In this document: positions 1 to 64,000 of the stretch, in pieces
Position numbering within the stretch: the first letter of the stretch is position 1
Layout of the letters: the number at the start of each line of letters is the position of its first letter
NCBI RefSeq assembly: GCF_040616545.1
Contig: NZ_CP156688.1
Span: 1,178,001-1,242,000 of the forward strand
Source of the DNA: Akkermansia muciniphila
GTDB lineage: Bacteria > Verrucomicrobiota > Verrucomicrobiia > Verrucomicrobiales > Akkermansiaceae
Length of the DNA stretch: 64,000 nucleotides
Direction of reading: 5' to 3'
Position numbers and translations under genes: made by a program
The notes under the pieces: generated by a model
The model's input: only the letters and a program-made list of their open reading frames with translations
Told to the model about the DNA's origin: nothing
The model's database searches: none

Positions 1-1
1 A

Positions 2-1492
2 GTAATTTTGGGGGCGCTGGCATGGTCCGGCAACTACCGCATATGGTTCCGGCACAGCCCGTACCACTACCTCTTTGCCGGGGCGGGGCTGGACGCGGTT
101 CCCGCGCCTTACCTGCTGGATGGCGGCGGGACGTTTGAAACGCCTCCCCTTATCCTGGTGCACAGCGGAAACGGCAAGGGGGAAGCTTCCCGGCGCATCC
201 ACCGCTGGGCGCGCCGTTACGGCCTGCGCGGCGGCGCTACGGAGCGGCTTACCCTGCTGAACTCATGGGAGGGAGTGTACTTCACCTTCACGGAAAAAGT
301 GCTGCATGGCATGATGAAGCGTGCGGCGGAGCTGGGCGTGGAGCTCTTTGTGCTGGATGACGGCTGGTTTGGCAACAAATTCCCGCGCAATGACGCCCGG
401 GCCGGGCTGGGGGACTGGCAGGTGAACCGGGACAAATTGCCCCATGGGCTGGAAGGCCTGGTGCGCCAGGCGGAAAAGCTGGGGATACGCTTCGGCATCT
501 GGGTGGAGCCGGAAATGGTGAACCCCCGGTCGGAACTTTACCGGAAGCATCCGGAATGGGTGATCGGCCTTCCCCACCGGGAAAACAGGCTGGAACGCAG
601 CCAGTACCTGCTGGATTTGAGCAACCCGGACGTGCACGCCTACATTCTTGACGCCATGCGGAAACTGCTGGGAGAACATCCGGGCATTTCCTATGTCAAG
701 TGGGACTGCAACCGCAAAATCTCCGATCCCGGCTCCTCCCGGCTGGACGCCAGCCATCAGGGGAACCTGTCCATTGACTATGTGCGCGGCTATGAAACCA
801 TCCTTGATGCGCTGGCGACGGAATTCCCGGATGTGGTATTTCAGGCCTGTTCCTCCGGCGGAGGACGCGCGGACTACGGGACCATGTGGAGGCATCACGA
901 ATTTTGGACGTCCGACAATACGGACGCCTGTGAACGCGTATTCATGCAGTGGGGCATCGGGCACCTGTTCCCGGCCATCTCCATGGCCGCCCATGTGACG
1001 GCCTCCCCCAACCATCAGACAAAGCGCGTTACGCCGCTCAAATTCCGCTTTGACGTGGCCATGTCGGGCCGTCTGGGCTTTGAGCTCCAGCCCTGTGACA
1101 TGACGAAGGAGGAAGTGGAATTTTCCAAACGGGCGCTGGCGGAATACAAGCGCATCCGCCCCGTAGTCCAGTTCGGGGACCTGTACCGCCTGTCTTCCCC
1201 GTATGAAAGCCGGGTGGCTTCCCTGATGTACGTATATAAGAATAGGGCCGTCGTCTTCGCCTGGCTGATGGATAAATGGCTGGCGGATTCCCCGCCGCCC
1301 CTGCGCCTGAAAGGCCTGGACCCTGCCGCCAGGTATTTGGTGAGGGAAATCAACCTGGATGAAAACGGTTCCCTGGCCAACGTCCATGAACGGGTGCTTG
1401 GCGGTGATTACCTGATGGACGCCGGAATCCGCATCAACTGGAAAAAGGCGTTCCAGTCCGTCTGTATGGAAGTGACGGAAACGGGCAGGTAA
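2..1492 (+). CDS. alpha-galactosidase, GH36 family (5' partial)
   Basis: Hydrolyses terminal alpha-galactosides, probably from host glycans. The frame is open to the left edge, so the N-terminal beta-sandwich lies outside the window; the TTG at 8 is not a real start. What remains is the (beta/alpha)8 catalytic barrel and C-terminal domain. VLDDGWFG and IWVEPEMV are typical GH36 strands. The nucleophile Asp is in YVKWDCNR and the acid/base Asp in SDNTDA, so the active site looks complete. The barrel is followed by a beta-rich C-terminal domain and a normal stop. The family is well known; natural substrate and cell location cannot be read here because the signal peptide is outside the window. 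Confidence 0.93.
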   Translation, partial: VILGALAWSGNYRIWFRHSPYHYLFAGAGLDAVPAPYLLDGGGTFETPPLILVHSGNGKGEASRRIHRWARRYGLRGGATERLTLLNSWEGVYFTFTEKVLHGMMKRAAELGVELFVLDDGWFGNKFPRNDARAGLGDWQVNRDKLPHGLEGLVRQAEKLGIRFGIWVEPEMVNPRSELYRKHPEWVIGLPHRENRLERSQYLLDLSNPDVHAYILDAMRKLLGEHPGISYVKWDCNRKISDPGSSRLDASHQGNLSIDYVRGYETILDALATEFPDVVFQACSSGGGRADYGTMWRHHEFWTSDNTDACERVFMQWGIGHLFPAISMAAHVTASPNHQTKRVTPLKFRFDVAMSGRLGFELQPCDMTKEEVEFSKRALAEYKRIRPVVQFGDLYRLSSPYESRVASLMYVYKNRAVVFAWLMDKWLADSPPPLRLKGLDPAARYLVREINLDENGSLANVHERVLGGDYLMDAGIRINWKKAFQSVCMEVTETGR

Positions 1493-2118
1493 GTTTTCGT
1501 CTCTATTAGGAGGTTACGGCGTGATGAAGATATGAATAACCAAAAATTTATACGAAAATAATAAAGTCACTTCTCTTGCATAGCTCGACGGTTGATATGT
1601 TATGTCAATGCTTTGATTGCTGGGAAATTTGCTGATAGACCGATAAGATTTCATGAATGCGGTTGCCATGCAACCAGGGAAATGATCAATCAGATTTGTC
1701 ACAATTGTATTTGTGCCGGTTGAGTTGGTTCTGATGGTCATTTCTAAATAACGGAATGTCGAATATTACCAAAAGTGTGCTCCGGCTGCGGAAAGGAGTT
1801 CGCCTATATAAGTGACGGGAAATTCCTGGCAGGATTTATATATTCCCTCTCTCGGCGATGATTTGAATGATGACCACATAGAGTCTAAAGTCCGTCTCTC
1901 TGGTGATGATGCTCAGGGTAGAGAGAGGCCTCATGACCTCGACCCATGCTGCTCACTATCAGCAAGCTGATGAGTGTCACGCTCTATTGGCAGCATTCTT
2001 TCCAGAAAAATAAGCCAAGTACCTATACGGCCGCACGCCGCCTGTTTGACAGACGGCGTGCGTATTCCAACACCTGGTTGTTAGTTATTGCTTCTTCTGT
2101 TTTATAGGAAACGGCTTA
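1493..2118. other. gene-poor AT-rich stretch with coding debris
   Basis: No convincing gene is present. A 28-codon open stretch at 1775-1861 (GTG start possible) reads like a zinc-ribbon fragment, with CSGCGKEF and then a stop, and may be the remnant of a larger gene. A 54-codon frame at 1946-2107 has no ribosome site and no recognisable content. The composition changes sharply after the GH36 stop, which suggests this is the left edge of an acquired block reaching to about 5.0 kb. Confidence 0.5.
2032..2062 (-). terminator. stem-loop downstream of the secreted-protein operon
   Basis: Nine-bp arms (CGCACGCCG and CGGCGTGCG), one mismatch, four more pairs (CTGT/ACAG) and a 3-nt loop make a strong hairpin. 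It lies about 57 bp after the stop of the last gene of the leftward operon. There is no U-run after the stem on either strand, so it may stabilise an mRNA end rather than act as an intrinsic terminator. Confidence 0.35.
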
Positions 2119-2568
2119 TCATTCAATTTTAATGATACCCTGCTTGATTAGTTTGGCCGCTTCCCGTTCTATCTCTTTTTGATGCTTTTTCATGTAGGCC
2201 TGATAGGCTTCCTCGATATCGAAGCGAATGGTTATGACCCATTCTTCGTCTTCGTTTTCCAAATCAAAGAACGAATATCGATGGCCATCCATGACATCCT
2301 GTTCTTCACCCTTTCCTTTGATGCAATAATTGGGATAATGCTTCTCCACATATTCCCGTTGCTTTTCCAGAAGTTTGTTCAGATCTTTTTCGTCGAAAAC
2401 GATAGGGTTTGTAATGACAGGGACATCCTTCTCCTCCGTATGAGCTTCACAGGAGGCTTCTTGTTGTTGTTCGTTGGGTTGGACGGTTTCTTCCTGTGCT
2501 ATAGCTAGACTGCCTATTCCTTGAAAGCAGGAGAGCACGATGATCATTATACTCAATATGTATTTCAT
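2119..2568 (-). CDS. hypothetical secreted protein, 149 aa
   Basis: I do not recognise a family. Residues 1-24 form a signal peptide (lysine, hydrophobic run, cleavage near AIAQ-E). The mature part is highly charged and mostly acidic in the first half, with one predicted helix around the lysine- and glutamate-rich region (residues 60-80), a beta-rich segment ending in WVITIRF, and a basic C-terminal helix. It is the last gene of a three-gene leftward operon, 20 bp after the preceding stop. Base composition is clearly more AT-rich than in the flanking metabolic genes. Export to the periplasm or outside is inferred; the function is unknown. Confidence 0.7.
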   Translation of the reverse strand: MKYILSIMIIVLSCFQGIGSLAIAQEETVQPNEQQQEASCEAHTEEKDVPVITNPIVFDEKDLNKLLEKQREYVEKHYPNYCIKGKGEEQDVMDGHRYSFFDLENEDEEWVITIRFDIEEAYQAYMKKHQKEIEREAAKLIKQGIIKIE

Positions 2569-2588
2569 TATTTCTTTATTCTATTGAT

Positions 2589-3107
2589 TTACTGGTGGTT
2601 TTTGCAATCTTCCTTCAATTGTTTTTCTAATTGCCTTCTAATCTGTTGCTTTCCTTCTCTGATAACACCAGGAATGTCTTTTGCTTGGTGGTAGTCCACT
2701 CCGTTCCGCATGATATTATTCTTCTGAGCGATTTGCCATGATCCAATTAGTTTCTTTTGATGAGTGAATCGATAGAGATAAATGATATGCACATTCCGGA
2801 ATACCTTATCAGTTTTCATTGCCTCAGACAATTTGAGTATTCCACTAGCATTCCCGATAGCATCGTAGATTACTTTTTCTAATACTTTTGCTGCAATTCC
2901 ATCTAATGTATTTCCCAGTGTATCCAATGTTGCCGTCGAGGCCCCATTAGAAGTCATATAAGGGAAAAATTTTATCTCATAGTCACAGTCTTTTGCTTGG
3001 ACGGGCAGAGAGGTAAACGAGCCAATGACTACTGCTATAATGTATGTGAGTAGTCTTACTATTGATTTCTTTCTCATGTCAATTTTTTTCGTGGTGTTGG
3101 AGTTCAT
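2589..3107 (-). CDS. hypothetical secreted protein, 172 aa
   Basis: No family recognised. After a basic start, residues 16-37 form the hydrophobic core of a signal peptide with a likely cut after PVQA. The mature protein has two cysteines near its ends (KDCDYE near the new N-terminus and EDCKN near the C-terminus) that could form a disulfide after export. A glycine/alanine segment sits in the middle and a basic glutamine-rich helix at the end. Its ATG overlaps the stop of the upstream gene as ATGA, so translation of the two is probably coupled. A second in-frame ATG at 3077 would give a more standard signal peptide. Confidence 0.7.
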   Translation of the reverse strand: MNSNTTKKIDMRKKSIVRLLTYIIAVVIGSFTSLPVQAKDCDYEIKFFPYMTSNGASTATLDTLGNTLDGIAAKVLEKVIYDAIGNASGILKLSEAMKTDKVFRNVHIIYLYRFTHQKKLIGSWQIAQKNNIMRNGVDYHQAKDIPGVIREGKQQIRRQLEKQLKEDCKNHQ

Positions 3108-4765
3108 TTCGTCGGAATGAAATTCTTTTTAATAAATTCTTCTCCCTCCCGGGTTAATTTCCCATCATTCCAGGTATCTAGCAGGCTTTGGTAGGCCTCT
3201 ACGTAGCGCCGTTTCGTCTGTTCTTTCCCTTCTAAGGCAATGATTGCATCTTGTAGCATCTGGACAGAGTATTTTTTCATTTTGGGTGTCCATACGGCGT
3301 GTTTTGCTTTTTGGGCCCATATGGACAAATGTTTCCCGGTGAAGCCTGGCTTGTATTCAGCTATACATTTGATTTCAAGACAGTTTGTAATGAGTCTATT
3401 CCAAGCCAGACGGTTGAAGAGTTCTTCCCCGTGAGGGGTACAATCCGGTCCGAGCACGCAAGAGTAAAGTTCATAGGGATTAACTCTGTTTTCTCGGATA
3501 TTCAACACTTTGCTTGCCACATGCCAAATGAGGTTGTGTTCGTTGGGTATGGTTTGAGCCAGCTCTTTGAGGTAGATGAGTTTTTGTCGATCATTCGCGT
3601 TTTTGGCCTTGAAGTTCAAATAACGCAGCCACGCAGGATAGTTGAAGGGATTGAATTTCCGCGCTTCCCGCAATAGCAGATCCGCATGCTCCGGTTTCTG
3701 TGTGCAGAAGGACAGATAATACGTTAAAGTCGATTCTTTCGCATTGGGATGATGAATGAATGAATCGTAAGCTGGCACCAGTTGAATGGGACCTTTCCAT
3801 GGAATTTGGGGCCCTCCATTGGCCCAGTTCCATCCGCCGATGTTATTGCCGATTTGCCAGTGGCCGTTGGGATGTTTCCACACGAAGGCGCAGTGCCCTG
3901 GTTGCCCAATCGGATAAGCGGGAACTCCTTTGGAGCGCAAGAATCCCGCCGCGCCTTTGGAAACAGCGCCGCATACGCCGCCATATTCAGTATAAAGTTT
4001 CAGGGTGATGGGCTTGTGGTCGTAAAAAGCGGCCCCAGCATGAACGCTGACACCTTTATCATTCTTTTTACGGTAGGGAATGAAGCCGGTGAATCTGCTT
4101 CCGGCTTTCTCCGGTTTGATTTTTTTCCCCTCAATGAATTGCTGTGCCCATGCGAGGTCTTCAAGGCTTTCTTTACCCCGGAATACAATGGCCCATTCCC
4201 AGGGTTGCAAGCTGTCTGCTTGTGGATAGCATCTGGCGTGGTGATGGGAATCCCGGTAGAAATTGAATTTGGCGATGCATTCCTCGGGAGAGAAGGTGTT
4301 CGCAACAAGGGCGGCTCCAAGCGCCATGCTGAGTTCAACAGAATTGAGCTTTTGATCCCTAGTATTCCAGATTTGGTAAAAAACGGAAAGGGTATTTTTG
4401 CTGGCAGGACCGGATTGGGCGAGCATTTCAAACACTTCCGGATGGCTGGAAAGCCATTCCCTGAAGTCCTGATCCTTGAGTTCCTTCTGGGTAAACGGCT
4501 TGCCATCTTCAGCAGTATTAAAAAATTGGTGCAGGTAGCACAGTGACGCTACTTGTGGAGAATGAATCAGTTCTCGTATTTTTTCAATAGTAAGCGGACC
4601 GGAGTCAAGCCGGTTGCGCAGGGCTTCCCGGGCTTTACCGGCAATGAAGGAGGAGCGTCCCTCAGAAAGTAGTGTCTGTATGTCTGATCCAGATGAAGCC
4701 AGCGCGGCAGGGCTCTCTGGCAACATAAGTATACTGAAGAGGAAAATCCAGAGGATATTCTTCAT
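3104..4765 (-). CDS. secreted protein with transglutaminase-like core, 553 aa
   Basis: First gene of the secreted trio. A signal peptide covers about residues 1-23 (cut near ALAS). Residues about 240-330 resemble a transglutaminase-like (papain-fold) core: Cys265 in GGVCGAVSKG begins a helix as the nucleophile normally does, followed by GVPAYPIGQPGH with His291 and an Asn pair at 307-308 where the third catalytic residue would lie. On this reading it could be a peptidase or amide-modifying enzyme acting outside the cytoplasm. About 160 residues before and 220 after the core are alpha-helical and possibly repeat-like. The Asp of the usual Cys-His-Asp triad is not evident, so catalysis is uncertain. 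The AT-rich composition differs from the backbone. Confidence 0.65.
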   Translation of the reverse strand: MKNILWIFLFSILMLPESPAALASSGSDIQTLLSEGRSSFIAGKAREALRNRLDSGPLTIEKIRELIHSPQVASLCYLHQFFNTAEDGKPFTQKELKDQDFREWLSSHPEVFEMLAQSGPASKNTLSVFYQIWNTRDQKLNSVELSMALGAALVANTFSPEECIAKFNFYRDSHHHARCYPQADSLQPWEWAIVFRGKESLEDLAWAQQFIEGKKIKPEKAGSRFTGFIPYRKKNDKGVSVHAGAAFYDHKPITLKLYTEYGGVCGAVSKGAAGFLRSKGVPAYPIGQPGHCAFVWKHPNGHWQIGNNIGGWNWANGGPQIPWKGPIQLVPAYDSFIHHPNAKESTLTYYLSFCTQKPEHADLLLREARKFNPFNYPAWLRYLNFKAKNANDRQKLIYLKELAQTIPNEHNLIWHVASKVLNIRENRVNPYELYSCVLGPDCTPHGEELFNRLAWNRLITNCLEIKCIAEYKPGFTGKHLSIWAQKAKHAVWTPKMKKYSVQMLQDAIIALEGKEQTKRRYVEAYQSLLDTWNDGKLTREGEEFIKKNFIPTK

Positions 4766-5036
4766 AAGGTACTCAGGGTAGGTTGAAAGGGTAAATATAC
4801 GCTAGAGAAAATTGATAGAATGTCAATAAAAAGATGTATTTTTTGATTATGAAAAATAATCGTATGTTTTACTTATATACCGTAATAATGGTGATACAAA
4901 TATTGTAAATTATTGATAATGAAAAGTTTTTTCTGTATTAAAAGAACAACAAATTAAGATAATTGGTCTTGAGAGGAATTAGACTGCTGGAACCGGACCT
5001 GGGATTATTTCGTTTCTACCCTCTCCGGAGGATTTA
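4766..5036. other. AT-rich intergenic region, probable promoter of the leftward secreted operon
   Basis: Strongly AT-rich, with many A/T runs and no frame of note on either strand. It must contain the promoter for the gene starting at 4765, but no single -35/-10 pair stands out. The composition returns to the GC-rich backbone at about 5.1 kb, so this may be the right edge of the acquired block. Confidence 0.4.
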
Positions 5037-5076
5037 TGAAAAAGGGGTTCCATTCGGGAAAAGAATGGAACCCCTT
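5037..5076 (-). terminator. intrinsic terminator of the nrd-transporter operon
   Basis: A perfect 14-bp inverted repeat (AAGGGGTTCCATTC and its complement) around a 7-nt loop is followed on the minus strand by a run of Ts. It sits 57 bp after the transporter stop and ends the leftward transcript. Confidence 0.9.
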
Positions 5077-5132
5077 GGTGAGGTGGTAAAGTAGAGAAGA
5101 TTGTTTTTTGGGCCGGATTGTTTCCGCCCTTG

Positions 5133-6746
5133 TTAAATACCCACCACGCCGCCAATGGTCTGGATGATGACCTTGGCGATGATGGTCATCAGGATGAGGG
5201 CCACGGGGTAGGCGGTGGCGTAGCTGACCACGGGAGCCTGGGAGTCCGTCTTGCTGGCGATGGCGCCCAGGGCCGGGGTGGAGGTCATGCCGCCGCAGAT
5301 GCCGCCCAGGCATTCCAGGATGTTCATCTTGAAGACCTTCATGCCCACGAAGTACCCGGCGAACATGCCGGAGCACGTGACGATGACGCCCATGATGAAG
5401 ACCGCCGCGCCGTGTGTGGCTACGGTGGTGACCAGGTCTGCGCCGCCCTTGATGCCGGCGTCCGCCAGGAAGAAGACCAGACCCAGATCCTGTAAAAGAA
5501 GGCGGGTGGGCCGCGGGATGTAGCCCACGATGGGCCCCAGGCGGCCGAAGTGGCCCAGCAGCAGGGCCACGATCAGCGGACCGCCGGCAATCCCCAGGGA
5601 GATGCCCAGGCCGTTGCCCAGGCTGAAGTTGACCAGCCCCAGAATGATGCCGAGCGAGAGGCCGAACCCGAGGGAAAGAAGGTCCGTCTGGTTCATGTCC
5701 TGGCTGCGGTGGCCTATTTTGTCCCCGTACTTGGTGAGGTTTTCCGGAGAACCCACCACGGTCAGCACGTCATTGCGCTCCAGCGTGGTGTCCCCGGTGG
5801 GGACGAAGGTGAAGCCCAGGCGGGAGATGCGGGAGATGATCACGCCGTCCGTACGCAGGGTTTTCAGGTCGCGGAGCTTGCGCCCGGCGTAGTTCTTGTT
5901 GGTCAGGATCAGCTTGCGGCGCTCCTTCTGGGAGTCCATGGGGTAGGGGTTGTCACATACTTCCCCCAGGAAGGCGGCGTCGTGCGGCATCGTATCACTG
6001 TTGCCCACAATGAGGACTTCCGTTCCTTCCCGGAACGTGTCTTCCGGCGTCAGGGGCATCAGCCTGTCGTTGCGCACCACGCGGGTGACCATGCAGTGCA
6101 GGCCGTCCAGCAGCTTGCAGTCCGCAATGTTCTGGCCGATCAGGTTGGGCTGCGTGACGCGGACCAGGCGGGAGATGATGCTGGCCTCCTGCTTGGAGTG
6201 CATGGCCTTGGCTTCCTTGTTCAGGTCAAAGTGCAGCAGGCGCGGCAGAAGCTGGACGAACAGGACCACGCCCACCACGCCGAACGGGTAGGCGATGCCG
6301 TAGCCGATGCTGACGCCGCTGCCGGAGGCTCCCGGCAGGCTTTCCGTGGCCGCCGCCAGCGCCGGGGTGCTGGTGCACGCTCCGGCGAAGATGCCGGAGG
6401 AGATTCCCGCGGGCACCTCGAACCAGATGCCGAACAGGCAGGTGAAGAGGGCGGAAACGCCTACAATGACCACGGACATGACTGCCAGCTTGCTGCCCTG
6501 CTTGGCGATGGCGGAGAAGAAGCGGTTGCCCGCGCTCAGGCCCACGCAGTAAACGAAAAGCGCCAGGCCCAGCTGCCCTACGCCGTTGGGGATGGCCAGA
6601 CGGTAGTGCCCGGCGGCCAGGGCGACGAAGAGCACGCCGGAGAGGCCGAGGTTCAGGCCGTATATTTTAATGCTGCCAAGGGCGATGCCGAAGAAGATGA
6701 TTCCGAAGAGAACCAGGGTGTTGTGATTGAGCAGGATGTCGAACAT
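5133..6746 (-). CDS. AspT/YidE-type transporter (aspartate:alanine exchanger family)
   Basis: Integral membrane antiporter of the AAE family, 537 aa, the usual length. Two hydrophobic halves of about five helices each (residues 1-170 and 365-537) flank a cytoplasmic region with two TrkA-C-like domains (about 200-270 and 285-350; GTEVLIVGNSDT and NDVLTVVGSPEN are their characteristic ends). The membrane halves repeat a glycine-rich GGxxxTPAL-type motif (CTSTPALAAATES and GGMTSTPALGA), seen in the known exchangers. The family swaps dicarboxylic or amino acids; the substrate here is unknown. It starts 11 bp after nrdG and ends at a terminator, so it appears co-transcribed with the ribonucleotide reductase genes under the upstream cobalamin riboswitch, an unexpected partner. 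Confidence 0.88.
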   Translation of the reverse strand: MFDILLNHNTLVLFGIIFFGIALGSIKIYGLNLGLSGVLFVALAAGHYRLAIPNGVGQLGLALFVYCVGLSAGNRFFSAIAKQGSKLAVMSVVIVGVSALFTCLFGIWFEVPAGISSGIFAGACTSTPALAAATESLPGASGSGVSIGYGIAYPFGVVGVVLFVQLLPRLLHFDLNKEAKAMHSKQEASIISRLVRVTQPNLIGQNIADCKLLDGLHCMVTRVVRNDRLMPLTPEDTFREGTEVLIVGNSDTMPHDAAFLGEVCDNPYPMDSQKERRKLILTNKNYAGRKLRDLKTLRTDGVIISRISRLGFTFVPTGDTTLERNDVLTVVGSPENLTKYGDKIGHRSQDMNQTDLLSLGFGLSLGIILGLVNFSLGNGLGISLGIAGGPLIVALLLGHFGRLGPIVGYIPRPTRLLLQDLGLVFFLADAGIKGGADLVTTVATHGAAVFIMGVIVTCSGMFAGYFVGMKVFKMNILECLGGICGGMTSTPALGAIASKTDSQAPVVSYATAYPVALILMTIIAKVIIQTIGGVVGI

Positions 6747-6757
6747 GGTCGGCTGGG

Positions 6758-7474
6758 TCAGTCTTCTCCCGGGACGAACTCAAAATTGCGGAAACGGACG
6801 GGGATGGAGGCGGCCTCCAGCCGGGTCCGGTCAAACAACCGGCTTGGCGCGGGAAGAGAGTTGAGTGTTTGTTGGGTCAGGTAGAAATTTTGCACGAAGT
6901 AGTTGCCCCCATACCCGCGCTTTGTCAAGTCACGTATGATGTTGTTGACGTGATCTTCCGTCAATAAATCGGGATGGACGGTGGTTCTGACTTCAAAAGC
7001 GGTTCCGGAGGCGATCAGGTAGTCCAGCGTTTCAGAAAAGGAGGGGAAGAGGTCCGGCCTTCCGGTGACGGCGCCGTACTGTTCCGGGGGTGCCTTGTAG
7101 TCCAGGGCAATGTAGTCGCAAAGCCCCTCTTCCACCAGCGTTTTCACCACGCCGGGCCTGGTGCCGTTGGTGTCTATTTTAATCGCGAAGCCTAGCTGCC
7201 GTATCTCGCGGCAGATGGGGATAAGGTCGGGACACAGCGTGCATTCGCCGCCGGACAGGACTACCCCGTCCAGAAATCCCACCCGATCTCTGAGGAAATC
7301 AAGGTAGTCCGTCCGGTCTCCGGCAGGAGAGCCCGTTCCTCTGACCAGGGAGACGTTGTAACAGTACTGACAAAACAAGTTACAGCCTCTCAGCCAGAAG
7401 ATGCAGGCCACCTTGTCCGGAAAATCCAGCAAGGTGAGCGGCGTGATGTCCGCTATGCCCCGGCCCGTTCCCAT
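6758..7474 (-). CDS. nrdG: anaerobic ribonucleotide reductase activase (radical SAM)
   Basis: Radical SAM enzyme that uses a 4Fe-4S cluster and S-adenosylmethionine to generate the glycyl radical on the class III reductase. The cluster motif is CNLFCQYC near residues 30-37, followed by the SAM-binding GGE in SGGECTL. 238 aa fits the activase subtype common in Bacteroidetes and Verrucomicrobia, which is longer than E. coli NrdG and resembles pyruvate formate-lyase activases. It is 26 bp downstream of the separate glycyl-radical subunit, its expected substrate, and 11 bp upstream of the AspT-like transporter gene. Assignment as NrdG rather than PflA rests on this context. Confidence 0.9.
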   Translation of the reverse strand: MGTGRGIADITPLTLLDFPDKVACIFWLRGCNLFCQYCYNVSLVRGTGSPAGDRTDYLDFLRDRVGFLDGVVLSGGECTLCPDLIPICREIRQLGFAIKIDTNGTRPGVVKTLVEEGLCDYIALDYKAPPEQYGAVTGRPDLFPSFSETLDYLIASGTAFEVRTTVHPDLLTEDHVNNIIRDLTKRGYGGNYFVQNFYLTQQTLNSLPAPSRLFDRTRLEAASIPVRFRNFEFVPGED

Positions 7475-7500
7475 TGACTTCGCATATGTTATTGGGAAAA

Positions 7501-7695
7501 TTACCGAGGCTGTTCCGTCCGGGCGGAGCAGGGGCAGGGACGGCCCGGTTCCACAAAGTGGACGCGGTCATGGAACTCGCCCTGTTTGCCGGCGTTGAAG
7601 GTTTCCACAGGGCGGTGATAGCCCATGACGCGCGTGTAAACGGTGCAGCGGGTCCGGTCCTGTGCGTATTTGCTTAATATTTCCTGTTTGGTCAT
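7501..7695 (-). CDS. stand-alone glycyl-radical subunit of class III ribonucleotide reductase, 64 aa
   Basis: Carries the part of NrdD that normally ends the large chain: RTRCTVYTRVMGYHRPV with the radical Gly in RVMGY, then FNAGKQGEFHDRVHF, the usual closing motif. Here it is its own small gene. The ATG at 7695 (MTKQEILSKYAQDRTRC) is chosen because it lies 49 bp after the NrdD stop; a longer frame to 7779 has no sensible content upstream. It is followed by a further cysteine-bearing tail (GRPCPCSARTEQPR) that ordinary NrdD lacks. The reading frame differs from NrdD and the gene has its own start, so a clean gene split fits better than a sequencing frameshift. Presumably it docks into NrdD and is activated by NrdG. 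Confidence 0.85.
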   Translation of the reverse strand: MTKQEILSKYAQDRTRCTVYTRVMGYHRPVETFNAGKQGEFHDRVHFVEPGRPCPCSARTEQPR

Positions 7696-7744
7696 TGTCG
7701 TATTAATGGTTGGGTTTTGAAACGAGGCGGTCGGTTGAAAAGGG

Positions 7745-9841
7745 TTATTCATGCCTGTGAATGTGGAGCAGCTCTTCATCGCAGAAGGGGCAGTACTGGT
7801 GTTCCCCGCGCAGGTAGCCGTGCTTCTCGCAGACGGAGAAGAGCGGAGTGACGGTCAGGTACGGCATGCGGAAGCGGGTCAGCACCTTGCGGACGATGTT
7901 CCGGCAGGCTTCCGGGGAGCTGATGGCTTCATTCATGTACATGTGGAAGACGGTTCCCCCCGTATAGCAGCACTGGAGTTCGTCCTGGAGCTGGAGCGCC
8001 CGGAACAGGTCGCTCGTATGGTCCACGGGAAGCTGGGAGCTGTTCGTGTAGTAGCGCTGCCCCACGGGCCCCGCCTGGAGGATGTCCGGGTAGCGTTTCT
8101 GGTCCTCGCGGGCGAAGCGGTGCGTGGTGCCTTCCGCGGGCGTGGCTTCCAGGTTGTACAGGTTGCCCGTTTCCTCCTGGTACTCCTGCATGCGCAGGCG
8201 GATGAATTCCAGGATTTCTTCCGCAAAGGCCCTGCCTTGTTCGGAGGTGATGTCCATCGTGTCGTTGGAGAAGTTGCGCAGCAGCTCGTTCATGCCGTTG
8301 ACTCCGATGGTGGAGAAGTGGTTGCGGAAGGTGGGCAGGTAGCGCCTGGTGTAGGGGTACAGGCCGCGGTCATACATCTCCTGCACGAAGGCCCTTTTCT
8401 TTTCCAGGCAGGATTTGGCCAGGTCCAGCAGTTCCCCCAGCCGGGCGAACAGGGCTTCCCGGTTCTGCTTGAAGAGGTAGCCCAGCCGGGCCAGGTTGAT
8501 GGTCACCACGCCTATGGAACCGGTCATTTCCGCGGAGCCGAAGAGGCCGCCGCCGCGTTTGAGCAGCTCCCGCAGGTCCAGTTGCAGGCGGCAGCACATG
8601 GAGCGCACCGCGTCCGGCTTGTAGGCCCGTTCGTCCGGCACGCGTTCCCCGTTTTCATTCACGGTGTACTGGCTGCCGATGAAGTTCTGGAAGTAGGAGG
8701 AGCCGATCTTGGCGGCGTTTTCAAACAGGAGGGGCACGTTTTCCCCCTCCCAGTCAAAGTCTTCCGTGATGTTGACGGTGGGGATGGGGAAGGTGAAGGG
8801 CTGTCCCGTGCTGTCCCCTTCCGTGAGCACCTCGTAAAAGGCCTTGTTGATCAGGTTCATTTCCTTCTGGAAGTGCTTGTAGGTCAGTTCCGTCAGCTTG
8901 TCCGCGCCGCGTTCCCGCGCCAGGGCCAGAAGGTCCGGGTCCTCCATCCCTTCAAAGAGGTGCTCCCCGCCGCTGAAGGGGGCCTGGTCCCGCAGGTCGC
9001 GCGGCACGGTCCAGTCAATCGTGACGTTGGTGAAGGGGGACTGCCCCCAGCGGGAGGGCACGTTCAGGTTGTAGACAAAGCTGCGGATGTCCTTCTTGAT
9101 GCGCGTGAAGTCCGCCTGGTCCTTGAAGGCGTAGGGCGCCAGAAAGGTGTCAAAGGAGCTGAACGCCTGAGCGCCCGCCCATTCGCTTTGCAGAATGCCC
9201 AGGAAGTTGGCCATCTGGCCCAGGGCTTCCCGGAAGTGGCGCGGGGGGCGGCTGTTCACGCGGCTGCGCACGCCGTTGAATCCCTCATTGAGCAGGTTGC
9301 GGAGGCTCCACCCGGCGCAATACCCGGTCAGGCAGTCCAGGTCATGGATGTGGTAGTCCCCTTCACGGTGGGCGGCGCCTTCCCGGGCGGAGTAAACCTG
9401 GTCCAGCCAGTAGTTGGCGATCACCTTGCCCGCCGTGTTGTTAATCAGCCCGGCGTTGGAATACGTGGTGTTGGAGTTGGCGGCGATGCGCCAGTCGCTC
9501 TGGCCGATGTATTCTTCCACCGTCTGCTTGCAGTCCACGTACGTGTTGCCGGAATACAGGCCGCCGAGCTGTTCGCGCTGCATTTTGTGCAGGAAGCGGT
9601 AGGTGATGAAGGTTTTGGCCGTGTCAAAGTATCCGCACCGGAACAGGGCGCGTTCAATCATGTCCTGGATTTCTTCCACGTGCGCGCTGTCCTGGTGGGT
9701 CAGCTTGGCCTCCACTTCCTCATAAATGGAACGGTTGTAGGCGGTTCCGGAGCTGTGGAAGGCGTTTTTGATGGCCTCCTCAATTTTATAGCCCTGGTAT
9801 TGTTCCTTTTTTCCGGAACGTTTGATGATGCTTGTTGCCAT
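7745..9841 (-). CDS. nrdD: anaerobic ribonucleoside-triphosphate reductase large chain, lacking its glycyl-radical end
   Basis: Reduces ribonucleoside triphosphates to deoxyribonucleotides without oxygen. Domains: an N-terminal ATP-cone (IIKRSGKKEQYQGYKIEEAI) for allosteric control, then the ten-stranded barrel, with the thiyl-radical Cys region around DLDCLTGYCAGWSL. It ends just after a zinc-site remnant (SVCEKHGYL, then CPFCDEEL) and stops before the RVxGY glycyl motif, which is supplied by the next gene. ATG at 9841 is preferred because the 18 residues ahead of it (to 9895) do not look like ATP-cone sequence. No clear Shine-Dalgarno is seen, as for many genes here. The mRNA leader carries a cobalamin riboswitch. 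Confidence 0.92.
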   Translation of the reverse strand: MATSIIKRSGKKEQYQGYKIEEAIKNAFHSSGTAYNRSIYEEVEAKLTHQDSAHVEEIQDMIERALFRCGYFDTAKTFITYRFLHKMQREQLGGLYSGNTYVDCKQTVEEYIGQSDWRIAANSNTTYSNAGLINNTAGKVIANYWLDQVYSAREGAAHREGDYHIHDLDCLTGYCAGWSLRNLLNEGFNGVRSRVNSRPPRHFREALGQMANFLGILQSEWAGAQAFSSFDTFLAPYAFKDQADFTRIKKDIRSFVYNLNVPSRWGQSPFTNVTIDWTVPRDLRDQAPFSGGEHLFEGMEDPDLLALARERGADKLTELTYKHFQKEMNLINKAFYEVLTEGDSTGQPFTFPIPTVNITEDFDWEGENVPLLFENAAKIGSSYFQNFIGSQYTVNENGERVPDERAYKPDAVRSMCCRLQLDLRELLKRGGGLFGSAEMTGSIGVVTINLARLGYLFKQNREALFARLGELLDLAKSCLEKKRAFVQEMYDRGLYPYTRRYLPTFRNHFSTIGVNGMNELLRNFSNDTMDITSEQGRAFAEEILEFIRLRMQEYQEETGNLYNLEATPAEGTTHRFAREDQKRYPDILQAGPVGQRYYTNSSQLPVDHTSDLFRALQLQDELQCCYTGGTVFHMYMNEAISSPEACRNIVRKVLTRFRMPYLTVTPLFSVCEKHGYLRGEHQYCPFCDEELLHIHRHE

Positions 9842-9964
9842 GGTGGATGTCTCGCTTGGAAGGGATAATGACCGCTCATCCGCGAGCCTGGGCAAAAGCC
9901 TGGAAAAATCATAGGCAGGGGCCGCCGCATGCGTGCATTTTTAACAAGGGGCACGATGAGGACC

Positions 9965-10160
9965 TGTGCGTATGTTCATCCTGTCCGCGGGATGGGATAC
10001 GGGGGCATCAGGTCGTCTTCTGGCTTCCGGTGCGACATGTGATGGGGACTTCCCGGCTGCCTGGGCAGTCAGTGTCCGGTCCATCGTCTACCGGTTACAG
10101 CGGCGCGTCCGCGACGGATTTTCACCGTCTTCCGTTACCTGCGCTGAAACGCAATGAACC
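9965..10160 (-). promoter_or_regulatory. cobalamin riboswitch upstream of nrdD
   Basis: On the minus strand the leader contains GGTGAAAATCCGTCGCGG, CGCCGCTGTAACCGG, GCCGGGAAGTCCCC and the B12 box GAAGCCAGAAGACGACCTG (10008-10026). These are the ordered conserved blocks of a cobalamin (AdoCbl-type) aptamer. The ACCTG of the B12 box can pair with AGGT at the 5' end (10136-10140) to close the core. About 125 bp lie between the aptamer and nrdD; no clear intrinsic terminator is visible there, so control may be at translation. Known logic in other bacteria: when cobalamin is present, the B12-dependent class II reductase is used and class III or I genes are switched off. Confidence 0.9.
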
Positions 10161-10393
10161 ACAGAAAGGAACTTCCCGCAAGGAAAATGTATAAATGATG
10201 TATTAAATATTTGTTAGTATACATCATGTTGTATATGCCGGGTGCGGAATGATTGATAACGCGGCATTCCTTTCCGTCATGGCACCATATGTGCCCTTGC
10301 CTCCTTTCCCGGTCCGGAGGAAAGCGGATAGAATGAAAAGAAGAATCATCCCTTGCGGAGAAATTTCCGTACGGCTTTTTCCGTATCAATAAA
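10161..10393. other. divergent promoter region between nrdD and the GH105 gene
   Basis: AT-rich core around 10190-10240 with several TATA-like hexamers, fitting promoters in both directions: leftward into the riboswitch-nrdD transcript and rightward into the hydrolase gene. No protein-coding signal is seen. A rightward SD is not obvious ahead of 10394. Confidence 0.4.
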
Positions 10394-12628
10394 ATGCGTT
10401 TCTTTTTCTCTACAAAAAGCGGATGGCGGAAATCCTTCCTGATGCTGGTTCTTCCCCTTCTCTCTGCGGGGAATCCTGCTTCCGGCGCTTCTGCGGACTG
10501 GAATGAAAAGACCATCCGGGACAATCTCCAACTGGTGGCGGAATGGCAGGCGGAGCATCCCAAAAAGCGCTCGCCGCTGCATTGGACCTACGGGGCTTTT
10601 TATTCCGGCATGGTGCAGTACGGCCTGTCCGTTCCGGAAGGGCCGGGATTGCCGCTGCTGAGGAAAGCGGGGAAGGAACAGGAATGGAAAACCCTGAAAC
10701 GGCATTACCATGCGGACGATCACGCCGTGGGGCATGCCTGGATGGAAATGGCGATGGAAGACGGCAATCCCGCTGCGGCGGAAAAGATACGCGCCGTGCT
10801 GGACAAGGTAATGAACCGGCCTTCCTCCGCCTCCCTCCAGTTCCAGACACCCCGGTGCCAGGACCGCTGGAGCTGGTCGGACGCCCTGTTCATGTCCCCT
10901 CCGGTATTCGTGAAGCTGGCGGCCTATACCGGGGACCGCCGTTATCTGGAATTCATGGACAAGGAATACAAGCTCACCTGCGACTATCTTTTTGACCGGA
11001 AGGAAGGACTGTTTTTCCGGGATTCCCGTTACTTCACCATTCCGGCGGGCAATGGGAAAAAGATGTTCTGGAGCCGGGGCAACGGCTGGGTGATTGCCGG
11101 ACTGCCGCTTATTCTTCAGGACATGCCCGCGGACTGGCCCACCCGTCCCTTTTACGTGGACCTGCTCAAGCGCCTGGCGGCGTCCCTGAAAAAATGCCAG
11201 TCGCCCGACGGTTCCTGGCACGCCAGCCTGCTGGATCCGGAAGAGCCGCCCCTGAAGGAGATGAGCGGCACCCTGTTTATCGTGTACGGGATGCTGTGGG
11301 GAGTGAACCAGGGGTATCTGGACGCGAAGGAATACCTTCCCGTCATCCGCAGGGCCTGGAAGGCCGCCTGTGATTCCGTCAACGCGGAAGGCGCGCTGGG
11401 CTGGGTGCAGCCCATTGCGGACAAGCCGGGGCATTATTCCGGGGAGGATACGGAAGTGTACGGCGCGGGCGCTTACCTGATGGCCGGCACCGAGCTGCGC
11501 AAGTACGTCATTGGCCGGGACCATCCGCAGAAAAAGACCGTGACCGTCACGAATCCCCTGAACATGTTCAGGCCCGGAGAAACCGTGGCGGTTCCGCTGC
11601 CGCCAGGAGCTGCCGGGGATGCGGCGTCCCTGCGCGTCTTTGACGTGCGCCACGGGCGGGTGATTCCTCACCAGGCGGTGGATACGGATGGAGACGGCAG
11701 GAAGGATACCCTCCTGTTCCAGGGCAATTTCCGGCCCGGAACAGCCCGTGATTTCTGGATTCTGGACCGTTCCTCCCTGAAGGCGGCCCCTTCCGCGGAC
11801 GTTTGTTTCAGCCGCCCTGTGCCGGAGCGCCTGGATGATTTTGCGTGGGAAAACGACCTTACGGCGCACCGGATTTACGGCCCGGCCGTTGCCAGACCCG
11901 CCCCGGCGGGGGAAGGGCTGGTTTCCAGCGGAACGGATGTGTGGAGCAAGCGTGCGGGAGTTCCCGTCATCAATGAATTTTACAAGAAGGGAGATTACCA
12001 TCGGGACCACGGCAGCGGCCTGGACATGTATAACGTGGGACCGGGCCGCGGCTGCGGAGGCATTGCCGTGTTCAGGGATGGGAAACCGCATGCGTCCGGC
12101 AACTGGGCCAGCGCCCGCACCCTGTACAACGGTCCGGTCCAGACCGCCTTTGAGGTGGTTTATGCGCCGTGGAACATTGGCGGCGGCGTGCGCGTGGCGG
12201 AGAAGCGGAGAGTGACCCTGGATGCGGGAAGCCGTTTTTCCAAAGTCCGCAGCACCCTGTCCATTCAGGGAGCTGAAACGGTGAAGGCGGGTGTGGGAAT
12301 GGATACCGGAAAGGGCAGGAACAATTATGAAACGGTGGCGGCGGACCGGAAGAACGGAGGGCTGATTACTGCGTGGAGCAGCCCCCGGAAGAATGACGGG
12401 CGCTTTGGAACCGCGGTGATCGTACCGTGGCTTCCGGAAGGCCGGGCAGTGGAGTCGGAGGGGTGCACCTACTGGACCCGGGAGATCGGGAACGGAAAGG
12501 CTTTTGACTGGTACATGGGAGCCGTCTGGGACAAGGCCTCACCGGTTAAATCCGCCGCGGACTGGGAAGCGGAAGCGCGCCGTGTCCGCGAGTGCATCGG
12601 GAATCCCCTCCGGGTGAAGGTGCGGTAG
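10394..12628 (+). CDS. secreted GH105 glycoside hydrolase with C-terminal DUF4861 domain
   Basis: GH105 enzymes remove unsaturated uronyl groups from oligosaccharides left by polysaccharide lyases. Residues 1-33 look like a signal peptide, so it acts outside the cytoplasm. The first domain (about 35-375) has the six-hairpin barrel layout; RHYHADDHAVGHAWMEMA and SWSDALFMSPP (Asp163) match the binding and catalytic stretches. The second half (about 390-744) resembles DUF4861, found with pectin- and rhamnogalacturonan-type hydrolases. 744 aa is about twice the size of plain GH105 because of this fusion. Whether the substrate is a plant acidic glycan or a host glycosaminoglycan product is not decided by sequence. 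Confidence 0.85.
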   Translation: MRFFFSTKSGWRKSFLMLVLPLLSAGNPASGASADWNEKTIRDNLQLVAEWQAEHPKKRSPLHWTYGAFYSGMVQYGLSVPEGPGLPLLRKAGKEQEWKTLKRHYHADDHAVGHAWMEMAMEDGNPAAAEKIRAVLDKVMNRPSSASLQFQTPRCQDRWSWSDALFMSPPVFVKLAAYTGDRRYLEFMDKEYKLTCDYLFDRKEGLFFRDSRYFTIPAGNGKKMFWSRGNGWVIAGLPLILQDMPADWPTRPFYVDLLKRLAASLKKCQSPDGSWHASLLDPEEPPLKEMSGTLFIVYGMLWGVNQGYLDAKEYLPVIRRAWKAACDSVNAEGALGWVQPIADKPGHYSGEDTEVYGAGAYLMAGTELRKYVIGRDHPQKKTVTVTNPLNMFRPGETVAVPLPPGAAGDAASLRVFDVRHGRVIPHQAVDTDGDGRKDTLLFQGNFRPGTARDFWILDRSSLKAAPSADVCFSRPVPERLDDFAWENDLTAHRIYGPAVARPAPAGEGLVSSGTDVWSKRAGVPVINEFYKKGDYHRDHGSGLDMYNVGPGRGCGGIAVFRDGKPHASGNWASARTLYNGPVQTAFEVVYAPWNIGGGVRVAEKRRVTLDAGSRFSKVRSTLSIQGAETVKAGVGMDTGKGRNNYETVAADRKNGGLITAWSSPRKNDGRFGTAVIVPWLPEGRAVESEGCTYWTREIGNGKAFDWYMGAVWDKASPVKSAADWEAEARRVRECIGNPLRVKVR

Positions 12629-12694
12629 GATATCCGGCCGTTTGGCGCCCCGGGCGGATGGGCGCTGTGCAAGCCTTCTCCGCCCTTTTCTCTT

Positions 12695-14419
12695 TTACCG
12701 GGGCGGCTGTTGCTGCGCGGGTGCGGCCAGCCACTCCGCCAGCATTTCCGGCTGGAGGGGCGCTGGGGTTTCCCGGGCGTCCGGAGAGGCCAGGTTCAGG
12801 CCGTCCCTGACGACTTCCGAGCGGATGGAAGCCAGGGAAAGAAGAGTGTGGAAAATGTGGTCGTGGGAAACGGCTTTCAGGCGGTTGGCCTTCAGGGCGC
12901 GCACCATGTCCGGATAGCGCGAGGCGAAGGCGTCGGAATACCAGACGAACATCGCGGGGCGGTAAACCGGAGGCAGTACGTGCCCTTGGAACATTTTTCC
13001 CTCTTCCCCCAGGGCTACCCCGTGGTCGGAACAGTAAAAATAAATGGCAGGCCTGTCTTTCAACTGCGCAATCATGCGGTGGACGGACGCGTCCAGGTCC
13101 ACGATGGAATTATCGTACGCGTTGACGGTTTCTTCCAGATGGGCCTTGGGGTCATCCATGTTGCAGGAGGCCGGAGTAAAGCGCCCGGCCTGCTCCGGAT
13201 AACTGAACGCCATGTGGCTGCCGTTGTTGTAAATGACGTAAAACTGCTTGTCCCGTCCATGCTGTTTCAGGGATTCCTCCAGCACCAGGGAGGTGCGTTC
13301 CTGCATCATTCCGGGCGTCTGGTGCAGGGGCAGCGTCTGTTTCCGTTCCCGGCAGTTCCGGGTCAGGATGCCCAGGGAATAATCATGGATGGAGTCTCCG
13401 CACAGGTCCATGATCCGGACGGTGCGGAAGCCGTGCTTGTTGAACAGGTCAATGAAGGAGGAATGGCCGGGACGGCGGCGGGACAGTTCCGCATCCGTAA
13501 ACATGCCGATGGCGGAAATCCGGGTCACGATGCCGAAGGAGGTGGCGTGGGGGAAGGAAACCACGTTGGGTTCCCGGGAAAGCAGAGGCATCGTGTTCCG
13601 GTGGTAGCCGTTGAGGGAAAGATGGTCCGCGCGCACGCTCTCGCCCATGTGGAATACCACGGCAAGATCGTCCGGCGCGTCGCACCCGGAAAGGGGTTCC
13701 GCGCAGGACGGCAGGTTCCGGAGCTCATTAAAGCTGCTTGCGTCCTGGGTGATGTATTCGTCCGCCAGCTTGTACGCCATCACGAAGTCCACGAGGGGCC
13801 AGCCCTTGGCCTTGTCCGAGGTGTAGTAAAGGTAAAGGGGTTCGGAGCTGTAGGAGGTGGCCGGAATGCCCAGCAGCAGAAAAATTCCGTACAGGCCCCA
13901 GATGCAGGCCAGCGCGCCCCACGTGGCTTTCTGGCGCAGGGAGCGGCGGCTCCAGTAAATGGCCAGGTAGATGAAACCCGCCAGCAGCAGGGCCCCGGTG
14001 ACGGTGGCGGCGGTGCAGAAAGCGCAGGCTTCCTGGAAATTGGTCTCCGCCATGCTGGAAAGGACGGAAAGGTTCAGGGTCAGCCCGTACCGCATCTGCA
14101 TCATGTACAGGCCCGCGTTGAACAGGATGACGGCAGGAAGAACCACGTACGCGGTGAAGCGGTATTTCAGGCAGAGAAGGATAATGCCGCAGAGCAGGGA
14201 GGCGGAACAGGCGATGCCCATGCAGCTCATCAGCACACTCTGGCCGTCATTCAGTACATACGGATTCACCACCAGGGCCGCCGCAAGGCCGGCCGCCCAC
14301 AGGCAGCGCATGCGGCGCGGGAAGAACGCGGCGCGCAGAGCCTGGAACACGGCGGAAAAAACGCCTGGCTGGTCCGCGTACCGTTCTACGGAACGGGTGG
14401 GTGCATGGGGAGGGGTCAT
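12695..14419 (-). CDS. phosphoethanolamine-transferase-like membrane enzyme (EptA/sulfatase superfamily)
   Basis: About five transmembrane helices in the first 200 residues precede a periplasmic alkaline-phosphatase-fold domain. HMGESVRADHLSLNGYHRNT corresponds to the metal-binding ES/TxRxxxxxLxGY motif, SFGIVTRIS holds the nucleophile Thr (second Thr of the family CGTxT), and FYCSDHGVALGE holds further metal ligands. The family moves phosphoethanolamine from phosphatidylethanolamine onto lipid A or other envelope glycans, which alters charge and antimicrobial-peptide resistance. The Cys usually just before the nucleophile is Phe here, so the neighbouring disulfide of EptA is missing. ATG at 14419 is preferred over an upstream TTG (14491). 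The exact acceptor is unknown. Confidence 0.82.
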   Translation of the reverse strand: MTPPHAPTRSVERYADQPGVFSAVFQALRAAFFPRRMRCLWAAGLAAALVVNPYVLNDGQSVLMSCMGIACSASLLCGIILLCLKYRFTAYVVLPAVILFNAGLYMMQMRYGLTLNLSVLSSMAETNFQEACAFCTAATVTGALLLAGFIYLAIYWSRRSLRQKATWGALACIWGLYGIFLLLGIPATSYSSEPLYLYYTSDKAKGWPLVDFVMAYKLADEYITQDASSFNELRNLPSCAEPLSGCDAPDDLAVVFHMGESVRADHLSLNGYHRNTMPLLSREPNVVSFPHATSFGIVTRISAIGMFTDAELSRRRPGHSSFIDLFNKHGFRTVRIMDLCGDSIHDYSLGILTRNCRERKQTLPLHQTPGMMQERTSLVLEESLKQHGRDKQFYVIYNNGSHMAFSYPEQAGRFTPASCNMDDPKAHLEETVNAYDNSIVDLDASVHRMIAQLKDRPAIYFYCSDHGVALGEEGKMFQGHVLPPVYRPAMFVWYSDAFASRYPDMVRALKANRLKAVSHDHIFHTLLSLASIRSEVVRDGLNLASPDARETPAPLQPEMLAEWLAAPAQQQPPR

Positions 14420-14599
14420 CGCAAAGAAAGGATAAAGTATTCTTCCTGCTTGAAGGGGGCGCCATTGTAAGGGTTTCACAGTGATGCTCAAGCAGAATAT
14501 GGAGGGCCTTTTTTCCGGCGTGCTCTTTCTCCGTAAAAGGAAAAGACCTGTTCCCTGTTGTTATTGACAATGACAATTCTGAGGTAGTATAGGGAACCC

Positions 14600-14950
14600 A
14601 TGGAAAATCAACCTGTTGGGCGGCAGGGCTCCGATGGCCTCAAGATAGCTTCCGTTGTCTGTGTGATAGTTGCCCTGGCACTGTCATGGATGGCTACCGC
14701 TTGCGGCATCGGTTATATTCCCGGAATGGTATTGGGGGAGGCCGGCATGGCATTGGGTGTGGCTTCCGTGGCCTGTGCCGCCATTATCTTATGCAGAAAA
14801 TTCTTTGCCTTTGGAATCCTGATGATTTTTGTTGGATTGATTGCTGCCGGAGTCGCTGAAAGCGCATGTAATTATATGGTGAACAAGCGTGGCCAAGGTC
14901 CTCCCGTGGAATGCCGGAAGCAAATCCGGATACAGCGTGAGGAGGGATGA
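14600..14950 (+). CDS. small membrane protein, 116 aa, paralogue of the next gene
   Basis: No family recognised. Three hydrophobic helices (about 16-36, 40-63, 67-88) with small-residue faces, joined by short loops; the second and third are separated by LCRK. The same pattern (GxIPGxxLGxAG, VASVACA, LCRK, FGIxMIFxGL, GxAES) recurs in the next gene, so the two are tandem duplicates. The C-terminus is short, basic and presumably cytoplasmic. It starts soon after a short AT-rich region divergent from the EptA-like gene. Confidence 0.65.
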   Translation: MENQPVGRQGSDGLKIASVVCVIVALALSWMATACGIGYIPGMVLGEAGMALGVASVACAAIILCRKFFAFGILMIFVGLIAAGVAESACNYMVNKRGQGPPVECRKQIRIQREEG

Positions 14951-15017
14951 CCGCCGGGAAGCCGTAAAAGGGCAGGCTTCACGGTTATGGTTGACAGAAA
15001 CGATCCAGGAAGAGTAT

Positions 15018-15419
15018 ATGAAACTTATGGATAATCAATCCGTTGCGGCACAATGTTCCGGTACTCTCAAAGGCGCGGCCGTCGCTTGCGCCGTGGCAGG
15101 CGCTGTTCTGCCATGGCTTGGAGCGCTTTCCAGTACCGGATTAATCCCTGGAATAGCGCTGGGAGTAGCCGGCATTCTGCTGGCGGTGGCTTCCGTGGCC
15201 TGTGCCATTGCCGCGTTGTGCAGAAAATCCGTTGTATTCGGCATCGTCATGATTTTTGCGGGACTGGTTGCCTGCGGCATTGCTGAAAGCGGGGCCATGT
15301 ACTTGATGTTCAAGCATGGGGAAGAGCCCCCAATGAAATGTTCAAAACAGGTTGGGGAGGGAATCAGCGTAACCTGGAGCCTGGAAAACCAGAAAAGCGG
15401 GGAGGAAAAAGACAGGTAG
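15018..15419 (+). CDS. small membrane protein, 133 aa, paralogue of the previous gene
   Basis: Three hydrophobic segments (about 16-36, 40-63, 67-89) align with the gene at 14600: GLIPGIALGVAG, VASVACAIAALCRK, FGIVMIFAGLVACGIAES. ATG at 15018 is chosen because AGGAAGAG lies just upstream, one of the clearest ribosome sites in the window; a longer frame back to 14889 overlaps the previous gene. A longer hydrophilic tail (about 40 residues) distinguishes it from its sister. Function unknown; a bidirectional terminator follows. Confidence 0.68.
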   Translation: MKLMDNQSVAAQCSGTLKGAAVACAVAGAVLPWLGALSSTGLIPGIALGVAGILLAVASVACAIAALCRKSVVFGIVMIFAGLVACGIAESGAMYLMFKHGEEPPMKCSKQVGEGISVTWSLENQKSGEEKDR

Positions 15420-15468
15420 GGTTCTTTCCCGTGGACCGCTTCTGCAAGTGGCAGGGGTTCCGGCTTGT

Positions 15469-15503
15469 AAAAAACCGCCCGGAATGTTCCGGGCGGTTTT
15501 CAT
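15469..15503. terminator. bidirectional terminator between convergent genes
   Basis: Perfect 14-bp arms (AAAACCGCCCGGAA and complement) around TGT, with A-rich and T-rich flanks on opposite sides, serve both the rightward membrane-protein pair and the leftward rubrerythrin gene. Confidence 0.9.
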
Positions 15504-15537
15504 GTGCCATGGATGGCCTCCGGTGCTCAGGCGGAGT

Positions 15538-16086
15538 TTATCCGATGACGAGGAATTTTTCAGCCTTGGTTCCGCAGAGGGGGCAGGCGTCCACGCCTTC
15601 CAGGGACTTGAAGGTGTCCCCGCAGACCAGGCAGATCCAGTACTGCCTGGGAAGGGCGCTGGTGTCTCCGTCTTCCAGGGCCTTGAGGGCGGCGGCGTAA
15701 AAATCTGCGTGTTCCTTTTCCGCTTCCGTGGCCCACGTGAAGGAACGGACGGCGGCCTTCTGGCCTTCCTCTTCCGCCACGGCGATGAATTCGGGGTACA
15801 TGCTTTCGAATTCATGGGTTTCCCCGGCAATGGCGGCTTTCAGGTTTTCCGCGGTGGTTCCCACATGAATCTGGATGTCGATAGGGTCCATGGAGGCGCC
15901 CAGTTTTTCCAAAACCTTGTTGTGGTTGGCGGCGTGTACGGATTCAGCCTTGGAGGCGGCTTCAAACAGCCGCTGGATAAGGGGCTGCCCTTCCTGGCCC
16001 GCTTTGGCGGCATAGGCCGCGTACGTGGCGGAGGCTGTGCTTTCTCCCGTAATGGCGGCTTTCAGGTTTTCTATGGTTTTAGTCAT
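15538..16086 (-). CDS. rubrerythrin
   Basis: Cytoplasmic NADH-linked peroxide reductase that protects anaerobes from hydrogen peroxide. Residues 1-140 form the four-helix diiron domain with repeated E/H ligands (GESTAS at the first helix, ESVHAANH, GETHEFESMY, EAEKEHADFY). The C-terminal rubredoxin-like domain has CLVCGDTF and CPLCGTKAE, supplying the FeS4 site. 182 aa fits the family. The start at 16086 is the ATG just before TKTIENLK; upstream sequence is non-coding. It is divergent from the secreted helical protein at 16241. Confidence 0.93.
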   Translation of the reverse strand: MTKTIENLKAAITGESTASATYAAYAAKAGQEGQPLIQRLFEAASKAESVHAANHNKVLEKLGASMDPIDIQIHVGTTAENLKAAIAGETHEFESMYPEFIAVAEEEGQKAAVRSFTWATEAEKEHADFYAAALKALEDGDTSALPRQYWICLVCGDTFKSLEGVDACPLCGTKAEKFLVIG

Positions 16087-16240
16087 CGGGAATGAATTTA
16101 TAATAATTCTAAAAAGAAGCAACTGAAAAAATCCTTTTAGAGCAGAAAAAATGCAAATTCCTCTTTCTGCGGCATCACGGGGAGATGTTACACAATGAGT
16201 CATTGACGGGTGCAGGATGAACCTGTACAACGGAAACGTT

Positions 16241-16798
16241 ATGAAGAGCATTGTAACAATTAGTTCGGCATGTGCCCTGGCATTTGCAGGTATGGCTTCC
16301 GCTCAGGACGCCCCGGCTCCGGCACCCGCCCAGGCCGCTGAAACCCCTGCCGCGCCCGCTGCGCCGGCCGCTGAAGTTTCCAAGGAAGCAAAGGAAGCCG
16401 CTGACCAGATGCTGGCTTTGATGAAGGAAATGTCCGCCACGCTCAGCACGGTGAAGGACAAGGCCACCGCAGACGCGGCCGCTGAAAAGATGGCCAAGAT
16501 CAATGAAAAGGGTGAAGCCCTTTCCAAGAGCGCCCAGAAGGTCCAGGCTGAAATGGATGCCGCCATGCAGGCGCGCCAGGCTGAACTCCTGCCTATTTTC
16601 ATGGGCATGATGACCGACATGCAGCGTTTGCAGCAGGCTGACTTCTTCGGAAGCCAGGCGCTGAAGGACGCCATGAAGCAGACCGGAGCCTCCGGTCCGG
16701 AAGAAGGCGTTGAAGTGGAGGAAGAAGAAGTGGAAGTGGACGCCGTTCCGGCCCCCGCCCCCGCTCCCAAGGAAGCTCCCGCTCCCGCCGCCAAGTAA
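16241..16798 (+). CDS. secreted Ala/Pro-rich helical protein, 185 aa
   Basis: Signal peptide in residues 1-22 (cut after ASAQ or nearby). The mature chain has an Ala/Pro-rich stretch, a central helical region of about 90 residues rich in Ala, Lys, Glu and Met with heptad-like spacing (possible coiled coil), then an acidic Glu/Val run (EVEEEEVEVD) and a final Pro/Ala-rich tail. Such proteins are often periplasmic or envelope-associated. No enzymatic motif. The first ATG (16217) is less likely because a normal signal sequence begins at 16241. A strong terminator follows. Confidence 0.68.
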   Translation: MKSIVTISSACALAFAGMASAQDAPAPAPAQAAETPAAPAAPAAEVSKEAKEAADQMLALMKEMSATLSTVKDKATADAAAEKMAKINEKGEALSKSAQKVQAEMDAAMQARQAELLPIFMGMMTDMQRLQQADFFGSQALKDAMKQTGASGPEEGVEVEEEEVEVDAVPAPAPAPKEAPAPAAK

Positions 16799-16821
16799 CT
16801 TTCTTTTCCAGGATTGATTCT

Positions 16822-16854
16822 CCTCCGGTATCTTTGGATACCGGAGGATTTTTT
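16822..16854 (+). terminator. intrinsic terminator after the secreted helical protein
   Basis: CCTCCGGTATC and its complement form an 11-bp stem around TTTG, followed by ATTTTTT, 25 bp after the stop. Confidence 0.92.
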
Positions 16855-16931
16855 ATGGGGAGACGCCTTGCCTGAACGGGGCAGGGCCGGGTACGGCGTG
16901 CTGGCGGAATGCTTGAAAACGCGGAAAGATG

Positions 16932-16975
16932 CCCAAAAACAAGGCAGGCCGCCTCCGTTTCCGGGGCGGCCTGCC
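16932..16975 (-). terminator. intrinsic terminator after the M42 peptidase
   Basis: GGCAGGCCGCC and its complement make an 11-bp GC-rich stem; on the minus strand a TTGTTTTTG tail follows. It lies just past the peptidase stop at 17004. Confidence 0.8.
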
Positions 16976-17003
16976 GGGTGTGATGAATCAATGGTAAGGC
17001 GTG

Positions 17004-18152
17004 TTATTTGGCCTTTTTCTTTTTGGCGGGGGCTTTGGCGGACTTGGCTGCCGTTTTGGATGCCTTGGCAGGTTTTTCCGCGGGGCATTCATTGACGGAG
17101 TTCCAGGACCAGTCCCATTTGTCCACGTTCATGGCACAGGCGGTCAGGAGCGCTACGGAAGCGTCCAGGTCATCCTTGTGCGCCATTTCAATGACTTGGT
17201 GAACGTTGCGGGTGGGAACGGAGATGGCCCCGGCAATGGAGCCGCCCGGTACGAACTTCTGCATGGCGCCTGCGTCCGTGCCGCCCGCGGGCAGCATTTC
17301 CACCTGCCATTTGATTTTGTTGGCGTCCGCCATGGCCTTCATGAACTTCACCATGCGGCGGTCCGCAATCACGGAGCCGTCATACAGCTTGATGGCGGCT
17401 CCCGCCCCCAGATGGGAGACCTGGTCGTGGGCCGGGGTGCCGGGAATGTCGCAGGCGATGGTGACGTCCAGCGCGATGGAGAAGTCCGGCTGGATGTCCA
17501 GCGTGCCGGCCTGGGCGCCCCTCAGCCCTACTTCCTCCTGGACGGTGAAGGCGGCCACGAAGTTGCAGGAGGGCTTCTTTTTGGAAGCCTTGATGGCGCG
17601 GAGGGCTTCAATGAGCACGTAGCACCCGGCCCGGTTGTCCAGGGACTTCACGTTGACGCAGTCCCCCATTTCCACCAGGTCGCGTTCACGGGTGACGGAG
17701 TCGCCCACGGAAACGTATTTTTCCACTTCCTCCTTGCTCATGCCCAGGTCAATGAAGAAATCGGTCACTTCCGGCAGCTTGGTGCGTTCCGCGGGAGACA
17801 TCACATGGATGGGTTTCACGCCCATGACGCCGATGAGGTCCTTCCTGCCGTGGACGATGACGCGCTGGGCCGTCAGCGTCTTGGCGTCAAAACCGCCCAG
17901 GGGAAGGAATTTGATGAACCCCTTGTCGTCAATGTGACGGACCATGAAGCCGATTTCATCCATGTGGGCGGCGGCCATCATGGTTTTTTCCGTGTCCTTG
18001 CCTTCCACGATGGCAATCACGCTGCCCAGATTGTCCACGCGCACGGCGTCCACCAGCGGGGCCACTTCCTGGATGATAAAATCACGGATTTTGTCTTCAA
18101 ACCCCGGAGCACCCGGAGTTACGCAAACCTGACGAAGCAGTTCCAAATTCAT
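17004..18152 (-). CDS. M42 family metallo-aminopeptidase with a lysine/alanine-rich tail
   Basis: Cytoplasmic dinuclear metal aminopeptidase of the FrvX/glutamyl-aminopeptidase type, which trims peptides after proteolysis. Metal and catalytic residues are seen in AAAHMDEIGFMV (His, Asp), SLDNRAG (Asp), TVQEEVGLRGA (catalytic Glu and ligand Glu) and ALDVTIACD. ATG at 18152 (MNLELLRQ) is the family start; the frame continues upstream without family sequence. After the normal C-terminus, a roughly 25-residue tail made almost only of Ala, Lys, Ser and Pro is added, like histone-H1-type tails and like the one on topoisomerase III at 59.5 kb. The tail is not known for this family. Confidence 0.9.
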   Translation of the reverse strand: MNLELLRQVCVTPGAPGFEDKIRDFIIQEVAPLVDAVRVDNLGSVIAIVEGKDTEKTMMAAAHMDEIGFMVRHIDDKGFIKFLPLGGFDAKTLTAQRVIVHGRKDLIGVMGVKPIHVMSPAERTKLPEVTDFFIDLGMSKEEVEKYVSVGDSVTRERDLVEMGDCVNVKSLDNRAGCYVLIEALRAIKASKKKPSCNFVAAFTVQEEVGLRGAQAGTLDIQPDFSIALDVTIACDIPGTPAHDQVSHLGAGAAIKLYDGSVIADRRMVKFMKAMADANKIKWQVEMLPAGGTDAGAMQKFVPGGSIAGAISVPTRNVHQVIEMAHKDDLDASVALLTACAMNVDKWDWSWNSVNECPAEKPAKASKTAAKSAKAPAKKKKAK

Positions 18153-18241
18153 AATGCCGCCAATGTACTGGTTTTCGTGAAGGTTGGCTAGTCCATAATG
18201 CGGCCTCCGGAAGGAGGCCCGGCAGGGCGTTCCTCCCGTTT

Positions 18242-19894
<1,653 letters not shown>

Positions 19895-20019
19895 TTAAGT
19901 ACGCGGCATTTGCCCCAAAAATTCTTCTCTGTGGCATTTTTTTCCGCCGCGGGAAGAAAAGCCGCCGCATAAAAATAGCGGTTGCCGCGCCCGGGCTCCT
20001 GTGAGAGTATCCCCGCGCT

Positions 20020-21219
20020 ATGAGTAATCCCGCTTCCCCGCCTGTCAGGAAGACGATGGTATTTGTGCTGCTGGCCCTCTTTCTGGGCCAGTTCGGGAGC
20101 GGCGTGTATGACCTCATTTTCAGCAACTTCCTCCGTGATGCCCAGCACCTGGATGTGGAGATGCGCGGGTTTATTGAACTCCCCCGGGAATTGCCCGGCA
20201 TCCTGTCCCTGTTCGTGGTCAGCCTGCTGTTCATGTTCAATGAGGTGCGCGTGGCGGGGGTGGCGTGCCTGCTGATGTTCGGCGGCATGTACGCGCTGGC
20301 CGCGTGCAGCGCCGGAACCAGCCTGTGGGTGCTTTCCGCGTGGATCCTGACGGTGAGCCTGGGGCAGCATGTCCTGATGGGGATGGTTGACACCATCGTC
20401 ATTCATACGGCGCGCCCGGAAAACCGCAGCCTGAGGCTGGGGCAGATGAAGGCGCTGGGGACGGCGGCCGCGCTGCTGGGCGCCTTGTGCGTCTGGATCA
20501 AGTGGAAATTCAACCAGTCCTTTGCCGTGGACTTCTTCATTACGGGCGGCGTTTGCCTGCTGGCGTTCGTGTTCCTGAGCCGTGTGAAAACGCCGGTCTT
20601 CCCGCAGCGGCGCGGATGGCGGCAGTGCTTCGTCTTCAAGCGCAGGTACGCCGTTTATTACGGGCTGGAAATCCTGCACGGCATTCGCAAGCAATTGTAC
20701 CTGACCTTCGGCTTCTGGCTGATGGTCAGCACGCTGGGCCAGCCGCCCGGCTACATCGGAAAAACCCTGCTGATTGCCGGCGTCATCGGGCTGGGCACCC
20801 AGCCTCTCATCGGCTGGAGCATCAAGAAATACGGGGAGAGGAAGGTGACGATTTTCGACAGCATGGCGCTGTCCGTCCTGTGCCTGGCGTACGCGTTTGC
20901 CCCGGAGCTGCTGCCCCTGCACTGGGCCGTGGGGGTGGTGACCGCCTGTTTTGTGCTGGATAACCTGTTGTTTGCCCTGGGCATGGCCCGCAGCACTTAC
21001 GTGGCCCGCATCTGCGAGAAGCCGGAGGACATCACCCCCAGCATCTATACCGGGCTGGCCATCAACCACGTGGCCTCCATCGCTTACGGCGTGCTGGGCG
21101 GCGTGATCTGGATGAATACGGGAGGGCCGCAGGCCGTGTTCCTGATCGGCGGCCTGGCTACCGTGGGGGCCGGGCTCGTGGCGCGGCACATGGAGGAGCC
21201 GCGGCGGAACGGGGCCTAA
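20020..21219 (+). CDS. MFS transporter
   Basis: A 399-aa integral membrane protein with about twelve hydrophobic helices in two six-helix halves, joined by a basic loop around residues 190-210 (SRVKTPVFPQRRGWRQC). The first helix begins at residue 11. It resembles the bacterial Major Facilitator Superfamily, but no substrate-specific signature is clear, so the cargo is unknown. It is divergent from the GH20 gene (128 bp gap) and convergent with alkaline phosphatase, with only 30 bp between stops. Confidence 0.85.
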   Translation: MSNPASPPVRKTMVFVLLALFLGQFGSGVYDLIFSNFLRDAQHLDVEMRGFIELPRELPGILSLFVVSLLFMFNEVRVAGVACLLMFGGMYALAACSAGTSLWVLSAWILTVSLGQHVLMGMVDTIVIHTARPENRSLRLGQMKALGTAAALLGALCVWIKWKFNQSFAVDFFITGGVCLLAFVFLSRVKTPVFPQRRGWRQCFVFKRRYAVYYGLEILHGIRKQLYLTFGFWLMVSTLGQPPGYIGKTLLIAGVIGLGTQPLIGWSIKKYGERKVTIFDSMALSVLCLAYAFAPELLPLHWAVGVVTACFVLDNLLFALGMARSTYVARICEKPEDITPSIYTGLAINHVASIAYGVLGGVIWMNTGGPQAVFLIGGLATVGAGLVARHMEEPRRNGA

Positions 21220-21249
21220 CCGGGTAGGGGGGAGGCCGGAACGGCCCGT

Positions 21250-22410
21250 TCAGCTGTCCTGCCGTGCGGCTGCGGGCCCGGGCGTTCCTTTTTTAAAGGC
21301 TTCCATAATCTTGCGGAAGATGTCCGTATTTTCATAAATGCCCGTGAAGGCCCCGCTTCCCGCGCCGAAGGCATAAACCGGAACGGCTATGCCGTCATGG
21401 CTGCCGGACCCGAACCGGGCTGTTATTTCCCCCTTCTCACGGTTGCCTCCCGTGAGGGCGAACGCGCCCGTGTTATGGTCCGCCGTGATGACGACCAGCG
21501 TGCCGGGATGGCGTGAAGCCCAGTCCAGCACGGCCCCGGCGGTCCGGTCAAAATCCAGGAGCTCCTCCATCATCTCCTCCAGCTTGTTGCTGTGCGCGGC
21601 CTTGTCGATGTTGGAGCCTTCCACCATCAGGAAAAATCCGTTGGAATTCCGGGAAAGGGCGTCCAGCGCCTTCAGCGTGGCCTGGCGCAGAACGTCTCCC
21701 CGTTTGGAGGGAGGGGGCAGGTTGCCGGGGGCCGTGACGGCCAGCGTTTTTCCGGGCGGCAGCGCGGCGGCTTCCTCCCAGGTGCGGGCGATCCGGTAGC
21801 CCTGCGCCTCCATCTCCTTGAAAATGTCCCTTCCGTCCGGTCTTTGCGTGAAATACTTGCTCCCGCCGCCAAAAATGAAGTCGGCGCGGGAACGGGGATA
21901 ATCCCCGATGATGCCGTAGGAATCCGACCGTTGTTCATTGTTGGCGCAGAAGGCGGCCGGAGTGGCGTCGTTCAGCTCGCAGGTGGCGATTACTCCGGTG
22001 GATTTGCCCATGTCCGCCGCCTTGTCCACCAGGGAATCCAGCTTGTTGCCCTTAGGGCATACGGCCACCCTCTTGTAGAGCGTCTTGGTTCCCGTGGCCA
22101 TGGCGGTTCCCGCAGCGGCGGAATCCGTCACCAGCTTATCCGCGCACCACGTTTTGGCAATGCCCGTGACCGGGCAGTTTTCAATGAACAGGCGGCCCCG
22201 GTTGGCCGCCCAGGCGGCGGAAAGGTGATGGATGCCCATGCCGTCCCCGATCATCAGGATGACGCTGGTGACGGGGGCGTTCCGGTCCGGCTCGCGTATT
22301 TCCGTTACGGGGTAGGGATGTTCCAGAACGAAGCGCTGCGCCTCCCCCGCCGTGAGCAGGGACGGGGCAAGCAGCAGGACACAGGCCAGGGAGCGCAGCG
22401 GGGAAATCAT
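21250..22410 (-). CDS. secreted alkaline phosphatase
   Basis: Hydrolyses phosphomonoesters outside the cytoplasm. After a signal peptide (about 1-20) the family landmarks follow in order: VILMIGDGMG (metal Asp), VTDSAAAGTAMATG (nucleophile Ser), VEGSNIDKAAHSN (metal Glu and Asp/His), TADHNTGA (metal Asp-His) and GSHDGIAVPVYAFG (last metal His). 386 aa fits the compact bacterial type without large insertions. ATG at 22410 is preferred to the TTG at 22440 because it gives a clean signal peptide. No regulatory element is recognised. Confidence 0.93.
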   Translation of the reverse strand: MISPLRSLACVLLLAPSLLTAGEAQRFVLEHPYPVTEIREPDRNAPVTSVILMIGDGMGIHHLSAAWAANRGRLFIENCPVTGIAKTWCADKLVTDSAAAGTAMATGTKTLYKRVAVCPKGNKLDSLVDKAADMGKSTGVIATCELNDATPAAFCANNEQRSDSYGIIGDYPRSRADFIFGGGSKYFTQRPDGRDIFKEMEAQGYRIARTWEEAAALPPGKTLAVTAPGNLPPPSKRGDVLRQATLKALDALSRNSNGFFLMVEGSNIDKAAHSNKLEEMMEELLDFDRTAGAVLDWASRHPGTLVVITADHNTGAFALTGGNREKGEITARFGSGSHDGIAVPVYAFGAGSGAFTGIYENTDIFRKIMEAFKKGTPGPAAARQDS

Positions 22411-22497
22411 GCCGCCACTTTCCCGCCCGCAAGGGAACAAGTAAAGAGGAAAAATGTGCCGGTTCCGCCGGGACCCGGCACGGGAAACCTGGAGCGG

Positions 22498-22911
22498 TTA
22501 TTTGGAGTCCGCCTGTTTTTGCAGGATGTCCCGGATTTGTTCCAGCAGGACGACGTCATCCGGCTTGGGCGCGGGGGCCGCGGGCGTTTCTTCGCTCTTG
22601 CGCCTCATCGTGCCGATCAGCTTGATGGCCACGAAGACGGAGAAGGCAATGATCAGGAAGTCAATGGTCGCCTGGAGCAGCTCCCCGTACTTCAGTTCCA
22701 CATCCCCCAGTTTCAAGGTCAGGTAGGCCAGGTTTACGCCGGAGGTGAGGTACCCGATGATGGGGGTGATGATGCTGGAGACGAAGACGGAAACAATCTT
22801 GTTGAACGCGGCGCCGATGACGACCGCCACGGCCAGGTCAATCACGTTGCCTTTCAGGGCGAATGCCTTGAATTCCTCCAGAAATCCTTTGACGTTGAAA
22901 AAGCGGGCCAT
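22498..22911 (-). CDS. mscL: large-conductance mechanosensitive channel
   Basis: Inner-membrane homopentameric channel that opens under membrane tension to release solutes on osmotic down-shock. 137 aa as usual. The short amphipathic N-terminal helix (FNVKGFLEEFKAFALKGNV) leads into TM1 with the gating stretch GNVIDLAVAVVIGAAF, a periplasmic loop, TM2 (IDFLIIAFSVFVAIKLI) and a charged C-terminal helical bundle. The ATG at 22911 is the standard start; the longer frame upstream is non-coding. Confidence 0.95.
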   Translation of the reverse strand: MARFFNVKGFLEEFKAFALKGNVIDLAVAVVIGAAFNKIVSVFVSSIITPIIGYLTSGVNLAYLTLKLGDVELKYGELLQATIDFLIIAFSVFVAIKLIGTMRRKSEETPAAPAPKPDDVVLLEQIRDILQKQADSK

Positions 22912-23104
22912 GATGAATCGGTGTTGATGATTTATTTCATTCTGAAGGCAAAAGAATAAAAGAAAAGAAAAAATGAACTTCCCCCTCCGGAACAGAAGTA
23001 TGACCACCGTGCCCGGCAAAATGTGAGAATCATGACGTGGCTCCCAAAAAAATCATTTACAGACGAGGCCAGAAGCGCAAACTACACGCGTATTACCTTA
23101 GCTT

Positions 23105-24361
23105 ATGAACACAGAAGAAAAACTCAACCAGTACGTACTTCATTCCTATGGCCGTTATCCCATGGCTGCCGTCCGCGGGGAAGGTTCCCGCCTGTGGGAC
23201 AGCACCGGGAAGTGCTATCTGGACTTCTGTGCCGGAATTGCCACCTGCGTGCTGGGGCACTGCCATCCCGCGGTAACGCAGGCCCTGCAGAAGCAGGCGG
23301 CCACGCTGGTGCACTGCTCCAACCTGTACCAGATTCCCCAGCAGGCGGATCTGGCGGAATTCATCGTGACCAGGTGCGTGGAGCGTCCGGGAAAAGTCTT
23401 TTTTGCCAACAGCGGGGCGGAATCCAATGACGGGTTGATCAAGGTGGCGCGCCGCTACGGGCACCGGAAGCCCCAGCCGGACGGCAAGCCCCGTTTTGAA
23501 GTGCTCACGTTCAACAAATCCTTCCACGGAAGAACGCTGGGCAGCATGTCCGCCACGGGGCAGGATAAAATCAAGATAGGCTTTGACCCCATGCTGCCAG
23601 GCTTTCGACACTTGCCTTTCAATGACCTGGAAACGGCCCGTGAAGCCATTCGCCCGGAAACCGTAGCCTTCATGCTGGAAACCATCCAGGGTGAAGGCGG
23701 CGTCAACTGCGTGACCCCGGAATTCCTGCGCGGGCTGGCACAGTTGTGCAAGGAGCATGATCTGCTTCTGCTGATGGATGAAGTGCAGTGCGGCTTTGGC
23801 CGCTGCGGCGACATCATGGGATGGCGCGCCGTTGCGCCTGACGTGGAGCCGGACGGCATTTCCTGGGCCAAGGCGCTGGGAGGAGGCTTCCCCATCGGCG
23901 GCTTCTGGATTTCCGACCGCGCCATTGACGACCAGGGCACGGAGCTTGCCTCCATCATGGACCCCGGTTCCCATGGTTCCACGTACGGCGGCAATCCGCT
24001 TGGCACTACCGTGAGCCTGGCCGTGCTGAGGGAAGTAGTCTCCCAGGGCCTCCCGGAACGGGCGCAGCGCCTGGGCGCGGAAATCCGCGCGGAAATAGAA
24101 TCCTGGAACCTGCCCGTGGTTCAGGGCGTGCGCGGCTTGGGCCTTCTGCTGGGCATCGGCCTTAACCCGGAAATGGTGGATGCGCCGGAGGGCAAGACGG
24201 TTGCCTCCGTGGTGGTGGAAGCCCTGAGGCAGGAAGGCCTGCTTTCCGTTCCTGCTGGTCCTGAAACCGTGCGCCTCCTGCCTCCCCTGAACGTAAGTGA
24301 AGAAGAAGTCCAGCAGGCGCTTGCCATCATCAGGCGCGTGCTGAAGACATACGTTAAATAG
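23105..24361 (+). CDS. argD: acetylornithine aminotransferase
   Basis: PLP-dependent class III aminotransferase of arginine synthesis, cytoplasmic. Landmarks: NSGAESNDGLIKVAR (phosphate-binding SGAEAN-like motif), SFHGRTLGSMSATG, LMDEVQCGFGR (Asp that contacts PLP) and SWAKALGGG with Lys256 forming the Schiff base. 418 aa fits ArgD; the related 4-aminobutyrate or succinylornithine transaminases cannot be excluded by motif alone. It is followed after 25 bp by a double-ACT-domain protein, suggesting co-transcription. Confidence 0.88.
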   Translation: MNTEEKLNQYVLHSYGRYPMAAVRGEGSRLWDSTGKCYLDFCAGIATCVLGHCHPAVTQALQKQAATLVHCSNLYQIPQQADLAEFIVTRCVERPGKVFFANSGAESNDGLIKVARRYGHRKPQPDGKPRFEVLTFNKSFHGRTLGSMSATGQDKIKIGFDPMLPGFRHLPFNDLETAREAIRPETVAFMLETIQGEGGVNCVTPEFLRGLAQLCKEHDLLLLMDEVQCGFGRCGDIMGWRAVAPDVEPDGISWAKALGGGFPIGGFWISDRAIDDQGTELASIMDPGSHGSTYGGNPLGTTVSLAVLREVVSQGLPERAQRLGAEIRAEIESWNLPVVQGVRGLGLLLGIGLNPEMVDAPEGKTVASVVVEALRQEGLLSVPAGPETVRLLPPLNVSEEEVQQALAIIRRVLKTYVK

Positions 24362-24386
24362 TGAACCCAGCCTCTGCTTTATTGTC

Positions 24387-24845
24387 ATGAAGGATGAATC
24401 CATTAAAGCCCCCGGCAATGCGATAAAGCAATATTCCATCATGCTCCAGAACCGGGTGGGGGCGTTGTCCGCCCTCCTGGGCCTGCTGGACATGCACGGC
24501 ATCTTCTGCCTGGGCTTCAGCATGCATGACTGCCATGAGGCGACTATTGCGCGCCTGATCGTCAGCGATCCGGAGCGGACGTCGGAAATCTTTCTGGAAA
24601 AGGGCATCTGCTATACGGAATCCGAAGTGCTGGTAGCCGTCCTCCGCCACGGCCCCGCGGACCTCAAGAAATGCCTGGATGCGCTGTATGCCGCGGAAAT
24701 GAACGTCAACTTCCTGTATCCGCTCCTGCCTTGCGCGGGGCGTGGCTCCCTGGTCGCCCTCCATGTGGATGACCTCAACTTCGGGCGGACCGTACTGAAT
24801 TCCAGCGGCATCAAGGTCCTGTTCCAGCAGGATCTCAGCCGGTGA
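24387..24845 (+). CDS. tandem ACT-domain protein, 152 aa
   Basis: Two beta-alpha-beta-beta-alpha-beta units of about 70 residues: the first is YSIMLQNRVGALSALLGLL with the glycine-rich turn typical of ACT folds, the second starts near VLVAVLRHGPADLKKCLDAL. ACT pairs bind small ligands, usually amino acids, and often tune enzymes. There is no catalytic domain, so this may be a free regulatory protein. It lies 25 bp after argD, which hints at a link to amino-acid levels, though no ligand can be named. Confidence 0.78.
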   Translation: MKDESIKAPGNAIKQYSIMLQNRVGALSALLGLLDMHGIFCLGFSMHDCHEATIARLIVSDPERTSEIFLEKGICYTESEVLVAVLRHGPADLKKCLDALYAAEMNVNFLYPLLPCAGRGSLVALHVDDLNFGRTVLNSSGIKVLFQQDLSR

Positions 24846-24966
24846 AAACAGTGGTTTTCCGCTTGTTTTTGCTGCCGTGCAAAAGGCGTTTTCTCCAAGC
24901 GCATCAAGGGTTTGGCGCGTTTTTTCAGCTTGACGGGAGGGGAAAACATGGTATGGTACGGGCCGC

Positions 24967-25533
24967 ATGGCAAAAGTACCCGTAATCAATCTTCGCAAGG
25001 GACACGCGGTTAATCATAACAATGACGTTTGCGTCGTGGTCAGCATGGAGCACAAGTGCCCCCCCCGCATGGCTTCCTATGTGCAAATGAGCATCCGCAG
25101 CATTTCCACCAAGAAGGTGTACAACCTTCGCCTCACTTCCAATGAATCCCTGGAAGGCGTGAACCTCGCCCGTGAGGAATATGAGTTCAGCTACATTGAC
25201 GGCATGGGCTACCACTTCATGAATCCCGATACGTATGAAGACATCACCGTGTCTCCGGAAATCGTGGAACCCGTGAAGGATTACCTGATGGAAGGCAATA
25301 TCTACATCCTGCTTTTCACGGATGAAACGGTGGTCTCCGTGGAACTTCCCGCCGCCATCACCATGGAAGTGGCGGAAGCTCCGGAAGGCGTCAAGGGCGA
25401 CAGCGCGAACAACGTTTACAAGTCCGCCACAATGACCACCGGCCTGGTGGTGCAGGTTCCTCTCTTCATCAAGCCCGGTGAAAAGATCTCCGTGAAAACG
25501 GAAGACGGTTCCTACCTGGGCCGCGTGAACTGA
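24967..25533 (+). CDS. efp: elongation factor P (arginine-tip variant)
   Basis: Three-domain translation factor that rescues ribosomes stalled on proline runs. 188 aa: KOW-like domain (about 1-63), OB fold (EFSYIDGMGYHFMNPDTYED) and the C-terminal OB domain ending in PGEKISVKTEDGSYLGRVN. The domain I tip reads HKCPPRMAS, so Arg34 sits where E. coli EF-P has the modified Lys34. Arg is found in EarP-modified EF-P and in unmodified EfpL/YeiP-like proteins, which it partly resembles. No modifying enzyme gene is in the window. The paralogue type is therefore open. A strong terminator follows. Confidence 0.9.
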   Translation: MAKVPVINLRKGHAVNHNNDVCVVVSMEHKCPPRMASYVQMSIRSISTKKVYNLRLTSNESLEGVNLAREEYEFSYIDGMGYHFMNPDTYEDITVSPEIVEPVKDYLMEGNIYILLFTDETVVSVELPAAITMEVAEAPEGVKGDSANNVYKSATMTTGLVVQVPLFIKPGEKISVKTEDGSYLGRVN

Positions 25534-25552
25534 ACGTTCTCCCTGATTATTT

Positions 25553-25589
25553 AAAAAACCCCGTCCGGTTTTTCCGGACGGGGTTTTTT
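25553..25589 (+). terminator. intrinsic terminator after efp
   Basis: A perfect stem of CCCCGTCCGG and complement with flanking A6/T6, loop TTTTT, 20 bp past the efp stop. Confidence 0.95.
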
Positions 25590-25693
25590 CATGCCGGAAC
25601 GCCGCGGAAAAAGACCAGGGAGCAGGCGGGAGTGGAGGCTTTACTTTCACAGCCGCTTCCAGTAAGTCATTTTCATCCGATTATTTTTGTTCC

Positions 25694-26347
25694 ATGAAAA
25701 AAATTATTATTCTGTTGTGGGTATGCATGCTGGCCTCTTTTCTGCCGGGGGAATGCGCCGCCGCGGTAAAGCTGGCCTGTCTGGGGGACAGCATCACAGC
25801 CGGAATGCTGGTCAAAAAGGAAGACTGCTGGGTTTTCCGGATAGCCAAAGAACTGGACAAGAAGGCGGAAGTAGGAAACTTCGGCGTTTCCGCCCGGTGC
25901 CTGCTGTTCAGGGGAGACCGCCCCATCACGCGGGAGAAGGCTTATCAGGACGCTCTGGCGTTCAAGCCTGACGTGCTGCTCATCGGCCTGGGCACCAATG
26001 ACAGCAAAAAGGTAAATTGGAGCCACAAGGATGATTTCGTGGACAATTACAAGGAGATCATCGCGGAGTTCCGCAAGCAGAATCCCAAACTGAAGGTATA
26101 CTGCCTGCTGCCCATTCCGTCCCAGGAGGCCCGGGAAGGGGGAATCAGCAAGGAATGCATTGAAAAAGAGGTCATCCCGCTCATCCGGCAGGCGGCTAAA
26201 AGCACCAGGTCCAAAGTCATTGACCTGAACAAGGTCATGAAGGGCAGGGACAACCTGCTGGTGGACGGCGTGCATCCCAATGCGGAAGGGCATGGGCTCA
26301 TGGCGGAGCACATTCTCCTGGTTCTCAAGGGAAAAGCCGTGGAATAA
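25694..26347 (+). CDS. secreted SGNH/GDSL hydrolase (esterase)
   Basis: Signal peptide in residues 1-24 (cut near ECAAA). SGNH blocks are in order: CLGDSITAGM (nucleophile Ser), NFGVSARCL (Gly block), GLGTNDSKK (Asn) and DGVHPNAEGH (catalytic Asp-His). 217 aa, a compact single domain. The family includes lysophospholipases, acetyl-xylan and sialate O-acetylesterases; neighbouring glycosidases make deacetylation of host glycans a reasonable guess, but the sequence does not prove it. It is convergent with the GH16 gene. Confidence 0.88.
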   Translation: MKKIIILLWVCMLASFLPGECAAAVKLACLGDSITAGMLVKKEDCWVFRIAKELDKKAEVGNFGVSARCLLFRGDRPITREKAYQDALAFKPDVLLIGLGTNDSKKVNWSHKDDFVDNYKEIIAEFRKQNPKLKVYCLLPIPSQEAREGGISKECIEKEVIPLIRQAAKSTRSKVIDLNKVMKGRDNLLVDGVHPNAEGHGLMAEHILLVLKGKAVE

Positions 26348-26492
26348 CGGTCTGCCCCCTTTTTCCGGAGGCGTGGCCTTTTTAACAGGAAATGGCAGGG
26401 GATAAGCGGGCCTGACGGGCACCATGAGCCGGATTCCTTTTTACCCTGCCCCTTCCGTCCGTTCCGTGCGCCCCTGTCTTAAGACGGCACGG

Positions 26493-27452
26493 TTACCGGG
26501 AGGGCTGCCGCTTCTTTTCCGGCTGGTCCGGGATGGTGCCCTTGTGCGGGGAATCCTTTTTCTGGTAAATCCGGACGTAGTCTATTTCATACTTCTGAGG
26601 CAGGGGCAGTTTGTTCAGGTCGCCGCCGGTGGCGCCAAGAGCCAGGTTCAGGATGATGAAGTGGGGCTGCCGGAAGGGATTGTCTATTTCCTTGTAAACG
26701 GCGTTGATGGTGTTGTCCAGGGGGGTCTTGTTCAGCAGAATGTCGTCCGCATACAGGCGCACTTCCTTTTCGTCCCAGTCCATGCGGAAGACATGGAAGC
26801 TGTCCGCCCAGTCCGCGTGCTTTTCCAGAAGCCATTTCAGCGGCGTGTAGGTGGTGCTCCATTTCCCCACGTGTTTTTTGGGGGAGGCCCAGCAGAGGTT
26901 GGCCAGGTAAGTGGACTGGTAATACTCCATGATGTCTATTTCCCCGCACATGGGCCAGCCTTCCTTGACGCCCATGGTCCAGAATGCGGGCCACATGCCT
27001 TCCCGCGGGCTGAATTTGGCGCGGATTTCAAAGCGGCCGTACAGCCATGAGAATTTCCCGCGCGTGGTCAGGGAGGCGGAGGTATAGTCCGCTTCCTTCC
27101 GCGTGGTCTGCCAGCTCTTCCCTGCCGGATCGTAATGGGGATTGGCATGTTTTTCCTTTTTGCCTTCAATAATCAGCATTCCATCCTTGCAATAGGCGTT
27201 CTCCGGCTGGTACCACTGCGCCTCCTTATTGCGGACAAAACCATGTTCGTAATTCCATTTGGCGGGGTCCGGGCGTCCGTCCTTGTCGAACTCGTCGTGC
27301 CAGACGAGTTCGTAATCGGAATAATCCGCTTTTTCCACCACCCGGTCGGCGTTTTTGACGCCGTCCCCGTGGAGGGAGTAGAGTTGGGCGTGCAGGGGGG
27401 AGGCAAGGAGGGCCGTGCAGGCCAGAATTGGGAATAAGGAGGAAGAGTTCAT
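26493..27452 (-). CDS. secreted GH16 endo-glycosidase
   Basis: Family GH16 jelly-roll hydrolase. Residues 1-22 form a signal peptide when starting at the ATG at 27452 (MNSSSLFP). The catalytic motif GEIDIMEY holds nucleophile and acid/base Glu with the assisting Asp (E171, D173, E176). EGMWPAFWTMG and LNLALGATGGD are further family strands. GH16 covers laminarinases and kappa-carrageenases; in Akkermansia several members act as endo-O-glycanases on mucin polyLacNAc chains, a likely role here. A Lys/Pro-rich tail of about 20 residues follows the fold. Confidence 0.9.
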   Translation of the reverse strand: MNSSSLFPILACTALLASPLHAQLYSLHGDGVKNADRVVEKADYSDYELVWHDEFDKDGRPDPAKWNYEHGFVRNKEAQWYQPENAYCKDGMLIIEGKKEKHANPHYDPAGKSWQTTRKEADYTSASLTTRGKFSWLYGRFEIRAKFSPREGMWPAFWTMGVKEGWPMCGEIDIMEYYQSTYLANLCWASPKKHVGKWSTTYTPLKWLLEKHADWADSFHVFRMDWDEKEVRLYADDILLNKTPLDNTINAVYKEIDNPFRQPHFIILNLALGATGGDLNKLPLPQKYEIDYVRIYQKKDSPHKGTIPDQPEKKRQPSR

Positions 27453-27630
27453 GCGAAAGAAAAGAAGGTGTTTTTCTTGGTACGCAGGCACGGGTGTTTT
27501 TTTGTCATTTTTTATTGGAAAAGGGTGAAGCCATGAAAGCGGCTTGAGAAACGGGGGTCATGTGTTAGTGTCGTCTAACAGCATGGGGCCTTTGTCTGGT
27601 TCCGTAGCATCAACCCCTGATTTAACGATA

Positions 27631-29868
27631 ATGGAAGAAAGGAATTATCTGGTTTCCGGCATGCACTGTGCGGGTTGTGCGGCCAAGGTGGAGCACGCTG
27701 TAGAGGAATTGGACGGTGTGGAACGCGTTGAGCTGAATTTGCTGACGGGGCGCATGGCCGTTGTGTTCCGGGAGCATGATTCTCCGGCCAGGGACCGTCT
27801 GGCGAAGGTAGTAGAGAAAGCCGGCTTCCACCTGGCGGACTGGCAGGGGGAACCGCTTTCCGGAGCGGAGGAGAAGGCGCGCGAGGAGGAAAACGGCGGG
27901 TCCCGCCTTGTCTGGTCCGTCCTGCTGCTCGTTCCGCTGATGTACCTGTCCATGGGCCCCATGTGGCATTGGCCCGTTCCGGGAGGGGGCTGGGGGCTCT
28001 GGTTGAATCTGTGGGCGCAGTGCATCCTGGCGGGTGCGGTTTTATGGCTGAACCGGCATTATTTGATCAATGGCGTCCGCCAGCTTGCCGCGCTGTCTCC
28101 CAACATGGATTCCCTGATCGCCATCGGCGCGGGGTCCGCCTTTTTGTACGGGCTGTTTCTGTTGATTGCGGGCCTGTGGCAGGGCGCCAATGTGGACGGG
28201 ATGGAGTTGTATTTTGAGTCCGCGGCCATGATCGTCACCCTCATTTCCCTAGGGAAGTATCTGGAACGCCGCTCCTACCGGAAGACGAACGCCGCCGTGA
28301 AGGGACTGGTGAAGCTGGTTCCCCAGGAAGCCCTGGTGTGGCATGACGGCGCGGAACGCGCCGTCCCGCTGGATGAACTCCGGGCCGGGGACCTGGTGGT
28401 GGTAAAGACCGGGCAGAGGATTCCGGTGGACGGCCTCATTGAGGAAGGGCAGGCCGCGCTGGACGAATCCGACCTGACGGGGGAAAGCATGCCCGTGGAC
28501 AAGACGGCCGGGGACCGGGTGATCAGCGGCACGTTCAACCGCGCCGGGTATCTTAAAATCCGTGCGGAGCGCGTGGGCAGGGATTCCACGCTGGCCCGCA
28601 TGATCCGCTTGGTGGAGCAGGCCAGCCAGTCCAGGGCGCCCATTGCGCGGCTGGCGGACCGGGTGTGCTATTTCTTTGTCCCCACAGTGATTGCCATTGC
28701 GCTCATTGCGTTTGCCGCATGGCTGGTGGCCGGAGAGGGCTTTTCCTTTGCCCTTGCCAGGGCGATTGCGGTGCTGGTGATCTCCTGCCCCTGCGTTCTG
28801 GGCCTCGCCACCCCGATCGCCATCATGGTGGGTACGGGGCGGGGCGCGCGCCTGGGCATCCTGTGCAAGTCCGCCAGCGCCCTGGAGGCCCTGAGCCGCG
28901 TGGATACCGTCGTCTTTGACAAGACGGGCACCCTGACGGAAGGGGAGCCCCGGGTGGTGGCCGTTCTGCCGGAACAGGCCATGAATGCGGATGAACTGGT
29001 GGAGATGGCGGCGGCCCTGGAACAGGGCTCGGAACATCCGGTGGGTAAAGCCATTTATGACCATGCCCGGCTGCTGGACCTTCCCATACGCGCGGTGGCT
29101 GATTTGTCCATTGTCCCCGGCCGCGGCATTTCCGGTACGGTGGACGGCGTGCCTTACGCGGTGGGCAATCTCAGCTTCATGAAGGACAGGGGGATTTCAT
29201 GGAGTGAGGAGGAGGCGCGCCTGCGGGAGTTCATGCGGCAGGGAGCCTCGCCGCTTTATGTGGGCAGGGAAGACCGTCCCGCCGGAGTGATCATGGTGGC
29301 GGATTCCCTGAAACCGGACAGCCGCGCGGCCGTGGACAATCTGAAGCGGATGAACCTGCGCGTGGTCATGCTGACGGGGGACAACGCCGCCACAGCCCGC
29401 CACATGGCGGGGGAACTCCACATTGATGAAGTCATTTCCGACGTGCTGCCGGATGAAAAGGCCACCCATGTGATGAAAATGGAGGAACGGGGGGACAAGG
29501 TGGCAATGGTGGGGGACGGCGTGAATGACGCCCCCGCGCTCGCCTGCGCCCGGGTAGGCATTTCCATGAAATCAGGAACAGAGCTGGCGATGGAGTCTTC
29601 CGACATCGTGCTGATGAAGAGCAATCCCGTGGGCGTGGCGGAAGCCCTTCAATTGGGCCGCTCCACGCTGCACATCATCAGGCAGAACCTCTTCTGGGCC
29701 TTCTTTTACAACATCATCGGCATTCCCCTGGCCGCCGGGTGCCTGTATCCCGCCTTCGGCCTTACGCTGAACCCCATGATTGCCGCCGGAGCCATGAGCC
29801 TGAGCTCCCTGTGCGTGGTGTTCAATTCCCTGCGGCTGCGCGGCTTCAAACCCCATCTGGAAAAATAA
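27631..29868 (+). CDS. copA: copper-type P1B ATPase with one heavy-metal domain
   Basis: ATP-driven exporter of monovalent copper (or silver). One N-terminal HMA domain has GMHCAGC. The CPC metal-binding motif of TM6 is in VISCPCVLGLATP; phosphorylation Asp is in DKTGTLTEG; the HP signature is EQGSEHPVG; hinge motif MVGDGVNDAPALA. TM helices lie at about 90-230 (four), 355-420 (two) and the last two near the C-terminus. The start is uncertain: in-frame ATG also at 27583 and TTG at 27544, with no clear ribosome site at any. A short dyad GTTAG-N6-CTAAC sits at 27564-27579. Confidence 0.9.
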   Translation: MEERNYLVSGMHCAGCAAKVEHAVEELDGVERVELNLLTGRMAVVFREHDSPARDRLAKVVEKAGFHLADWQGEPLSGAEEKAREEENGGSRLVWSVLLLVPLMYLSMGPMWHWPVPGGGWGLWLNLWAQCILAGAVLWLNRHYLINGVRQLAALSPNMDSLIAIGAGSAFLYGLFLLIAGLWQGANVDGMELYFESAAMIVTLISLGKYLERRSYRKTNAAVKGLVKLVPQEALVWHDGAERAVPLDELRAGDLVVVKTGQRIPVDGLIEEGQAALDESDLTGESMPVDKTAGDRVISGTFNRAGYLKIRAERVGRDSTLARMIRLVEQASQSRAPIARLADRVCYFFVPTVIAIALIAFAAWLVAGEGFSFALARAIAVLVISCPCVLGLATPIAIMVGTGRGARLGILCKSASALEALSRVDTVVFDKTGTLTEGEPRVVAVLPEQAMNADELVEMAAALEQGSEHPVGKAIYDHARLLDLPIRAVADLSIVPGRGISGTVDGVPYAVGNLSFMKDRGISWSEEEARLREFMRQGASPLYVGREDRPAGVIMVADSLKPDSRAAVDNLKRMNLRVVMLTGDNAATARHMAGELHIDEVISDVLPDEKATHVMKMEERGDKVAMVGDGVNDAPALACARVGISMKSGTELAMESSDIVLMKSNPVGVAEALQLGRSTLHIIRQNLFWAFFYNIIGIPLAAGCLYPAFGLTLNPMIAAGAMSLSSLCVVFNSLRLRGFKPHLEK

Positions 29869-29983
29869 GGCAGTCACTTCCTGAACAAAGGGGATTTTGG
29901 TGTAACTTATTTATGTTCTATAATTTTGGATTGATTTTCTATTTCTTTCCTACTTGTCGGCGAGCCTGTTGAGATAGTACTAT

Positions 29984-30772
29984 TTATTGGGTTTTTGTCT
30001 GAGACGGAAATACTTGCTTTATAATACTACGTAGCAGATGTTTTTTTACGTATCTTCTAAACCCAATGAATTCCTTTGTCGGATCCGAAGCATCGTCTAT
30101 AAAATTACGAATACAAGATCCCAAACTGTTTTGTTGCTCTTTTGAAGTTTTAGCTCGTGTAAGTTCTTTGGTGATTTTTCTTTTTAGAGAATCTATGATC
30201 TTTTTCCGCCTTTCAACAATGGCTGGTCTAGATAGTTGACAAATTTCGATTGTTTTTCGATAGCGAGGATTATCCGAATCTATTTCTCCATTTTTTAGGA
30301 AAACAATGAAATTTTCAGGGTCTTCTAGTTCAGGATTTATAAGAATAGGTTTTTCAAACTTGTTTAATTCTGATGAAAGATTATTAAATTTGTGGTTGAT
30401 ATTTTTCTTTTTTCTAAAGAAAGGAGGAGTGATTGATTGTGTGCCCTCTAAAGGAAAATTGTCCAGTTTTTTTTGATTGCAAACAGGGCATGCCAATAAT
30501 AAATTATCCCAACTAAATGCAAGCCAATAATATATTGATTTTGGACGATAGTGTTCTACATGAAACTGCTCTATTATCTGCTCGCAGTAGATACATTTCC
30601 CATGATGTATTGTTTTGAGCTTCTCCTTGATATCGGAGGCTCTGTAGCATTTATTATAATTTTCTGTAGGGATATATTTTTTTTGATTGATGAGTTCCTG
30701 CCGTTTTTGGTGTGTTTCTTCTGAAAGAAGAGAGGGAGGAATATCATTTAAGTCTTTATTGATTTTGATCAT
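29984..30772 (-). CDS. HNH endonuclease, Septu PtuB-like
   Basis: 262 aa. Zinc-stabilised HNH fold: Cys60/Cys63 (CIYC) and Cys95/Cys98 (CPVC) frame HVEHYRPKS (His71, His74) and WDNLLLAC, which supply the catalytic histidine and the metal site. This is the layout of PtuB in the Septu defence system and of HNH partners found with ABC-type ATPases in some retrons. The C-terminal third is basic and helical, presumably DNA-binding. Its start overlaps the end of the ATPase gene by 17 bp, indicating translational coupling. AT-rich like its partners. Nuclease action and target (phage or host DNA, or tRNA) are inferred only. Confidence 0.85.
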   Translation of the reverse strand: MIKINKDLNDIPPSLLSEETHQKRQELINQKKYIPTENYNKCYRASDIKEKLKTIHHGKCIYCEQIIEQFHVEHYRPKSIYYWLAFSWDNLLLACPVCNQKKLDNFPLEGTQSITPPFFRKKKNINHKFNNLSSELNKFEKPILINPELEDPENFIVFLKNGEIDSDNPRYRKTIEICQLSRPAIVERRKKIIDSLKRKITKELTRAKTSKEQQNSLGSCIRNFIDDASDPTKEFIGFRRYVKKHLLRSIIKQVFPSQTKTQ

Positions 30773-32558
30773 CTTCTTTTAAGATTTTGTCAATCAATAT
30801 GTCTATGTCATTATCAGTGAGGAATTTTTTTCCTTGCCGATATTGTTCCTGTAATAATTTTTCCAGTTTTAGCTCAAGTCGATACTGAGCGTATGTACTT
30901 GCTGTCGTATAATTGTCCGTTTTTGGTTCCATCCGAGCACTCTCCAATCCAAACATGGGGGATGTGGCAAGAGTATTGATCATGAGATGATTGAGGTTTT
31001 TACGAAGGTAAGGCTCACTCAGTATTGTTTGCCCGTCTTGTCTGTATATTCTGTAAATGAGTGCTTCATCTGATGCTGCCTGAATGATCGTTGGGCTATG
31101 GGTTGTGAAAAAAAACTGGATATTAGGAAAGTGCTTTTTTAACTTTGGAACCAGTTTGAGCTGCCAGCGAGGGTGGATATGCAAGTCTATTTCATCAACA
31201 AGCACAACGCTTTTCTTATCGAAAATATTTTCTCCAGTTACTCCTTCTTCATGTACGAGTCTGTAAATCAGATCGACGATAAAGATAGTGATGCTTTTGT
31301 ATCCTTCTGATAGTTCTTGAAATCGAAGTGGATTTCCACATTCCTTGAATACAGGGGTGCGCCCATTCCATTCAATAGTTATTTGCCGTTCCAGTATGTC
31401 AGATAGTACTTTTTGCAGCTTTTCTGTTGAGATGCGGGATTGATAGATGGCATCGTATTTTTTATTGTTCGCACAATCGTTTTCTTTGTCTTTAATGTGC
31501 TGCAACCAGTCCTCAGGAGAAGTTAGACAGATGTCATTGCTAAAGAGGGTCATGAATCCTTGGCGATCAGCATTCGTGCTGTCTGTTCTGGCTCTCTGCG
31601 CCCCATAGGCATAAACGCTTGGTAAATAATTTTTTCCTTTTGTTGAATAGATTGTTCCGCATTCATCAATGCCCGATGCCTCAAAGGAGGGTTTTTTTCT
31701 AAAGATATCAAGAACAGAAGAGAACTTTTCTTGGGCTTGTTGTTGGTCAAGATGTCCTTTTCGAAATGCTAAATAGAGAGCCATAAGCATGAGTGTTTTG
31801 CCATCACCATTTTCGCCCAGGAAGTAAATTTCCTTTGTTTTTGGAAAGTTGATTGAAATGTTCTTAAATGTGAAAAATTCACTAATACTTAAGCCTTGAA
31901 TGTAATGTCCACGTTTTGTTCCATTGAGCCACGTTTGAAAGAAGCCATGTTCCACGCTGAAAGCATCGGCTATTTTATTTTCTTTGCAAATCTGAGGCAT
32001 GTTTAGTTCTATTTCTTCTGCCGTCCATCCGCTCCAGAGAAGTCGGTTTTCAATAAGTTGCTTAAATAGAGGGCCCAGCTCAGGGTTTTGAAATACGACG
32101 GAAAAGTCATATGGTACTTCCGTTTTTCGCCGATATTCTGTGGAAGATGCACCAGATTCGACCAGTGCACTGCGAACATTTGTTTGTTCTTTGTAATTAA
32201 GCATTTTGTTTTTTTCTTCATCGCATATAAAAATGCCTTTCATATCTGATAATGAAGAAGCACAGAGTTCAGCAAATGTCTTTAAAATTTTATGATGAGT
32301 CATAATCAATGCCATCATGCCGAATATCATTTTTTCTTGAGGGTAGTTATAGAGTTGGTCCCAGAAGTCGGGTATTTCATCATTTATATTCTTGATGCCC
32401 AGGAAGCTTTTCAAATTGGGTTGATTAATTGTTATTCCTTCTTTGCCATCAATATAAGCATCTCGGATATCTTTACTTTTGATGATGTCGAGTACTTGGA
32501 CGATGGAGTATTTCGTCCAGGATGTTTTGAGATTTTTTAAGCTGGGTAATGGGACCAT
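30756..32558 (-). CDS. Septu PtuA-like ABC-type ATPase, 600 aa
   Basis: ATPase of the SMC/ABC type used as sensor in Septu-like defence. Walker A FLGENGDGKT (about 248-255), a signature-like LSEGYKS (416-422), Walker B SVVLVDEIDLHIHP (450 on) and the H-loop TTHSP (485-489) are all present. About 230 residues come before the ATPase core and match nothing I know, making the protein larger than a plain core. The coiled-coil span between Walker A and the signature is shortened. It starts 9 bp after the methyltransferase gene and overlaps the HNH gene, so the three should be made together. Confidence 0.85.
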   Translation of the reverse strand: MVPLPSLKNLKTSWTKYSIVQVLDIIKSKDIRDAYIDGKEGITINQPNLKSFLGIKNINDEIPDFWDQLYNYPQEKMIFGMMALIMTHHKILKTFAELCASSLSDMKGIFICDEEKNKMLNYKEQTNVRSALVESGASSTEYRRKTEVPYDFSVVFQNPELGPLFKQLIENRLLWSGWTAEEIELNMPQICKENKIADAFSVEHGFFQTWLNGTKRGHYIQGLSISEFFTFKNISINFPKTKEIYFLGENGDGKTLMLMALYLAFRKGHLDQQQAQEKFSSVLDIFRKKPSFEASGIDECGTIYSTKGKNYLPSVYAYGAQRARTDSTNADRQGFMTLFSNDICLTSPEDWLQHIKDKENDCANNKKYDAIYQSRISTEKLQKVLSDILERQITIEWNGRTPVFKECGNPLRFQELSEGYKSITIFIVDLIYRLVHEEGVTGENIFDKKSVVLVDEIDLHIHPRWQLKLVPKLKKHFPNIQFFFTTHSPTIIQAASDEALIYRIYRQDGQTILSEPYLRKNLNHLMINTLATSPMFGLESARMEPKTDNYTTASTYAQYRLELKLEKLLQEQYRQGKKFLTDNDIDILIDKILKEDDQNQ

Positions 32559-32567
32559 GAGAATATA

Positions 32568-33740
32568 TCAGTTTAAAGTGAAGGCGAGAATGTATTCTTT
32601 GACGTAGGAACCGTATGTGTCAGTGCTCCCCATTCTGCTGTGAAGATGTTTCATGTCAAATAATGTTTGCTGGTATTCTTTTCCCAAGGTTTCATAAGCG
32701 ATTTTCTTCAATTCTGTAATGGAAATCATACCGCTGTCGCTATAGCTGAGAAAGAGATAGGCTTTTCTTTCTTTGATGTTGAGAAAAAGATCTTTAAATG
32801 CTTGGTGAACCTGTTTTTTGATACAGAAGGGAGATTGATGTCTGTCACTACGGTATCTCCCCTTATAACGGATGTCTGGGTAGTCATATTTGACGAGCGT
32901 TTCTATGGCATGGTAAAATCTGGAATAATGTACAGCACTGTAGGGCGGGTCTGCATAGACGATGCTATTTGGTTCCACTATTTTAAGACAATCCAGATAG
33001 TTTAGACTGGTGGTATAAGGATTATGTCGCGGATCGGTATCAATGGTCATCAGAAGTTCCTGGAATTTTTTCTCAAATAACGGCCAGATTTGCTTTGTCC
33101 TGTAGATGAGAATGTCTTGCATGTTTGCTGCAGTGATATCTCGATATTGTGCGAAATGGCCAGTTCCTTGAGAAGTATAGGACATGGCGTAGATGAGTGC
33201 TGAGAGGATTGCCCCGTAGATAAGAGTGTTACGGTAAGACTCGGCCACGGCACGAATGGAGTCAATCCAGAGGCATTGTTCGTAACTCCAGTATGTTCCT
33301 GAATAGTATTTTGTAAAGAGATGAAACCCTGTATGGAAATCTTTATTGATCAACGATCTTTGTATTTCTTCAAATGATTGAAGTTCTGATAGCTTTGAGA
33401 TATTGGCGTAGTCAGCAATCAGGTCAGGCATGTAATTTTTTGACTCATTCGTATAGGTAATGGCTGCCTCGTGGATACGTTCCGTGATGTTTGGTGGAGC
33501 TGCTGTTTTCAAGTTATACAGGTATGCGTGAGCAAAAACAGATGAGTAGGCTTGAATGTCGTTGATGTGAACACGGTATTCATGTTTGAATGACGATCCC
33601 ACTATGGATGTTCCTGCAAACAAATCACAGAAATAGTTACTTTCAACTCCTGTTGCTTTGATCGCCCGAATAACGAAAGGTAGAATTTCCCGTTTAGAGC
33701 CCATATATTTCAGGATGTGCGGGAGTGTAGGTATGTTCAT
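32568..33740 (-). CDS. D12-class DNA adenine N6-methyltransferase
   Basis: S-adenosylmethionine-dependent DNA methylase. Residues 8-20 (HILKYMGSKREIL) and CDLFAGTSIVG form the cofactor site; the catalytic motif is DPPYS (264-268), with a long inserted helical region (about 80-240) before it where target recognition would lie. 390 aa is longer than Dam-type enzymes. It is the second gene of the operon, 18 bp after the repressor and 9 bp before the ATPase. A methylase inside a Septu-like cassette suggests that self-DNA is marked so that the ATPase-HNH pair ignores it. Confidence 0.87.
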   Translation of the reverse strand: MNIPTLPHILKYMGSKREILPFVIRAIKATGVESNYFCDLFAGTSIVGSSFKHEYRVHINDIQAYSSVFAHAYLYNLKTAAPPNITERIHEAAITYTNESKNYMPDLIADYANISKLSELQSFEEIQRSLINKDFHTGFHLFTKYYSGTYWSYEQCLWIDSIRAVAESYRNTLIYGAILSALIYAMSYTSQGTGHFAQYRDITAANMQDILIYRTKQIWPLFEKKFQELLMTIDTDPRHNPYTTSLNYLDCLKIVEPNSIVYADPPYSAVHYSRFYHAIETLVKYDYPDIRYKGRYRSDRHQSPFCIKKQVHQAFKDLFLNIKERKAYLFLSYSDSGMISITELKKIAYETLGKEYQQTLFDMKHLHSRMGSTDTYGSYVKEYILAFTLN

Positions 33741-33758
33741 GCTTGGAGTTGCTTGACT

Positions 33759-34556
33759 TTATGCCTTGGTGTAGGTGTTGATGGTTTCGATGTAAATGGC
33801 TGAAATTTTTCCTCCATCCATTGGTTTGATATCGCCGAATGTCGGGTTAAGCGGATGCAGTACATAGTTTATCTTGCCCGTTTCCGGATCTTTATGACGG
33901 GCAAGCTTTTTCAGGGTGACGCCACGTTCGTCATTGTATTCCACGATGGTGCCCACTTTGGGAATGGGGGGACTGGCGTGCTTGCGCATAATGACCACGG
34001 AGCCGTCCGCAATAACCGGTTCCATGGAATGCCCGTTCACGCGCAGAAGATATTCTCCTTTCTTCAAGGGGCGGTATAGGTGGATGTCTTGCGGGATTAT
34101 GTCTCCGGCTTCCAACACACCAGCTGTGATGTTACCGATGATTTGTGCCGTATAGTACATGGAGGATGTGATGGCAGGAAGTTTTTCAATGGTCTCAGAA
34201 GAAGAGAACCAAAATTTCATTCCTTCCGTCATTTTTAAAACGAATTCTTCCGCAAGCTCCTGAACACTTTTATCTGGATGCAGTTTTTGATATTCTTGAA
34301 TAATGACCCATTCTGCTTTTGAGAATTGAAGGGTGATGGTTTCTACGCGCAGGAAACCGCGCCCATTTTCCTGCTCTTCGCGATCCATCAGTTTTTGGAT
34401 AATGAGAATGGCTTTGGAAGGGATTGTCCCAGCATCAGATAACCATGTGTCAACAGTTCGTTTCGACGCTCCCCCACATTGTAATCCGAGCCATGCTCGG
34501 TCTTTTCTCATCATTTTTAGCCAGTCCTTAATTTCTTTCTTACTTGGCGACGTCAT
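33759..34556 (-). CDS. S24-family autoproteolytic repressor (LexA/CI-like)
   Basis: 265 aa. N-terminal helix-turn-helix region (about 5-55; SKRTVDTWLSDAGTIPSKA), a linker, then an S24 peptidase domain. Ser177 lies in NGHSMEP and the general-base Lys in GVTLKKL (Lys216/217). The likely self-cleavage site is Ala145-Gly146 in ITAGVLEAGD, in the same register as LexA Ala-Gly. Such repressors cut themselves when RecA filaments form on damaged DNA. It heads the methylase-ATPase-HNH operon and begins inside its own operator array, so it probably represses all four genes and itself until the SOS signal appears. Confidence 0.9.
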   Translation of the reverse strand: MTSPSKKEIKDWLKMMRKDRAWLGLQCGGASKRTVDTWLSDAGTIPSKAILIIQKLMDREEQENGRGFLRVETITLQFSKAEWVIIQEYQKLHPDKSVQELAEEFVLKMTEGMKFWFSSSETIEKLPAITSSMYYTAQIIGNITAGVLEAGDIIPQDIHLYRPLKKGEYLLRVNGHSMEPVIADGSVVIMRKHASPPIPKVGTIVEYNDERGVTLKKLARHKDPETGKINYVLHPLNPTFGDIKPMDGGKISAIYIETINTYTKA

Positions 34557-34670
34557 AAATTGAATTTACGCGATTTTTGCGAAATGTCAACTATCCTGAG
34601 TAAAAATTATTCGCTAAAAGGCGAATAATTGGTTGTTCCACTCGCGGAAATCGCGAAAATTCAATTTATG
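34554..34670. promoter_or_regulatory. mirror-symmetric operator region between repressor gene and divergent frame
   Basis: Two 29-bp arms (34554-34582 and 34642-34670) are inverted copies of each other with 26 of 29 positions identical; each ends on an ATG, one for the repressor (minus) and one for the rightward frame (plus). Each arm holds a dyad: TACGC-N7-GCGAA (34567-34583) and CTCGC-N7-GCGAA (34641-34657). Midway is a perfect palindrome AATTATTCGC-N6-GCGAATAATT (34605-34630). Three related sites fit three binding sites for the S24 repressor, as in lambda-like switches. Seen directly; repressor binding is inferred. Confidence 0.8.
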
Positions 34671-35108
34671 CAGAAAAGAGCGACATTCAATCAAAGTGGC
34701 CGTCGGGCCCTCAACCTAAGTAAGTTTTTTTCGTATTTTACTTTGGTCTCCATCAATAAAAGCCGAGAAGAAGTGCGCCTGCTGGACAGCTTTTATCTAG
34801 CCAAGGGACTGAAAAGGCCGGATATTTTTCTGAAGATTCTGGATGGAGAATCCAGGAAAATGACTTATTACTGGGTGCGCTACCGTTTTGAGTGCAATGC
34901 GGTAATAATGAGATTCGTTATGTTGAACCTGGGATTCCCTATCAGATTCCTATTCGGAATTTTACGGAGTATATCGTCTACCTTCATCCTTGGAAAGGGA
35001 GAAGAGGTATGTGATGAAAATGGCTTATTGGGACGGTTACGGAACGCCGGACCATTCGGTAGGATACGTGGCGAGAAAGGAATTTTAGACGAAATGGCTT
35101 TACGATAA
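34668..35108 (+). CDS. divergent small protein opposite the S24 repressor (possibly frame-broken)
   Basis: The ATG at 34668 is the mirror image of the repressor ATG, which supports it as a real start (a longer frame begins at 34629). No family recognised. The first 75 residues are basic and look protein-like. From about 34892 a different frame reads better: GTG 34892 to 35014 encodes 40 residues including EIRYVEPGIPYQIPIR, then TGATG leads to a 24-residue frame ending at 35088. Either one base was lost or gained and this is a decayed gene, or several tiny genes lie here. A Cro-like or antirepressor role would be expected from position, but no helix-turn-helix is visible. Confidence 0.35.
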   Translation: MQKRATFNQSGRRALNLSKFFSYFTLVSINKSREEVRLLDSFYLAKGLKRPDIFLKILDGESRKMTYYWVRYRFECNAVIMRFVMLNLGFPIRFLFGILRSISSTFILGKGEEVCDENGLLGRLRNAGPFGRIRGEKGILDEMALR

Positions 35109-35136
35109 AGTGAGTCTTGTTCATCAAACATGAGCG

Positions 35137-35159
35137 AGGCTTTTTGCTGGAAAAAGCCT
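35137..35159. terminator. stem-loop between convergent small genes
   Basis: AGGCTTTTT and AAAAAGCCT form a perfect 9-bp stem around GCTGG. It lies 29 bp after the rightward frame and 24 bp after the end of the leftward 59-residue gene, so it may terminate both transcripts. Confidence 0.5.
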
Positions 35160-35182
35160 TATTCTCCTATCTTGCTGGGGTT

Positions 35183-35362
35183 TTAGATGTCATCAAATTC
35201 CCCGGTCTTGGTGCTGATTTGATATTCTGGAAAATGGAAGACGTTGGCACCTAAGACTTCTTCCCTCATGAATAACTTATGTTTGTTCCTTTTCAGAGTC
35301 AGAATGCTCCATAAGTTTTTTAGAAGATCTTGCCTTTCCTTTTCGAAAATATCCAATTCCAT
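35183..35362 (-). CDS. 59-residue hypothetical protein downstream of recN
   Basis: ATG at 35362 is preceded by AAGGAG with 5-bp spacing, the best Shine-Dalgarno of the area, so this short frame is probably translated. The protein is soluble, starts with a charged amphipathic helix (MELDIFEKERQDLLKNLW), a basic middle and a short beta-like end with HFPEYQI. No family recognised. Directly upstream, another frame of 26 codons ends with TAA at the ribosome site (RLNERANFTEEMKRKSEED is part of it), possibly the cut-off tail of a lost gene. AT-rich as the defence block. Confidence 0.55.
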   Translation of the reverse strand: MELDIFEKERQDLLKNLWSILTLKRNKHKLFMREEVLGANVFHFPEYQISTKTGEFDDI

Positions 35363-35447
35363 AGTATCTCCTTTTATGTAGATGCCTGATGCTGTCTGTC
35401 CTCCTCTGATTTCCGCTTCATCTCTTCTGTGAAATTGGCTCTCTCGT

Positions 35448-37106
35448 TCAGGCGGGTTGCAGAAGCGCCCGGGCCAGCGTGCGCGCGTGGTCGCCTCCGC
35501 CGCCCAGCATGCGGACCAGCTCCTCTATCCGGTCTTCATGGCTCACCTCCCGCAAGCAGGAGATAGTGCGGTTGCCCGCGGAAGCCTTCTGGACCAGGTA
35601 GTGGTGGGAGGCCAGGGCCGCCACCTGCGGAAAGTGCGTGATGGAAATGACCTGGTGCCTGTTCCCGAGCTGCTGCATCTTGAAGCCCACGGCCCGCGCC
35701 ACTTCACCGCCCACGTTGGCGTCTATTTCATCAAACACCAGCAGGGGGGTGGAATCCTTGTGGGCCAGCGCGCTTTTAATCGCCAGCATGATGCGGGCCA
35801 GCTCCCCGCTGGAAGCGATCAGCCGGAGAGGCTTGGAGGGTTCCCCCGGATTGGGGCCGAACAGGAATTCCACCGTTTCCATCCCCTGGGAGCCGGGTTC
35901 CTGGAGGGGGGACAGGCCCACTTCAAAGACGGCCTGGCGGAAGCCCAGTTCCCGGGAATGCTTGACGATGGAGGAAGCCAGTTTGGGCGCGGAGGCCTGC
36001 CGCGCCCTGGTCAGGGCCTGTCCGGCGGCGTCCACCTGCTTGCGCAGAACGGCCATGGAGGCCCGCAGTTCTTCCAGGCGCTCCGTGCGGTGTTCGATGC
36101 GGTCCAGGCGGTGGGCCGCCTCCTCCCTGCGGGCGCAGACGTCTTCAAAGGAAGGGCCGTATTTCATTTTCAGGGATTCCAGCAGGTTGATGCGTTCCTC
36201 CAGCTGGAAAAGTTCCCGGGGATCGGAATCCAGCTCGGAGGAATAGTCCGCCAGGCGCCCCTCGATCTCCTTGAGCTCCAAATTCACTTCCGCCAGCGGA
36301 GCCAGCCACGCGGCGGTGGAGGCGTCCATGCGTTCCAGTTCATGGGCCGCCCTGGTCAGTTCCCTCAACTGGGAGGCCAGGCCGGGAACGTCCGTTTCCT
36401 CCAGCATGGAGAGCATCCGGGAAACCTGTTCCTGGAGCCTGGTGCCGTTGCGGGCGCGCTGCCAGCGTTCCTCCAGCGTGGGCACTTCCTCCGGCGTGAA
36501 GGCGGCGGCGTCTATCTCGTCCACCTGGTGGCGCAGCAATTCTATTTCCCGCGCCGTGGCCGCTTCCGCATGCTCCAGGTCGTCATACGCCCGGCGCGCG
36601 TCCTGCCACTGCCGCCAGGCGTCCGCATAGGCGTGCACCAGGGGGGCGTGTTCCCCGAAGGCGTCCAGCAGGGAAAGCTGCCTTTCCTGGGAGATCAGGG
36701 AGCGGTGGTCGCTGGGGCCGTGCATGTCTACCAGGCAGGCGCCCGCCTCCCGCAGCAGGTTCAGGGTGCACGGGCTGTCATTCAGGAACTGGCGGTTGGC
36801 TGTGGAGGAAATAATGCGCTTGATGATCAGGTTTCCGTCTTCGCACGGGGGTACGCCGTGTTCATTCAGGATGGCGTGCACCGGGGAGGAGTCCGGCAGG
36901 TGGAAGACGGCTTCCACGCTGCATTGCTGTTCTCCGGACCGGATAAGCGTCTTGTCCGCGCGTTCCCCCAGCGCCAGCCGTATGGCGCCGATGATGACGG
37001 ATTTCCCTGCTCCCGTTTCCCCCGTGATGCAGATGAAGCCGGAACTGGGTTCCCAGAGCAGCTGGTCCACGAGGGCCAGGTTTCTAATTTTCAGCAATGT
37101 AAGCAT
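35448..37106 (-). CDS. recN: DNA repair protein RecN
   Basis: SMC-like ATPase that tethers broken DNA ends during recombination repair; often SOS-induced. 552 aa from ATG 37106 (MLTLLKIRNLALV), the family's usual beginning; upstream ATGs at 37130 and beyond add non-family residues. Walker A GETGAGKS, a long antiparallel coiled-coil middle (about 150-360; many Glu/Arg/Leu heptads), the ABC signature ASSGELARIMLAIK and Walker B LLVFDEIDANVGG are present. It is divergent from the metallo-beta-lactamase-fold gene, and borders the AT-rich defence block on its 3' side. Confidence 0.94.
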   Translation of the reverse strand: MLTLLKIRNLALVDQLLWEPSSGFICITGETGAGKSVIIGAIRLALGERADKTLIRSGEQQCSVEAVFHLPDSSPVHAILNEHGVPPCEDGNLIIKRIISSTANRQFLNDSPCTLNLLREAGACLVDMHGPSDHRSLISQERQLSLLDAFGEHAPLVHAYADAWRQWQDARRAYDDLEHAEAATAREIELLRHQVDEIDAAAFTPEEVPTLEERWQRARNGTRLQEQVSRMLSMLEETDVPGLASQLRELTRAAHELERMDASTAAWLAPLAEVNLELKEIEGRLADYSSELDSDPRELFQLEERINLLESLKMKYGPSFEDVCARREEAAHRLDRIEHRTERLEELRASMAVLRKQVDAAGQALTRARQASAPKLASSIVKHSRELGFRQAVFEVGLSPLQEPGSQGMETVEFLFGPNPGEPSKPLRLIASSGELARIMLAIKSALAHKDSTPLLVFDEIDANVGGEVARAVGFKMQQLGNRHQVISITHFPQVAALASHHYLVQKASAGNRTISCLREVSHEDRIEELVRMLGGGGDHARTLARALLQPA

Positions 37107-37170
37107 TCGGGCTTTGGATTTTGAATGCATTATGGCATCATTCGCTCTAAACGCAATCATGACCTCTGTG

Positions 37171-37944
37171 ATGAACATTCTCTTTCTGGGTACCGGGACG
37201 TCCACCGGAGTTCCCCAGATAGGTTGCTCCTGTGCGGTCTGCACATCGCCGGATCCCAGGAACAAGCGGTTGCGTTCCTCAATTTACGTGGAAGCCGCGG
37301 GCACCCGCATTCTGCTGGATTCCTCCCCGGACCTGCGTCAGCAGGCCCTGCGGGAAAACATTACGGACGTGGATGCCGTGCTGTACACACACGCCCATGT
37401 GGACCATGTGGGCGGGTTTGACGATCTGCGCGCCTTCTGCTGGCGCAGGTCCGGCGGCCTGCCCCTGTATGCCTCCCCGCAGACGATGGAGGCCCTGCGG
37501 ACCATGTACGGCTGGGCGTTTGAACCGAAAACGGCCCGGAGCGGCTACGTCAGGCCGGAACCTCACGAGGTGGCGGAGCCGTTCCACGTGGGCGGCGTGC
37601 TGGTGACCCCCCTTCCCGTCATGCATGCCGGGGTGGAGACTTATGCCTACGTGCTGGAGACGGAAGGGCAGCGGCTGGCGTACATGCCGGATGTGAAAAG
37701 CATTCCGGAGGCCTCCCTGGAGGCCATGAAAGGGGTGGACCTGCTGATTATTGACGGCTTGCGCTACCATCTGCACCCCACGCACCTGTGCCTGGAGGAA
37801 TCCCTGGCCGCCATTGCCGCCATCCGTCCCCGGCGCGCCGTGCTGACCCACATGTCCCATGACATGGATTACCATATTCTTTCCGGCAAACTGCCGGAGA
37901 ACGTTATTCCGGCTTACGACGGCCTGAGGCTGTCCCTGCCGTAA
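37171..37944 (+). CDS. metallo-beta-lactamase-fold hydrolase, PhnP-like
   Basis: 257 aa from ATG 37171 (MNILFLGTGTSTGVP). The metal motif HAHVDHVGG supplies the usual HxHxDH ligands, with further ligands in LPVMHAG, the Asp in LLIIDGLR, and the late His in LTHMSHDMD. An early CSCAVC cluster resembles the structural zinc site of PhnP-type cyclic phosphodiesterases. Members act on cyclic phosphate esters or similar substrates; the true substrate is not clear. The GT26 gene follows after 25 bp. Confidence 0.85.
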   Translation: MNILFLGTGTSTGVPQIGCSCAVCTSPDPRNKRLRSSIYVEAAGTRILLDSSPDLRQQALRENITDVDAVLYTHAHVDHVGGFDDLRAFCWRRSGGLPLYASPQTMEALRTMYGWAFEPKTARSGYVRPEPHEVAEPFHVGGVLVTPLPVMHAGVETYAYVLETEGQRLAYMPDVKSIPEASLEAMKGVDLLIIDGLRYHLHPTHLCLEESLAAIAAIRPRRAVLTHMSHDMDYHILSGKLPENVIPAYDGLRLSLP

Positions 37945-37969
37945 TTTCCTCTTTCATTCCCATCAGGCC

Positions 37970-38764
37970 ATGACTCCTCCAAATGATCCTGACCAGCCCG
38001 GCGGACGGATTCCGTGCGAGACCAGGAAGGTGTTCGGCTTTCCCGTGGCTGTCAGTTCCGTGGAGGAAATGAGCCGTGTCCTGGCGGAGCATGCGCGGGA
38101 AGCGCAGGCCCCGTGCCTGGTCGCCGCCGCGGATGTGCACGTGATGACCCTCGGCGTGCACGACCCGGATTACGGAGCCGTGCTGGAAAAGATGGACGTA
38201 GTTTGCCCGGACGGAATGCCCGTAGTGTGGAAGCTGAACCGGGGGCTTTCCGCCGGGGAAAGGGCCGCGGAACGCGTAAGCGGGCCGGATTTGATGGAGG
38301 CCCTGGTCAGGGCGAATGCCGCGTATCCGGAGCTGCGCCATTTTCTGCTGGGCGGGGATCAAGAAATGCTGGAGGTTCTGGCCGCCGCCTTAAAGGAGAA
38401 GCACCCCGCTTTTCATCTGGCCGGCGCCTATTCCCCGCCCTTCCGTTCCTGGACGGAGGAAGACCGGAAGGCTATGAGGGAGGCCGTCGCTTCAAGCGGG
38501 GCCAATGTGGTCTGGGTGGGCCTGGGCTGTCCCAAGCAGGAACGGTGGATGGCGGAGCAGAAGGGACTGCTGCCCCCGGCGGTTTATGTAGGCGTGGGTG
38601 CGGCGTTCGCCTTTCATGCCGGAACGGTGAAACGCGCTCCCCGGTGGATGCAGAGGAACGGCCTGGAATGGCTGTACCGCATTTACCGGGAGCCGGGAAG
38701 GCTGCTCAAGCGGTACGTGAAGCATAACAGCCTGTTCGTGTGGTACGTGCTGACGGGGCGGTAA
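37970..38764 (+). CDS. WecG/TagA/CpsF-type glycosyltransferase (GT26)
   Basis: 264 aa. Transfers a sugar from a UDP-donor to a lipid-linked acceptor at the inner face of the membrane, usually N-acetylmannosamine or a related hexose, in surface polysaccharide synthesis. Landmarks: AADVHVMTLG, CPDGMPVVWK (donor-site DGxP), HFLLGGDQEML, VWVGLGCPKQERWM and the C-terminal RAPRWMQRNGLEWLYR. The N-terminus is slightly extended. No polysaccharide gene cluster surrounds it, so donor and acceptor are unknown. Confidence 0.9.
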   Translation: MTPPNDPDQPGGRIPCETRKVFGFPVAVSSVEEMSRVLAEHAREAQAPCLVAAADVHVMTLGVHDPDYGAVLEKMDVVCPDGMPVVWKLNRGLSAGERAAERVSGPDLMEALVRANAAYPELRHFLLGGDQEMLEVLAAALKEKHPAFHLAGAYSPPFRSWTEEDRKAMREAVASSGANVVWVGLGCPKQERWMAEQKGLLPPAVYVGVGAAFAFHAGTVKRAPRWMQRNGLEWLYRIYREPGRLLKRYVKHNSLFVWYVLTGR

Positions 38765-38922
38765 AGCCTTTTCCGGTGCGTGCCCCGGAGATGAGGCGCA
38801 GATTATTTTGGCTTGTACCGTTCTTGTGCGGTTTTATCATGGCTTCTCCCGGTCCTGCACGTCCGCAAGGGGTGCGGGTGACGTTTCTCCATTCCTGCGC
38901 CGTCTTAAACTCCATTTCTCCT

Positions 38923-39627
38923 ATGTTCTTTCACCGCATTCCCCGGAAAACCTGGTATGAAAAAGCCGTGGAGCGCGTTTTCAGAGACAGGAAACTGTGT
39001 GAGGAAAAGCTGCTCCCCTTCGGCTGCGTTCGCGGAGAAAACGGTTTCCTGTACCGGACAAAACTGCTGAATGGCCGCCGCCGCATGGAATTTGAAATAC
39101 ACGCGGACGGTTCCGTCTGCGTGGCAATGCATGATGCAGACGGGAGGGACATCCGGCATTCAGCCCAGGAGGCGGCGGACAAGTTGCAGGAAAGGGCGCT
39201 CCGGAGGGAATATGAGGAAGAACTGTGGCATGTGGCTGAATGCTGCTTTGAGCCTGATTTCTTCCACGGCGATCCTGCCCGGAGCCTCGTCGCTCACGTC
39301 CGGGAGGTTTACGGGGACGAACTGGAATTCCTGTGGCGCAAGTCGCCGGGGAGCGCCATTGTGCGCCGGAAGGACACGGAAAAATGGTATGCCGTTTTTC
39401 TGGCCGTGCCGCGGTTGAAGCTGGGCGGCAGTTCCAAAGAGAGGGTTGAGGTGCTGAATTTGCGGGTTTGTCCCGGAGAGCTTGACGGCCTTGTGGACCA
39501 TTGCAGCCGTTTTCCGGCCTACCATATGAATAAGAAAAGCTGGGTGAGCCTTTGTCTGGACGGGACCATTCCCTTTGAAGAACTGGCCGCGCGCCTGGAG
39601 ACCAGCCGTCGGCTTGCCGGAAAGTGA
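38923..39627 (+). CDS. MmcQ/YjbR-family protein with N-terminal extension
   Basis: 234 aa. The C-terminal 110 residues match the CyaY-like fold of MmcQ/YjbR proteins: LWRKSPGSAIVRRKDTEKWY, VLNLRVCPGELDGLVDHC and PAYHMNKKSWVSLCLDG are its usual features. The N-terminal 110 residues form a less typical alpha/beta domain. These proteins are thought to bind DNA, but their role is unclear. ATG 38923 is preferred because the longer frame overlaps the glycosyltransferase gene. Confidence 0.75.
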   Translation: MFFHRIPRKTWYEKAVERVFRDRKLCEEKLLPFGCVRGENGFLYRTKLLNGRRRMEFEIHADGSVCVAMHDADGRDIRHSAQEAADKLQERALRREYEEELWHVAECCFEPDFFHGDPARSLVAHVREVYGDELEFLWRKSPGSAIVRRKDTEKWYAVFLAVPRLKLGGSSKERVEVLNLRVCPGELDGLVDHCSRFPAYHMNKKSWVSLCLDGTIPFEELAARLETSRRLAGK

Positions 39628-39764
39628 ATGCCGTTTCCGGCTGTTTTCCGGACGGCTTATACTTTCCGCACCCGGAATCCATCCGGAATATGGCGGCGGA
39701 GTTTGCGGATGGAAGGGAGGACGGGGCTCTTGACCCGCAAGGGGGGCGGGCCTACAGTGGGGGC

Positions 39765-40091
39765 ATGAACGTTGAAGAAAAGGCGCTGTCCACCTTCCGC
39801 ACGGAACCCTGGCGCCACAACTGCGCCCAGGCCGTTTGCGCGGCGCTGGGAAGGGAGGATTTGCTGGAAGCCGTCTCCGCGTGCGGCACGGGAAGAGCGC
39901 CTGACGGGGTATGCGGCGCCTTGTATGGAGCCCTCCTGTGCACGCCCGTGCAGTCAAGGGAGGAACTGAAGCGGCGGTTTGTGGAAAAGCTGGGTTATTC
40001 CCATTGCAGGGAGCTGAAAAAAGAAGGCCGCGTTCCGTGCCGGGACTGCGTTGCCTCTGCCGCGTTTATGGCTTTTGATTTGCAGGAGTGA
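39765..40091 (+). CDS. C_GCAxxG_C_C-like cysteine-motif protein
   Basis: 108 aa, soluble. Conserved-looking cysteines occur in NCAQAVC, SACGTGRAPDGVCGAL, LLCTP, SHCREL and VPCRDC, a pattern close to the C_GCAxxG_C_C family, putative redox- or metal-binding proteins often near redox enzymes in anaerobes. Family match is from motif only. ATG 39765 is chosen because the upstream frame to 39624 overlaps non-coding sequence. Confidence 0.6.
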   Translation: MNVEEKALSTFRTEPWRHNCAQAVCAALGREDLLEAVSACGTGRAPDGVCGALYGALLCTPVQSREELKRRFVEKLGYSHCRELKKEGRVPCRDCVASAAFMAFDLQE

Positions 40092-40169
40092 ACGCAGAAT
40101 GACACGACTGTATTCATAGTTTTTCATGAAGAAAGGGTCTATTGGAATGAATCCAAATAGAACAACGTC

Positions 40170-40499
40170 ATGAAAAAATTGATATATGCTATAGCAGCGG
40201 TAGCCGTTGCAGTTCCCGTCGTGGCCCTGGCCCAAAGCGCTTGTAACAGCGGTTCCTGCACCAAGGGTGACAAGGACATGGCCGAAGCCAAGGACCACAT
40301 GAAAAAGGGCGCCAAAGCCGCCAAGGATGCCGCTTCTGAAAAAATGAAGGAAGGCAAGGAAGCGATGAAGGGCGCTTACGAAAGAAGCAAGGAAGCCGTC
40401 AAGGATACTTACCAGGACAGCAAGGAAGCCGTGGACCATGCGGCTGACAGGGCTGCCGATAAGGCCGATGCCATTGGCGACGCTGCGAAAAACGGTTAA
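40170..40499 (+). CDS. secreted LEA-like hydrophilic repeat protein, 109 aa
   Basis: Signal peptide in residues 1-22 (cut after VVALA). The mature protein lacks hydrophobic clusters and is dominated by Ala, Lys, Glu and Asp in 11-residue-like steps such as KAAKDAASEKMKEGKEAMKG, the pattern of group-3 LEA proteins that guard proteins and membranes in desiccation or stress. It has two cysteines just after the cut (ACNSGSC), possibly for a lipid anchor or disulfide. A related cytoplasmic gene follows after 33 bp. Confidence 0.7.
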   Translation: MKKLIYAIAAVAVAVPVVALAQSACNSGSCTKGDKDMAEAKDHMKKGAKAAKDAASEKMKEGKEAMKGAYERSKEAVKDTYQDSKEAVDHAADRAADKADAIGDAAKNG

Positions 40500-40532
40500 T
40501 TCAAACGATAAAAAACAAACCATTTAATTATT

Positions 40533-40775
40533 ATGTGTAACTCCAAAGATCATATGAACCATATGCATGAAGGCTGCGGTTGCTCCAAAGATGCCGCTTC
40601 CGGAAAAATGCAAGAAGACAAGCAGGCAATGAAGGATGCCGCTTCCGGAAAGATGGAAGAGGGCAAGCAGGCGATGAAGGATGCCTACGAAAAGGGCAAG
40701 GAAGGCGTCAAGGATATGGCTTCCGGTGTAAGTGACAAGACCAAGTCCATGATGCACAAGGACAAAGACGCTTAA
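40533..40775 (+). CDS. cytoplasmic LEA-like repeat protein with His/Cys head, 80 aa
   Basis: No signal peptide. Residues 1-18 are rich in His, Met and Cys (HMNHMHEGCGCS), a possible metal-binding head. The rest repeats DAASGKMQEDKQAMK, DAASGKMEEGKQAMK, DAYEKGKEGVK, matching the preceding secreted protein. Together they look like a duplicated pair, one exported and one kept inside. Related stress proteins bind membranes or stop aggregation; this remains inference. Confidence 0.7.
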   Translation: MCNSKDHMNHMHEGCGCSKDAASGKMQEDKQAMKDAASGKMEEGKQAMKDAYEKGKEGVKDMASGVSDKTKSMMHKDKDA

Positions 40776-40863
40776 TTCCGGCGAGTGAATAAGCCGTTTT
40801 TTATTCTGCATCCCGTATGCGGAATGATTTCCCCTTGTCCGGGTTTCCCGGGCAGGGGGATTT

Positions 40864-41727
40864 CTATGCAGGCTGGTTTTCTGGAGGAGGGGCGCCTTCT
40901 TCCGGAAGCTGGAGGGCGTGCAGGCTGATCTTATGCTTCTTGCACAGCTGCTCCACCCGGTCCCGTTCCAGCAGGATGGTTTTTCCCGCTTCCAGGGCGA
41001 TTTGCCTGATGCCGCATTCCGCGCACGTCTGGATGGTGACGGGGCCGACGGTGGGTATGTCAAAGCGCATGTCATGCCCCAGGCGGGCCACTTTGGCCAG
41101 CGTGGCGGGTTTGCCGTTGCCCAGCTCGCCGCCGCGGCGGATGCAGTTGTTGGTGCCTTCAATGGCTTCCACGGCCACCACGGTGCCATGGTGCACGATG
41201 ACGGACTGGCCGATGTGGAGGCGCGTGATTTCCTTGGCCATCTGCATGCCGAAGACGGCATCCTCCCATTGTTCGGGCGTGGGCCGCGGTCCGGCGATGT
41301 GGCCCGGCTGAGGCATGTGCTCTTCCATGTACGTGAAGGCGGGCAGGATGGTGAAGCCTTCCTTTTCCGCCTCCGTGATGACGGCTCCCAGCAGGGAATC
41401 CGCGTTTTTCTCCGGCATGCGCATCAGCACGGAAAGGGCGCGCAGGTCCGGACGGAGGGAAAGAATATTCTTGGGGTTGATGCCTCCGGCCATGATGACG
41501 TTCTGCACGCCGTGCTTTTTCAGGAAGGAGAACGGCTTGCTGAGCTGCCCCACGCTGAACTCCCGGTAAACGTCGCACAGGGGGATGACGGCGGGATTGG
41601 TCTCCCCCTTGAAGCCCACGGCCACAATGCGCAGCTCCGGCGTCCGGCGGCGCGCCCCCCGGACAATGTATTCCGGGTAAAGGCCGTCTCCGGCTACCAG
41701 GCCTAATACGGGCGGGTTGGTCGTCAT
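40864..41727 (-). CDS. lpxI: UDP-2,3-diacylglucosamine pyrophosphatase LpxI
   Basis: Lipid A enzyme that splits UDP-2,3-diacylglucosamine to lipid X and UMP; used in place of LpxH in some bacteria. 287 aa, the usual length. The N-terminal Rossmann-like start GLVAGDGLYPEYI, the AGGINPKN loop and the C-terminal stretch with GTNNCIRRGGELG, ATLAKVARLGHDMRFDIPTVG fit the DUF1009/LpxI family. It indicates a Gram-negative outer membrane. It starts 32 bp after the E2 gene, so it may be part of the pdh operon. Confidence 0.88.
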   Translation of the reverse strand: MTTNPPVLGLVAGDGLYPEYIVRGARRRTPELRIVAVGFKGETNPAVIPLCDVYREFSVGQLSKPFSFLKKHGVQNVIMAGGINPKNILSLRPDLRALSVLMRMPEKNADSLLGAVITEAEKEGFTILPAFTYMEEHMPQPGHIAGPRPTPEQWEDAVFGMQMAKEITRLHIGQSVIVHHGTVVAVEAIEGTNNCIRRGGELGNGKPATLAKVARLGHDMRFDIPTVGPVTIQTCAECGIRQIALEAGKTILLERDRVEQLCKKHKISLHALQLPEEGAPPPENQPA

Positions 41728-41759
41728 GCGGCGTGAAGCGTGCGGGAACGGGAGGCTGG

Positions 41760-43028
41760 TTACAGGTATTCCGGGCGCTGGAGAAGTTCCGCCACGCGCA
41801 TGAGCAGGCGGCCGATGTCCGCGCCGTCCACCACGCGGTGGTCCCCCGTAGCCACGATGTTGGCCTTGGAAATGGGAATGAACGCCTCCACCTCGTCGCT
41901 CCAGACCGGAGTCTTGGTGACGGCCCCCACCCCCAGGATGAGGGATTCGCTGGGCATGGGCATGGGCGCGGCAAACGTGAGGCCGAAGCCGCCGAAGTTG
42001 GTGACCGTGGCGATGCCGCCCGTGCTGTCTTCCGGCGCCAGCCTGCGGCGGCGCGCCTGGGCGATCAGCCGGTTGTAGTCCTCCAGCAGCTCTTCCATGG
42101 TCCGTTCGTTCACGCGGCGGAGCACGGGTACCATGACTCCGTCCGCCACCTGCGCGGCGATGCCGATGTCAATGGTCTTGGGAGAAAGGATGTTTTCCCC
42201 CACCAGGTAGCCGGCGCATTCCGGGCTTTCCGCCAGGGCCAGGGCCAGGGCGCGGGCAAAGTACAGGGTGATGCCGGGCCGCAGCGGGGAATGCTGCCGG
42301 TGCTTGATGAGGGGATCCATGAAGACCGGGCGCCCGGCGGAGGCCAGGGGGCGCGTCCAGCTCCGGCGCATGGCGTCCGCCACGGCCAGCCGCATGGAGG
42401 AGGCCTTGCGGTGCGGCCACTGGCTTACGTATTCCAGGAATTCTTCCAGATCGTCAATGGTGACGCGGCCTCCGGCCCCGGAGCCGGAAATGAAGGCAAT
42501 GTCTGAGGCGCTCATGCCCAGTTCATCCATGCGCGCCTTCATGCGCGGGGACATGTAATGCGCGCCCTTCATGCCGGCGGGCACCGGAAGGCCGCGCACG
42601 CTGGGCTGGACTTTCAGGTCCGTGCCGTTTTCCTGGTAGGATTCCCCCGTCACGCCGAAGTGCACCCCGGCGGGCTTGTCCTCCTGGCTGGCGGGGGCGG
42701 GCACGGGCTGGGGCACGGATTCCGGACTGGCCGGAAGGGAAGTCGATTCACCGGCAGGGGTGGCCCCGGAACGTTCAATCTCCTCCTCCGTGGCATCAAT
42801 CATGGCCATGCAGGCGCCGACCACGATGGATTCCCCTTCCTTGATAAACACATCGCTCAGGACGCCGCCGCACATGGTGGTGACGCCCATGGTGGCCTTG
42901 TTGGTCTCTACCTCAAAGATTTCCTGGTCGGCTTCTACGGTATCGCCCTGGGCTGCCAGCAGGCGCAGCACGGTGGCTTCTGCAATGGAATCCCCGAGCT
43001 GGGGCATCAGAATGGGTACTTTAGGCAT
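41760..43028 (-). CDS. pdhC: 2-oxo acid dehydrogenase E2 (dihydrolipoyl acyltransferase)
   Basis: Core of the oxo-acid dehydrogenase complex. Lipoyl domain at residues 1-80 with lipoate Lys in ETNKATMG; a Pro/Ala/Ser linker; a peripheral-subunit-binding domain (MSPRMKARMDELG, GRVTIDDLEEFL); then the acyltransferase domain with the catalytic His in GDHRVVDGADIGRLL. 422 aa is normal with one lipoyl domain. It is 18 bp after E1 beta in a pdhABC-like set. No E3 (lipoamide dehydrogenase) gene is in the window. Confidence 0.92.
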   Translation of the reverse strand: MPKVPILMPQLGDSIAEATVLRLLAAQGDTVEADQEIFEVETNKATMGVTTMCGGVLSDVFIKEGESIVVGACMAMIDATEEEIERSGATPAGESTSLPASPESVPQPVPAPASQEDKPAGVHFGVTGESYQENGTDLKVQPSVRGLPVPAGMKGAHYMSPRMKARMDELGMSASDIAFISGSGAGGRVTIDDLEEFLEYVSQWPHRKASSMRLAVADAMRRSWTRPLASAGRPVFMDPLIKHRQHSPLRPGITLYFARALALALAESPECAGYLVGENILSPKTIDIGIAAQVADGVMVPVLRRVNERTMEELLEDYNRLIAQARRRRLAPEDSTGGIATVTNFGGFGLTFAAPMPMPSESLILGVGAVTKTPVWSDEVEAFIPISKANIVATGDHRVVDGADIGRLLMRVAELLQRPEYL

Positions 43029-43046
43029 GGTGGAAACTGGGTTGGA

Positions 43047-44021
43047 TCAGATGGATAAAAGGTGACGGATGGAGGCCGCAATGGATTCCATCGTGGGGCG
43101 GTGGGCCTTCCAGAGGTTGGGGTGCTGGGGAATGGGGGTGTCCTTGGCGTTGAGCCGCTGGGGCGGGGCGTCCAGCAGATGGAACCCCTCCGCCACAATG
43201 CGGGAAACCACTTCCGCCGTGACGCCTCCCCACGGGAAGTCTTCCCCGATGACCAGGACGCGCCCGGTGCGCGCTACGGAGGCGATGACGGTATCCATGT
43301 CCAGCGGGCGCACCGTGCGGAGGTCCACTACTTCCACTTCATAACCGCTCTCCTTGGCAAGCAGGTCCGCCGCGCGCACGGCTTCCGGCACCATGGCGCT
43401 GTACGCCACCACGGTGGCGTGCTTCCCGGTGCGGGCGATGCGGGCCATGCCGAAGGGGACGACCGGGGCTTCCCGGTAATTGTCCTCCGCCTTCAGCCAG
43501 CGGTACAGGAACTTGTGCTCCAGAAAGATGACGGGATCAGGCACTTCCACGGCCTGGCGCAGCATCCAGTAGGCATCCGCCACGGTGGCCGGGGTCATCA
43601 CGTGCAGGCCCGGATAATGGGCGAACAGGGCTTCCAGGCTCTGGCTGTGGAAGGGGCCCGTGCCGGGCGTTCCGCCGCAGGGCAGGCGCACCGTGATATT
43701 GGCCGGAATGCCCGTGCGGTAGTAATGGGTGGCCGCCATGTTGACGATCTGGTTGAAAGCGATGGTGCTGAAATCCGCAAACTGGACTTCCATGATGGGC
43801 TTCTTGCCCATGACGGCGGCTCCGGTGACCATGCCGGCCATGGCGTCCTCACTGATGGGAGCGTCAATCACCCGGTCCGGGAACAGCTCCTTGAGGCCCT
43901 TGGTCGCTTTGAAAGCGCCGCCGAAAACGCCTATGTCCTGCCCGTACAGGAAAACGTCCTTGTCTTCCGTCAGCAGGTCTTTCTGGGCGTCGTGAATGGC
44001 ATCAATGTATGTTACGCTCAT
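43047..44021 (-). CDS. pdhB: pyruvate dehydrogenase E1 component, beta subunit
   Basis: 324 aa. Transketolase-like pyrimidine domain (LLTEDKDVFLYGQDIGVFGG) and C-terminal domain (VEVVDLRTVRPLDMDTVI, a strong family motif). Forms a heterotetramer with the alpha subunit; binds the pyrimidine ring of thiamin diphosphate. It follows the E1 alpha gene by 21 bp. Specificity for pyruvate, branched-chain or acetoin substrates cannot be set from motifs alone. Confidence 0.92.
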   Translation of the reverse strand: MSVTYIDAIHDAQKDLLTEDKDVFLYGQDIGVFGGAFKATKGLKELFPDRVIDAPISEDAMAGMVTGAAVMGKKPIMEVQFADFSTIAFNQIVNMAATHYYRTGIPANITVRLPCGGTPGTGPFHSQSLEALFAHYPGLHVMTPATVADAYWMLRQAVEVPDPVIFLEHKFLYRWLKAEDNYREAPVVPFGMARIARTGKHATVVAYSAMVPEAVRAADLLAKESGYEVEVVDLRTVRPLDMDTVIASVARTGRVLVIGEDFPWGGVTAEVVSRIVAEGFHLLDAPPQRLNAKDTPIPQHPNLWKAHRPTMESIAASIRHLLSI

Positions 44022-44042
44022 GGGAATATTCCGTTTGCAGGC

Positions 44043-45044
44043 TTAATAAGGTCTCCATACCGTGGCGTTCCAGTCTTCCCGGAAGGGGTCCGGTTCCGGC
44101 TCCCGCTGGGCGGTAGCCACGGCCAGCTGCACTTCATCTGCATACTGCTTTTTCAGGTCCGCCACTTCTTCCGGCGTCAGCCACCCGGCTTCCAGAAGCT
44201 GGCGCTCCGCCATAACCACGGGGTCTTTCTTGTTATACTCCTCCTTCAGTTCCCTGGGGATATAGGAGGCGTCGTCATGTTCGCCGTGGCCGCACATGCG
44301 CAGGGTCTTGGCAAGCACCCACTGGGGGCCCAGGCCTTTCCTCGCGTTGCTGACGGCGGCGTGGAACGTTTCCAGCGTGGCCATGAAGTCCGTGCCGTCC
44401 GTTTCATGAACGGTGAAGCCGTAGCCGCGGCCCCTGTCCGCCAGGGAGGCTTCCCCGAATTCCCGGACATTGGGCGTGGAATAGGCAAATTGATTGTTGG
44501 TCACTACGAGCACCAGCGGTAGTTGTTCCACGTTCGCCATGTTGGCCGCTTCATGGAAGGCCCCGGTGGAGGTGGTGCCGTCTCCGCAGAAGGCTACGCC
44601 CACGGGGCCGGGCAACTTGCCGTCCAGGCGCTTGGCGAACAGGCAGCCGATGACGAAGGCAACCGTGCTGCCCAGATGGCTGATGGGGGCCATGTACCCT
44701 TCCGCGGGGAGCCCGCGGTGCACGTTCCCGTCCCGTCCCTTCATGTAGCCCAGGGCGGAGCCCAGGTAGGAGCGCGCCGCTTCAATAATCGGTTCCCCCC
44801 AGGTGATGCGCGCCGCCTGTTCCCGGATGAACGGGGCGATCACATCATATCCGGAAGTCAGGAAAACGCCTCCGCAGGCGGCAATCGCTTCATGGCCGCG
44901 GCCCAGGTAAACGCCGCCCGTGATTTTGCCCGCTTTATACAGGCTGGAAATTTTTGTGTCAAAAGCCCGCGCCAGCAACATGGCCTTGTAAGCCTTGACG
45001 GCGCTTTCCTTCAGGTCCGGTGGTTTAGTGTCGCAATGTGCCAC
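44043..45044 (-). CDS. pdhA: pyruvate dehydrogenase E1 component, alpha subunit
   Basis: 333 aa. The thiamin diphosphate motif GDGTTSTGAFHEAANMA followed by NNQFAYSTP marks the GDG-N family signature. The phosphorylation-loop-like YIPRELKEEY and KDPVVMAER are near the C-terminus. First gene of the leftward pdhA-pdhB-pdhC-lpxI set. In a mostly anaerobic organism such a complex may serve low-oxygen growth or branched acid oxidation; the neighbours do not decide this. Confidence 0.92.
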   Translation of the reverse strand: MAHCDTKPPDLKESAVKAYKAMLLARAFDTKISSLYKAGKITGGVYLGRGHEAIAACGGVFLTSGYDVIAPFIREQAARITWGEPIIEAARSYLGSALGYMKGRDGNVHRGLPAEGYMAPISHLGSTVAFVIGCLFAKRLDGKLPGPVGVAFCGDGTTSTGAFHEAANMANVEQLPLVLVVTNNQFAYSTPNVREFGEASLADRGRGYGFTVHETDGTDFMATLETFHAAVSNARKGLGPQWVLAKTLRMCGHGEHDDASYIPRELKEEYNKKDPVVMAERQLLEAGWLTPEEVADLKKQYADEVQLAVATAQREPEPDPFREDWNATVWRPY

Positions 45045-45240
45045 CCCATTATTTTATATGCTGAATGGGGAAATGCAATGCCATTTCATGAAACTTCCGG
45101 AGACTCCGTGCCAGTGAGCCTGAACGGGCGTTCCGGCTCTCCCGCAGGGCGGCAGGAGCGCGGACCGGGGACCCCGGATGCCAAGGCCGCGTTTTTACAT
45201 CTCCTTAACCCGTTGCCTGTTTCGGGAGAATCCTTCCGTT

Positions 45241-46053
45241 TCACTTCTCTTCCGGGGGGAGGGAGCACCTCAGTTCGAACTTGGGGTGCGCCACATCGTA
45301 ATCTCCGGAAAACAACTCCGTTTCCATGATGATTTTATCATACCCCCGTGCAAAAAGTTCCGGAAAGACGAGGGGGGCCTTCCCGATGCCGCTTTCCTGC
45401 GTGATGGCGCAGAGGAAGGCGGCTGCCGGAAGGCGCATGATTTCCTTCAGCTGCCGGGCGTCTCTTTTTGTCGCTTCCACCTCCACGTACAGGAACTGTT
45501 CCGTTCCGGCGCTCCGGTGGAAGGAAAGGAGGCCGGCTTCCGCGCCCAGGCGCAGCTCATTGCGGCTGATGTCGTTAAACATCCGGGTGATCAGGATATT
45601 GTAATCCGGACTGTGCTGTTTTCCGGCATAGGGCACCGCCCAGCAGTATTTTTCCGGCAGTACGTGGACGGTCTGCTCCTCGCTGTGCTGGAAGCCTTCC
45701 ATCCGGTCCATCTGCTTCTGGAATTTTTCCAGCAGGTGCAGTTTCTCCTGAATGTCCCTGATCTTCTGGTGCGCCAGCATGGTGCCGTGGGAAATCAGCT
45801 TCTTGTAGTGGATCCTCTGCTGGTCCTTGGTCAGGAAGGTAGTGAACTCCTTCAGCGGAATGTCCAGAAAGATGCAGGCGCGGATGGCGTCCACCACGGG
45901 AATCTGGGAAAGGGTGTAATAGCGGTACCCGGTATCCGGGTCCGTATGGGCCGGGCGCAGAATGCCCAGCTGTTCATAATACCGGAGGGATTTGATGTGT
46001 ACGCCGGTCTGTTTGGACAGGCTGCCGATGGTGAGTAAATTCTGCTTGTCCAT
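45241..46053 (-). CDS. MerR-family regulator with GyrI-like sensor domain
   Basis: 270 aa. Residues 1-75 are the MerR winged helix (IGSLSKQTGVHIKSLRYYEQLGIL, GYRYYTLSQI), then a dimer coiled coil (about 80-120) and a C-terminal GyrI-like ligand domain (from about 130), like the multidrug sensor BmrR. Such regulators bind a spaced promoter and twist it open when drug is bound. It is divergent from an RND efflux pair, whose promoter has the 19-bp spacer typical of MerR control, so it likely activates that pump. Confidence 0.87.
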   Translation of the reverse strand: MDKQNLLTIGSLSKQTGVHIKSLRYYEQLGILRPAHTDPDTGYRYYTLSQIPVVDAIRACIFLDIPLKEFTTFLTKDQQRIHYKKLISHGTMLAHQKIRDIQEKLHLLEKFQKQMDRMEGFQHSEEQTVHVLPEKYCWAVPYAGKQHSPDYNILITRMFNDISRNELRLGAEAGLLSFHRSAGTEQFLYVEVEATKRDARQLKEIMRLPAAAFLCAITQESGIGKAPLVFPELFARGYDKIIMETELFSGDYDVAHPKFELRCSLPPEEK

Positions 46054-46234
46054 CCTGTATCGCGGTTGGAGGGAAACGGATTCCTTTCTTCAGGGGCATT
46101 CCCGGCGGGAAAGTCTTCCGCATATAAAAGAAATCTTTATGAAGACGAAATCTCTGCGTCTCCATTCAATTTGTTCTGTCAATGGCTTACAGCAAATGAT
46201 AAAAAGCCGTCCCTCTTAATCTTTTCATTACCTC

Positions 46235-46265
46235 TTGACTCTCCCATTATGGGATACTTTACATC
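46235..46265 (+). promoter_or_regulatory. MerR-type promoter of the RND efflux operon
   Basis: TTGACT (-35, 46235-46240) and TACATC (-10, 46260-46265) are separated by 19 bp, longer than the 17 bp of ordinary promoters. The spacer contains the dyad TCCCAT-TATGGGA. This is the arrangement MerR regulators need. The efflux operon starts 82 bp downstream; the MerR gene diverges from it. Confidence 0.8.
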
Positions 46266-46346
46266 ATATGGCAATTGAAAAATCTCCGGTCTTGTCGGAA
46301 ATGCGGTTCCGGGATCTCTTGAGGCTTAATTACAGTATTATTGCTT

Positions 46347-47504
46347 ATGAAAACGACTTGTCTCCTCTTTCTCTGCTCCTCTCTCCTGGCGGTTCTGTCC
46401 TCCTGCCGCCAGGGGGATGAAAACCAGGCCGCGGGGCCTCCCGCAGGCATGGTGCCGGAAGTGGCCGTGCTGACGGCCCGCGGCACGCAGGTTCCCGTAA
46501 CCGTTAATCTTCCCGGCCGCATGGAGGCCTACCTCCAGGCGGAAGTCCGCGCCCGCGTGACCGGAATCATTCAGGAACGCTGCTACCAGGAAGGGCAGAC
46601 GGTCCGGCCCGGCGATCTTCTCTTCAAGATAGACCCCGCTCCTCTTCAAGCTGTTCTGGATGAATGCAAGGCTACGGTGGCCCGCGCCAAGGCGGTGCTG
46701 GCGGACGCGGAGGACAAGGCCGCGCGCTATTCCTCCCTCGTCGCCAAGGGGGCCGTCAGCGTGCGCGAGCACAAGCAGGCCAGGGCGGAGGAAGACCGCG
46801 CCAGGGCGGAATACGCCGCCGCCGCCGCGTCCCTGGAGCAGGCGCGCCTGAATCTGGAATACACCCGGGTGGAGGCTCCCATCTCCGGACGCGTGCGCCG
46901 CGCGCTGGTGACGGAAGGGGCGTTCGCCAACCAGAATGAATTCACGCACCTGACCACCATTGAGCAGATAGACCCCATTTACGTGCGCTTCTCCCAGCCG
47001 GCCACCCAGTACAGCAGCCTGCGCCGGGCCGTGGTGTCCGGCCTGTGGAAGGGGGTGCCGCTGGAGGACATCAAGGTGCGTCTGCTGCTCTCCAACGGGG
47101 AGGAATACCCCCACTCCGGCAAGATCATTTTTTCCGACATGGCGGTGGACCCGAATACGGATACCATTGAAATGCGCGCCCAGTTCCCCAATCCGGACTA
47201 TGAACTTCTGCCCGGAGCCTATGTGCGCGTGGTGTTTGACAAGGCGGTGCGTGACAACGTGTTCGCCATTCCCCGTGACGCCGTCATCCGCACCGCACAG
47301 GGCGCCTCCGTCTTTGTGATGGGGCCGGACGGCGTGCTGGAAATGCGCCCCGTCAAGGCGGATACGCTGAATGGCCGGGAATGGCTGGTTTCCGAAGGCC
47401 TCAAGGACGGGGACAAGGTGGTGGTCAGCCACATCATGTCCCTCAGGCCCGGCATGCAGGTCCGCGCCGCCGCCTCCCAGCCGCAATCCAACTCCCAGCA
47501 ATAA
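46347..47504 (+). CDS. RND efflux periplasmic adaptor (membrane fusion protein)
   Basis: 385 aa lipoprotein: lipobox LAVLSSC at residues about 12-18. Then the AcrA/MexA order: beta-barrel and lipoyl halves (PVTVNLPGRMEAYLQAEVRARV, GDLLFKID), a helical hairpin (residues about 95-165, Ala/Glu/Lys-rich), lipoyl second half (VEAPISGRV) and beta-barrel/membrane-proximal domain (IIFSDMAVDPNTDTIEMRAQF). It links the inner-membrane pump to an outer-membrane channel. ATG 46347 is preferred over TTG 46341. Seven bp later starts the pump gene; no outer-membrane channel gene follows. Confidence 0.92.
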   Translation: MKTTCLLFLCSSLLAVLSSCRQGDENQAAGPPAGMVPEVAVLTARGTQVPVTVNLPGRMEAYLQAEVRARVTGIIQERCYQEGQTVRPGDLLFKIDPAPLQAVLDECKATVARAKAVLADAEDKAARYSSLVAKGAVSVREHKQARAEEDRARAEYAAAAASLEQARLNLEYTRVEAPISGRVRRALVTEGAFANQNEFTHLTTIEQIDPIYVRFSQPATQYSSLRRAVVSGLWKGVPLEDIKVRLLLSNGEEYPHSGKIIFSDMAVDPNTDTIEMRAQFPNPDYELLPGAYVRVVFDKAVRDNVFAIPRDAVIRTAQGASVFVMGPDGVLEMRPVKADTLNGREWLVSEGLKDGDKVVVSHIMSLRPGMQVRAAASQPQSNSQQ

Positions 47505-47510
47505 ACCGCC

Positions 47511-50500
47511 ATGCCTGACTTCTTCATACGCCGCCCCATTTTCGCGTGGGTAGTAGCCCTGCTGATTTCCCTGATCGGGCTGCTGGCTATTCCCAGCCTG
47601 CCTATTGCCCAGTATCCGGACATCGCTCCGCCGGTCATCTCCCTGCGCACCACGTATCCGGGGGCTTCCGCCCAGGACACGGAAGAAGCCGTCACCGCCG
47701 TCATTGAAAGGGAAATCAACGGCGCGCCGGGACTCCTGTACATGTCCGCCAGCAGCAGCTCCAGCGGCATGGTGGAAATCATCGCCACCTTTGAGCAGGG
47801 GACGGATCCGGACATTGCCGCCGTGGAAGTCCAGAACCGCCTGAAAATCGTTGAATCCCGCCTGCCGGAATCCGTCCGGAGGGAAGGGGTGTTCGTGGAA
47901 AAATCCTCCAACAACATTCAGGCGATGATCTCCCTTTCCTCCACGGGGGCCCTGAATGATACGGAGCTGGGGGAATGGGCCTCCGCCCGCATCATCCCGG
48001 AACTGAAGCGCGTGAAAGGCGTCGGGCGCGTGGAGCTGTTCGGCGCTGAAACGTCCATGCGCATCTGGCCTGATCCGGAGAAGCTGGAAGCGCTGGGGCT
48101 CACGCCCACGGACATTGTGACCGCCGTGGCCGCCCAGAGCGAGCGCATCATCATCGGCGACATTGGCGGAGCGGCGGTTTCCGACTCCGCCCCCATCAAT
48201 GCCACCGTGGTGGCGGAGGAAGCCTTCCGCACGCCGGAGGAATTCGCCTCCATTGCCCTGAGAACGCTTTCAGACGGTTCTTCCGTCAAGCTGGGGGACG
48301 TGGCTCGGGTGGAGCTGGGCGCCAACAGCTACGCGTTCTTCTCCCGCTGCAACGGGCAGACTGCCACCGGCATGGCCATCAAGATGGCTCCGGGCTCCAA
48401 CGCCGTGGAAACCATGGGCCTGCTCAAGGCCAAGATGGACGAACTGGCCCGGGATTTTCCTGCCGGGGTCTCCTACCAGATTCCGTATGAAACCACCCAT
48501 TTCGTGGAAATCTCCATCCAGAAGGTCATCTCCACCCTGGTGGAAGCCATTATCCTGGTATTCCTGGTCATGTTCCTGTTCCTCCAGAACTTCCGGGCCA
48601 CCCTCATCCCGACGCTCGTCGTTCCCGTCGCCCTGCTGGGAACCTTTGCCGTGATGTGGCTCTCCGGCTTCTCCATCAACATGCTTACCATGTTCGGCAT
48701 GGTGCTCAGCATCGGCATTCTGGTGGATGACGCCATTGTGGTGGTGGAAAACGTGGAGCGCATCATGATGGAGGAAGGGCTGGATGCCCGGCGCGCCACG
48801 GTCAAGGCCATGAAACAGATCGGCGGCGCCATCGTGGGCATCACCACCGTGCTGGTGGCGGTCTTCATCCCCATGGCGTTCTTCAGCGGGGCGGTGGGCA
48901 ACATCTACCGCCAGTTTGCCGTAACGCTCATTGTCTCCATCTCCTTCTCCGCATTCCTGGCCCTTTCCCTGACTCCGGCGCTCTGCGCCGCCATGCTGAA
49001 AGCTTCCTCCGTGGAGCACCAGGAAAAGAAGGGATTCTTCGGATGGTTCAACAGGACAATCCACCGGTCCACGGACCGGTACGGCAGCGCCGTGACCGGA
49101 ATTATCAAGCGCCCCGTGCGTTCCCTGTTCCTGTATGTGCTCATCATTGCGGGTGCCGGGTACCTGTACATGACGCTCCCCACCTCCTTCCTGCCGGAAG
49201 AAGACCAGGGCAACTTCATGACGATGGTGGCCCTTCCTGCCGGAACGCTCCAGGAGGAGACGAGTACCCGCCTGCGCGAGGTGGAGGACTACCTGATGAA
49301 GCATGAACCCGTGGAATACGCCTACTCCGTGGGCGGCTTCAGCTTCATGGGCTCCGGCACCAACATGGGCATCCTGTTCATCGGCCTGAAAAAATGGGAT
49401 GAACGCACCGGGCCCGGCAACTCCGCCCAGGAAATCATTGACCGCGTCAACATGCGCTTTGCCGGGGACCGCCAGATGCTCGTCATGGCCCTGAACATGC
49501 CCGCTCTGCCGGAACTGGGCAACACCTCCGGGTTTGACTTCCGCCTTCAGGACATAGGCGGCCTGGGCTATGACCGTCTGGTGGAAGCACGTGACGAACT
49601 TCTGGCCCGCGCCAATGCGGACCCCAACCTGGCGGGCGTTTATTTCTCCGGCCAGGCGGACACGCCGCGCCTGCACGTCTCCATTGACCGGGAAAAAGCC
49701 TTCTCCATGGGGGTGCCCATCACGGAAATCAGCAACTCGCTGGCCGTCATGTTCGGGTCCAGCTACGTGGGGGACTTCATGCACGGCAGCCAGGTGCGCC
49801 GCATCATTGTCCAGGCGGACGGGAAAAGCCGCCTGAACGGCAATGACATTGAAGACCTGCATGTGCGCAATGACCAGGGGAAGCTGCTGCCCCTCTCCTC
49901 CTTCGTCCGGCTGGACTGGACGGCGGGCCCTCCCCAGCTCACGCGCTACAACAACTATCCCTCCTTCACGATTAACGGCTCCGCCGCGCCCGGCAAAAGC
50001 AGCGGGGACGCCATGAAGGCCCTGGAACGGATTACCGCCTCCCTGCCGCAGGGCGTGGGCTTTGAATGGACGGGGCAGTCTTATGAAGAACAGCTGGCAG
50101 GCTCCCAGGCCACCCTGCTGTTCTCCCTGTCCATCCTGATTGTCTTCCTGGTGCTGGCGGCGCTCTATGAAAGCTGGTCCATTCCGCTGGCCGTGATCCT
50201 GGTGGTGCCCCTGGGCCTGCTCGGGGCCCTGCTGGCCGTTTTCCTGCGTGACATGCCCAATGACATCTACTTCAAGGTGGGCCTGATCACGACCATCGGC
50301 CTTTCCGCCAAGAATGCCATCCTCATTGTAGAAGTGGCCAAGGAATTCTACCGGGAGGGAATGGGCGTGATGGAAGCTACTGTGACCGCCGCCAAGCTGC
50401 GCCTGAGGCCTATCCTGATGACCTCCCTGGCGTTCGGCGCCGGGGTGGTTCCGCTGGCCTTCGCCCACGGGGCGGCGGCGGGCGCGCAGCGCGCCGTAGG

Positions 50501-50615
50501 CACGGGAGTGCTGGGCGGCATCATTACGGCCACCCTGCTGGCGATCTTCCTGGTTCCCCTCTTCTTCCGCCTGACGGCAGGAAAGAGGAAAACGGACCAG
50601 CCGGAAGAAGCATAA
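47511..50615 (+). CDS. RND multidrug efflux permease (HAE1/AcrB type)
   Basis: 1034 aa, full length. Begins MPDFFIRRPIFAWVVALLI, the standard amphipathic start and TM1; twelve TM helices and two large periplasmic loops follow. The TM4 proton-relay motif VDDAIVVVENVER is present, and the TM10 region has SAKNAILIVEVAKEF with the matching Lys. PGxSxxxxE-type PGASAQDTEEAVT is the conserved porter start. Proton-driven pump for drugs, dyes or bile salts. In an operon with the adaptor, under MerR-type control. Confidence 0.95.
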   Translation: MPDFFIRRPIFAWVVALLISLIGLLAIPSLPIAQYPDIAPPVISLRTTYPGASAQDTEEAVTAVIEREINGAPGLLYMSASSSSSGMVEIIATFEQGTDPDIAAVEVQNRLKIVESRLPESVRREGVFVEKSSNNIQAMISLSSTGALNDTELGEWASARIIPELKRVKGVGRVELFGAETSMRIWPDPEKLEALGLTPTDIVTAVAAQSERIIIGDIGGAAVSDSAPINATVVAEEAFRTPEEFASIALRTLSDGSSVKLGDVARVELGANSYAFFSRCNGQTATGMAIKMAPGSNAVETMGLLKAKMDELARDFPAGVSYQIPYETTHFVEISIQKVISTLVEAIILVFLVMFLFLQNFRATLIPTLVVPVALLGTFAVMWLSGFSINMLTMFGMVLSIGILVDDAIVVVENVERIMMEEGLDARRATVKAMKQIGGAIVGITTVLVAVFIPMAFFSGAVGNIYRQFAVTLIVSISFSAFLALSLTPALCAAMLKASSVEHQEKKGFFGWFNRTIHRSTDRYGSAVTGIIKRPVRSLFLYVLIIAGAGYLYMTLPTSFLPEEDQGNFMTMVALPAGTLQEETSTRLREVEDYLMKHEPVEYAYSVGGFSFMGSGTNMGILFIGLKKWDERTGPGNSAQEIIDRVNMRFAGDRQMLVMALNMPALPELGNTSGFDFRLQDIGGLGYDRLVEARDELLARANADPNLAGVYFSGQADTPRLHVSIDREKAFSMGVPITEISNSLAVMFGSSYVGDFMHGSQVRRIIVQADGKSRLNGNDIEDLHVRNDQGKLLPLSSFVRLDWTAGPPQLTRYNNYPSFTINGSAAPGKSSGDAMKALERITASLPQGVGFEWTGQSYEEQLAGSQATLLFSLSILIVFLVLAALYESWSIPLAVILVVPLGLLGALLAVFLRDMPNDIYFKVGLITTIGLSAKNAILIVEVAKEFYREGMGVMEATVTAAKLRLRPILMTSLAFGAGVVPLAFAHGAAAGAQRAVGTGVLGGIITATLLAIFLVPLFFRLTAGKRKTDQPEEA

Positions 50616-50726
50616 AGAAAGGACGATCGCAAAAAGCGGCCGGAATGGCCGCCGCGAAAAGGTGCGAAAGGGCGCGGGAAGACGGAACCCCGTCGTGGGG
50701 GACCGCCGCCCGCGCCTGGTGCGTTA

Positions 50727-50764
50727 ATAAAAGGGGAGCACGTTTCCGTGCTCCCCTTTTTTCG
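50727..50764. terminator. bidirectional terminator after the RND operon
   Basis: AAAAGGGGAGCACG and complement around TTTC, with a T-run after it on the plus strand and an A-rich lead (T-run on the minus strand). Serves the RND operon and the convergent peptidase gene. Confidence 0.93.
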
Positions 50765-50865
50765 GAAAAAGGCTGAAAGACGGGCTCCCGCGGAGGAAGG
50801 GCGGGAACAAGCCCTGTTATCCGCATCGGCTGGAAACCCGTATTCCGCTGCGCCCGTGCTCCGGG

Positions 50866-51624
50866 TCAGTTCCTGCCGCGCGCGTTCAGGAAAATGAACA
50901 CGTAATACAGCAGCATGGCCAGGGAGGAAAGCGCGCCCACCACGTAGGTCATGGCCGCCCAGAACAGGGCGCTCTTGGCCTTTCCGTGGTCAAAATAATT
51001 CATCAGGTGGGAGCGGTCCAGCCACTTCAGGGCCCTGGCGGAAGCGTCAAACTCCACCGGAAGCGTGATGAACGCGAAGATGGTAGTGACGGCAAACAGG
51101 CCGATGCCCAGCCCCAGCACCCACGGGGAACCGCCCATGGCCAGCAGTACAATGCCGATGATCAGCACGAAGCTCACCATGTTGGAAGAGAACTGGACGA
51201 TGGGCACCAGCGCGGACCGCAGGCCCAGCCAGTGGTAGGCCTGGGCGTGCTGCACGGCATGCCCCACTTCATGGGCCGCCACGGCCGCAGCGGCAATGCT
51301 GTTGGAATTGTAGACGGATTCGCTCAGGTTGACGGTCTTGTCCGCCGGGTTGTAATGGTCCGTCAGGTGGCCGGGCGTGGAAATTACCTTCACGTCCGTA
51401 ATGTGGTTGTCCTTCAGCATCTGCTCCGCCACTTCCCGCCCGGTCACCGGAATGGGAATCTGGGAATACTCGCTGAAACGGCTCTTCATGCGGGCGCTGA
51501 CCAGCCAGCTCAGCAGCATGGAGCCCAGCAGAATCATCCAATAAATGGTGTAGGAATGCTGCGGGGCGGTTTCAGCCGCCTGGGCCGTATAGGAAAGGAG
51601 GTCGATATTGAATAACTCAATCAT
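50866..51624 (-). CDS. membrane zinc metallopeptidase, YugP-like
   Basis: 252 aa. One N-terminal TM helix (about 28-45), a peptidase core with zinc motif AAHEVGHAVQHAQ (HExxH) and two to three C-terminal TM helices (about 140-245). Family Zn_peptidase_2 (YugP), whose substrates are not well known; membrane protein quality control is likely. It is convergent with the RND operon. Confidence 0.88.
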   Translation of the reverse strand: MIELFNIDLLSYTAQAAETAPQHSYTIYWMILLGSMLLSWLVSARMKSRFSEYSQIPIPVTGREVAEQMLKDNHITDVKVISTPGHLTDHYNPADKTVNLSESVYNSNSIAAAAVAAHEVGHAVQHAQAYHWLGLRSALVPIVQFSSNMVSFVLIIGIVLLAMGGSPWVLGLGIGLFAVTTIFAFITLPVEFDASARALKWLDRSHLMNYFDHGKAKSALFWAAMTYVVGALSSLAMLLYYVFIFLNARGRN

Positions 51625-51740
51625 TGCAAGTTTGACCTTATATCATAAGGCTTTGTTGAATCCAGGGGATGCCGTGTCAGCCATCCGGGGGATGGCCTCC
51701 CGGCTTCTGTCATACGGAAACATGCGGAAGAACGGCCGGT

Positions 51741-52199
51741 TCAATCGTCCGCCTTCTGGGAAAGAAGTTTGCCGTCTGCGGCATAATAAAGCTCCAGTTT
51801 CCGGACGGCGGCGGTTTCAGAACGGCAGTCCACCCGGTACTTCAGGGCGCCTCTGGCGGTAATCTGCTTGGCGCGGCGGGGCGCATACCCCGGGAAATCA
51901 CGGGCGATAGCCGCCGTAACGGGAGCGGGAAGATTTTGGAGGGAGATGTCCGCCTTGACCAGGCAGACGGTGCCGTCGGGATAAAGCTTTACTTCATATT
52001 CCAGGCCGTTGAGGCGGAATTCCGCTTCATAAATATCCTCGTCGTTGTCGAAATCCCATTCGATGGCTCCGGCGTTCGGATACTGCTTCTGCACCTGCTC
52101 CTTCACGGGAGCCGGAACGCGGGAGGCCGGAATATCCGCCAAAGCCGGAAGAGTGAACGCGGCGGCAAGAGTAGCTGTAAGTATACGTGAAATGTTCAT
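51741..52199 (-). CDS. periplasmic PepSY-like domain protein, 152 aa
   Basis: Signal peptide in residues 1-21 (cut after LPALA). Two PepSY-like beta-lactamase-inhibitor-type units: VPAPVKEQVQKQYPNAGAIE with EAEFRLNGLEYEVKLYPDG, and LPAPVTAAIARDFPGYAPRR with LKYRVDCRS. This pair is the usual arrangement of the PF11396-type PepSY-like proteins of Gram-negative gut bacteria. Role unclear; inhibition or regulation of extracytoplasmic proteases is often suggested. Confidence 0.8.
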   Translation of the reverse strand: MNISRILTATLAAAFTLPALADIPASRVPAPVKEQVQKQYPNAGAIEWDFDNDEDIYEAEFRLNGLEYEVKLYPDGTVCLVKADISLQNLPAPVTAAIARDFPGYAPRRAKQITARGALKYRVDCRSETAAVRKLELYYAADGKLLSQKADD

Positions 52200-52321
52200 A
52201 GATACGTAATAATTGTATTTATTCGAAAAACAAGAAACTTTTGCGGATGCTCCGTGACAATTTAGCCATAAATGGAATGAATCCGGACATGGCGGGGTTT
52301 CTTGTCGCCAAAAAGAGGGTG

Positions 52322-53860
52322 ATGGAGTTGAATGGCAGCATGCAACAGGGTATTGTTTATTTGCTTGGAGCGGGTCCCGGGGACCCCGGCCTGATGACCG
52401 TCCGCGGCCGTGAGCTGGTGGAAACGGCGGAAGTGCTGGTATATGATGCGCTGAGTTCCGCGGAAATGCTGAACTGGGCCCCTGCCGCGTGTGAACGGAT
52501 TTTTGTGGGCAAGCGCGCCTCCCGCCATGCCCTGCCCCAGGAGGAAATCAATGCCCTGCTGGTCAAGCTGGGGAACGCCGGGAAAAGGGTGGTGCGCCTG
52601 AAAGGCGGCGATCCCTACGTCTTTGGCCGCGGAGGGGAGGAAGCGGAGGCCCTGCATGAAGCAGGCGTGCCGTTTGAAGTCATTCCGGGCATTACCTCCG
52701 CTATTGCGGGGCCGGCGTACGCGGGCATTCCGGTGACGCACCGCAAGTACTGCACGCAGTTCACCGTGTTCACGGGCCATGAGGACGTGAACAAAAAGGA
52801 ATCTTCCCTGGATCTGAAGGGCATCGCCGGAGCGCAGGGCACCAAGGTCATGCTGATGGGCATGCGGAAACTGCCGGAAGTGTGTGAGGCCCTGATCGGG
52901 TTCGGCCAGGATGCGTCCACTCCCGCCGCGGCCATCCAGTGGGCCACCACGGGGCTTCAGCGGACGGTCACGGGTACGGTGAAGACTCTGCCCGCCAAGG
53001 TCCTGAAAGCGGGCCTGGAGGCCCCTGCCGTGGTTGTCATTGGAGACGTGGTGAAGGAGCGGGAACAACTGGACTGGTTTGAACGGCTTCCCCTCTTCGG
53101 AAAGCGCATCGTGGTGACGCGCACGCGCTCCCAGGCGGGGGAACTCAGTTCCCGCCTGCGCAGGCTGGGCGCGGACGTGCTGGAAATGCCCACCATCCGC
53201 ATTGCCCCGCCTGCCAACAAACGGGAATTTGCGGAAGGCGTGGTGCACGCCCACACCTATGACTGGCTGGTATTCTCCAGCCCCAACGGGGTGGAGCGCT
53301 TCTTCCAGGCCTTTTTTGCCGTGTACAAGGACATCCGGAGCATCGGCGGGGCCAGGATTGCGGCCATCGGCCCGGGAACGGAAGCCAAGCTCCGGGAATA
53401 CGGGCTGGCCGTGGACATAATGCCTAAAAAATACGTGGCGGAAGGCCTTGTGAAAGCCTTCAAGGATGCCCGCAAGGAAATTGGCGGCATTGAACACAGC
53501 ACCTTCCTGTGGGTCCGCGGGGAGGAAGCGCGCCGGGTGATTTATGACGGCCTCACTTCCCTCGGGGCCATCGTGGATGAATGCATTGCCTACAGGACGG
53601 AGGCGGAAACGGAGGATGTGGCGGGCGCCCAGGCGGCTTTCCGTGAGCGGGGCGCGGACATCGTGACGTTTACCAGCTCCTCCACCGCGGAAAACTTCTT
53701 CCGGCTGGGTTTGCCTTGGCCTGACGGCTGCAAGGCCGCCAGCATCGGCCCCGTGACCACGGATACCCTGAAGGAACTGGGGCACGCTCCCGCGATTACG
53801 GCAAAAACGCATGACATCAACGGCTTGGTGGAAGCTATCGTCAAGGCCGCCGGCAAATAG
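52322..53860 (+). CDS. fused uroporphyrinogen-III C-methyltransferase and uroporphyrinogen-III synthase
   Basis: One chain with two steps of tetrapyrrole synthesis. Residues about 7-250 are the SAM-dependent CobA/SUMT domain (VYLLGAGPGDPGLMTVRG, VVRLKGGDPYVFGRGGEE, PGITSAIAGPAYAGIP). Residues about 260-510 are the HemD domain (GKRIVVTRTRSQAG, LVFSSPNGVERFF, AAIGPGTEAKL, VTFTSSSTAENF). It makes uroporphyrinogen III and methylates it to precorrin-2, feeding siroheme or cobalamin. Start is uncertain: ATG also at 52340 (closer to the domain) and 52247. Its product links to the cobalamin riboswitch seen upstream of nrdD. Confidence 0.9.
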   Translation: MELNGSMQQGIVYLLGAGPGDPGLMTVRGRELVETAEVLVYDALSSAEMLNWAPAACERIFVGKRASRHALPQEEINALLVKLGNAGKRVVRLKGGDPYVFGRGGEEAEALHEAGVPFEVIPGITSAIAGPAYAGIPVTHRKYCTQFTVFTGHEDVNKKESSLDLKGIAGAQGTKVMLMGMRKLPEVCEALIGFGQDASTPAAAIQWATTGLQRTVTGTVKTLPAKVLKAGLEAPAVVVIGDVVKEREQLDWFERLPLFGKRIVVTRTRSQAGELSSRLRRLGADVLEMPTIRIAPPANKREFAEGVVHAHTYDWLVFSSPNGVERFFQAFFAVYKDIRSIGGARIAAIGPGTEAKLREYGLAVDIMPKKYVAEGLVKAFKDARKEIGGIEHSTFLWVRGEEARRVIYDGLTSLGAIVDECIAYRTEAETEDVAGAQAAFRERGADIVTFTSSSTAENFFRLGLPWPDGCKAASIGPVTTDTLKELGHAPAITAKTHDINGLVEAIVKAAGK

Positions 53861-53938
53861 GCAAAAGGAGAAATCCGGCTGAAAATGCTGGATGAACGGG
53901 AAGTATTCCTGTAAAGAGCATAAGATATTTTTATACTT

Positions 53939-56296
53939 ATGCCGGATTCGCCCTCTTTCCTGATTTCTTTCCCGTTTCGCGGGCGCCGTCGGCGTGCCCG
54001 TGCCTGGGCGGGGTGCATGGTTGTGTTGGTTTTCTCCCTGTTGCCGCTGGCCGGAACCGTTCTGGCGGATGAGGAACCCTCCGGGTCCATGGTGAAAACG
54101 GAGATCAACTGGCCGGAATTCCTGAAATCCAGAGACATGGTCTGGAAAAAAGCTCCGGATCATTGGGACAATGCCCCCTTCACCGGGAACGGATTCATGG
54201 GCATGCACATCAAGAGGGATGCCGGGGAAAAAGGGAAGCTCCGTGTGGATGTGGCCCGGATGGACGCCCAGGAACATTTGCCCATGGACAATCCCAATGA
54301 CGGCCTGGGGGACTGGTCCTACAAGCGCTACCGCGTGCCGCTGGGTTACTTTTCCCTGGATTTCAAGGAGGAACTCAAGGATTGGGATTTGCGTCTTGAC
54401 CTGTGGAATGCGGAAATCAGGGGAACCGTCACGACGGCGGGGGGCAGGGAGCTGGCCCTGCGCGCCTATACCCATGCTACACAGCCCCTGATTGTAGTGG
54501 ATCTTGAAGACGCCGCGGGGAAGGCCCTTCCGGAATTGGAATGGAACGGATTTATCAATGAAAGCCCCCGGGGCCGGGAAAGAAAAGTGAAGGAGAGGGA
54601 GGCTCCCCGTGCTGCTCCCGGTCCGAAAGGCAGCCTGGTCACGGTGAACCAGAAGACGAACGTGTGGAAACTGCCTTTGCGGCCCAAAGGCGTCGTTTCC
54701 ATTGCCTGGACGGAGACCTCTTCCGGCAAAGGCAGGAAGACTTTTTTCATCAGCCTGGACCACAGTTACCCGGATGACGGGGCGTTGAAGCGTTCCCTGG
54801 GCATGGTCAGAAAAGCGGCGGCGCTCCCGGCCAAGGCATTGACGGATACGCACCGGGCCTGGTGGCACAAGTTTTATCCCCAGTCCTTCCTGTCCATTCC
54901 GGACAGTTACTGGGACCCCTTCTACTGGGCGCAGATTTACAAGATCGGGGCCGGCATGCGTTCCGGCGGCCCCGTGCTGGACCTGCAGGGGCCCTGGCTG
55001 GCGCTGGATGCGGATGCCTGGCCCGGCGTCTGGTGGAACCTGAATGTTCAGCTTACCTATTGGCCGTGCTACACGGGCAACCGTCTGGAAGCGGCGGAAT
55101 CCCTGACCGGGAGCCTTCGCAGAAACCGGAACAACCTCATTGAAAACGTGGCTCCCAAATATAGGGCGGACTCAGCGGGTATTTCACGGGCCGCCGGGCA
55201 GGATGGCCGCCAGGACGTAGGGAGGCCGGATGGTGGACCGGATTCCAAGTCGGAAGTGGGCTCCCTCCCGTGGGCGTGCCACAACCTCTTTCTGCACTAC
55301 CGCATGACGATGGATGACAGGTTCCTGAAGGAAGATGTTTATCCCCTGTTAAGGCGTGCAATCAACTATTACATTCACTTTCTGGAAAAGGGCAGTGACG
55401 GAAAACTGCACCTGCCTCCCACCCTGTCTCCGGAATACGGGGTGGCGCCGGATGCAAACTATGACCTTGCCCTGCTGCGCTGGGGCTGCCGGACCCTGCT
55501 GTGGAGCGCGGAGAGGCTGGGAATCAAGGACCCCCTCATCCCCAAGTGGAAATCCATCCTGCGGGACTTGACGGATTACCCGGTGGACGGGAACGGGTAT
55601 ATGGTGGGACGTGGAGTTCCCTTCAAAAATCCGCACCGGCATTACTCCCATCTGTTCATGGTGTATCCCCTCCATCTGGTGGACACCTCCAGGCCGGAGG
55701 AAGCGGAACTGGCGGACAAATCCATCCGCCACTGGCACAGCCTCAAAAGCGGCCTGCGCGGATATTCCTTTACGGGGGGAGCCAGCCTGTACGCCAAGCT
55801 GCTGCGCGGTGACGACGCTCTGGAGATCATGGGCGGCCTTAAAAGCTGGATACGCCCGAACACTCTGTACCGGGAAGGCCGGTGGCCTGTGATTGAGACG
55901 CCCCTTTCCGGGGCGGCCTCCCTGCATGACATGGTTCTGCAAAGCTGGAATGATGTGGTCAACGTTCTGCCTGCCGTCCCCGGCGCGTGGAAGGACGTCT
56001 CCTTCCACAATCTCCGGGCGGAAGGGGCATTCCTGGTCAGCGCGGAACGGCGGGACGGAACCACCAGGTGGATACATGTCAAAAGCCTGGCCGGAGAATC
56101 CCTGCGGTTGAGGGCGGACATCGCTCCGGAAGCGCGGCTCAGCGGAACGGGAGCGGCCGCCATGAGGAAGGATGCCGCCGGAGACTGGACAGGGACGCCG
56201 CCCAAGGACAGTGAGCTGCTGCTTGCCGTGCCGGGGGCCAAACCCGTGGTAGCTCCTGTGCGGGCTCCAAACCTCAAGAAGTTCGGGCTTCCCTGA
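53939..56296 (+). CDS. secreted GH95-like glycoside hydrolase
   Basis: 785 aa. N-terminal hydrophobic segment (residues 23-43) after an arginine-rich start acts as signal. An N-terminal beta-sandwich (about 60-300) is followed by an (alpha/alpha)6 barrel: VWWNLNVQLTYWPCYTGN carries the NxN-YWP motif of GH95, PPTLSPEYG the Glu position, and ANYDLALLRWGCRTL a further family strand. A loop at about 405-440 (Gly/Asp/Arg-rich, low complexity) looks inserted. GH95 members are fucosidases or galactosidases; whether this is an alpha-L-fucosidase for mucin cannot be settled. The C-terminal beta domain includes WIHVKSLAGESLRLRAD. Confidence 0.75.
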   Translation: MPDSPSFLISFPFRGRRRRARAWAGCMVVLVFSLLPLAGTVLADEEPSGSMVKTEINWPEFLKSRDMVWKKAPDHWDNAPFTGNGFMGMHIKRDAGEKGKLRVDVARMDAQEHLPMDNPNDGLGDWSYKRYRVPLGYFSLDFKEELKDWDLRLDLWNAEIRGTVTTAGGRELALRAYTHATQPLIVVDLEDAAGKALPELEWNGFINESPRGRERKVKEREAPRAAPGPKGSLVTVNQKTNVWKLPLRPKGVVSIAWTETSSGKGRKTFFISLDHSYPDDGALKRSLGMVRKAAALPAKALTDTHRAWWHKFYPQSFLSIPDSYWDPFYWAQIYKIGAGMRSGGPVLDLQGPWLALDADAWPGVWWNLNVQLTYWPCYTGNRLEAAESLTGSLRRNRNNLIENVAPKYRADSAGISRAAGQDGRQDVGRPDGGPDSKSEVGSLPWACHNLFLHYRMTMDDRFLKEDVYPLLRRAINYYIHFLEKGSDGKLHLPPTLSPEYGVAPDANYDLALLRWGCRTLLWSAERLGIKDPLIPKWKSILRDLTDYPVDGNGYMVGRGVPFKNPHRHYSHLFMVYPLHLVDTSRPEEAELADKSIRHWHSLKSGLRGYSFTGGASLYAKLLRGDDALEIMGGLKSWIRPNTLYREGRWPVIETPLSGAASLHDMVLQSWNDVVNVLPAVPGAWKDVSFHNLRAEGAFLVSAERRDGTTRWIHVKSLAGESLRLRADIAPEARLSGTGAAAMRKDAAGDWTGTPPKDSELLLAVPGAKPVVAPVRAPNLKKFGLP

Positions 56297-56348
56297 ACCC
56301 GGTTCCGAATGGGGAAAACGGAAAGCGCCGTACAGCCGGCCTCTGTGT

Positions 56349-56786
56349 TCAGAAGCCGCTGACGGCTTCCCAGCCGATTACCTTTCCATTCTCAAACAGG
56401 ACATTGTAGGAAACAGGGGGGCGGCTGCCCAGCGGCATGGTGACGCCTATGCCGGTTCCCACGCCGGAATCCCGGCTGCGGAAGCCTCCGCCGCCCAGCC
56501 CCACGGCCCAGCCCGTGCCGCTCTTCGTGTAAATCCAGCGTTCCGTGTTTTTGCCGTCCATGCGGCCCGTCATTTTCTGTTCGGGTTCTCCCCATGCCAG
56601 CAGCACCGCCATGGGAGACATGCCTTTTTCCAGCTCTCCGCGCGCCACTTTGACCTGCTGCTCCCGGGGCAATTGTTCATAGGCCGGCATATTCTTCGCG
56701 ATGCGGTCGGACGGGGTGGGGGAACAGGCCGCCAGCAGGGCGGCGCAGGCGGAAAAAAGGACGCGGGAAAGGCTCGTTTTCATCAT
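56349..56786 (-). CDS. hypothetical lipoprotein, 145 aa
   Basis: Signal and lipobox CAALLAAC (lipidated Cys near residue 20) with start at the ATG pair 56783/56786. The mature part includes an alpha-helical stretch (EQLPREQQVKVARGELEKGM) and SPMAVLLAWGEPEQK, a pattern seen in small outer-membrane-linked lipoproteins, followed by a Gly-rich region and a beta-like end (VSYNVLFENGKVIGWE). Family not recognised; similar to SmpA/BamE-like small proteins in its WGEPxxK turn only. Confidence 0.65.
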   Translation of the reverse strand: MMKTSLSRVLFSACAALLAACSPTPSDRIAKNMPAYEQLPREQQVKVARGELEKGMSPMAVLLAWGEPEQKMTGRMDGKNTERWIYTKSGTGWAVGLGGGGFRSRDSGVGTGIGVTMPLGSRPPVSYNVLFENGKVIGWEAVSGF

Positions 56787-57028
56787 CCCATGAAATAGCA
56801 TGCCCCCATGCGGCTGACAAGGGGGCAACGCGGCTTTTCCGGCAAAAAAAGAGCGGAAAACCCGCTTCATGGCATAAAAAAGGATGCTTTTTCCGTGAAT
56901 ACATAATTGGTTATTGACAGGGATGGGGGGTAGGGGAGTAGGAATTCACCTCCAAATGCAACGCGCCGCCATGATGCGGATAACGCTGCCGCCACTGTTT
57001 ACCACATTTACTTTTCCGAGCCGCCAAT

Positions 57029-59677
57029 ATGTCCAAAACTTTAATCATAGCAGAAAAGCCGAGCGTCGCCACTGATTTGGCGAGGGTGCTCGGCAAGGAG
57101 CTTGGAAAATTCACCCGGGACAAGTCCGGGGCGTATTACCAGAATGACCGCGCGATCATCACGTCCGCCGTGGGCCACCTGCTGGAGCAGAAAAAGCCCA
57201 TGACGGAAGGCGGCAAGTCGCTCCCCTGGAAGTTCGACTACCTGCCCGTCATCCCCAACGCTTTTGAACTGGAACCGATCAAGCAGTCTGAAGACCGCCT
57301 GAAAAAGGTGCTTCAGCTTGCCAAAAGCAAGGACGTCACGGAAATTGTCAACGCATGCGATGCGGGCCGTGAAGGGGAACTGATTTTCCATAACATGGTC
57401 CGTTACGGAAAATGGACCAAGCCCACGCGCCGCCTCTGGATGCAGTCCATGACGGATGAAGCCATCCTGAATGCGTGGCACAGCATGCGCAGCGAGGCCG
57501 ATATGCAGCCTCTGACGAATGCCGCCGTCTGCCGTTCCGAATCCGACTGGCTGGTGGGCCTGAACAGCACCAGGGCGCTCACCATCCTGCAATCCCGCGG
57601 CGGGTTCAACGTGACCCCCGCCGGACGCGTCCAGACCCCCACGCTGGCCATTCTGACGCAGCGGGAATTGGAAATCCAGGCGTTTGAACCGGTGCCTTAT
57701 TCCGAAGTATGGGCGGAGTTCGACGTGAAGGCGGGTTCCTACGCCGGACGGTGGATTGACCGGGACTGGAAAAAGAGCGATGACGCGCAGTCCCGCCCGG
57801 AGCGCATCTGGGACTCCGAGATGGCGACCGTCATCCGCGACCGCTGCCGCGGGAAATCCGGCACCGTGACAGAGGAAAAGAAGCCCGTCACCACCATTGC
57901 CCCGCTGCTGTATGACCTGACCTCCCTCCAGCGGGAAGCCGCCAACCGCTACGGCTTTTCCGCCAAGCGCACGCTCCAGCTTGCCCAGGAATGCTATGAA
58001 AAGCACAAGGTGCTCACCTACCCCCGTACGGACTCCCGCTACCTGCCGGAGGACTACCTGGGCAAGGTGTACGGCATTGTGGGCACCGTGGCGGAGCAGG
58101 ACCCGGAATTCTCCCCCTTTGCCAGGGACATTCTGGACAACAAGCGCATCAAGCCCAACCGGAGGGTGTTTGACACCAAGAAGGTGAGCGACCACTTCGC
58201 CATCATCCCGACGGGCAAGATTGAAAAGCTGACCGGAGACGCCCAGAAACTTTTTGAAATGGTGATGGCCCGCTTCCTGGCCGTCTTTTTCCCCGCCGCC
58301 GTCTTTGAAGACACGCGGAGAACCACGGTCATCGCCCACGGGGGCAACGTGACGGACGCCTTCTTGACCACGGGCCGCGTGCTGGTGGAGCCGGGCTGGC
58401 AGGCCGTGTACGGCCGCAAGGCCGGAGCCTCCGGCAAGGAGGAACTGGTGCCCGTGCAGGATGGTGAGGAAGCCGCGGTGCGTGAAATTGAAATCCGCAA
58501 CGCCATGACCAAGCCGCCCGCCCGGTACAATGAAGCCACGCTGCTGGCGGCCATGGAAGGCGCCGGGAAACTGGTTCATGACGAAGAACTGGCCGCCGCC
58601 ATGAGCGAGCGCGGCCTTGGTACGCCCGCTACGCGCGCCTCCATCATTGAAGGCCTGATCTCCCAGGAATACATTGTCCGTGACGGCAGGGACCTTCTGG
58701 CGACGCGCCGCGGGATTGAACTCATCGGCCTGCTGGAACGCATCGGGCTGAAAACGCTCACCTCCCCCAGCCTGACCGGGGAATGGGAATACAAGCTCAA
58801 GCAGATGGAGCAGGCTGCCCTGCAGCGGGACTCCTTCATGGAAGGCATCAAGACGCTGACCGGGGAAATCGTGAAAAGGGTGAAAGACTTCCGGGAGGCC
58901 CAGCAGCAGGTGGAATTGCCGGAAATCGAACTGGACTGCCCGTCCTGCCACGCCCACGGCCTGAAAAACACGCTGGACGCCGTCTCCTGCCGTTCCTGCA
59001 AGTTCAGCATCCGCAAGGTCATCTCCGGCCGCGACATGACGGACGAAGAACTGAAAACCCTCATTGTGGACGGCAAGACGGGAATCCTCCACGGGTTCAC
59101 CTCCCGGTTCGGCAAGCCCTTTGAAGCGGGACTGGAGCTCAATGACAAATTCCGCGCCACGCTCTACTTCCCGGCCCGTGAGGAAGAGGACGCCGCCGGG
59201 ACGGAGGAAGCCGTGAAGGTGGCCTCCGTGACCATTCCGGACCTGGGGGAACACGATGTGATGGAAACGGCCAAGGCCTGGAAGGTGCCCTCCCTGACGA
59301 TCGGGAAGGAAAGTGTATCCGTCTCCGTATCCCGGACCATCCTGGGCCGTGAAATCCCGCTGGACCAGGTATTGAAGATTCTGGGGGAAGGCAAGTCCGA
59401 CCTGTTGAAGGGCTTCATCTCGCAGCGCACCAAGCGCCCGTTTGACGCCTATCTGGTCTTTAACGCGAAGACGGGCAAGATCGGCTTTGAATTCCCGCCG
59501 CGGGAAAAGAAATATCCCGCAAAGAAAACCGCCGCGAAGGCGGAAGACAAGAAGGAAAAGGCGGTGAAAACGGGCAAAACCGCCGCTGCCAGGACCACGG
59601 GGAAAACCACTGCGGCCAAGAGCGCCGGTAAGAGCGCCAAAACCGCCGCTGCTCCCAAAAAGCCCCGCAAGCAGTAA
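57029..59677 (+). CDS. topB: type IA DNA topoisomerase III with lysine/alanine-rich tail
   Basis: 882 aa. Toprim domain (residues about 1-140: [17 protein letters not shown] and DAGREGE metal motif), then the topoisomerase IA core with active-site Tyr331 in [12 protein letters not shown] and a [14 protein letters not shown] strand. C-terminal zinc ribbon-like CPSCHAHGL and CRSCKFSI, then two repeat C-terminal domains ([34 protein letters not shown]). After about residue 825 comes a 55-residue tail of almost only Lys, Ala, Thr and Ser repeats (KTAAA-type), like histone-H1 or bacterial HU-tail sequences, presumably giving extra DNA affinity. Decatenates DNA during replication. Confidence 0.93.
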
Positions 59678-59824
59678 GAACGGTGAGCAAAAGCTGCCGG
59701 CGGAAGAATGCCGGCAGCCGCAGAAAGGGGCTTTCCGGCAAGGGAGCAGGAAAGGGCCGGGAAAAAGCTTTTTCCGGGGCGTTCCCGTGTGTTAGGCTAC
59801 ACCCGCAACCCTGTGTCCCTGACG

Positions 59825-61000
59825 ATGAAACTGCTTCTGATTGCTGTGCTGGTATGGTGCGGCGCTGTTGGCGCCCCGGCGGAGGAATATGCCTTTCCGG
59901 GTGAACGGGAATGGATATCCAAGCTTGGAGACGTGGTAAAAGGCAGCTTCCAATCCTGCACGGGAAGCAAACTGGCCCTGAAAACAGGCCGGAAGCGTGT
60001 GGAAATTCCACTGAACCGTCTGGATGAGGAAGACGCGGCTCTGGTCAATTCCCTGACGGGTACTGCAGCGCGGCGGGACCTCAAGCTGGCCGCGATGCTT
60101 TGGCCGTTCCTGATGAGAGAGCTGGAAAAGGTAACGTGGACGACTGTGGAAAAGGACATCTCCCCCCGGTACAACGAAACGGCCCGGAAAAAAACCGGAG
60201 GAACCTTGACCGGAAACAGGAAAATTGACGGGCTGGCCTGTACCACCTCTCTCTCCGCTATCAAGGGACCTCCGTTCCGCATTCAGGAATATTACCGTCC
60301 GCAGAACCGGCCGGAAAGCGTACGGGGCCAGAAAAGCTTTGACATGGTTCTGGACCAGGGGAGCCTCTCTGCCTGCTACGATGCCGGAACGGGCCTGCTG
60401 ACCCCTTCAACATATATGCTTGAGGAACGGACGGAGATGCGCGGCCCCGTTTCCTCCCTGCTTCCTGCGGGTGAGAAAATCGCCGCAAGGGAGGCGAAAT
60501 CCTACAGCAACATGGACTATTCCCTGGTCATGGAAGCCCGTCCCGTCAAGGGAGCTTACGAGACGTGCAAACCGAACTCCCTGGGAAGAAAAAAGCTGGC
60601 CATGTACTGGAATACGGAGGGCAAAATGGTCTGCGGCGTCATCAAGCTGGAATACGACAACCTGCGCCTGGCCGCTTTGTTTGACGACCAGCGGAAGCTG
60701 ATGAACGCTCCGGGACTGGGGTATGCGGTGATCCTCTCCCGCCTGGACAAAAAGGGCAGGGATTCCAAGGGGCAGGACGGCCATTACTACCACGTGGCGC
60801 TGGCCGCAGACGGTCTGCCCGTGTACCATCATGAAGGTCCGGAAACCGAGGCGGATCTTGATCCCCTGCATTACGGAAAACTCCGTGATTCCGAAAAGAA
60901 AACGGCTCTGGCGAAGGAAAAGGAACGTGAACAGGCATTACGGGCCAGACAGCAGGCCCGGCAACGCCTGGTGGAGTCTGCCAGGAAGCGGAGGGAATAG
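59825..61000 (+). CDS. secreted SHD1-like domain protein, 391 aa
   Basis: Signal peptide in residues 1-19. Residues about 25-75 (REWISKLGDVVKGSFQSCTG, VEIPLNRLDEEDAALVNSL) resemble the SHD1-type small beta domain common in Planctomycetes-Verrucomicrobia-Chlamydiae secreted proteins. The rest is mixed and not recognised; the C-terminal 40 residues form a basic Arg/Gln/Ala helix. ATG 59825 gives the signal peptide; the frame back to 59708 is not needed. Confidence 0.7.
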   Translation: MKLLLIAVLVWCGAVGAPAEEYAFPGEREWISKLGDVVKGSFQSCTGSKLALKTGRKRVEIPLNRLDEEDAALVNSLTGTAARRDLKLAAMLWPFLMRELEKVTWTTVEKDISPRYNETARKKTGGTLTGNRKIDGLACTTSLSAIKGPPFRIQEYYRPQNRPESVRGQKSFDMVLDQGSLSACYDAGTGLLTPSTYMLEERTEMRGPVSSLLPAGEKIAAREAKSYSNMDYSLVMEARPVKGAYETCKPNSLGRKKLAMYWNTEGKMVCGVIKLEYDNLRLAALFDDQRKLMNAPGLGYAVILSRLDKKGRDSKGQDGHYYHVALAADGLPVYHHEGPETEADLDPLHYGKLRDSEKKTALAKEKEREQALRARQQARQRLVESARKRRE

Positions 61001-61034
61001 GCCTGCGCTTCCCGTGTCCGGCAGACCGTTGAAC

Positions 61035-61907
61035 TTACTCCTCGGAAGGATGGTCCGGATGGATGGAGTAATGGCCGGGGGCATCCAGCGTGTCAATAAG
61101 GGCCATGTCTTCCCCGTCCAGGGAGAAGTTAAAGACGTCCAGATTGGCCCGGATTCTATCCGCGTGCATGGATTTGGGCAGGGGCACGATGCCGCGCTGC
61201 AGTTCCCAGCGGAGGCATATCTGGGCCACGGATTTTTTAAGCTTGTCCGCTATACGGCACAGAACGGGTTCCTCCAGTACGCCGCCGCGGGCCAAGGGAC
61301 CCCATGATTCAACCAGGATGCCGTGTTCCCGGCAGAAGGCGACCGTTTCCGTCTGGTGGTACCTGGGGTTGATCTCCAGCTGGTTCACCATGGGTATGAT
61401 CTCGGCTTCCTCCATCAGGGCTTCCAGATGGTGGGGGAGGAAGTTGCTGACGCCGATGGCTTTTACCTGGCCTTCCTTGTAAAGCCGTTCCATGGCTTTC
61501 CAGGTTTCCCGGTTGAGTTCCCGGTAGTCTTTTTCATAACCGGCGGGGATGGGCCAGTGAATCAGGTACAGGTCAAGGTAATCCGTCCCAAGACGGTTCA
61601 GGGAGGCGTCAAAAGCCGCCAGCGTGGTGTTATAGCCCTGGTCCGTGTTCCAGACCTTGGTGGTGATGAAAATTTCCTCCCGCGGAATGGAGCTTTCCCT
61701 GACGGCGCGGCCCACCGTTTTTTCATTGCCGTACACGCTGGCCGTGTCAATGAGGCGGTAGCCCGCTTCCAGCGCGTCCAGAATGCTCCTGGCGCCCGCC
61801 GTGCCGTCCGGGGCCAGATAGGTTCCGTAACCGATGACGGGCATGGGTAGTCCGTTGCTCAGCCGGTGCGTATCTCCGGGGGAAGTGATGTTTTTCATAC
61901 CCTTCAT
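61035..61907 (-). CDS. aldo/keto reductase
   Basis: NADPH-dependent carbonyl reductase of the AKR superfamily, 290 aa. Catalytic tetrad: Asp and Tyr in DTASVYGNEKTVG, Lys in ITTKVWNTD, and His in LYLIHWPIP. NADPH-binding strand PLPKSMHADRIRANL near the end. A second in-frame ATG lies at 61898. Substrate unknown; sugars or aldehydes are typical. Convergent with the SHD1-like gene. Confidence 0.9.
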   Translation of the reverse strand: MKGMKNITSPGDTHRLSNGLPMPVIGYGTYLAPDGTAGARSILDALEAGYRLIDTASVYGNEKTVGRAVRESSIPREEIFITTKVWNTDQGYNTTLAAFDASLNRLGTDYLDLYLIHWPIPAGYEKDYRELNRETWKAMERLYKEGQVKAIGVSNFLPHHLEALMEEAEIIPMVNQLEINPRYHQTETVAFCREHGILVESWGPLARGGVLEEPVLCRIADKLKKSVAQICLRWELQRGIVPLPKSMHADRIRANLDVFNFSLDGEDMALIDTLDAPGHYSIHPDHPSEE

Positions 61908-61991
61908 GAAGCACCCTCCGCCGGAAACGGTAAAGAGGGCGCCTTGTCATGAATGCGGCATGCGCGGCAGCGCCGGAGGAGCCGGAAAGGG

Positions 61992-62657
61992 CTATTTCCC
62001 GGCCTGGAGGCAGCGGTAGTAGTAGTCCACGCGGGAGATGAACCAGCTCCATTTGTAGCCGGGCCTTCCATTGGTCATCAGCGGGGCCGGACAGTTCTTG
62101 CCGGACCAGTAGTTGTGGGGCACCACGTTGCGCAGGGGGACGTTGTAGCGTACCATCAGCAGGGCCGCCAGCTTGGCCGTCTTGTTGTAGATGACCACGG
62201 GGTTGTGCGTGGTGCATTCACACATCTCAATGGCTACGGAGTATTGGTCCCCCGGCCCGGAGTGGTCCGCATGGTGGCCCGTTTCCGTGGTGGGGATGTG
62301 CTGGTACGCTCCGAACTGGTCCACCGTGAAGTGCCAGTTCAGGCTGCGGGATTTGCCGCTGTTCAGGTAGCGGGAGTGGGCATGGGCGTCTCCCTTGGGG
62401 TTGGCGGTGCTGTGGATGGTGATGAAGCGGGGGTGCATGGAAGCCGCATGCCGCCGGGCGTACGTGTTTTTGGGCATGTAGGAGACGCGGATGCCCACTT
62501 CACGGCCCATCTGACCGGGTGTGCGGGGGACGACCGGAGCTTTTTGAATTTTAAAGGAGACGGCAGGCGGTCTCATTTTATCGTTCTGCGAACAGCTGCA
62601 GAACGTCAGGGCGGCTAATACGGCAAGAAAGCCCGTCCAGACAGATCTATATTCCAT
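61992..62657 (-). CDS. N-acetylmuramoyl-L-alanine amidase lipoprotein (amidase_2)
   Basis: Cuts the amide between MurNAc and L-Ala in peptidoglycan. Lipobox LTFCSC at residues about 17-22. Amidase_2 zinc ligands are in FITIHSTANPKGDAHAH, VDQFGAYQHIP and VVPHNYWSGKNCPAP; the catalytic region is SVAIEMCEC. 221 aa with no extra wall-binding domain, so anchoring is by lipid. A 20-bp dyad lies upstream of its start (62705-62724). Confidence 0.9.
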   Translation of the reverse strand: MEYRSVWTGFLAVLAALTFCSCSQNDKMRPPAVSFKIQKAPVVPRTPGQMGREVGIRVSYMPKNTYARRHAASMHPRFITIHSTANPKGDAHAHSRYLNSGKSRSLNWHFTVDQFGAYQHIPTTETGHHADHSGPGDQYSVAIEMCECTTHNPVVIYNKTAKLAALLMVRYNVPLRNVVPHNYWSGKNCPAPLMTNGRPGYKWSWFISRVDYYYRCLQAGK

Positions 62658-62704
62658 GTGTTTGTTCTAGAAACAGCCCGCGGGGATTGCAAGCAGAATC
62701 TGGA

Positions 62705-62724
62705 ATTAGTTCAACTGAACTAAT
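62705..62724. promoter_or_regulatory. operator-like dyad upstream of the amidase gene
   Basis: ATTAGTTCA-AC-TGAACTAAT: perfect 9-bp arms with a 2-bp centre, 48 bp upstream of the amidase ATG and 124 bp after the aconitase stop. AT-rich and symmetric like a regulator binding site; the regulator is unknown. Confidence 0.45.
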
Positions 62725-62767
62725 CAAGCTGTGTCATGTTCTCCCGCTGCGCGTTGTGCGGAGTATG

Positions 62768-62808
62768 CCGGACGGGCCGCGCCTTCGGGGGAAGGGCGGC
62801 CCGTCCGG
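62768..62808 (-). terminator. GC-rich stem-loop after the aconitase gene
   Basis: CCGGACGGGCCGC and its complement make a 13-bp stem, 40 bp after the aconitase stop. There is no T-run after it, so it is a weaker terminator call. Confidence 0.45.
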
Positions 62809-62847
62809 AAAGGATGCGGCGCCGGGAAAGTCCGGCCTGCCGGAGGT

Positions 62848-64000
62848 TTATTTGAGAATTTGGGTGAGGACGTATTGCAGGATGCCGCCCGCCAGGTAGT
62901 ATTCCTTTTCAATGGGCGTATCAATGCGGACGATGACGGGCACGTCAAACGCCTCCGCTCCTGCGGGCTGCACGCGCAGAGTGACCTGCTGGCGGGGGGA
63001 AATGCCGCCTTCCAGGCCCAGGATGGAGAACGTGGCGTCCTTCAGCGGGGCGATGCGGTCATAATCCGCCTTGTCCGCAAAGTTGAGGGGAAGCACGCCC
63101 ATGCCGATCAGGTTGGAGCGGTGGATGCGTTCAAAGCTCTTGGTGATGACGGCCTTGACGCCCAGCAGGTTTGTGCCTTTGGCCGCCCAGTCGCGGGAGG
63201 AGCCCATGCCGTAGTCCTCTCCGCCGATGACGATGAGGGGGACGCCGTCCTGCGCGTAGGCCATGGCCGCATCGTAAATGAAGGCGGGGGCGCCTGCAGC
63301 TGCGGCTATCTTCTTGTCCGGGGCCGGAATGGAGCGGTCGCCGAAGTACAGCGTGTAGCCGCCTTCCGTACCGTCCACCATCAGGTTCTTGATGCGGACG
63401 TTGGCGAAGGTGCCGCGGGTCATGACGCGGTCATTGCCGCGGCGGGAACCGAAGGAGTTGAAGTCTTTCCTGTCAATCCCCATGCCTTGCAGGTACAGCC
63501 CGGCGGGGCCGGTTTCCCGGATGGCTCCGGCGGGGGAGATGTGGTCCGTGGTCACGGAGTCGCCGAAGATGCCCAGGGGCCGCGCGTTCCGGATGTCCGC
63601 CAGCGTGCGGGGCTGGCTGTTGAAGCCGCAGAAGAAGGGCGGGTTCTGGATGTAGGTGGAGTTTTCATTCCACTGGAAGACGGAGCCTTCCGGCGCGTAC
63701 ACGGCCGCCCAGCGCGGATTTTTTTCCGGCGTGATGGTGTAAAGCTCCCGGTACGCTTCCGGATTGCGGGATTTGGCGACGGCTTCCGCGATTTCCGGGG
63801 CGCTGGGCCAGATGTCTTTCAGAAAGACGGGGTTTCCGCTGCGGTCCGTGCCCAGCGGTTCCGTCTGGAAGTCAATGTCCACGTGTCCGGCCAGCGCAAA
63901 GGCGACGACCAGGGGCGGGGACATCAGGAAGTTGGTTTTAATGGAGGCGTGGATGCGGGCCTCAAAGTTCCGGTTGCCGGACAGGACGGAAGCGGCCACG
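62848..64000 (-). CDS. acnA: aconitate hydratase, C-terminal part (partial)
   Basis: Interconverts citrate and isocitrate in the TCA cycle. The frame is open to the right edge, so the N-terminal part is missing. Family motifs include VLSGNRNFEARIH, VTTDHISPAG, SRRGNDRVMTRGTFANVRI, GGEDYGMGSSRDWAAKG and SFERIHRSNLIGMGVLPL, which mark AcnA/IRP-type aconitase. The last of the cluster cysteines, upstream in most aconitases, lies outside or near the edge. Normal end. Confidence 0.92.
   Translation of the reverse strand, partial: VAASVLSGNRNFEARIHASIKTNFLMSPPLVVAFALAGHVDIDFQTEPLGTDRSGNPVFLKDIWPSAPEIAEAVAKSRNPEAYRELYTITPEKNPRWAAVYAPEGSVFQWNENSTYIQNPPFFCGFNSQPRTLADIRNARPLGIFGDSVTTDHISPAGAIRETGPAGLYLQGMGIDRKDFNSFGSRRGNDRVMTRGTFANVRIKNLMVDGTEGGYTLYFGDRSIPAPDKKIAAAAGAPAFIYDAAMAYAQDGVPLIVIGGEDYGMGSSRDWAAKGTNLLGVKAVITKSFERIHRSNLIGMGVLPLNFADKADYDRIAPLKDATFSILGLEGGISPRQQVTLRVQPAGAEAFDVPVIVRIDTPIEKEYYLAGGILQYVLTQILK

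What the first reader, a model, noticed from the sequence alone, without database searches (positions are those of the whole stretch)
29984..34556. Four-gene S24 repressor-methyltransferase-ATPase-HNH operon, a probable new defence arrangement
Four leftward genes are packed with gaps of 18 and 9 bp and a 17-bp overlap: a LexA/CI-like autocleaving repressor, a D12 adenine methylase, a PtuA-like ATPase and a PtuB-like HNH nuclease. Classic Septu has only ATPase and nuclease. Adding a self-marking methylase and an SOS-type repressor suggests a damage-inducible system that tells self from invader by DNA methylation. The region is AT-rich and inserted between copA and recN. Motifs are seen directly; defence function and inducibility are inferred.
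Basis: partly seen in the sequence, partly recalled or inferred. Interest (0 to 1): 0.88.

Follow-up and report, generated by a model that had tools for sequence, protein, structure and literature searches.

The report
Septu module wired into restriction-modification
A bacterial gene cluster joins a DNA-marking enzyme to a Septu phage-defence ATPase and nuclease through a shared recognition-type domain, so Septu probably attacks only DNA that lacks the cell's own mark; an autocleaving repressor that could make it damage-inducible is a local addition.

Summary
The four genes are real, at the stated coordinates and spacings. The conserved unit is three genes, methylase-ATPase-HNH: 15 further loci in Bacteroidota, a methanotroph and one viral contig. 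No S24 relative was found in those 15; the S24 gene belongs to a repressor family of the window's own genus. The key finding is a 215-residue N-terminal domain on the PtuA-like ATPase, unnamed in Pfam. Beside the same methylase family it is also fused to a McrB-like NTPase, to a DndB-like protein and to a PD-(D/E)XK-type nuclease. Related methylases without it pair with BglII-family restriction enzymes. AlphaFold models it well (pLDDT 94.5); the best, only suggestive, match is BrxA, a DNA-binding BREX protein. The PtuA fusion arose about once, yet its methylases do not form one clade (AU p 7e-44): modules were swapped. Best reading: a restriction-modification system whose restriction engine is Septu, under an autocleaving repressor. 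What the HNH nuclease cuts, the methylated site, phage defence and SOS induction are untested.

The parts
29984..30772 (-). PtuB-like HNH nuclease, 262 aa
   Evidence: Pfam HNH 1.9e-6; PADLOC PtuB 2.8e-50; NCBIfam TIGR02646 56.7 bits, cut-off 52.15. The profile of 15 rows matches retron PtuB chains in the PDB (2.8e-11). HNH-region residues are conserved in that alignment.
30756..32558 (-). 600-aa ATPase: N-terminal recognition-type domain fused to a PtuA-like ABC ATPase
   Evidence: PADLOC PtuA 4.2e-45; AF2 model (pLDDT 77.7): the 50 Foldseek rows shown are retron or Septu PtuA chains, E 1.3e-11 to 3.2e-9, though with low TM-scores of 0.32-0.40 by query length. GENGDGK, LSEG and DEID stretches (Walker A, signature, Walker B; names recalled) are conserved in the 16-row alignment.
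31914..32558 (-). N-terminal domain of the ATPase (residues 1-215), shared with McrB-like, DndB-like and PD-(D/E)XK-type proteins next to the same methylase family
   Evidence: 26% identity to the Roseibium McrB-like protein, pair E 9e-16, z 25.8 against 1000 shuffles; 27-row alignment A4; AF2 pLDDT 94.5, pTM 0.91; BrxA-like, Z 7.5 and 6.7, under the tool's reliability mark; no Pfam match in this part.
32568..33740 (-). D12-class DNA adenine methylase, 390 aa
   Evidence: Pfam MethyltransfD12 3.5e-19; DPPY and FAG stretches; 40-47% identical over its length to plasmid methylases beside BglII-family enzymes or a McrBC-like pair.
33759..34556 (-). S24 (LexA/CI-like) repressor, 265 aa
   Evidence: Peptidase_S24 3.4e-9; Ala145-Gly146, Ser177 and Lys216 invariant in the 20-row alignment of same-genus homologues, several of them near-copies.
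34563..34590 (-). Promoter-like site TTGACA-16-TAAATT ending 6 bases before the S24 start codon, with an imperfect palindrome TTCGC..CGCG in the spacer
   Evidence: 10 of 12 matches; 17 promoter-like sites against 14.1 expected in the region, so the consensus alone is weak. A similar layout is visible by eye before several S24 homologues.
34610..34625 (.). Perfect palindrome TTCGC-N6-GCGAA upstream of S24, candidate operator
   Evidence: the only exact match in the window; with one mismatch allowed 2 found, 3.15 expected, so weak as statistics.
34642..34657 (.). Related palindrome TTCGCGATTTCCGCGA, candidate operator
   Evidence: Read directly in the sequence; no statistics.
34842..35101 (.). 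Remnant of resident sequence of the copA-recN site, not part of the system
   Evidence: 75% identical over 263 columns to DNA at the same site in G044.

Best explanation
This is a restriction-modification system whose restriction engine is a Septu (PtuA-PtuB) module. The D12 methylase marks a specific site on host DNA. The N-terminal domain of the ATPase, a portable target-recognition domain, binds that site when it is unmethylated. ATP-dependent rearrangement of the PtuA-like complex then licenses the HNH nuclease, most likely against the bound DNA. The S24 protein represses the operon from operators around its own promoter; self-cleavage after DNA damage would raise expression. Shown here: gene content, conserved three-gene unit, domain sharing, module swapping, intact catalytic and autocleavage residues, predicted folds. 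Inferred: DNA binding, methylation sensing, cleavage, repression, induction, phage defence.
For: Conserved methylase-ATPase-HNH order in 15 other loci. The same N-terminal domain is fused to three other effector types beside the same methylase family, including ~375-aa single chains with a PD-(D/E)XK-type C-terminus. Methylases without the domain pair with BglII-family enzymes (18 of 56 loci, plus 2 plasmids). Domain-first searches gave 13 distinct places, all with the methylase beside them; one of them is new (L151). The PtuA fusion is one side of a branch in the domain tree (97/97), while one clade of their methylases is rejected (p-AU 7e-44): partners were swapped, which is safe only if the site is shared. 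BrxA-like fold, suggestive; BrxA shifts DNA in gels and resembles the BpuJI and FokI recognition domains (PMC9240713 passages and section 3.3 part 1). In LlaJI the McrB-like subunit alone sets specificity (PMC1459862 abstract). S24 residues intact.
Against: No activity was measured. The BrxA match is below Z 8, and the tool's note puts the mark nearer 13 for mostly helical models, which this is; Foldseek alone found nothing significant (BrxA at E 1.4). Septu EcB88 and retron-Eco7 cleave tRNA-Tyr (PMC13096335 abstract and section 8), so the engine may not be a DNase. Eight loci join the domain to a DndB-like protein; of the three scanned with Pfam, two show no nuclease and one a sub-threshold Hjc-like stretch, so the domain may not always feed a cut. 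No S24 in the relatives. Most loci were found through the methylase, so co-occurrence is partly by construction; only one domain-first locus is new. Methylase conservation does not single out a target-facing part.
Confidence: 0.66

Rival explanations
1. Methylation-gated abortive system: the N-terminal domain senses unmethylated sites, but the released HNH nuclease cuts tRNA, stopping the cell rather than cutting the invader, comparable in logic to anticodon nucleases tied to restriction enzymes (PrrC, recalled).
For: Closest solved relatives of ATPase and HNH are retron Ec78/Eco7 and Septu PtuAB. Septu EcB88 cleaves tRNA-Tyr in the variable loop during T6 infection, and retron-Eco7 does likewise (PMC13096335 section 8).
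Against: Sister effectors with BglII-family or PD-(D/E)XK-type nucleases are of DNA-cutting kinds (the kind is family knowledge). No sequence test here tells DNase from tRNase.
Confidence: 0.24
2. Septu defence that happens to share an operon with a solitary methylase; the methylase serves regulation or anti-restriction and does not gate PtuAB.
For: PtuA and PtuB cores match PADLOC models well, and classic Septu works without a methylase (recalled).
Against: 15 other loci keep methylase and domain-PtuA together, 14 of them with PtuB in view; all 13 places of the domain-first searches have the methylase as neighbour; ordinary PtuA matches in 31 other genomes of the phylum start at query residue 328 or later.
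Confidence: 0.07
3. The S24 gene is the maintenance repressor of a decayed prophage or element that happens to lie next to an R-M operon, and does not control it.
For: S24 homologues occur in prophage-like surroundings (L120, L121, beside an integrase-like ORF judged by eye); no S24 in the 15 related loci; its GC (46%) differs from the other three genes (33-41%).
Against: Only 18 bp separate S24 and methylase; homologues stand 65 and 76 bp before other defence-type genes (L107 truncated C5 methylase, L108 PDC-M19 pair).
Confidence: 0.25

Closest known systems
Septu (PtuA-PtuB) and retron Ec78/Eco7 PtuAB
   Same: PtuA-like ABC ATPase followed by an overlapping PtuB-like HNH gene; top PADLOC, Foldseek and PDB sequence matches.
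   Different: Extra N-terminal domain, constant methylase neighbour, no reverse transcriptase found; NCBIfam retron PtuA/PtuB cut-offs not reached. PADLOC's Septu type II adds a reverse transcriptase, not a methylase (PMC8565338 passages).
LlaJI-type R-M (methylases plus McrB-like specificity subunit plus PD-(D/E)XK subunit)
   Same: Methylase next to a two-gene NTPase-nuclease restriction module, with the recognition part on the NTPase; the Roseibium relative has such a pair with the same N-terminal domain.
   Different: Motor is a PtuA-like ABC ATPase, not McrB-like; nuclease is HNH, not PD-(D/E)XK; one D12 adenine methylase instead of two m5C methylases.
Type II R-M with BglII/BstYI-family endonuclease
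   Same: Same methylase family, 41-47% identical.
   Different: Single small endonuclease without ATPase or shared domain.
BREX (BrxA), DndG, SspB and FokI multi-HTH recognition modules
   Same: Predicted fold of the N-terminal domain: Z 7.5 and 6.7 to two BrxA-family structures; the likeness of BrxA, SspB and FokI, and of DndG, SspB and FokI, is from papers.
   Different: No significant sequence match to solved structures (best E 0.18, ComA); the four proteins match no other BREX component.
Hma (helicase, m5C methylase, ATPase), often near Septu
   Same: A methylase system found near Septu (PMC8565338 passages).
   Different: Separate three-gene operon; here the methylase is D12 and the ATPase is the PtuA itself.

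Membership tests
Septu | PtuA-like ABC ATPase core with intact nucleotide-binding motifs | tested here: met
Septu | PtuB-like HNH gene directly downstream | tested here: met
   17-bp overlap; PtuB 2.8e-50.
Septu | Stand-alone two-gene operon without methylase or extra recognition domain | tested here: not met
   Methylase 9 bp upstream and residues 1-215 extra.
Retron type I-A (Septu type II) | Reverse transcriptase gene with the PtuAB pair | tested here: not met
   The four proteins match no RT family in Pfam, NCBIfam, PADLOC or PHROGs lists (the PADLOC lists for ATPase and HNH show 25 of 107 and 25 of 78 families). Outside the four genes the longest ORF between copA and recN is 159 aa, without an RT match.
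Restriction-modification system | DNA methylase with catalytic motif next to a dedicated restriction component | tested here: met
   DPPY motif; linkage conserved in 15 other loci. That the component restricts is inferred.
Restriction-modification system | Methylase and restriction part recognise the same site; methylation blocks restriction | not testable with these tools
   Only indirect: partner swapping.
LlaJI/McrBC-type | McrB-like AAA+ NTPase and McrC-like (DUF2357) partner | tested here: not met
   Window ATPase matches AAA_21/AAA_15 and PtuA; no DUF2357 among its four proteins.
BrxA fold | BrxA-like double helix-turn-helix fold of the N-terminal domain | tested here: inconclusive
   Z 7.5 over 155 residues, rmsd 4.0, and Z 6.7; next row 3.0; both under 8. 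Foldseek E 1.4.
S24/LexA-type autocleaving repressor | Cleavage dipeptide plus Ser-Lys dyad (roles recalled) | tested here: met
   A145-G146, S177, K216 invariant in 20 rows.
S24/LexA-type autocleaving repressor | RecA-dependent self-cleavage and induction | not testable with these tools
   Needs experiment.

The most novel reading that the evidence does not exclude
One portable BrxA-like recognition domain, tied to one methylase specificity, has been plugged into at least four different effectors (Septu PtuAB, McrBC, a DndB-like protein, a PD-(D/E)XK-type nuclease). In the window it converts Septu from a generic infection sensor into a methylation-gated one that may kill by tRNA cleavage: a restriction-modification system whose output is not DNA cutting, wired locally to an SOS-type repressor.
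Probability: 0.22. Interest if true: 0.9.

Novelty: new variant of a known kind. Interest (0 to 1): 0.77.

Why it matters
What switches Septu on is not settled (author's knowledge). Here the likely trigger can be read from the gene: a domain shared with restriction-type proteins, with its cognate methylase as the off switch. That makes PtuAB activation testable with one variable, methylated versus unmethylated DNA. The swapping of effectors around one methylase family also suggests how new restriction systems arise without changing specificity. PADLOC's protein models see here PtuA, PtuB (and the related retron I-A partners) and generic Type II methylases, not the link (its system caller was not run).

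Tried and rejected
Rejected: a conserved four-gene system (no S24 found in the 15 relatives); a lineage trait of the genus (ATPase in 1 of 76 genus genomes at 1e-40, methylase in 1 of 76 at 1e-25, both the window itself); a retron (no RT found). A site assignment to AGATCT/RGATCY from the BglII-family neighbours was considered and not claimed: the enzyme of L002, though Pfam Endonuc-BglII at 5.1e-40, matched no solved chain at E 0.01. Using methylase conservation as proof of a shared site was also dropped: every segment tested is about as alike between effector classes as within them, and which segments touch the target was not tested.

Led nowhere: ATPase order-level search at 1e-25 (1 of 288, the window itself); viral scan with the single ATPase; domain search in phages (none); PDB search with the methylase alignment (none at 0.001); plasmid PtuA-like neighbours L005-L007. 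The Foldseek 'viral' library was not used. BpuJI, FokI and SspB are not in the VIA list; that list covers only Foldseek's 794 best chains, so nothing follows.

Literature: the listings show no title or abstract start on a methylase-linked Septu; only open-licence papers are held, the lists are capped and most listed papers were not read. A 2020 ABC-ATPase survey that may touch on such systems (identifier recalled) is not held, so an earlier mention cannot be excluded.

Rows dropped: of 56 loci were not assigned an effector (L069, L083, L084, L085, L087, L089, L092, L093: fragments, distant matches or no effector recognised). L060 is cut by its contig end and was labelled DndB-like from its visible part by eye. 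The tree has 54 rows (short methylases, L084 and L093 out); one search leaves out L069 as well; one search leaves out L088, L091, L069, L089 and L062. One search holds those five and also splits the PtuAB rows. L150 is the same locus as L082.
Full report
OBSERVATION. The four leftward ORFs are present at the stated coordinates with gaps of 18 and 9 bp and a 17-bp overlap. Pfam, PADLOC, NCBIfam and PHROGs support HNH/PtuB, PtuA-like ATPase, D12 methylase and S24 peptidase (PADLOC has nothing for S24). GC is 33% (HNH), 38.5% (ATPase), 41% (methylase) and 46% (S24) against 62-64% in copA and recN. The site was read in ten of the twelve related genomes matched. In the genome of the same species (G009) the aligned copA and recN flanks are 25 bp apart where the window has about 5.6 kb; nine of the ten have 60 bp or less there and one (G044) has about 2.3 kb of other cargo. 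So this is an insertion at a variable site. The genus is probably Akkermansia; that is recalled, no call names it.

THE EXTRA DOMAIN. The best-scoring stretches of the 25 PADLOC families shown for the ATPase (of 107) all start at residue 216 or later. By eye, residues 1-215 resembled the start of a McrB-like protein encoded after the third-listed plasmid methylase (Roseibium, L004). BLASTP of that pair gives 26% identity, E 9e-16 for the single pair; a Smith-Waterman score of 164 stands against a mean of 32.9 and a maximum of 56 in 1000 shuffles. Pfam names nothing in this part of either protein.

CENSUS. Scans of genome contigs (84,980 species genomes) and IMG/VR with peptide patterns from a four-row methylase alignment (A1) gave 50 plus 6 loci; as only pattern-matching stretches are seen, these are not frequencies. 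ORFs of 60 aa or more were compared with the window and plasmid proteins. Of the 56 loci: 15 have methylase and domain-PtuA, 14 of them with PtuB in view (L061 reaches its contig end about 100 bases after the ATPase); 4 have the domain on a McrB-like protein with a McrC-like partner (Roseibium, Pfam DUF2357 and PDDEXK_7, makes a fifth); 8 have it on a ~720-980-aa DndB-like protein (one, L060, partial); 3 on a ~375-aa chain with a PD-(D/E)XK-type C-terminus (Pfam PDDEXK_9 only for L055, 0.0023 and below its cut-off; the other two resemble it by eye); 18 have a BglII-family enzyme and no domain match (two plasmids make 20); 8 could not be assigned. Of the 8 DndB-like proteins three were scanned with Pfam: L038 and L062 reach DndB, L049 reaches nothing; L062 also has a sub-threshold Hjc-like stretch. 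A small HTH gene lies upstream of the methylase in three of the 15 PtuAB-type loci (L054 by match, L059 and L088 by eye).

IS THE LINK MORE THAN CONSTRUCTION? Searches that start from the domain, not the methylase: 9 of 11 genomes behind known loci, the two misses being the two BglII-type genomes included; 2 of 395 genomes of one class, the centre and L082's locus again; 1 of 318 of the window's phylum, the window itself; 2 of 339 of one family, the centre and a new one; 1 plasmid record of 72,556 with each of three domain queries, the known Roseibium one; no phage. These are 13 distinct places, all with the methylase beside them; only one, L151 (methylase, domain-McrB-like, then a 562-aa ORF without Pfam match), is new. 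Ordinary PtuA matches in the phylum (31 other genomes of 387 at E 1e-12) start at query residue 328 or later.

SWAPPING. In a tree of the domain (32 rows) the 16 PtuA fusions are one side of a branch (97/97), which fits one fusion event. In the methylase tree the PtuAB-paired rows are split: starred branches force at least five changes, and holding them as one clade is rejected (lnL 350.6 lower, p-AU 7e-44; 49 rows; the 54-row quick tree agrees). For example the PtuAB methylase L039 is sister to the DndB-like L038, and the PD-(D/E)XK-paired L055 to the BglII-paired L063. Methylases and restriction-type modules have thus changed partners, which is viable only if the site is shared (inference). 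Methylase segments 138-215 and 256-312 are 0.52-0.65 and 0.69-0.78 identical between effector classes and 0.61-0.67 and 0.73-0.79 within them; but all segments behave alike, so this does not by itself point to target recognition. The window methylase departs from two near-invariant columns (N247, S372).

FOLD. AlphaFold gives the domain pLDDT 94.5 and pTM 0.91 on 27 rows. Foldseek finds nothing significant. VIA-align puts two BrxA-family structures first (7zge Z 7.5, 3bhw Z 6.7) with the next row at 3.0. This is suggestive only: the tool's note treats Z under 8, or under about 13 for helical bundles, as possibly a common arrangement. The BrxA paper shows gel shifts with lambda DNA and compares BrxA with SspB and the recognition domains of BpuJI and FokI (PMC9240713, passages and section 3.3 part 1); a 2026 BREX survey calls BrxA a DNA-binding multi-HTH component (PMC12839542, abstract and passages), and a 2024 survey finds a triple-wHTH module in DndG, FokI and SspB (PMC10853773 passages). 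The whole ATPase model (pLDDT 77.7) has retron and Septu PtuA chains as best matches, with low TM-scores; the HNH profile matches retron PtuB.

REGULATOR. The S24 family is in 19 of 76 genomes of the genus at 1e-6, the window's own included, which has five matches with itself. In 20 stretches read, homologues stand before a truncated C5 methylase (L107), the PADLOC candidate pair PDC-M19A/B with a TIR gene further on (L108), an SNase protein (L106) and DUF5131 (L120, L121); in five an acyltransferase-like ORF follows (Pfam-checked in L118 alone), and the others show no defence gene that I recognised. The cleavage dipeptide and Ser-Lys dyad are invariant in the 20-row alignment, which holds near-copies. 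A -35/-10 pair ends 6 bases before the S24 start codon with a palindrome in its spacer, and two related palindromes lie upstream; the statistics of these sites alone are weak. So the repressor is a local cap, plausibly autoregulated and damage-sensitive.

MECHANISM. By analogy with LlaJI, where the McrB-like subunit alone sets specificity (PMC1459862 abstract), the domain should carry PtuAB to unmethylated sites. What the HNH then cuts is open: Septu EcB88 cleaves tRNA-Tyr (PMC13096335 abstract and section 8), while the sister effectors include DNA-cutting nuclease families. I put DNA cleavage first and tRNA cleavage second.

NOVELTY. PADLOC's Septu type II adds a reverse transcriptase, and its methylase-containing Hma operon is a separate system (PMC8565338 passages). 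The CoCoNuT survey of McrBC has no 'Septu' or 'HNH' in its main text (PMC11090510, term counts and passages). The BREX survey has no 'Septu' or 'PtuA', but mentions HNH genes linked to OLD-type ABC ATPases and earlier reports of ABC-ATPase-anchored R-M-like systems (PMC12839542); those earlier papers were not available, so a prior sighting of part of this is possible. I rate it a new variant of a known kind.

Noticed in passing
L038, L049, L060, L062, L064, L068, L081, L082: Same methylase family followed by the N-terminal domain fused to a DndB-like (DGQHR) protein, without a nuclease that I recognised except a weak Hjc-like stretch in L062: a possible further R-M-like system of unknown output.
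   Followed up: partly
L055:4474-5592, L078:7197-8324, L080:7188-8324: The domain fused to a PD-(D/E)XK-type C-terminus in a single ~375-aa chain beside the methylase: looks like a compact Type II restriction enzyme (no PADLOC match for L055 and L080).
   Followed up: partly
L106-L125 (S24 homologues in the window's genus): A family of S24 repressors of the window's genus stands before varied cargo, including PDC-M19A/B plus a TIR gene (L108) and a truncated C5 methylase (L107): a possible shared inducible cap for accessory genes.
   Followed up: partly
L041:9879-12063, L053:9879-12054, L054:9888-12063: In three PtuAB-type loci a conserved pair follows PtuB: a ~507-aa GHKL-type ATPase (L053: HATPase_c_3 1.9e-15, weak MzaB match 2.5e-6) and a 220-aa protein, possibly an extra layer.
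   Followed up: no
L056:9785-12133, L058:3471-5822: A ~782-aa protein beside two PtuAB-type systems; the L058 copy matches DpdB of the Dpd system (2.1e-28).
   Followed up: no
L005:3341-6233 (Klebsiella plasmid): A PtuA-like ATPase whose N-terminus looks by eye like a second PtuB-type HNH domain, followed by a separate PtuB-like ORF.
   Followed up: no
L142 (G044), ~1577-3906; window 34842-35101: The copA-recN gap is a variable site: G044 carries different small genes there, and the window keeps a decayed ~260-bp remnant similar to DNA of that site.
   Followed up: partly
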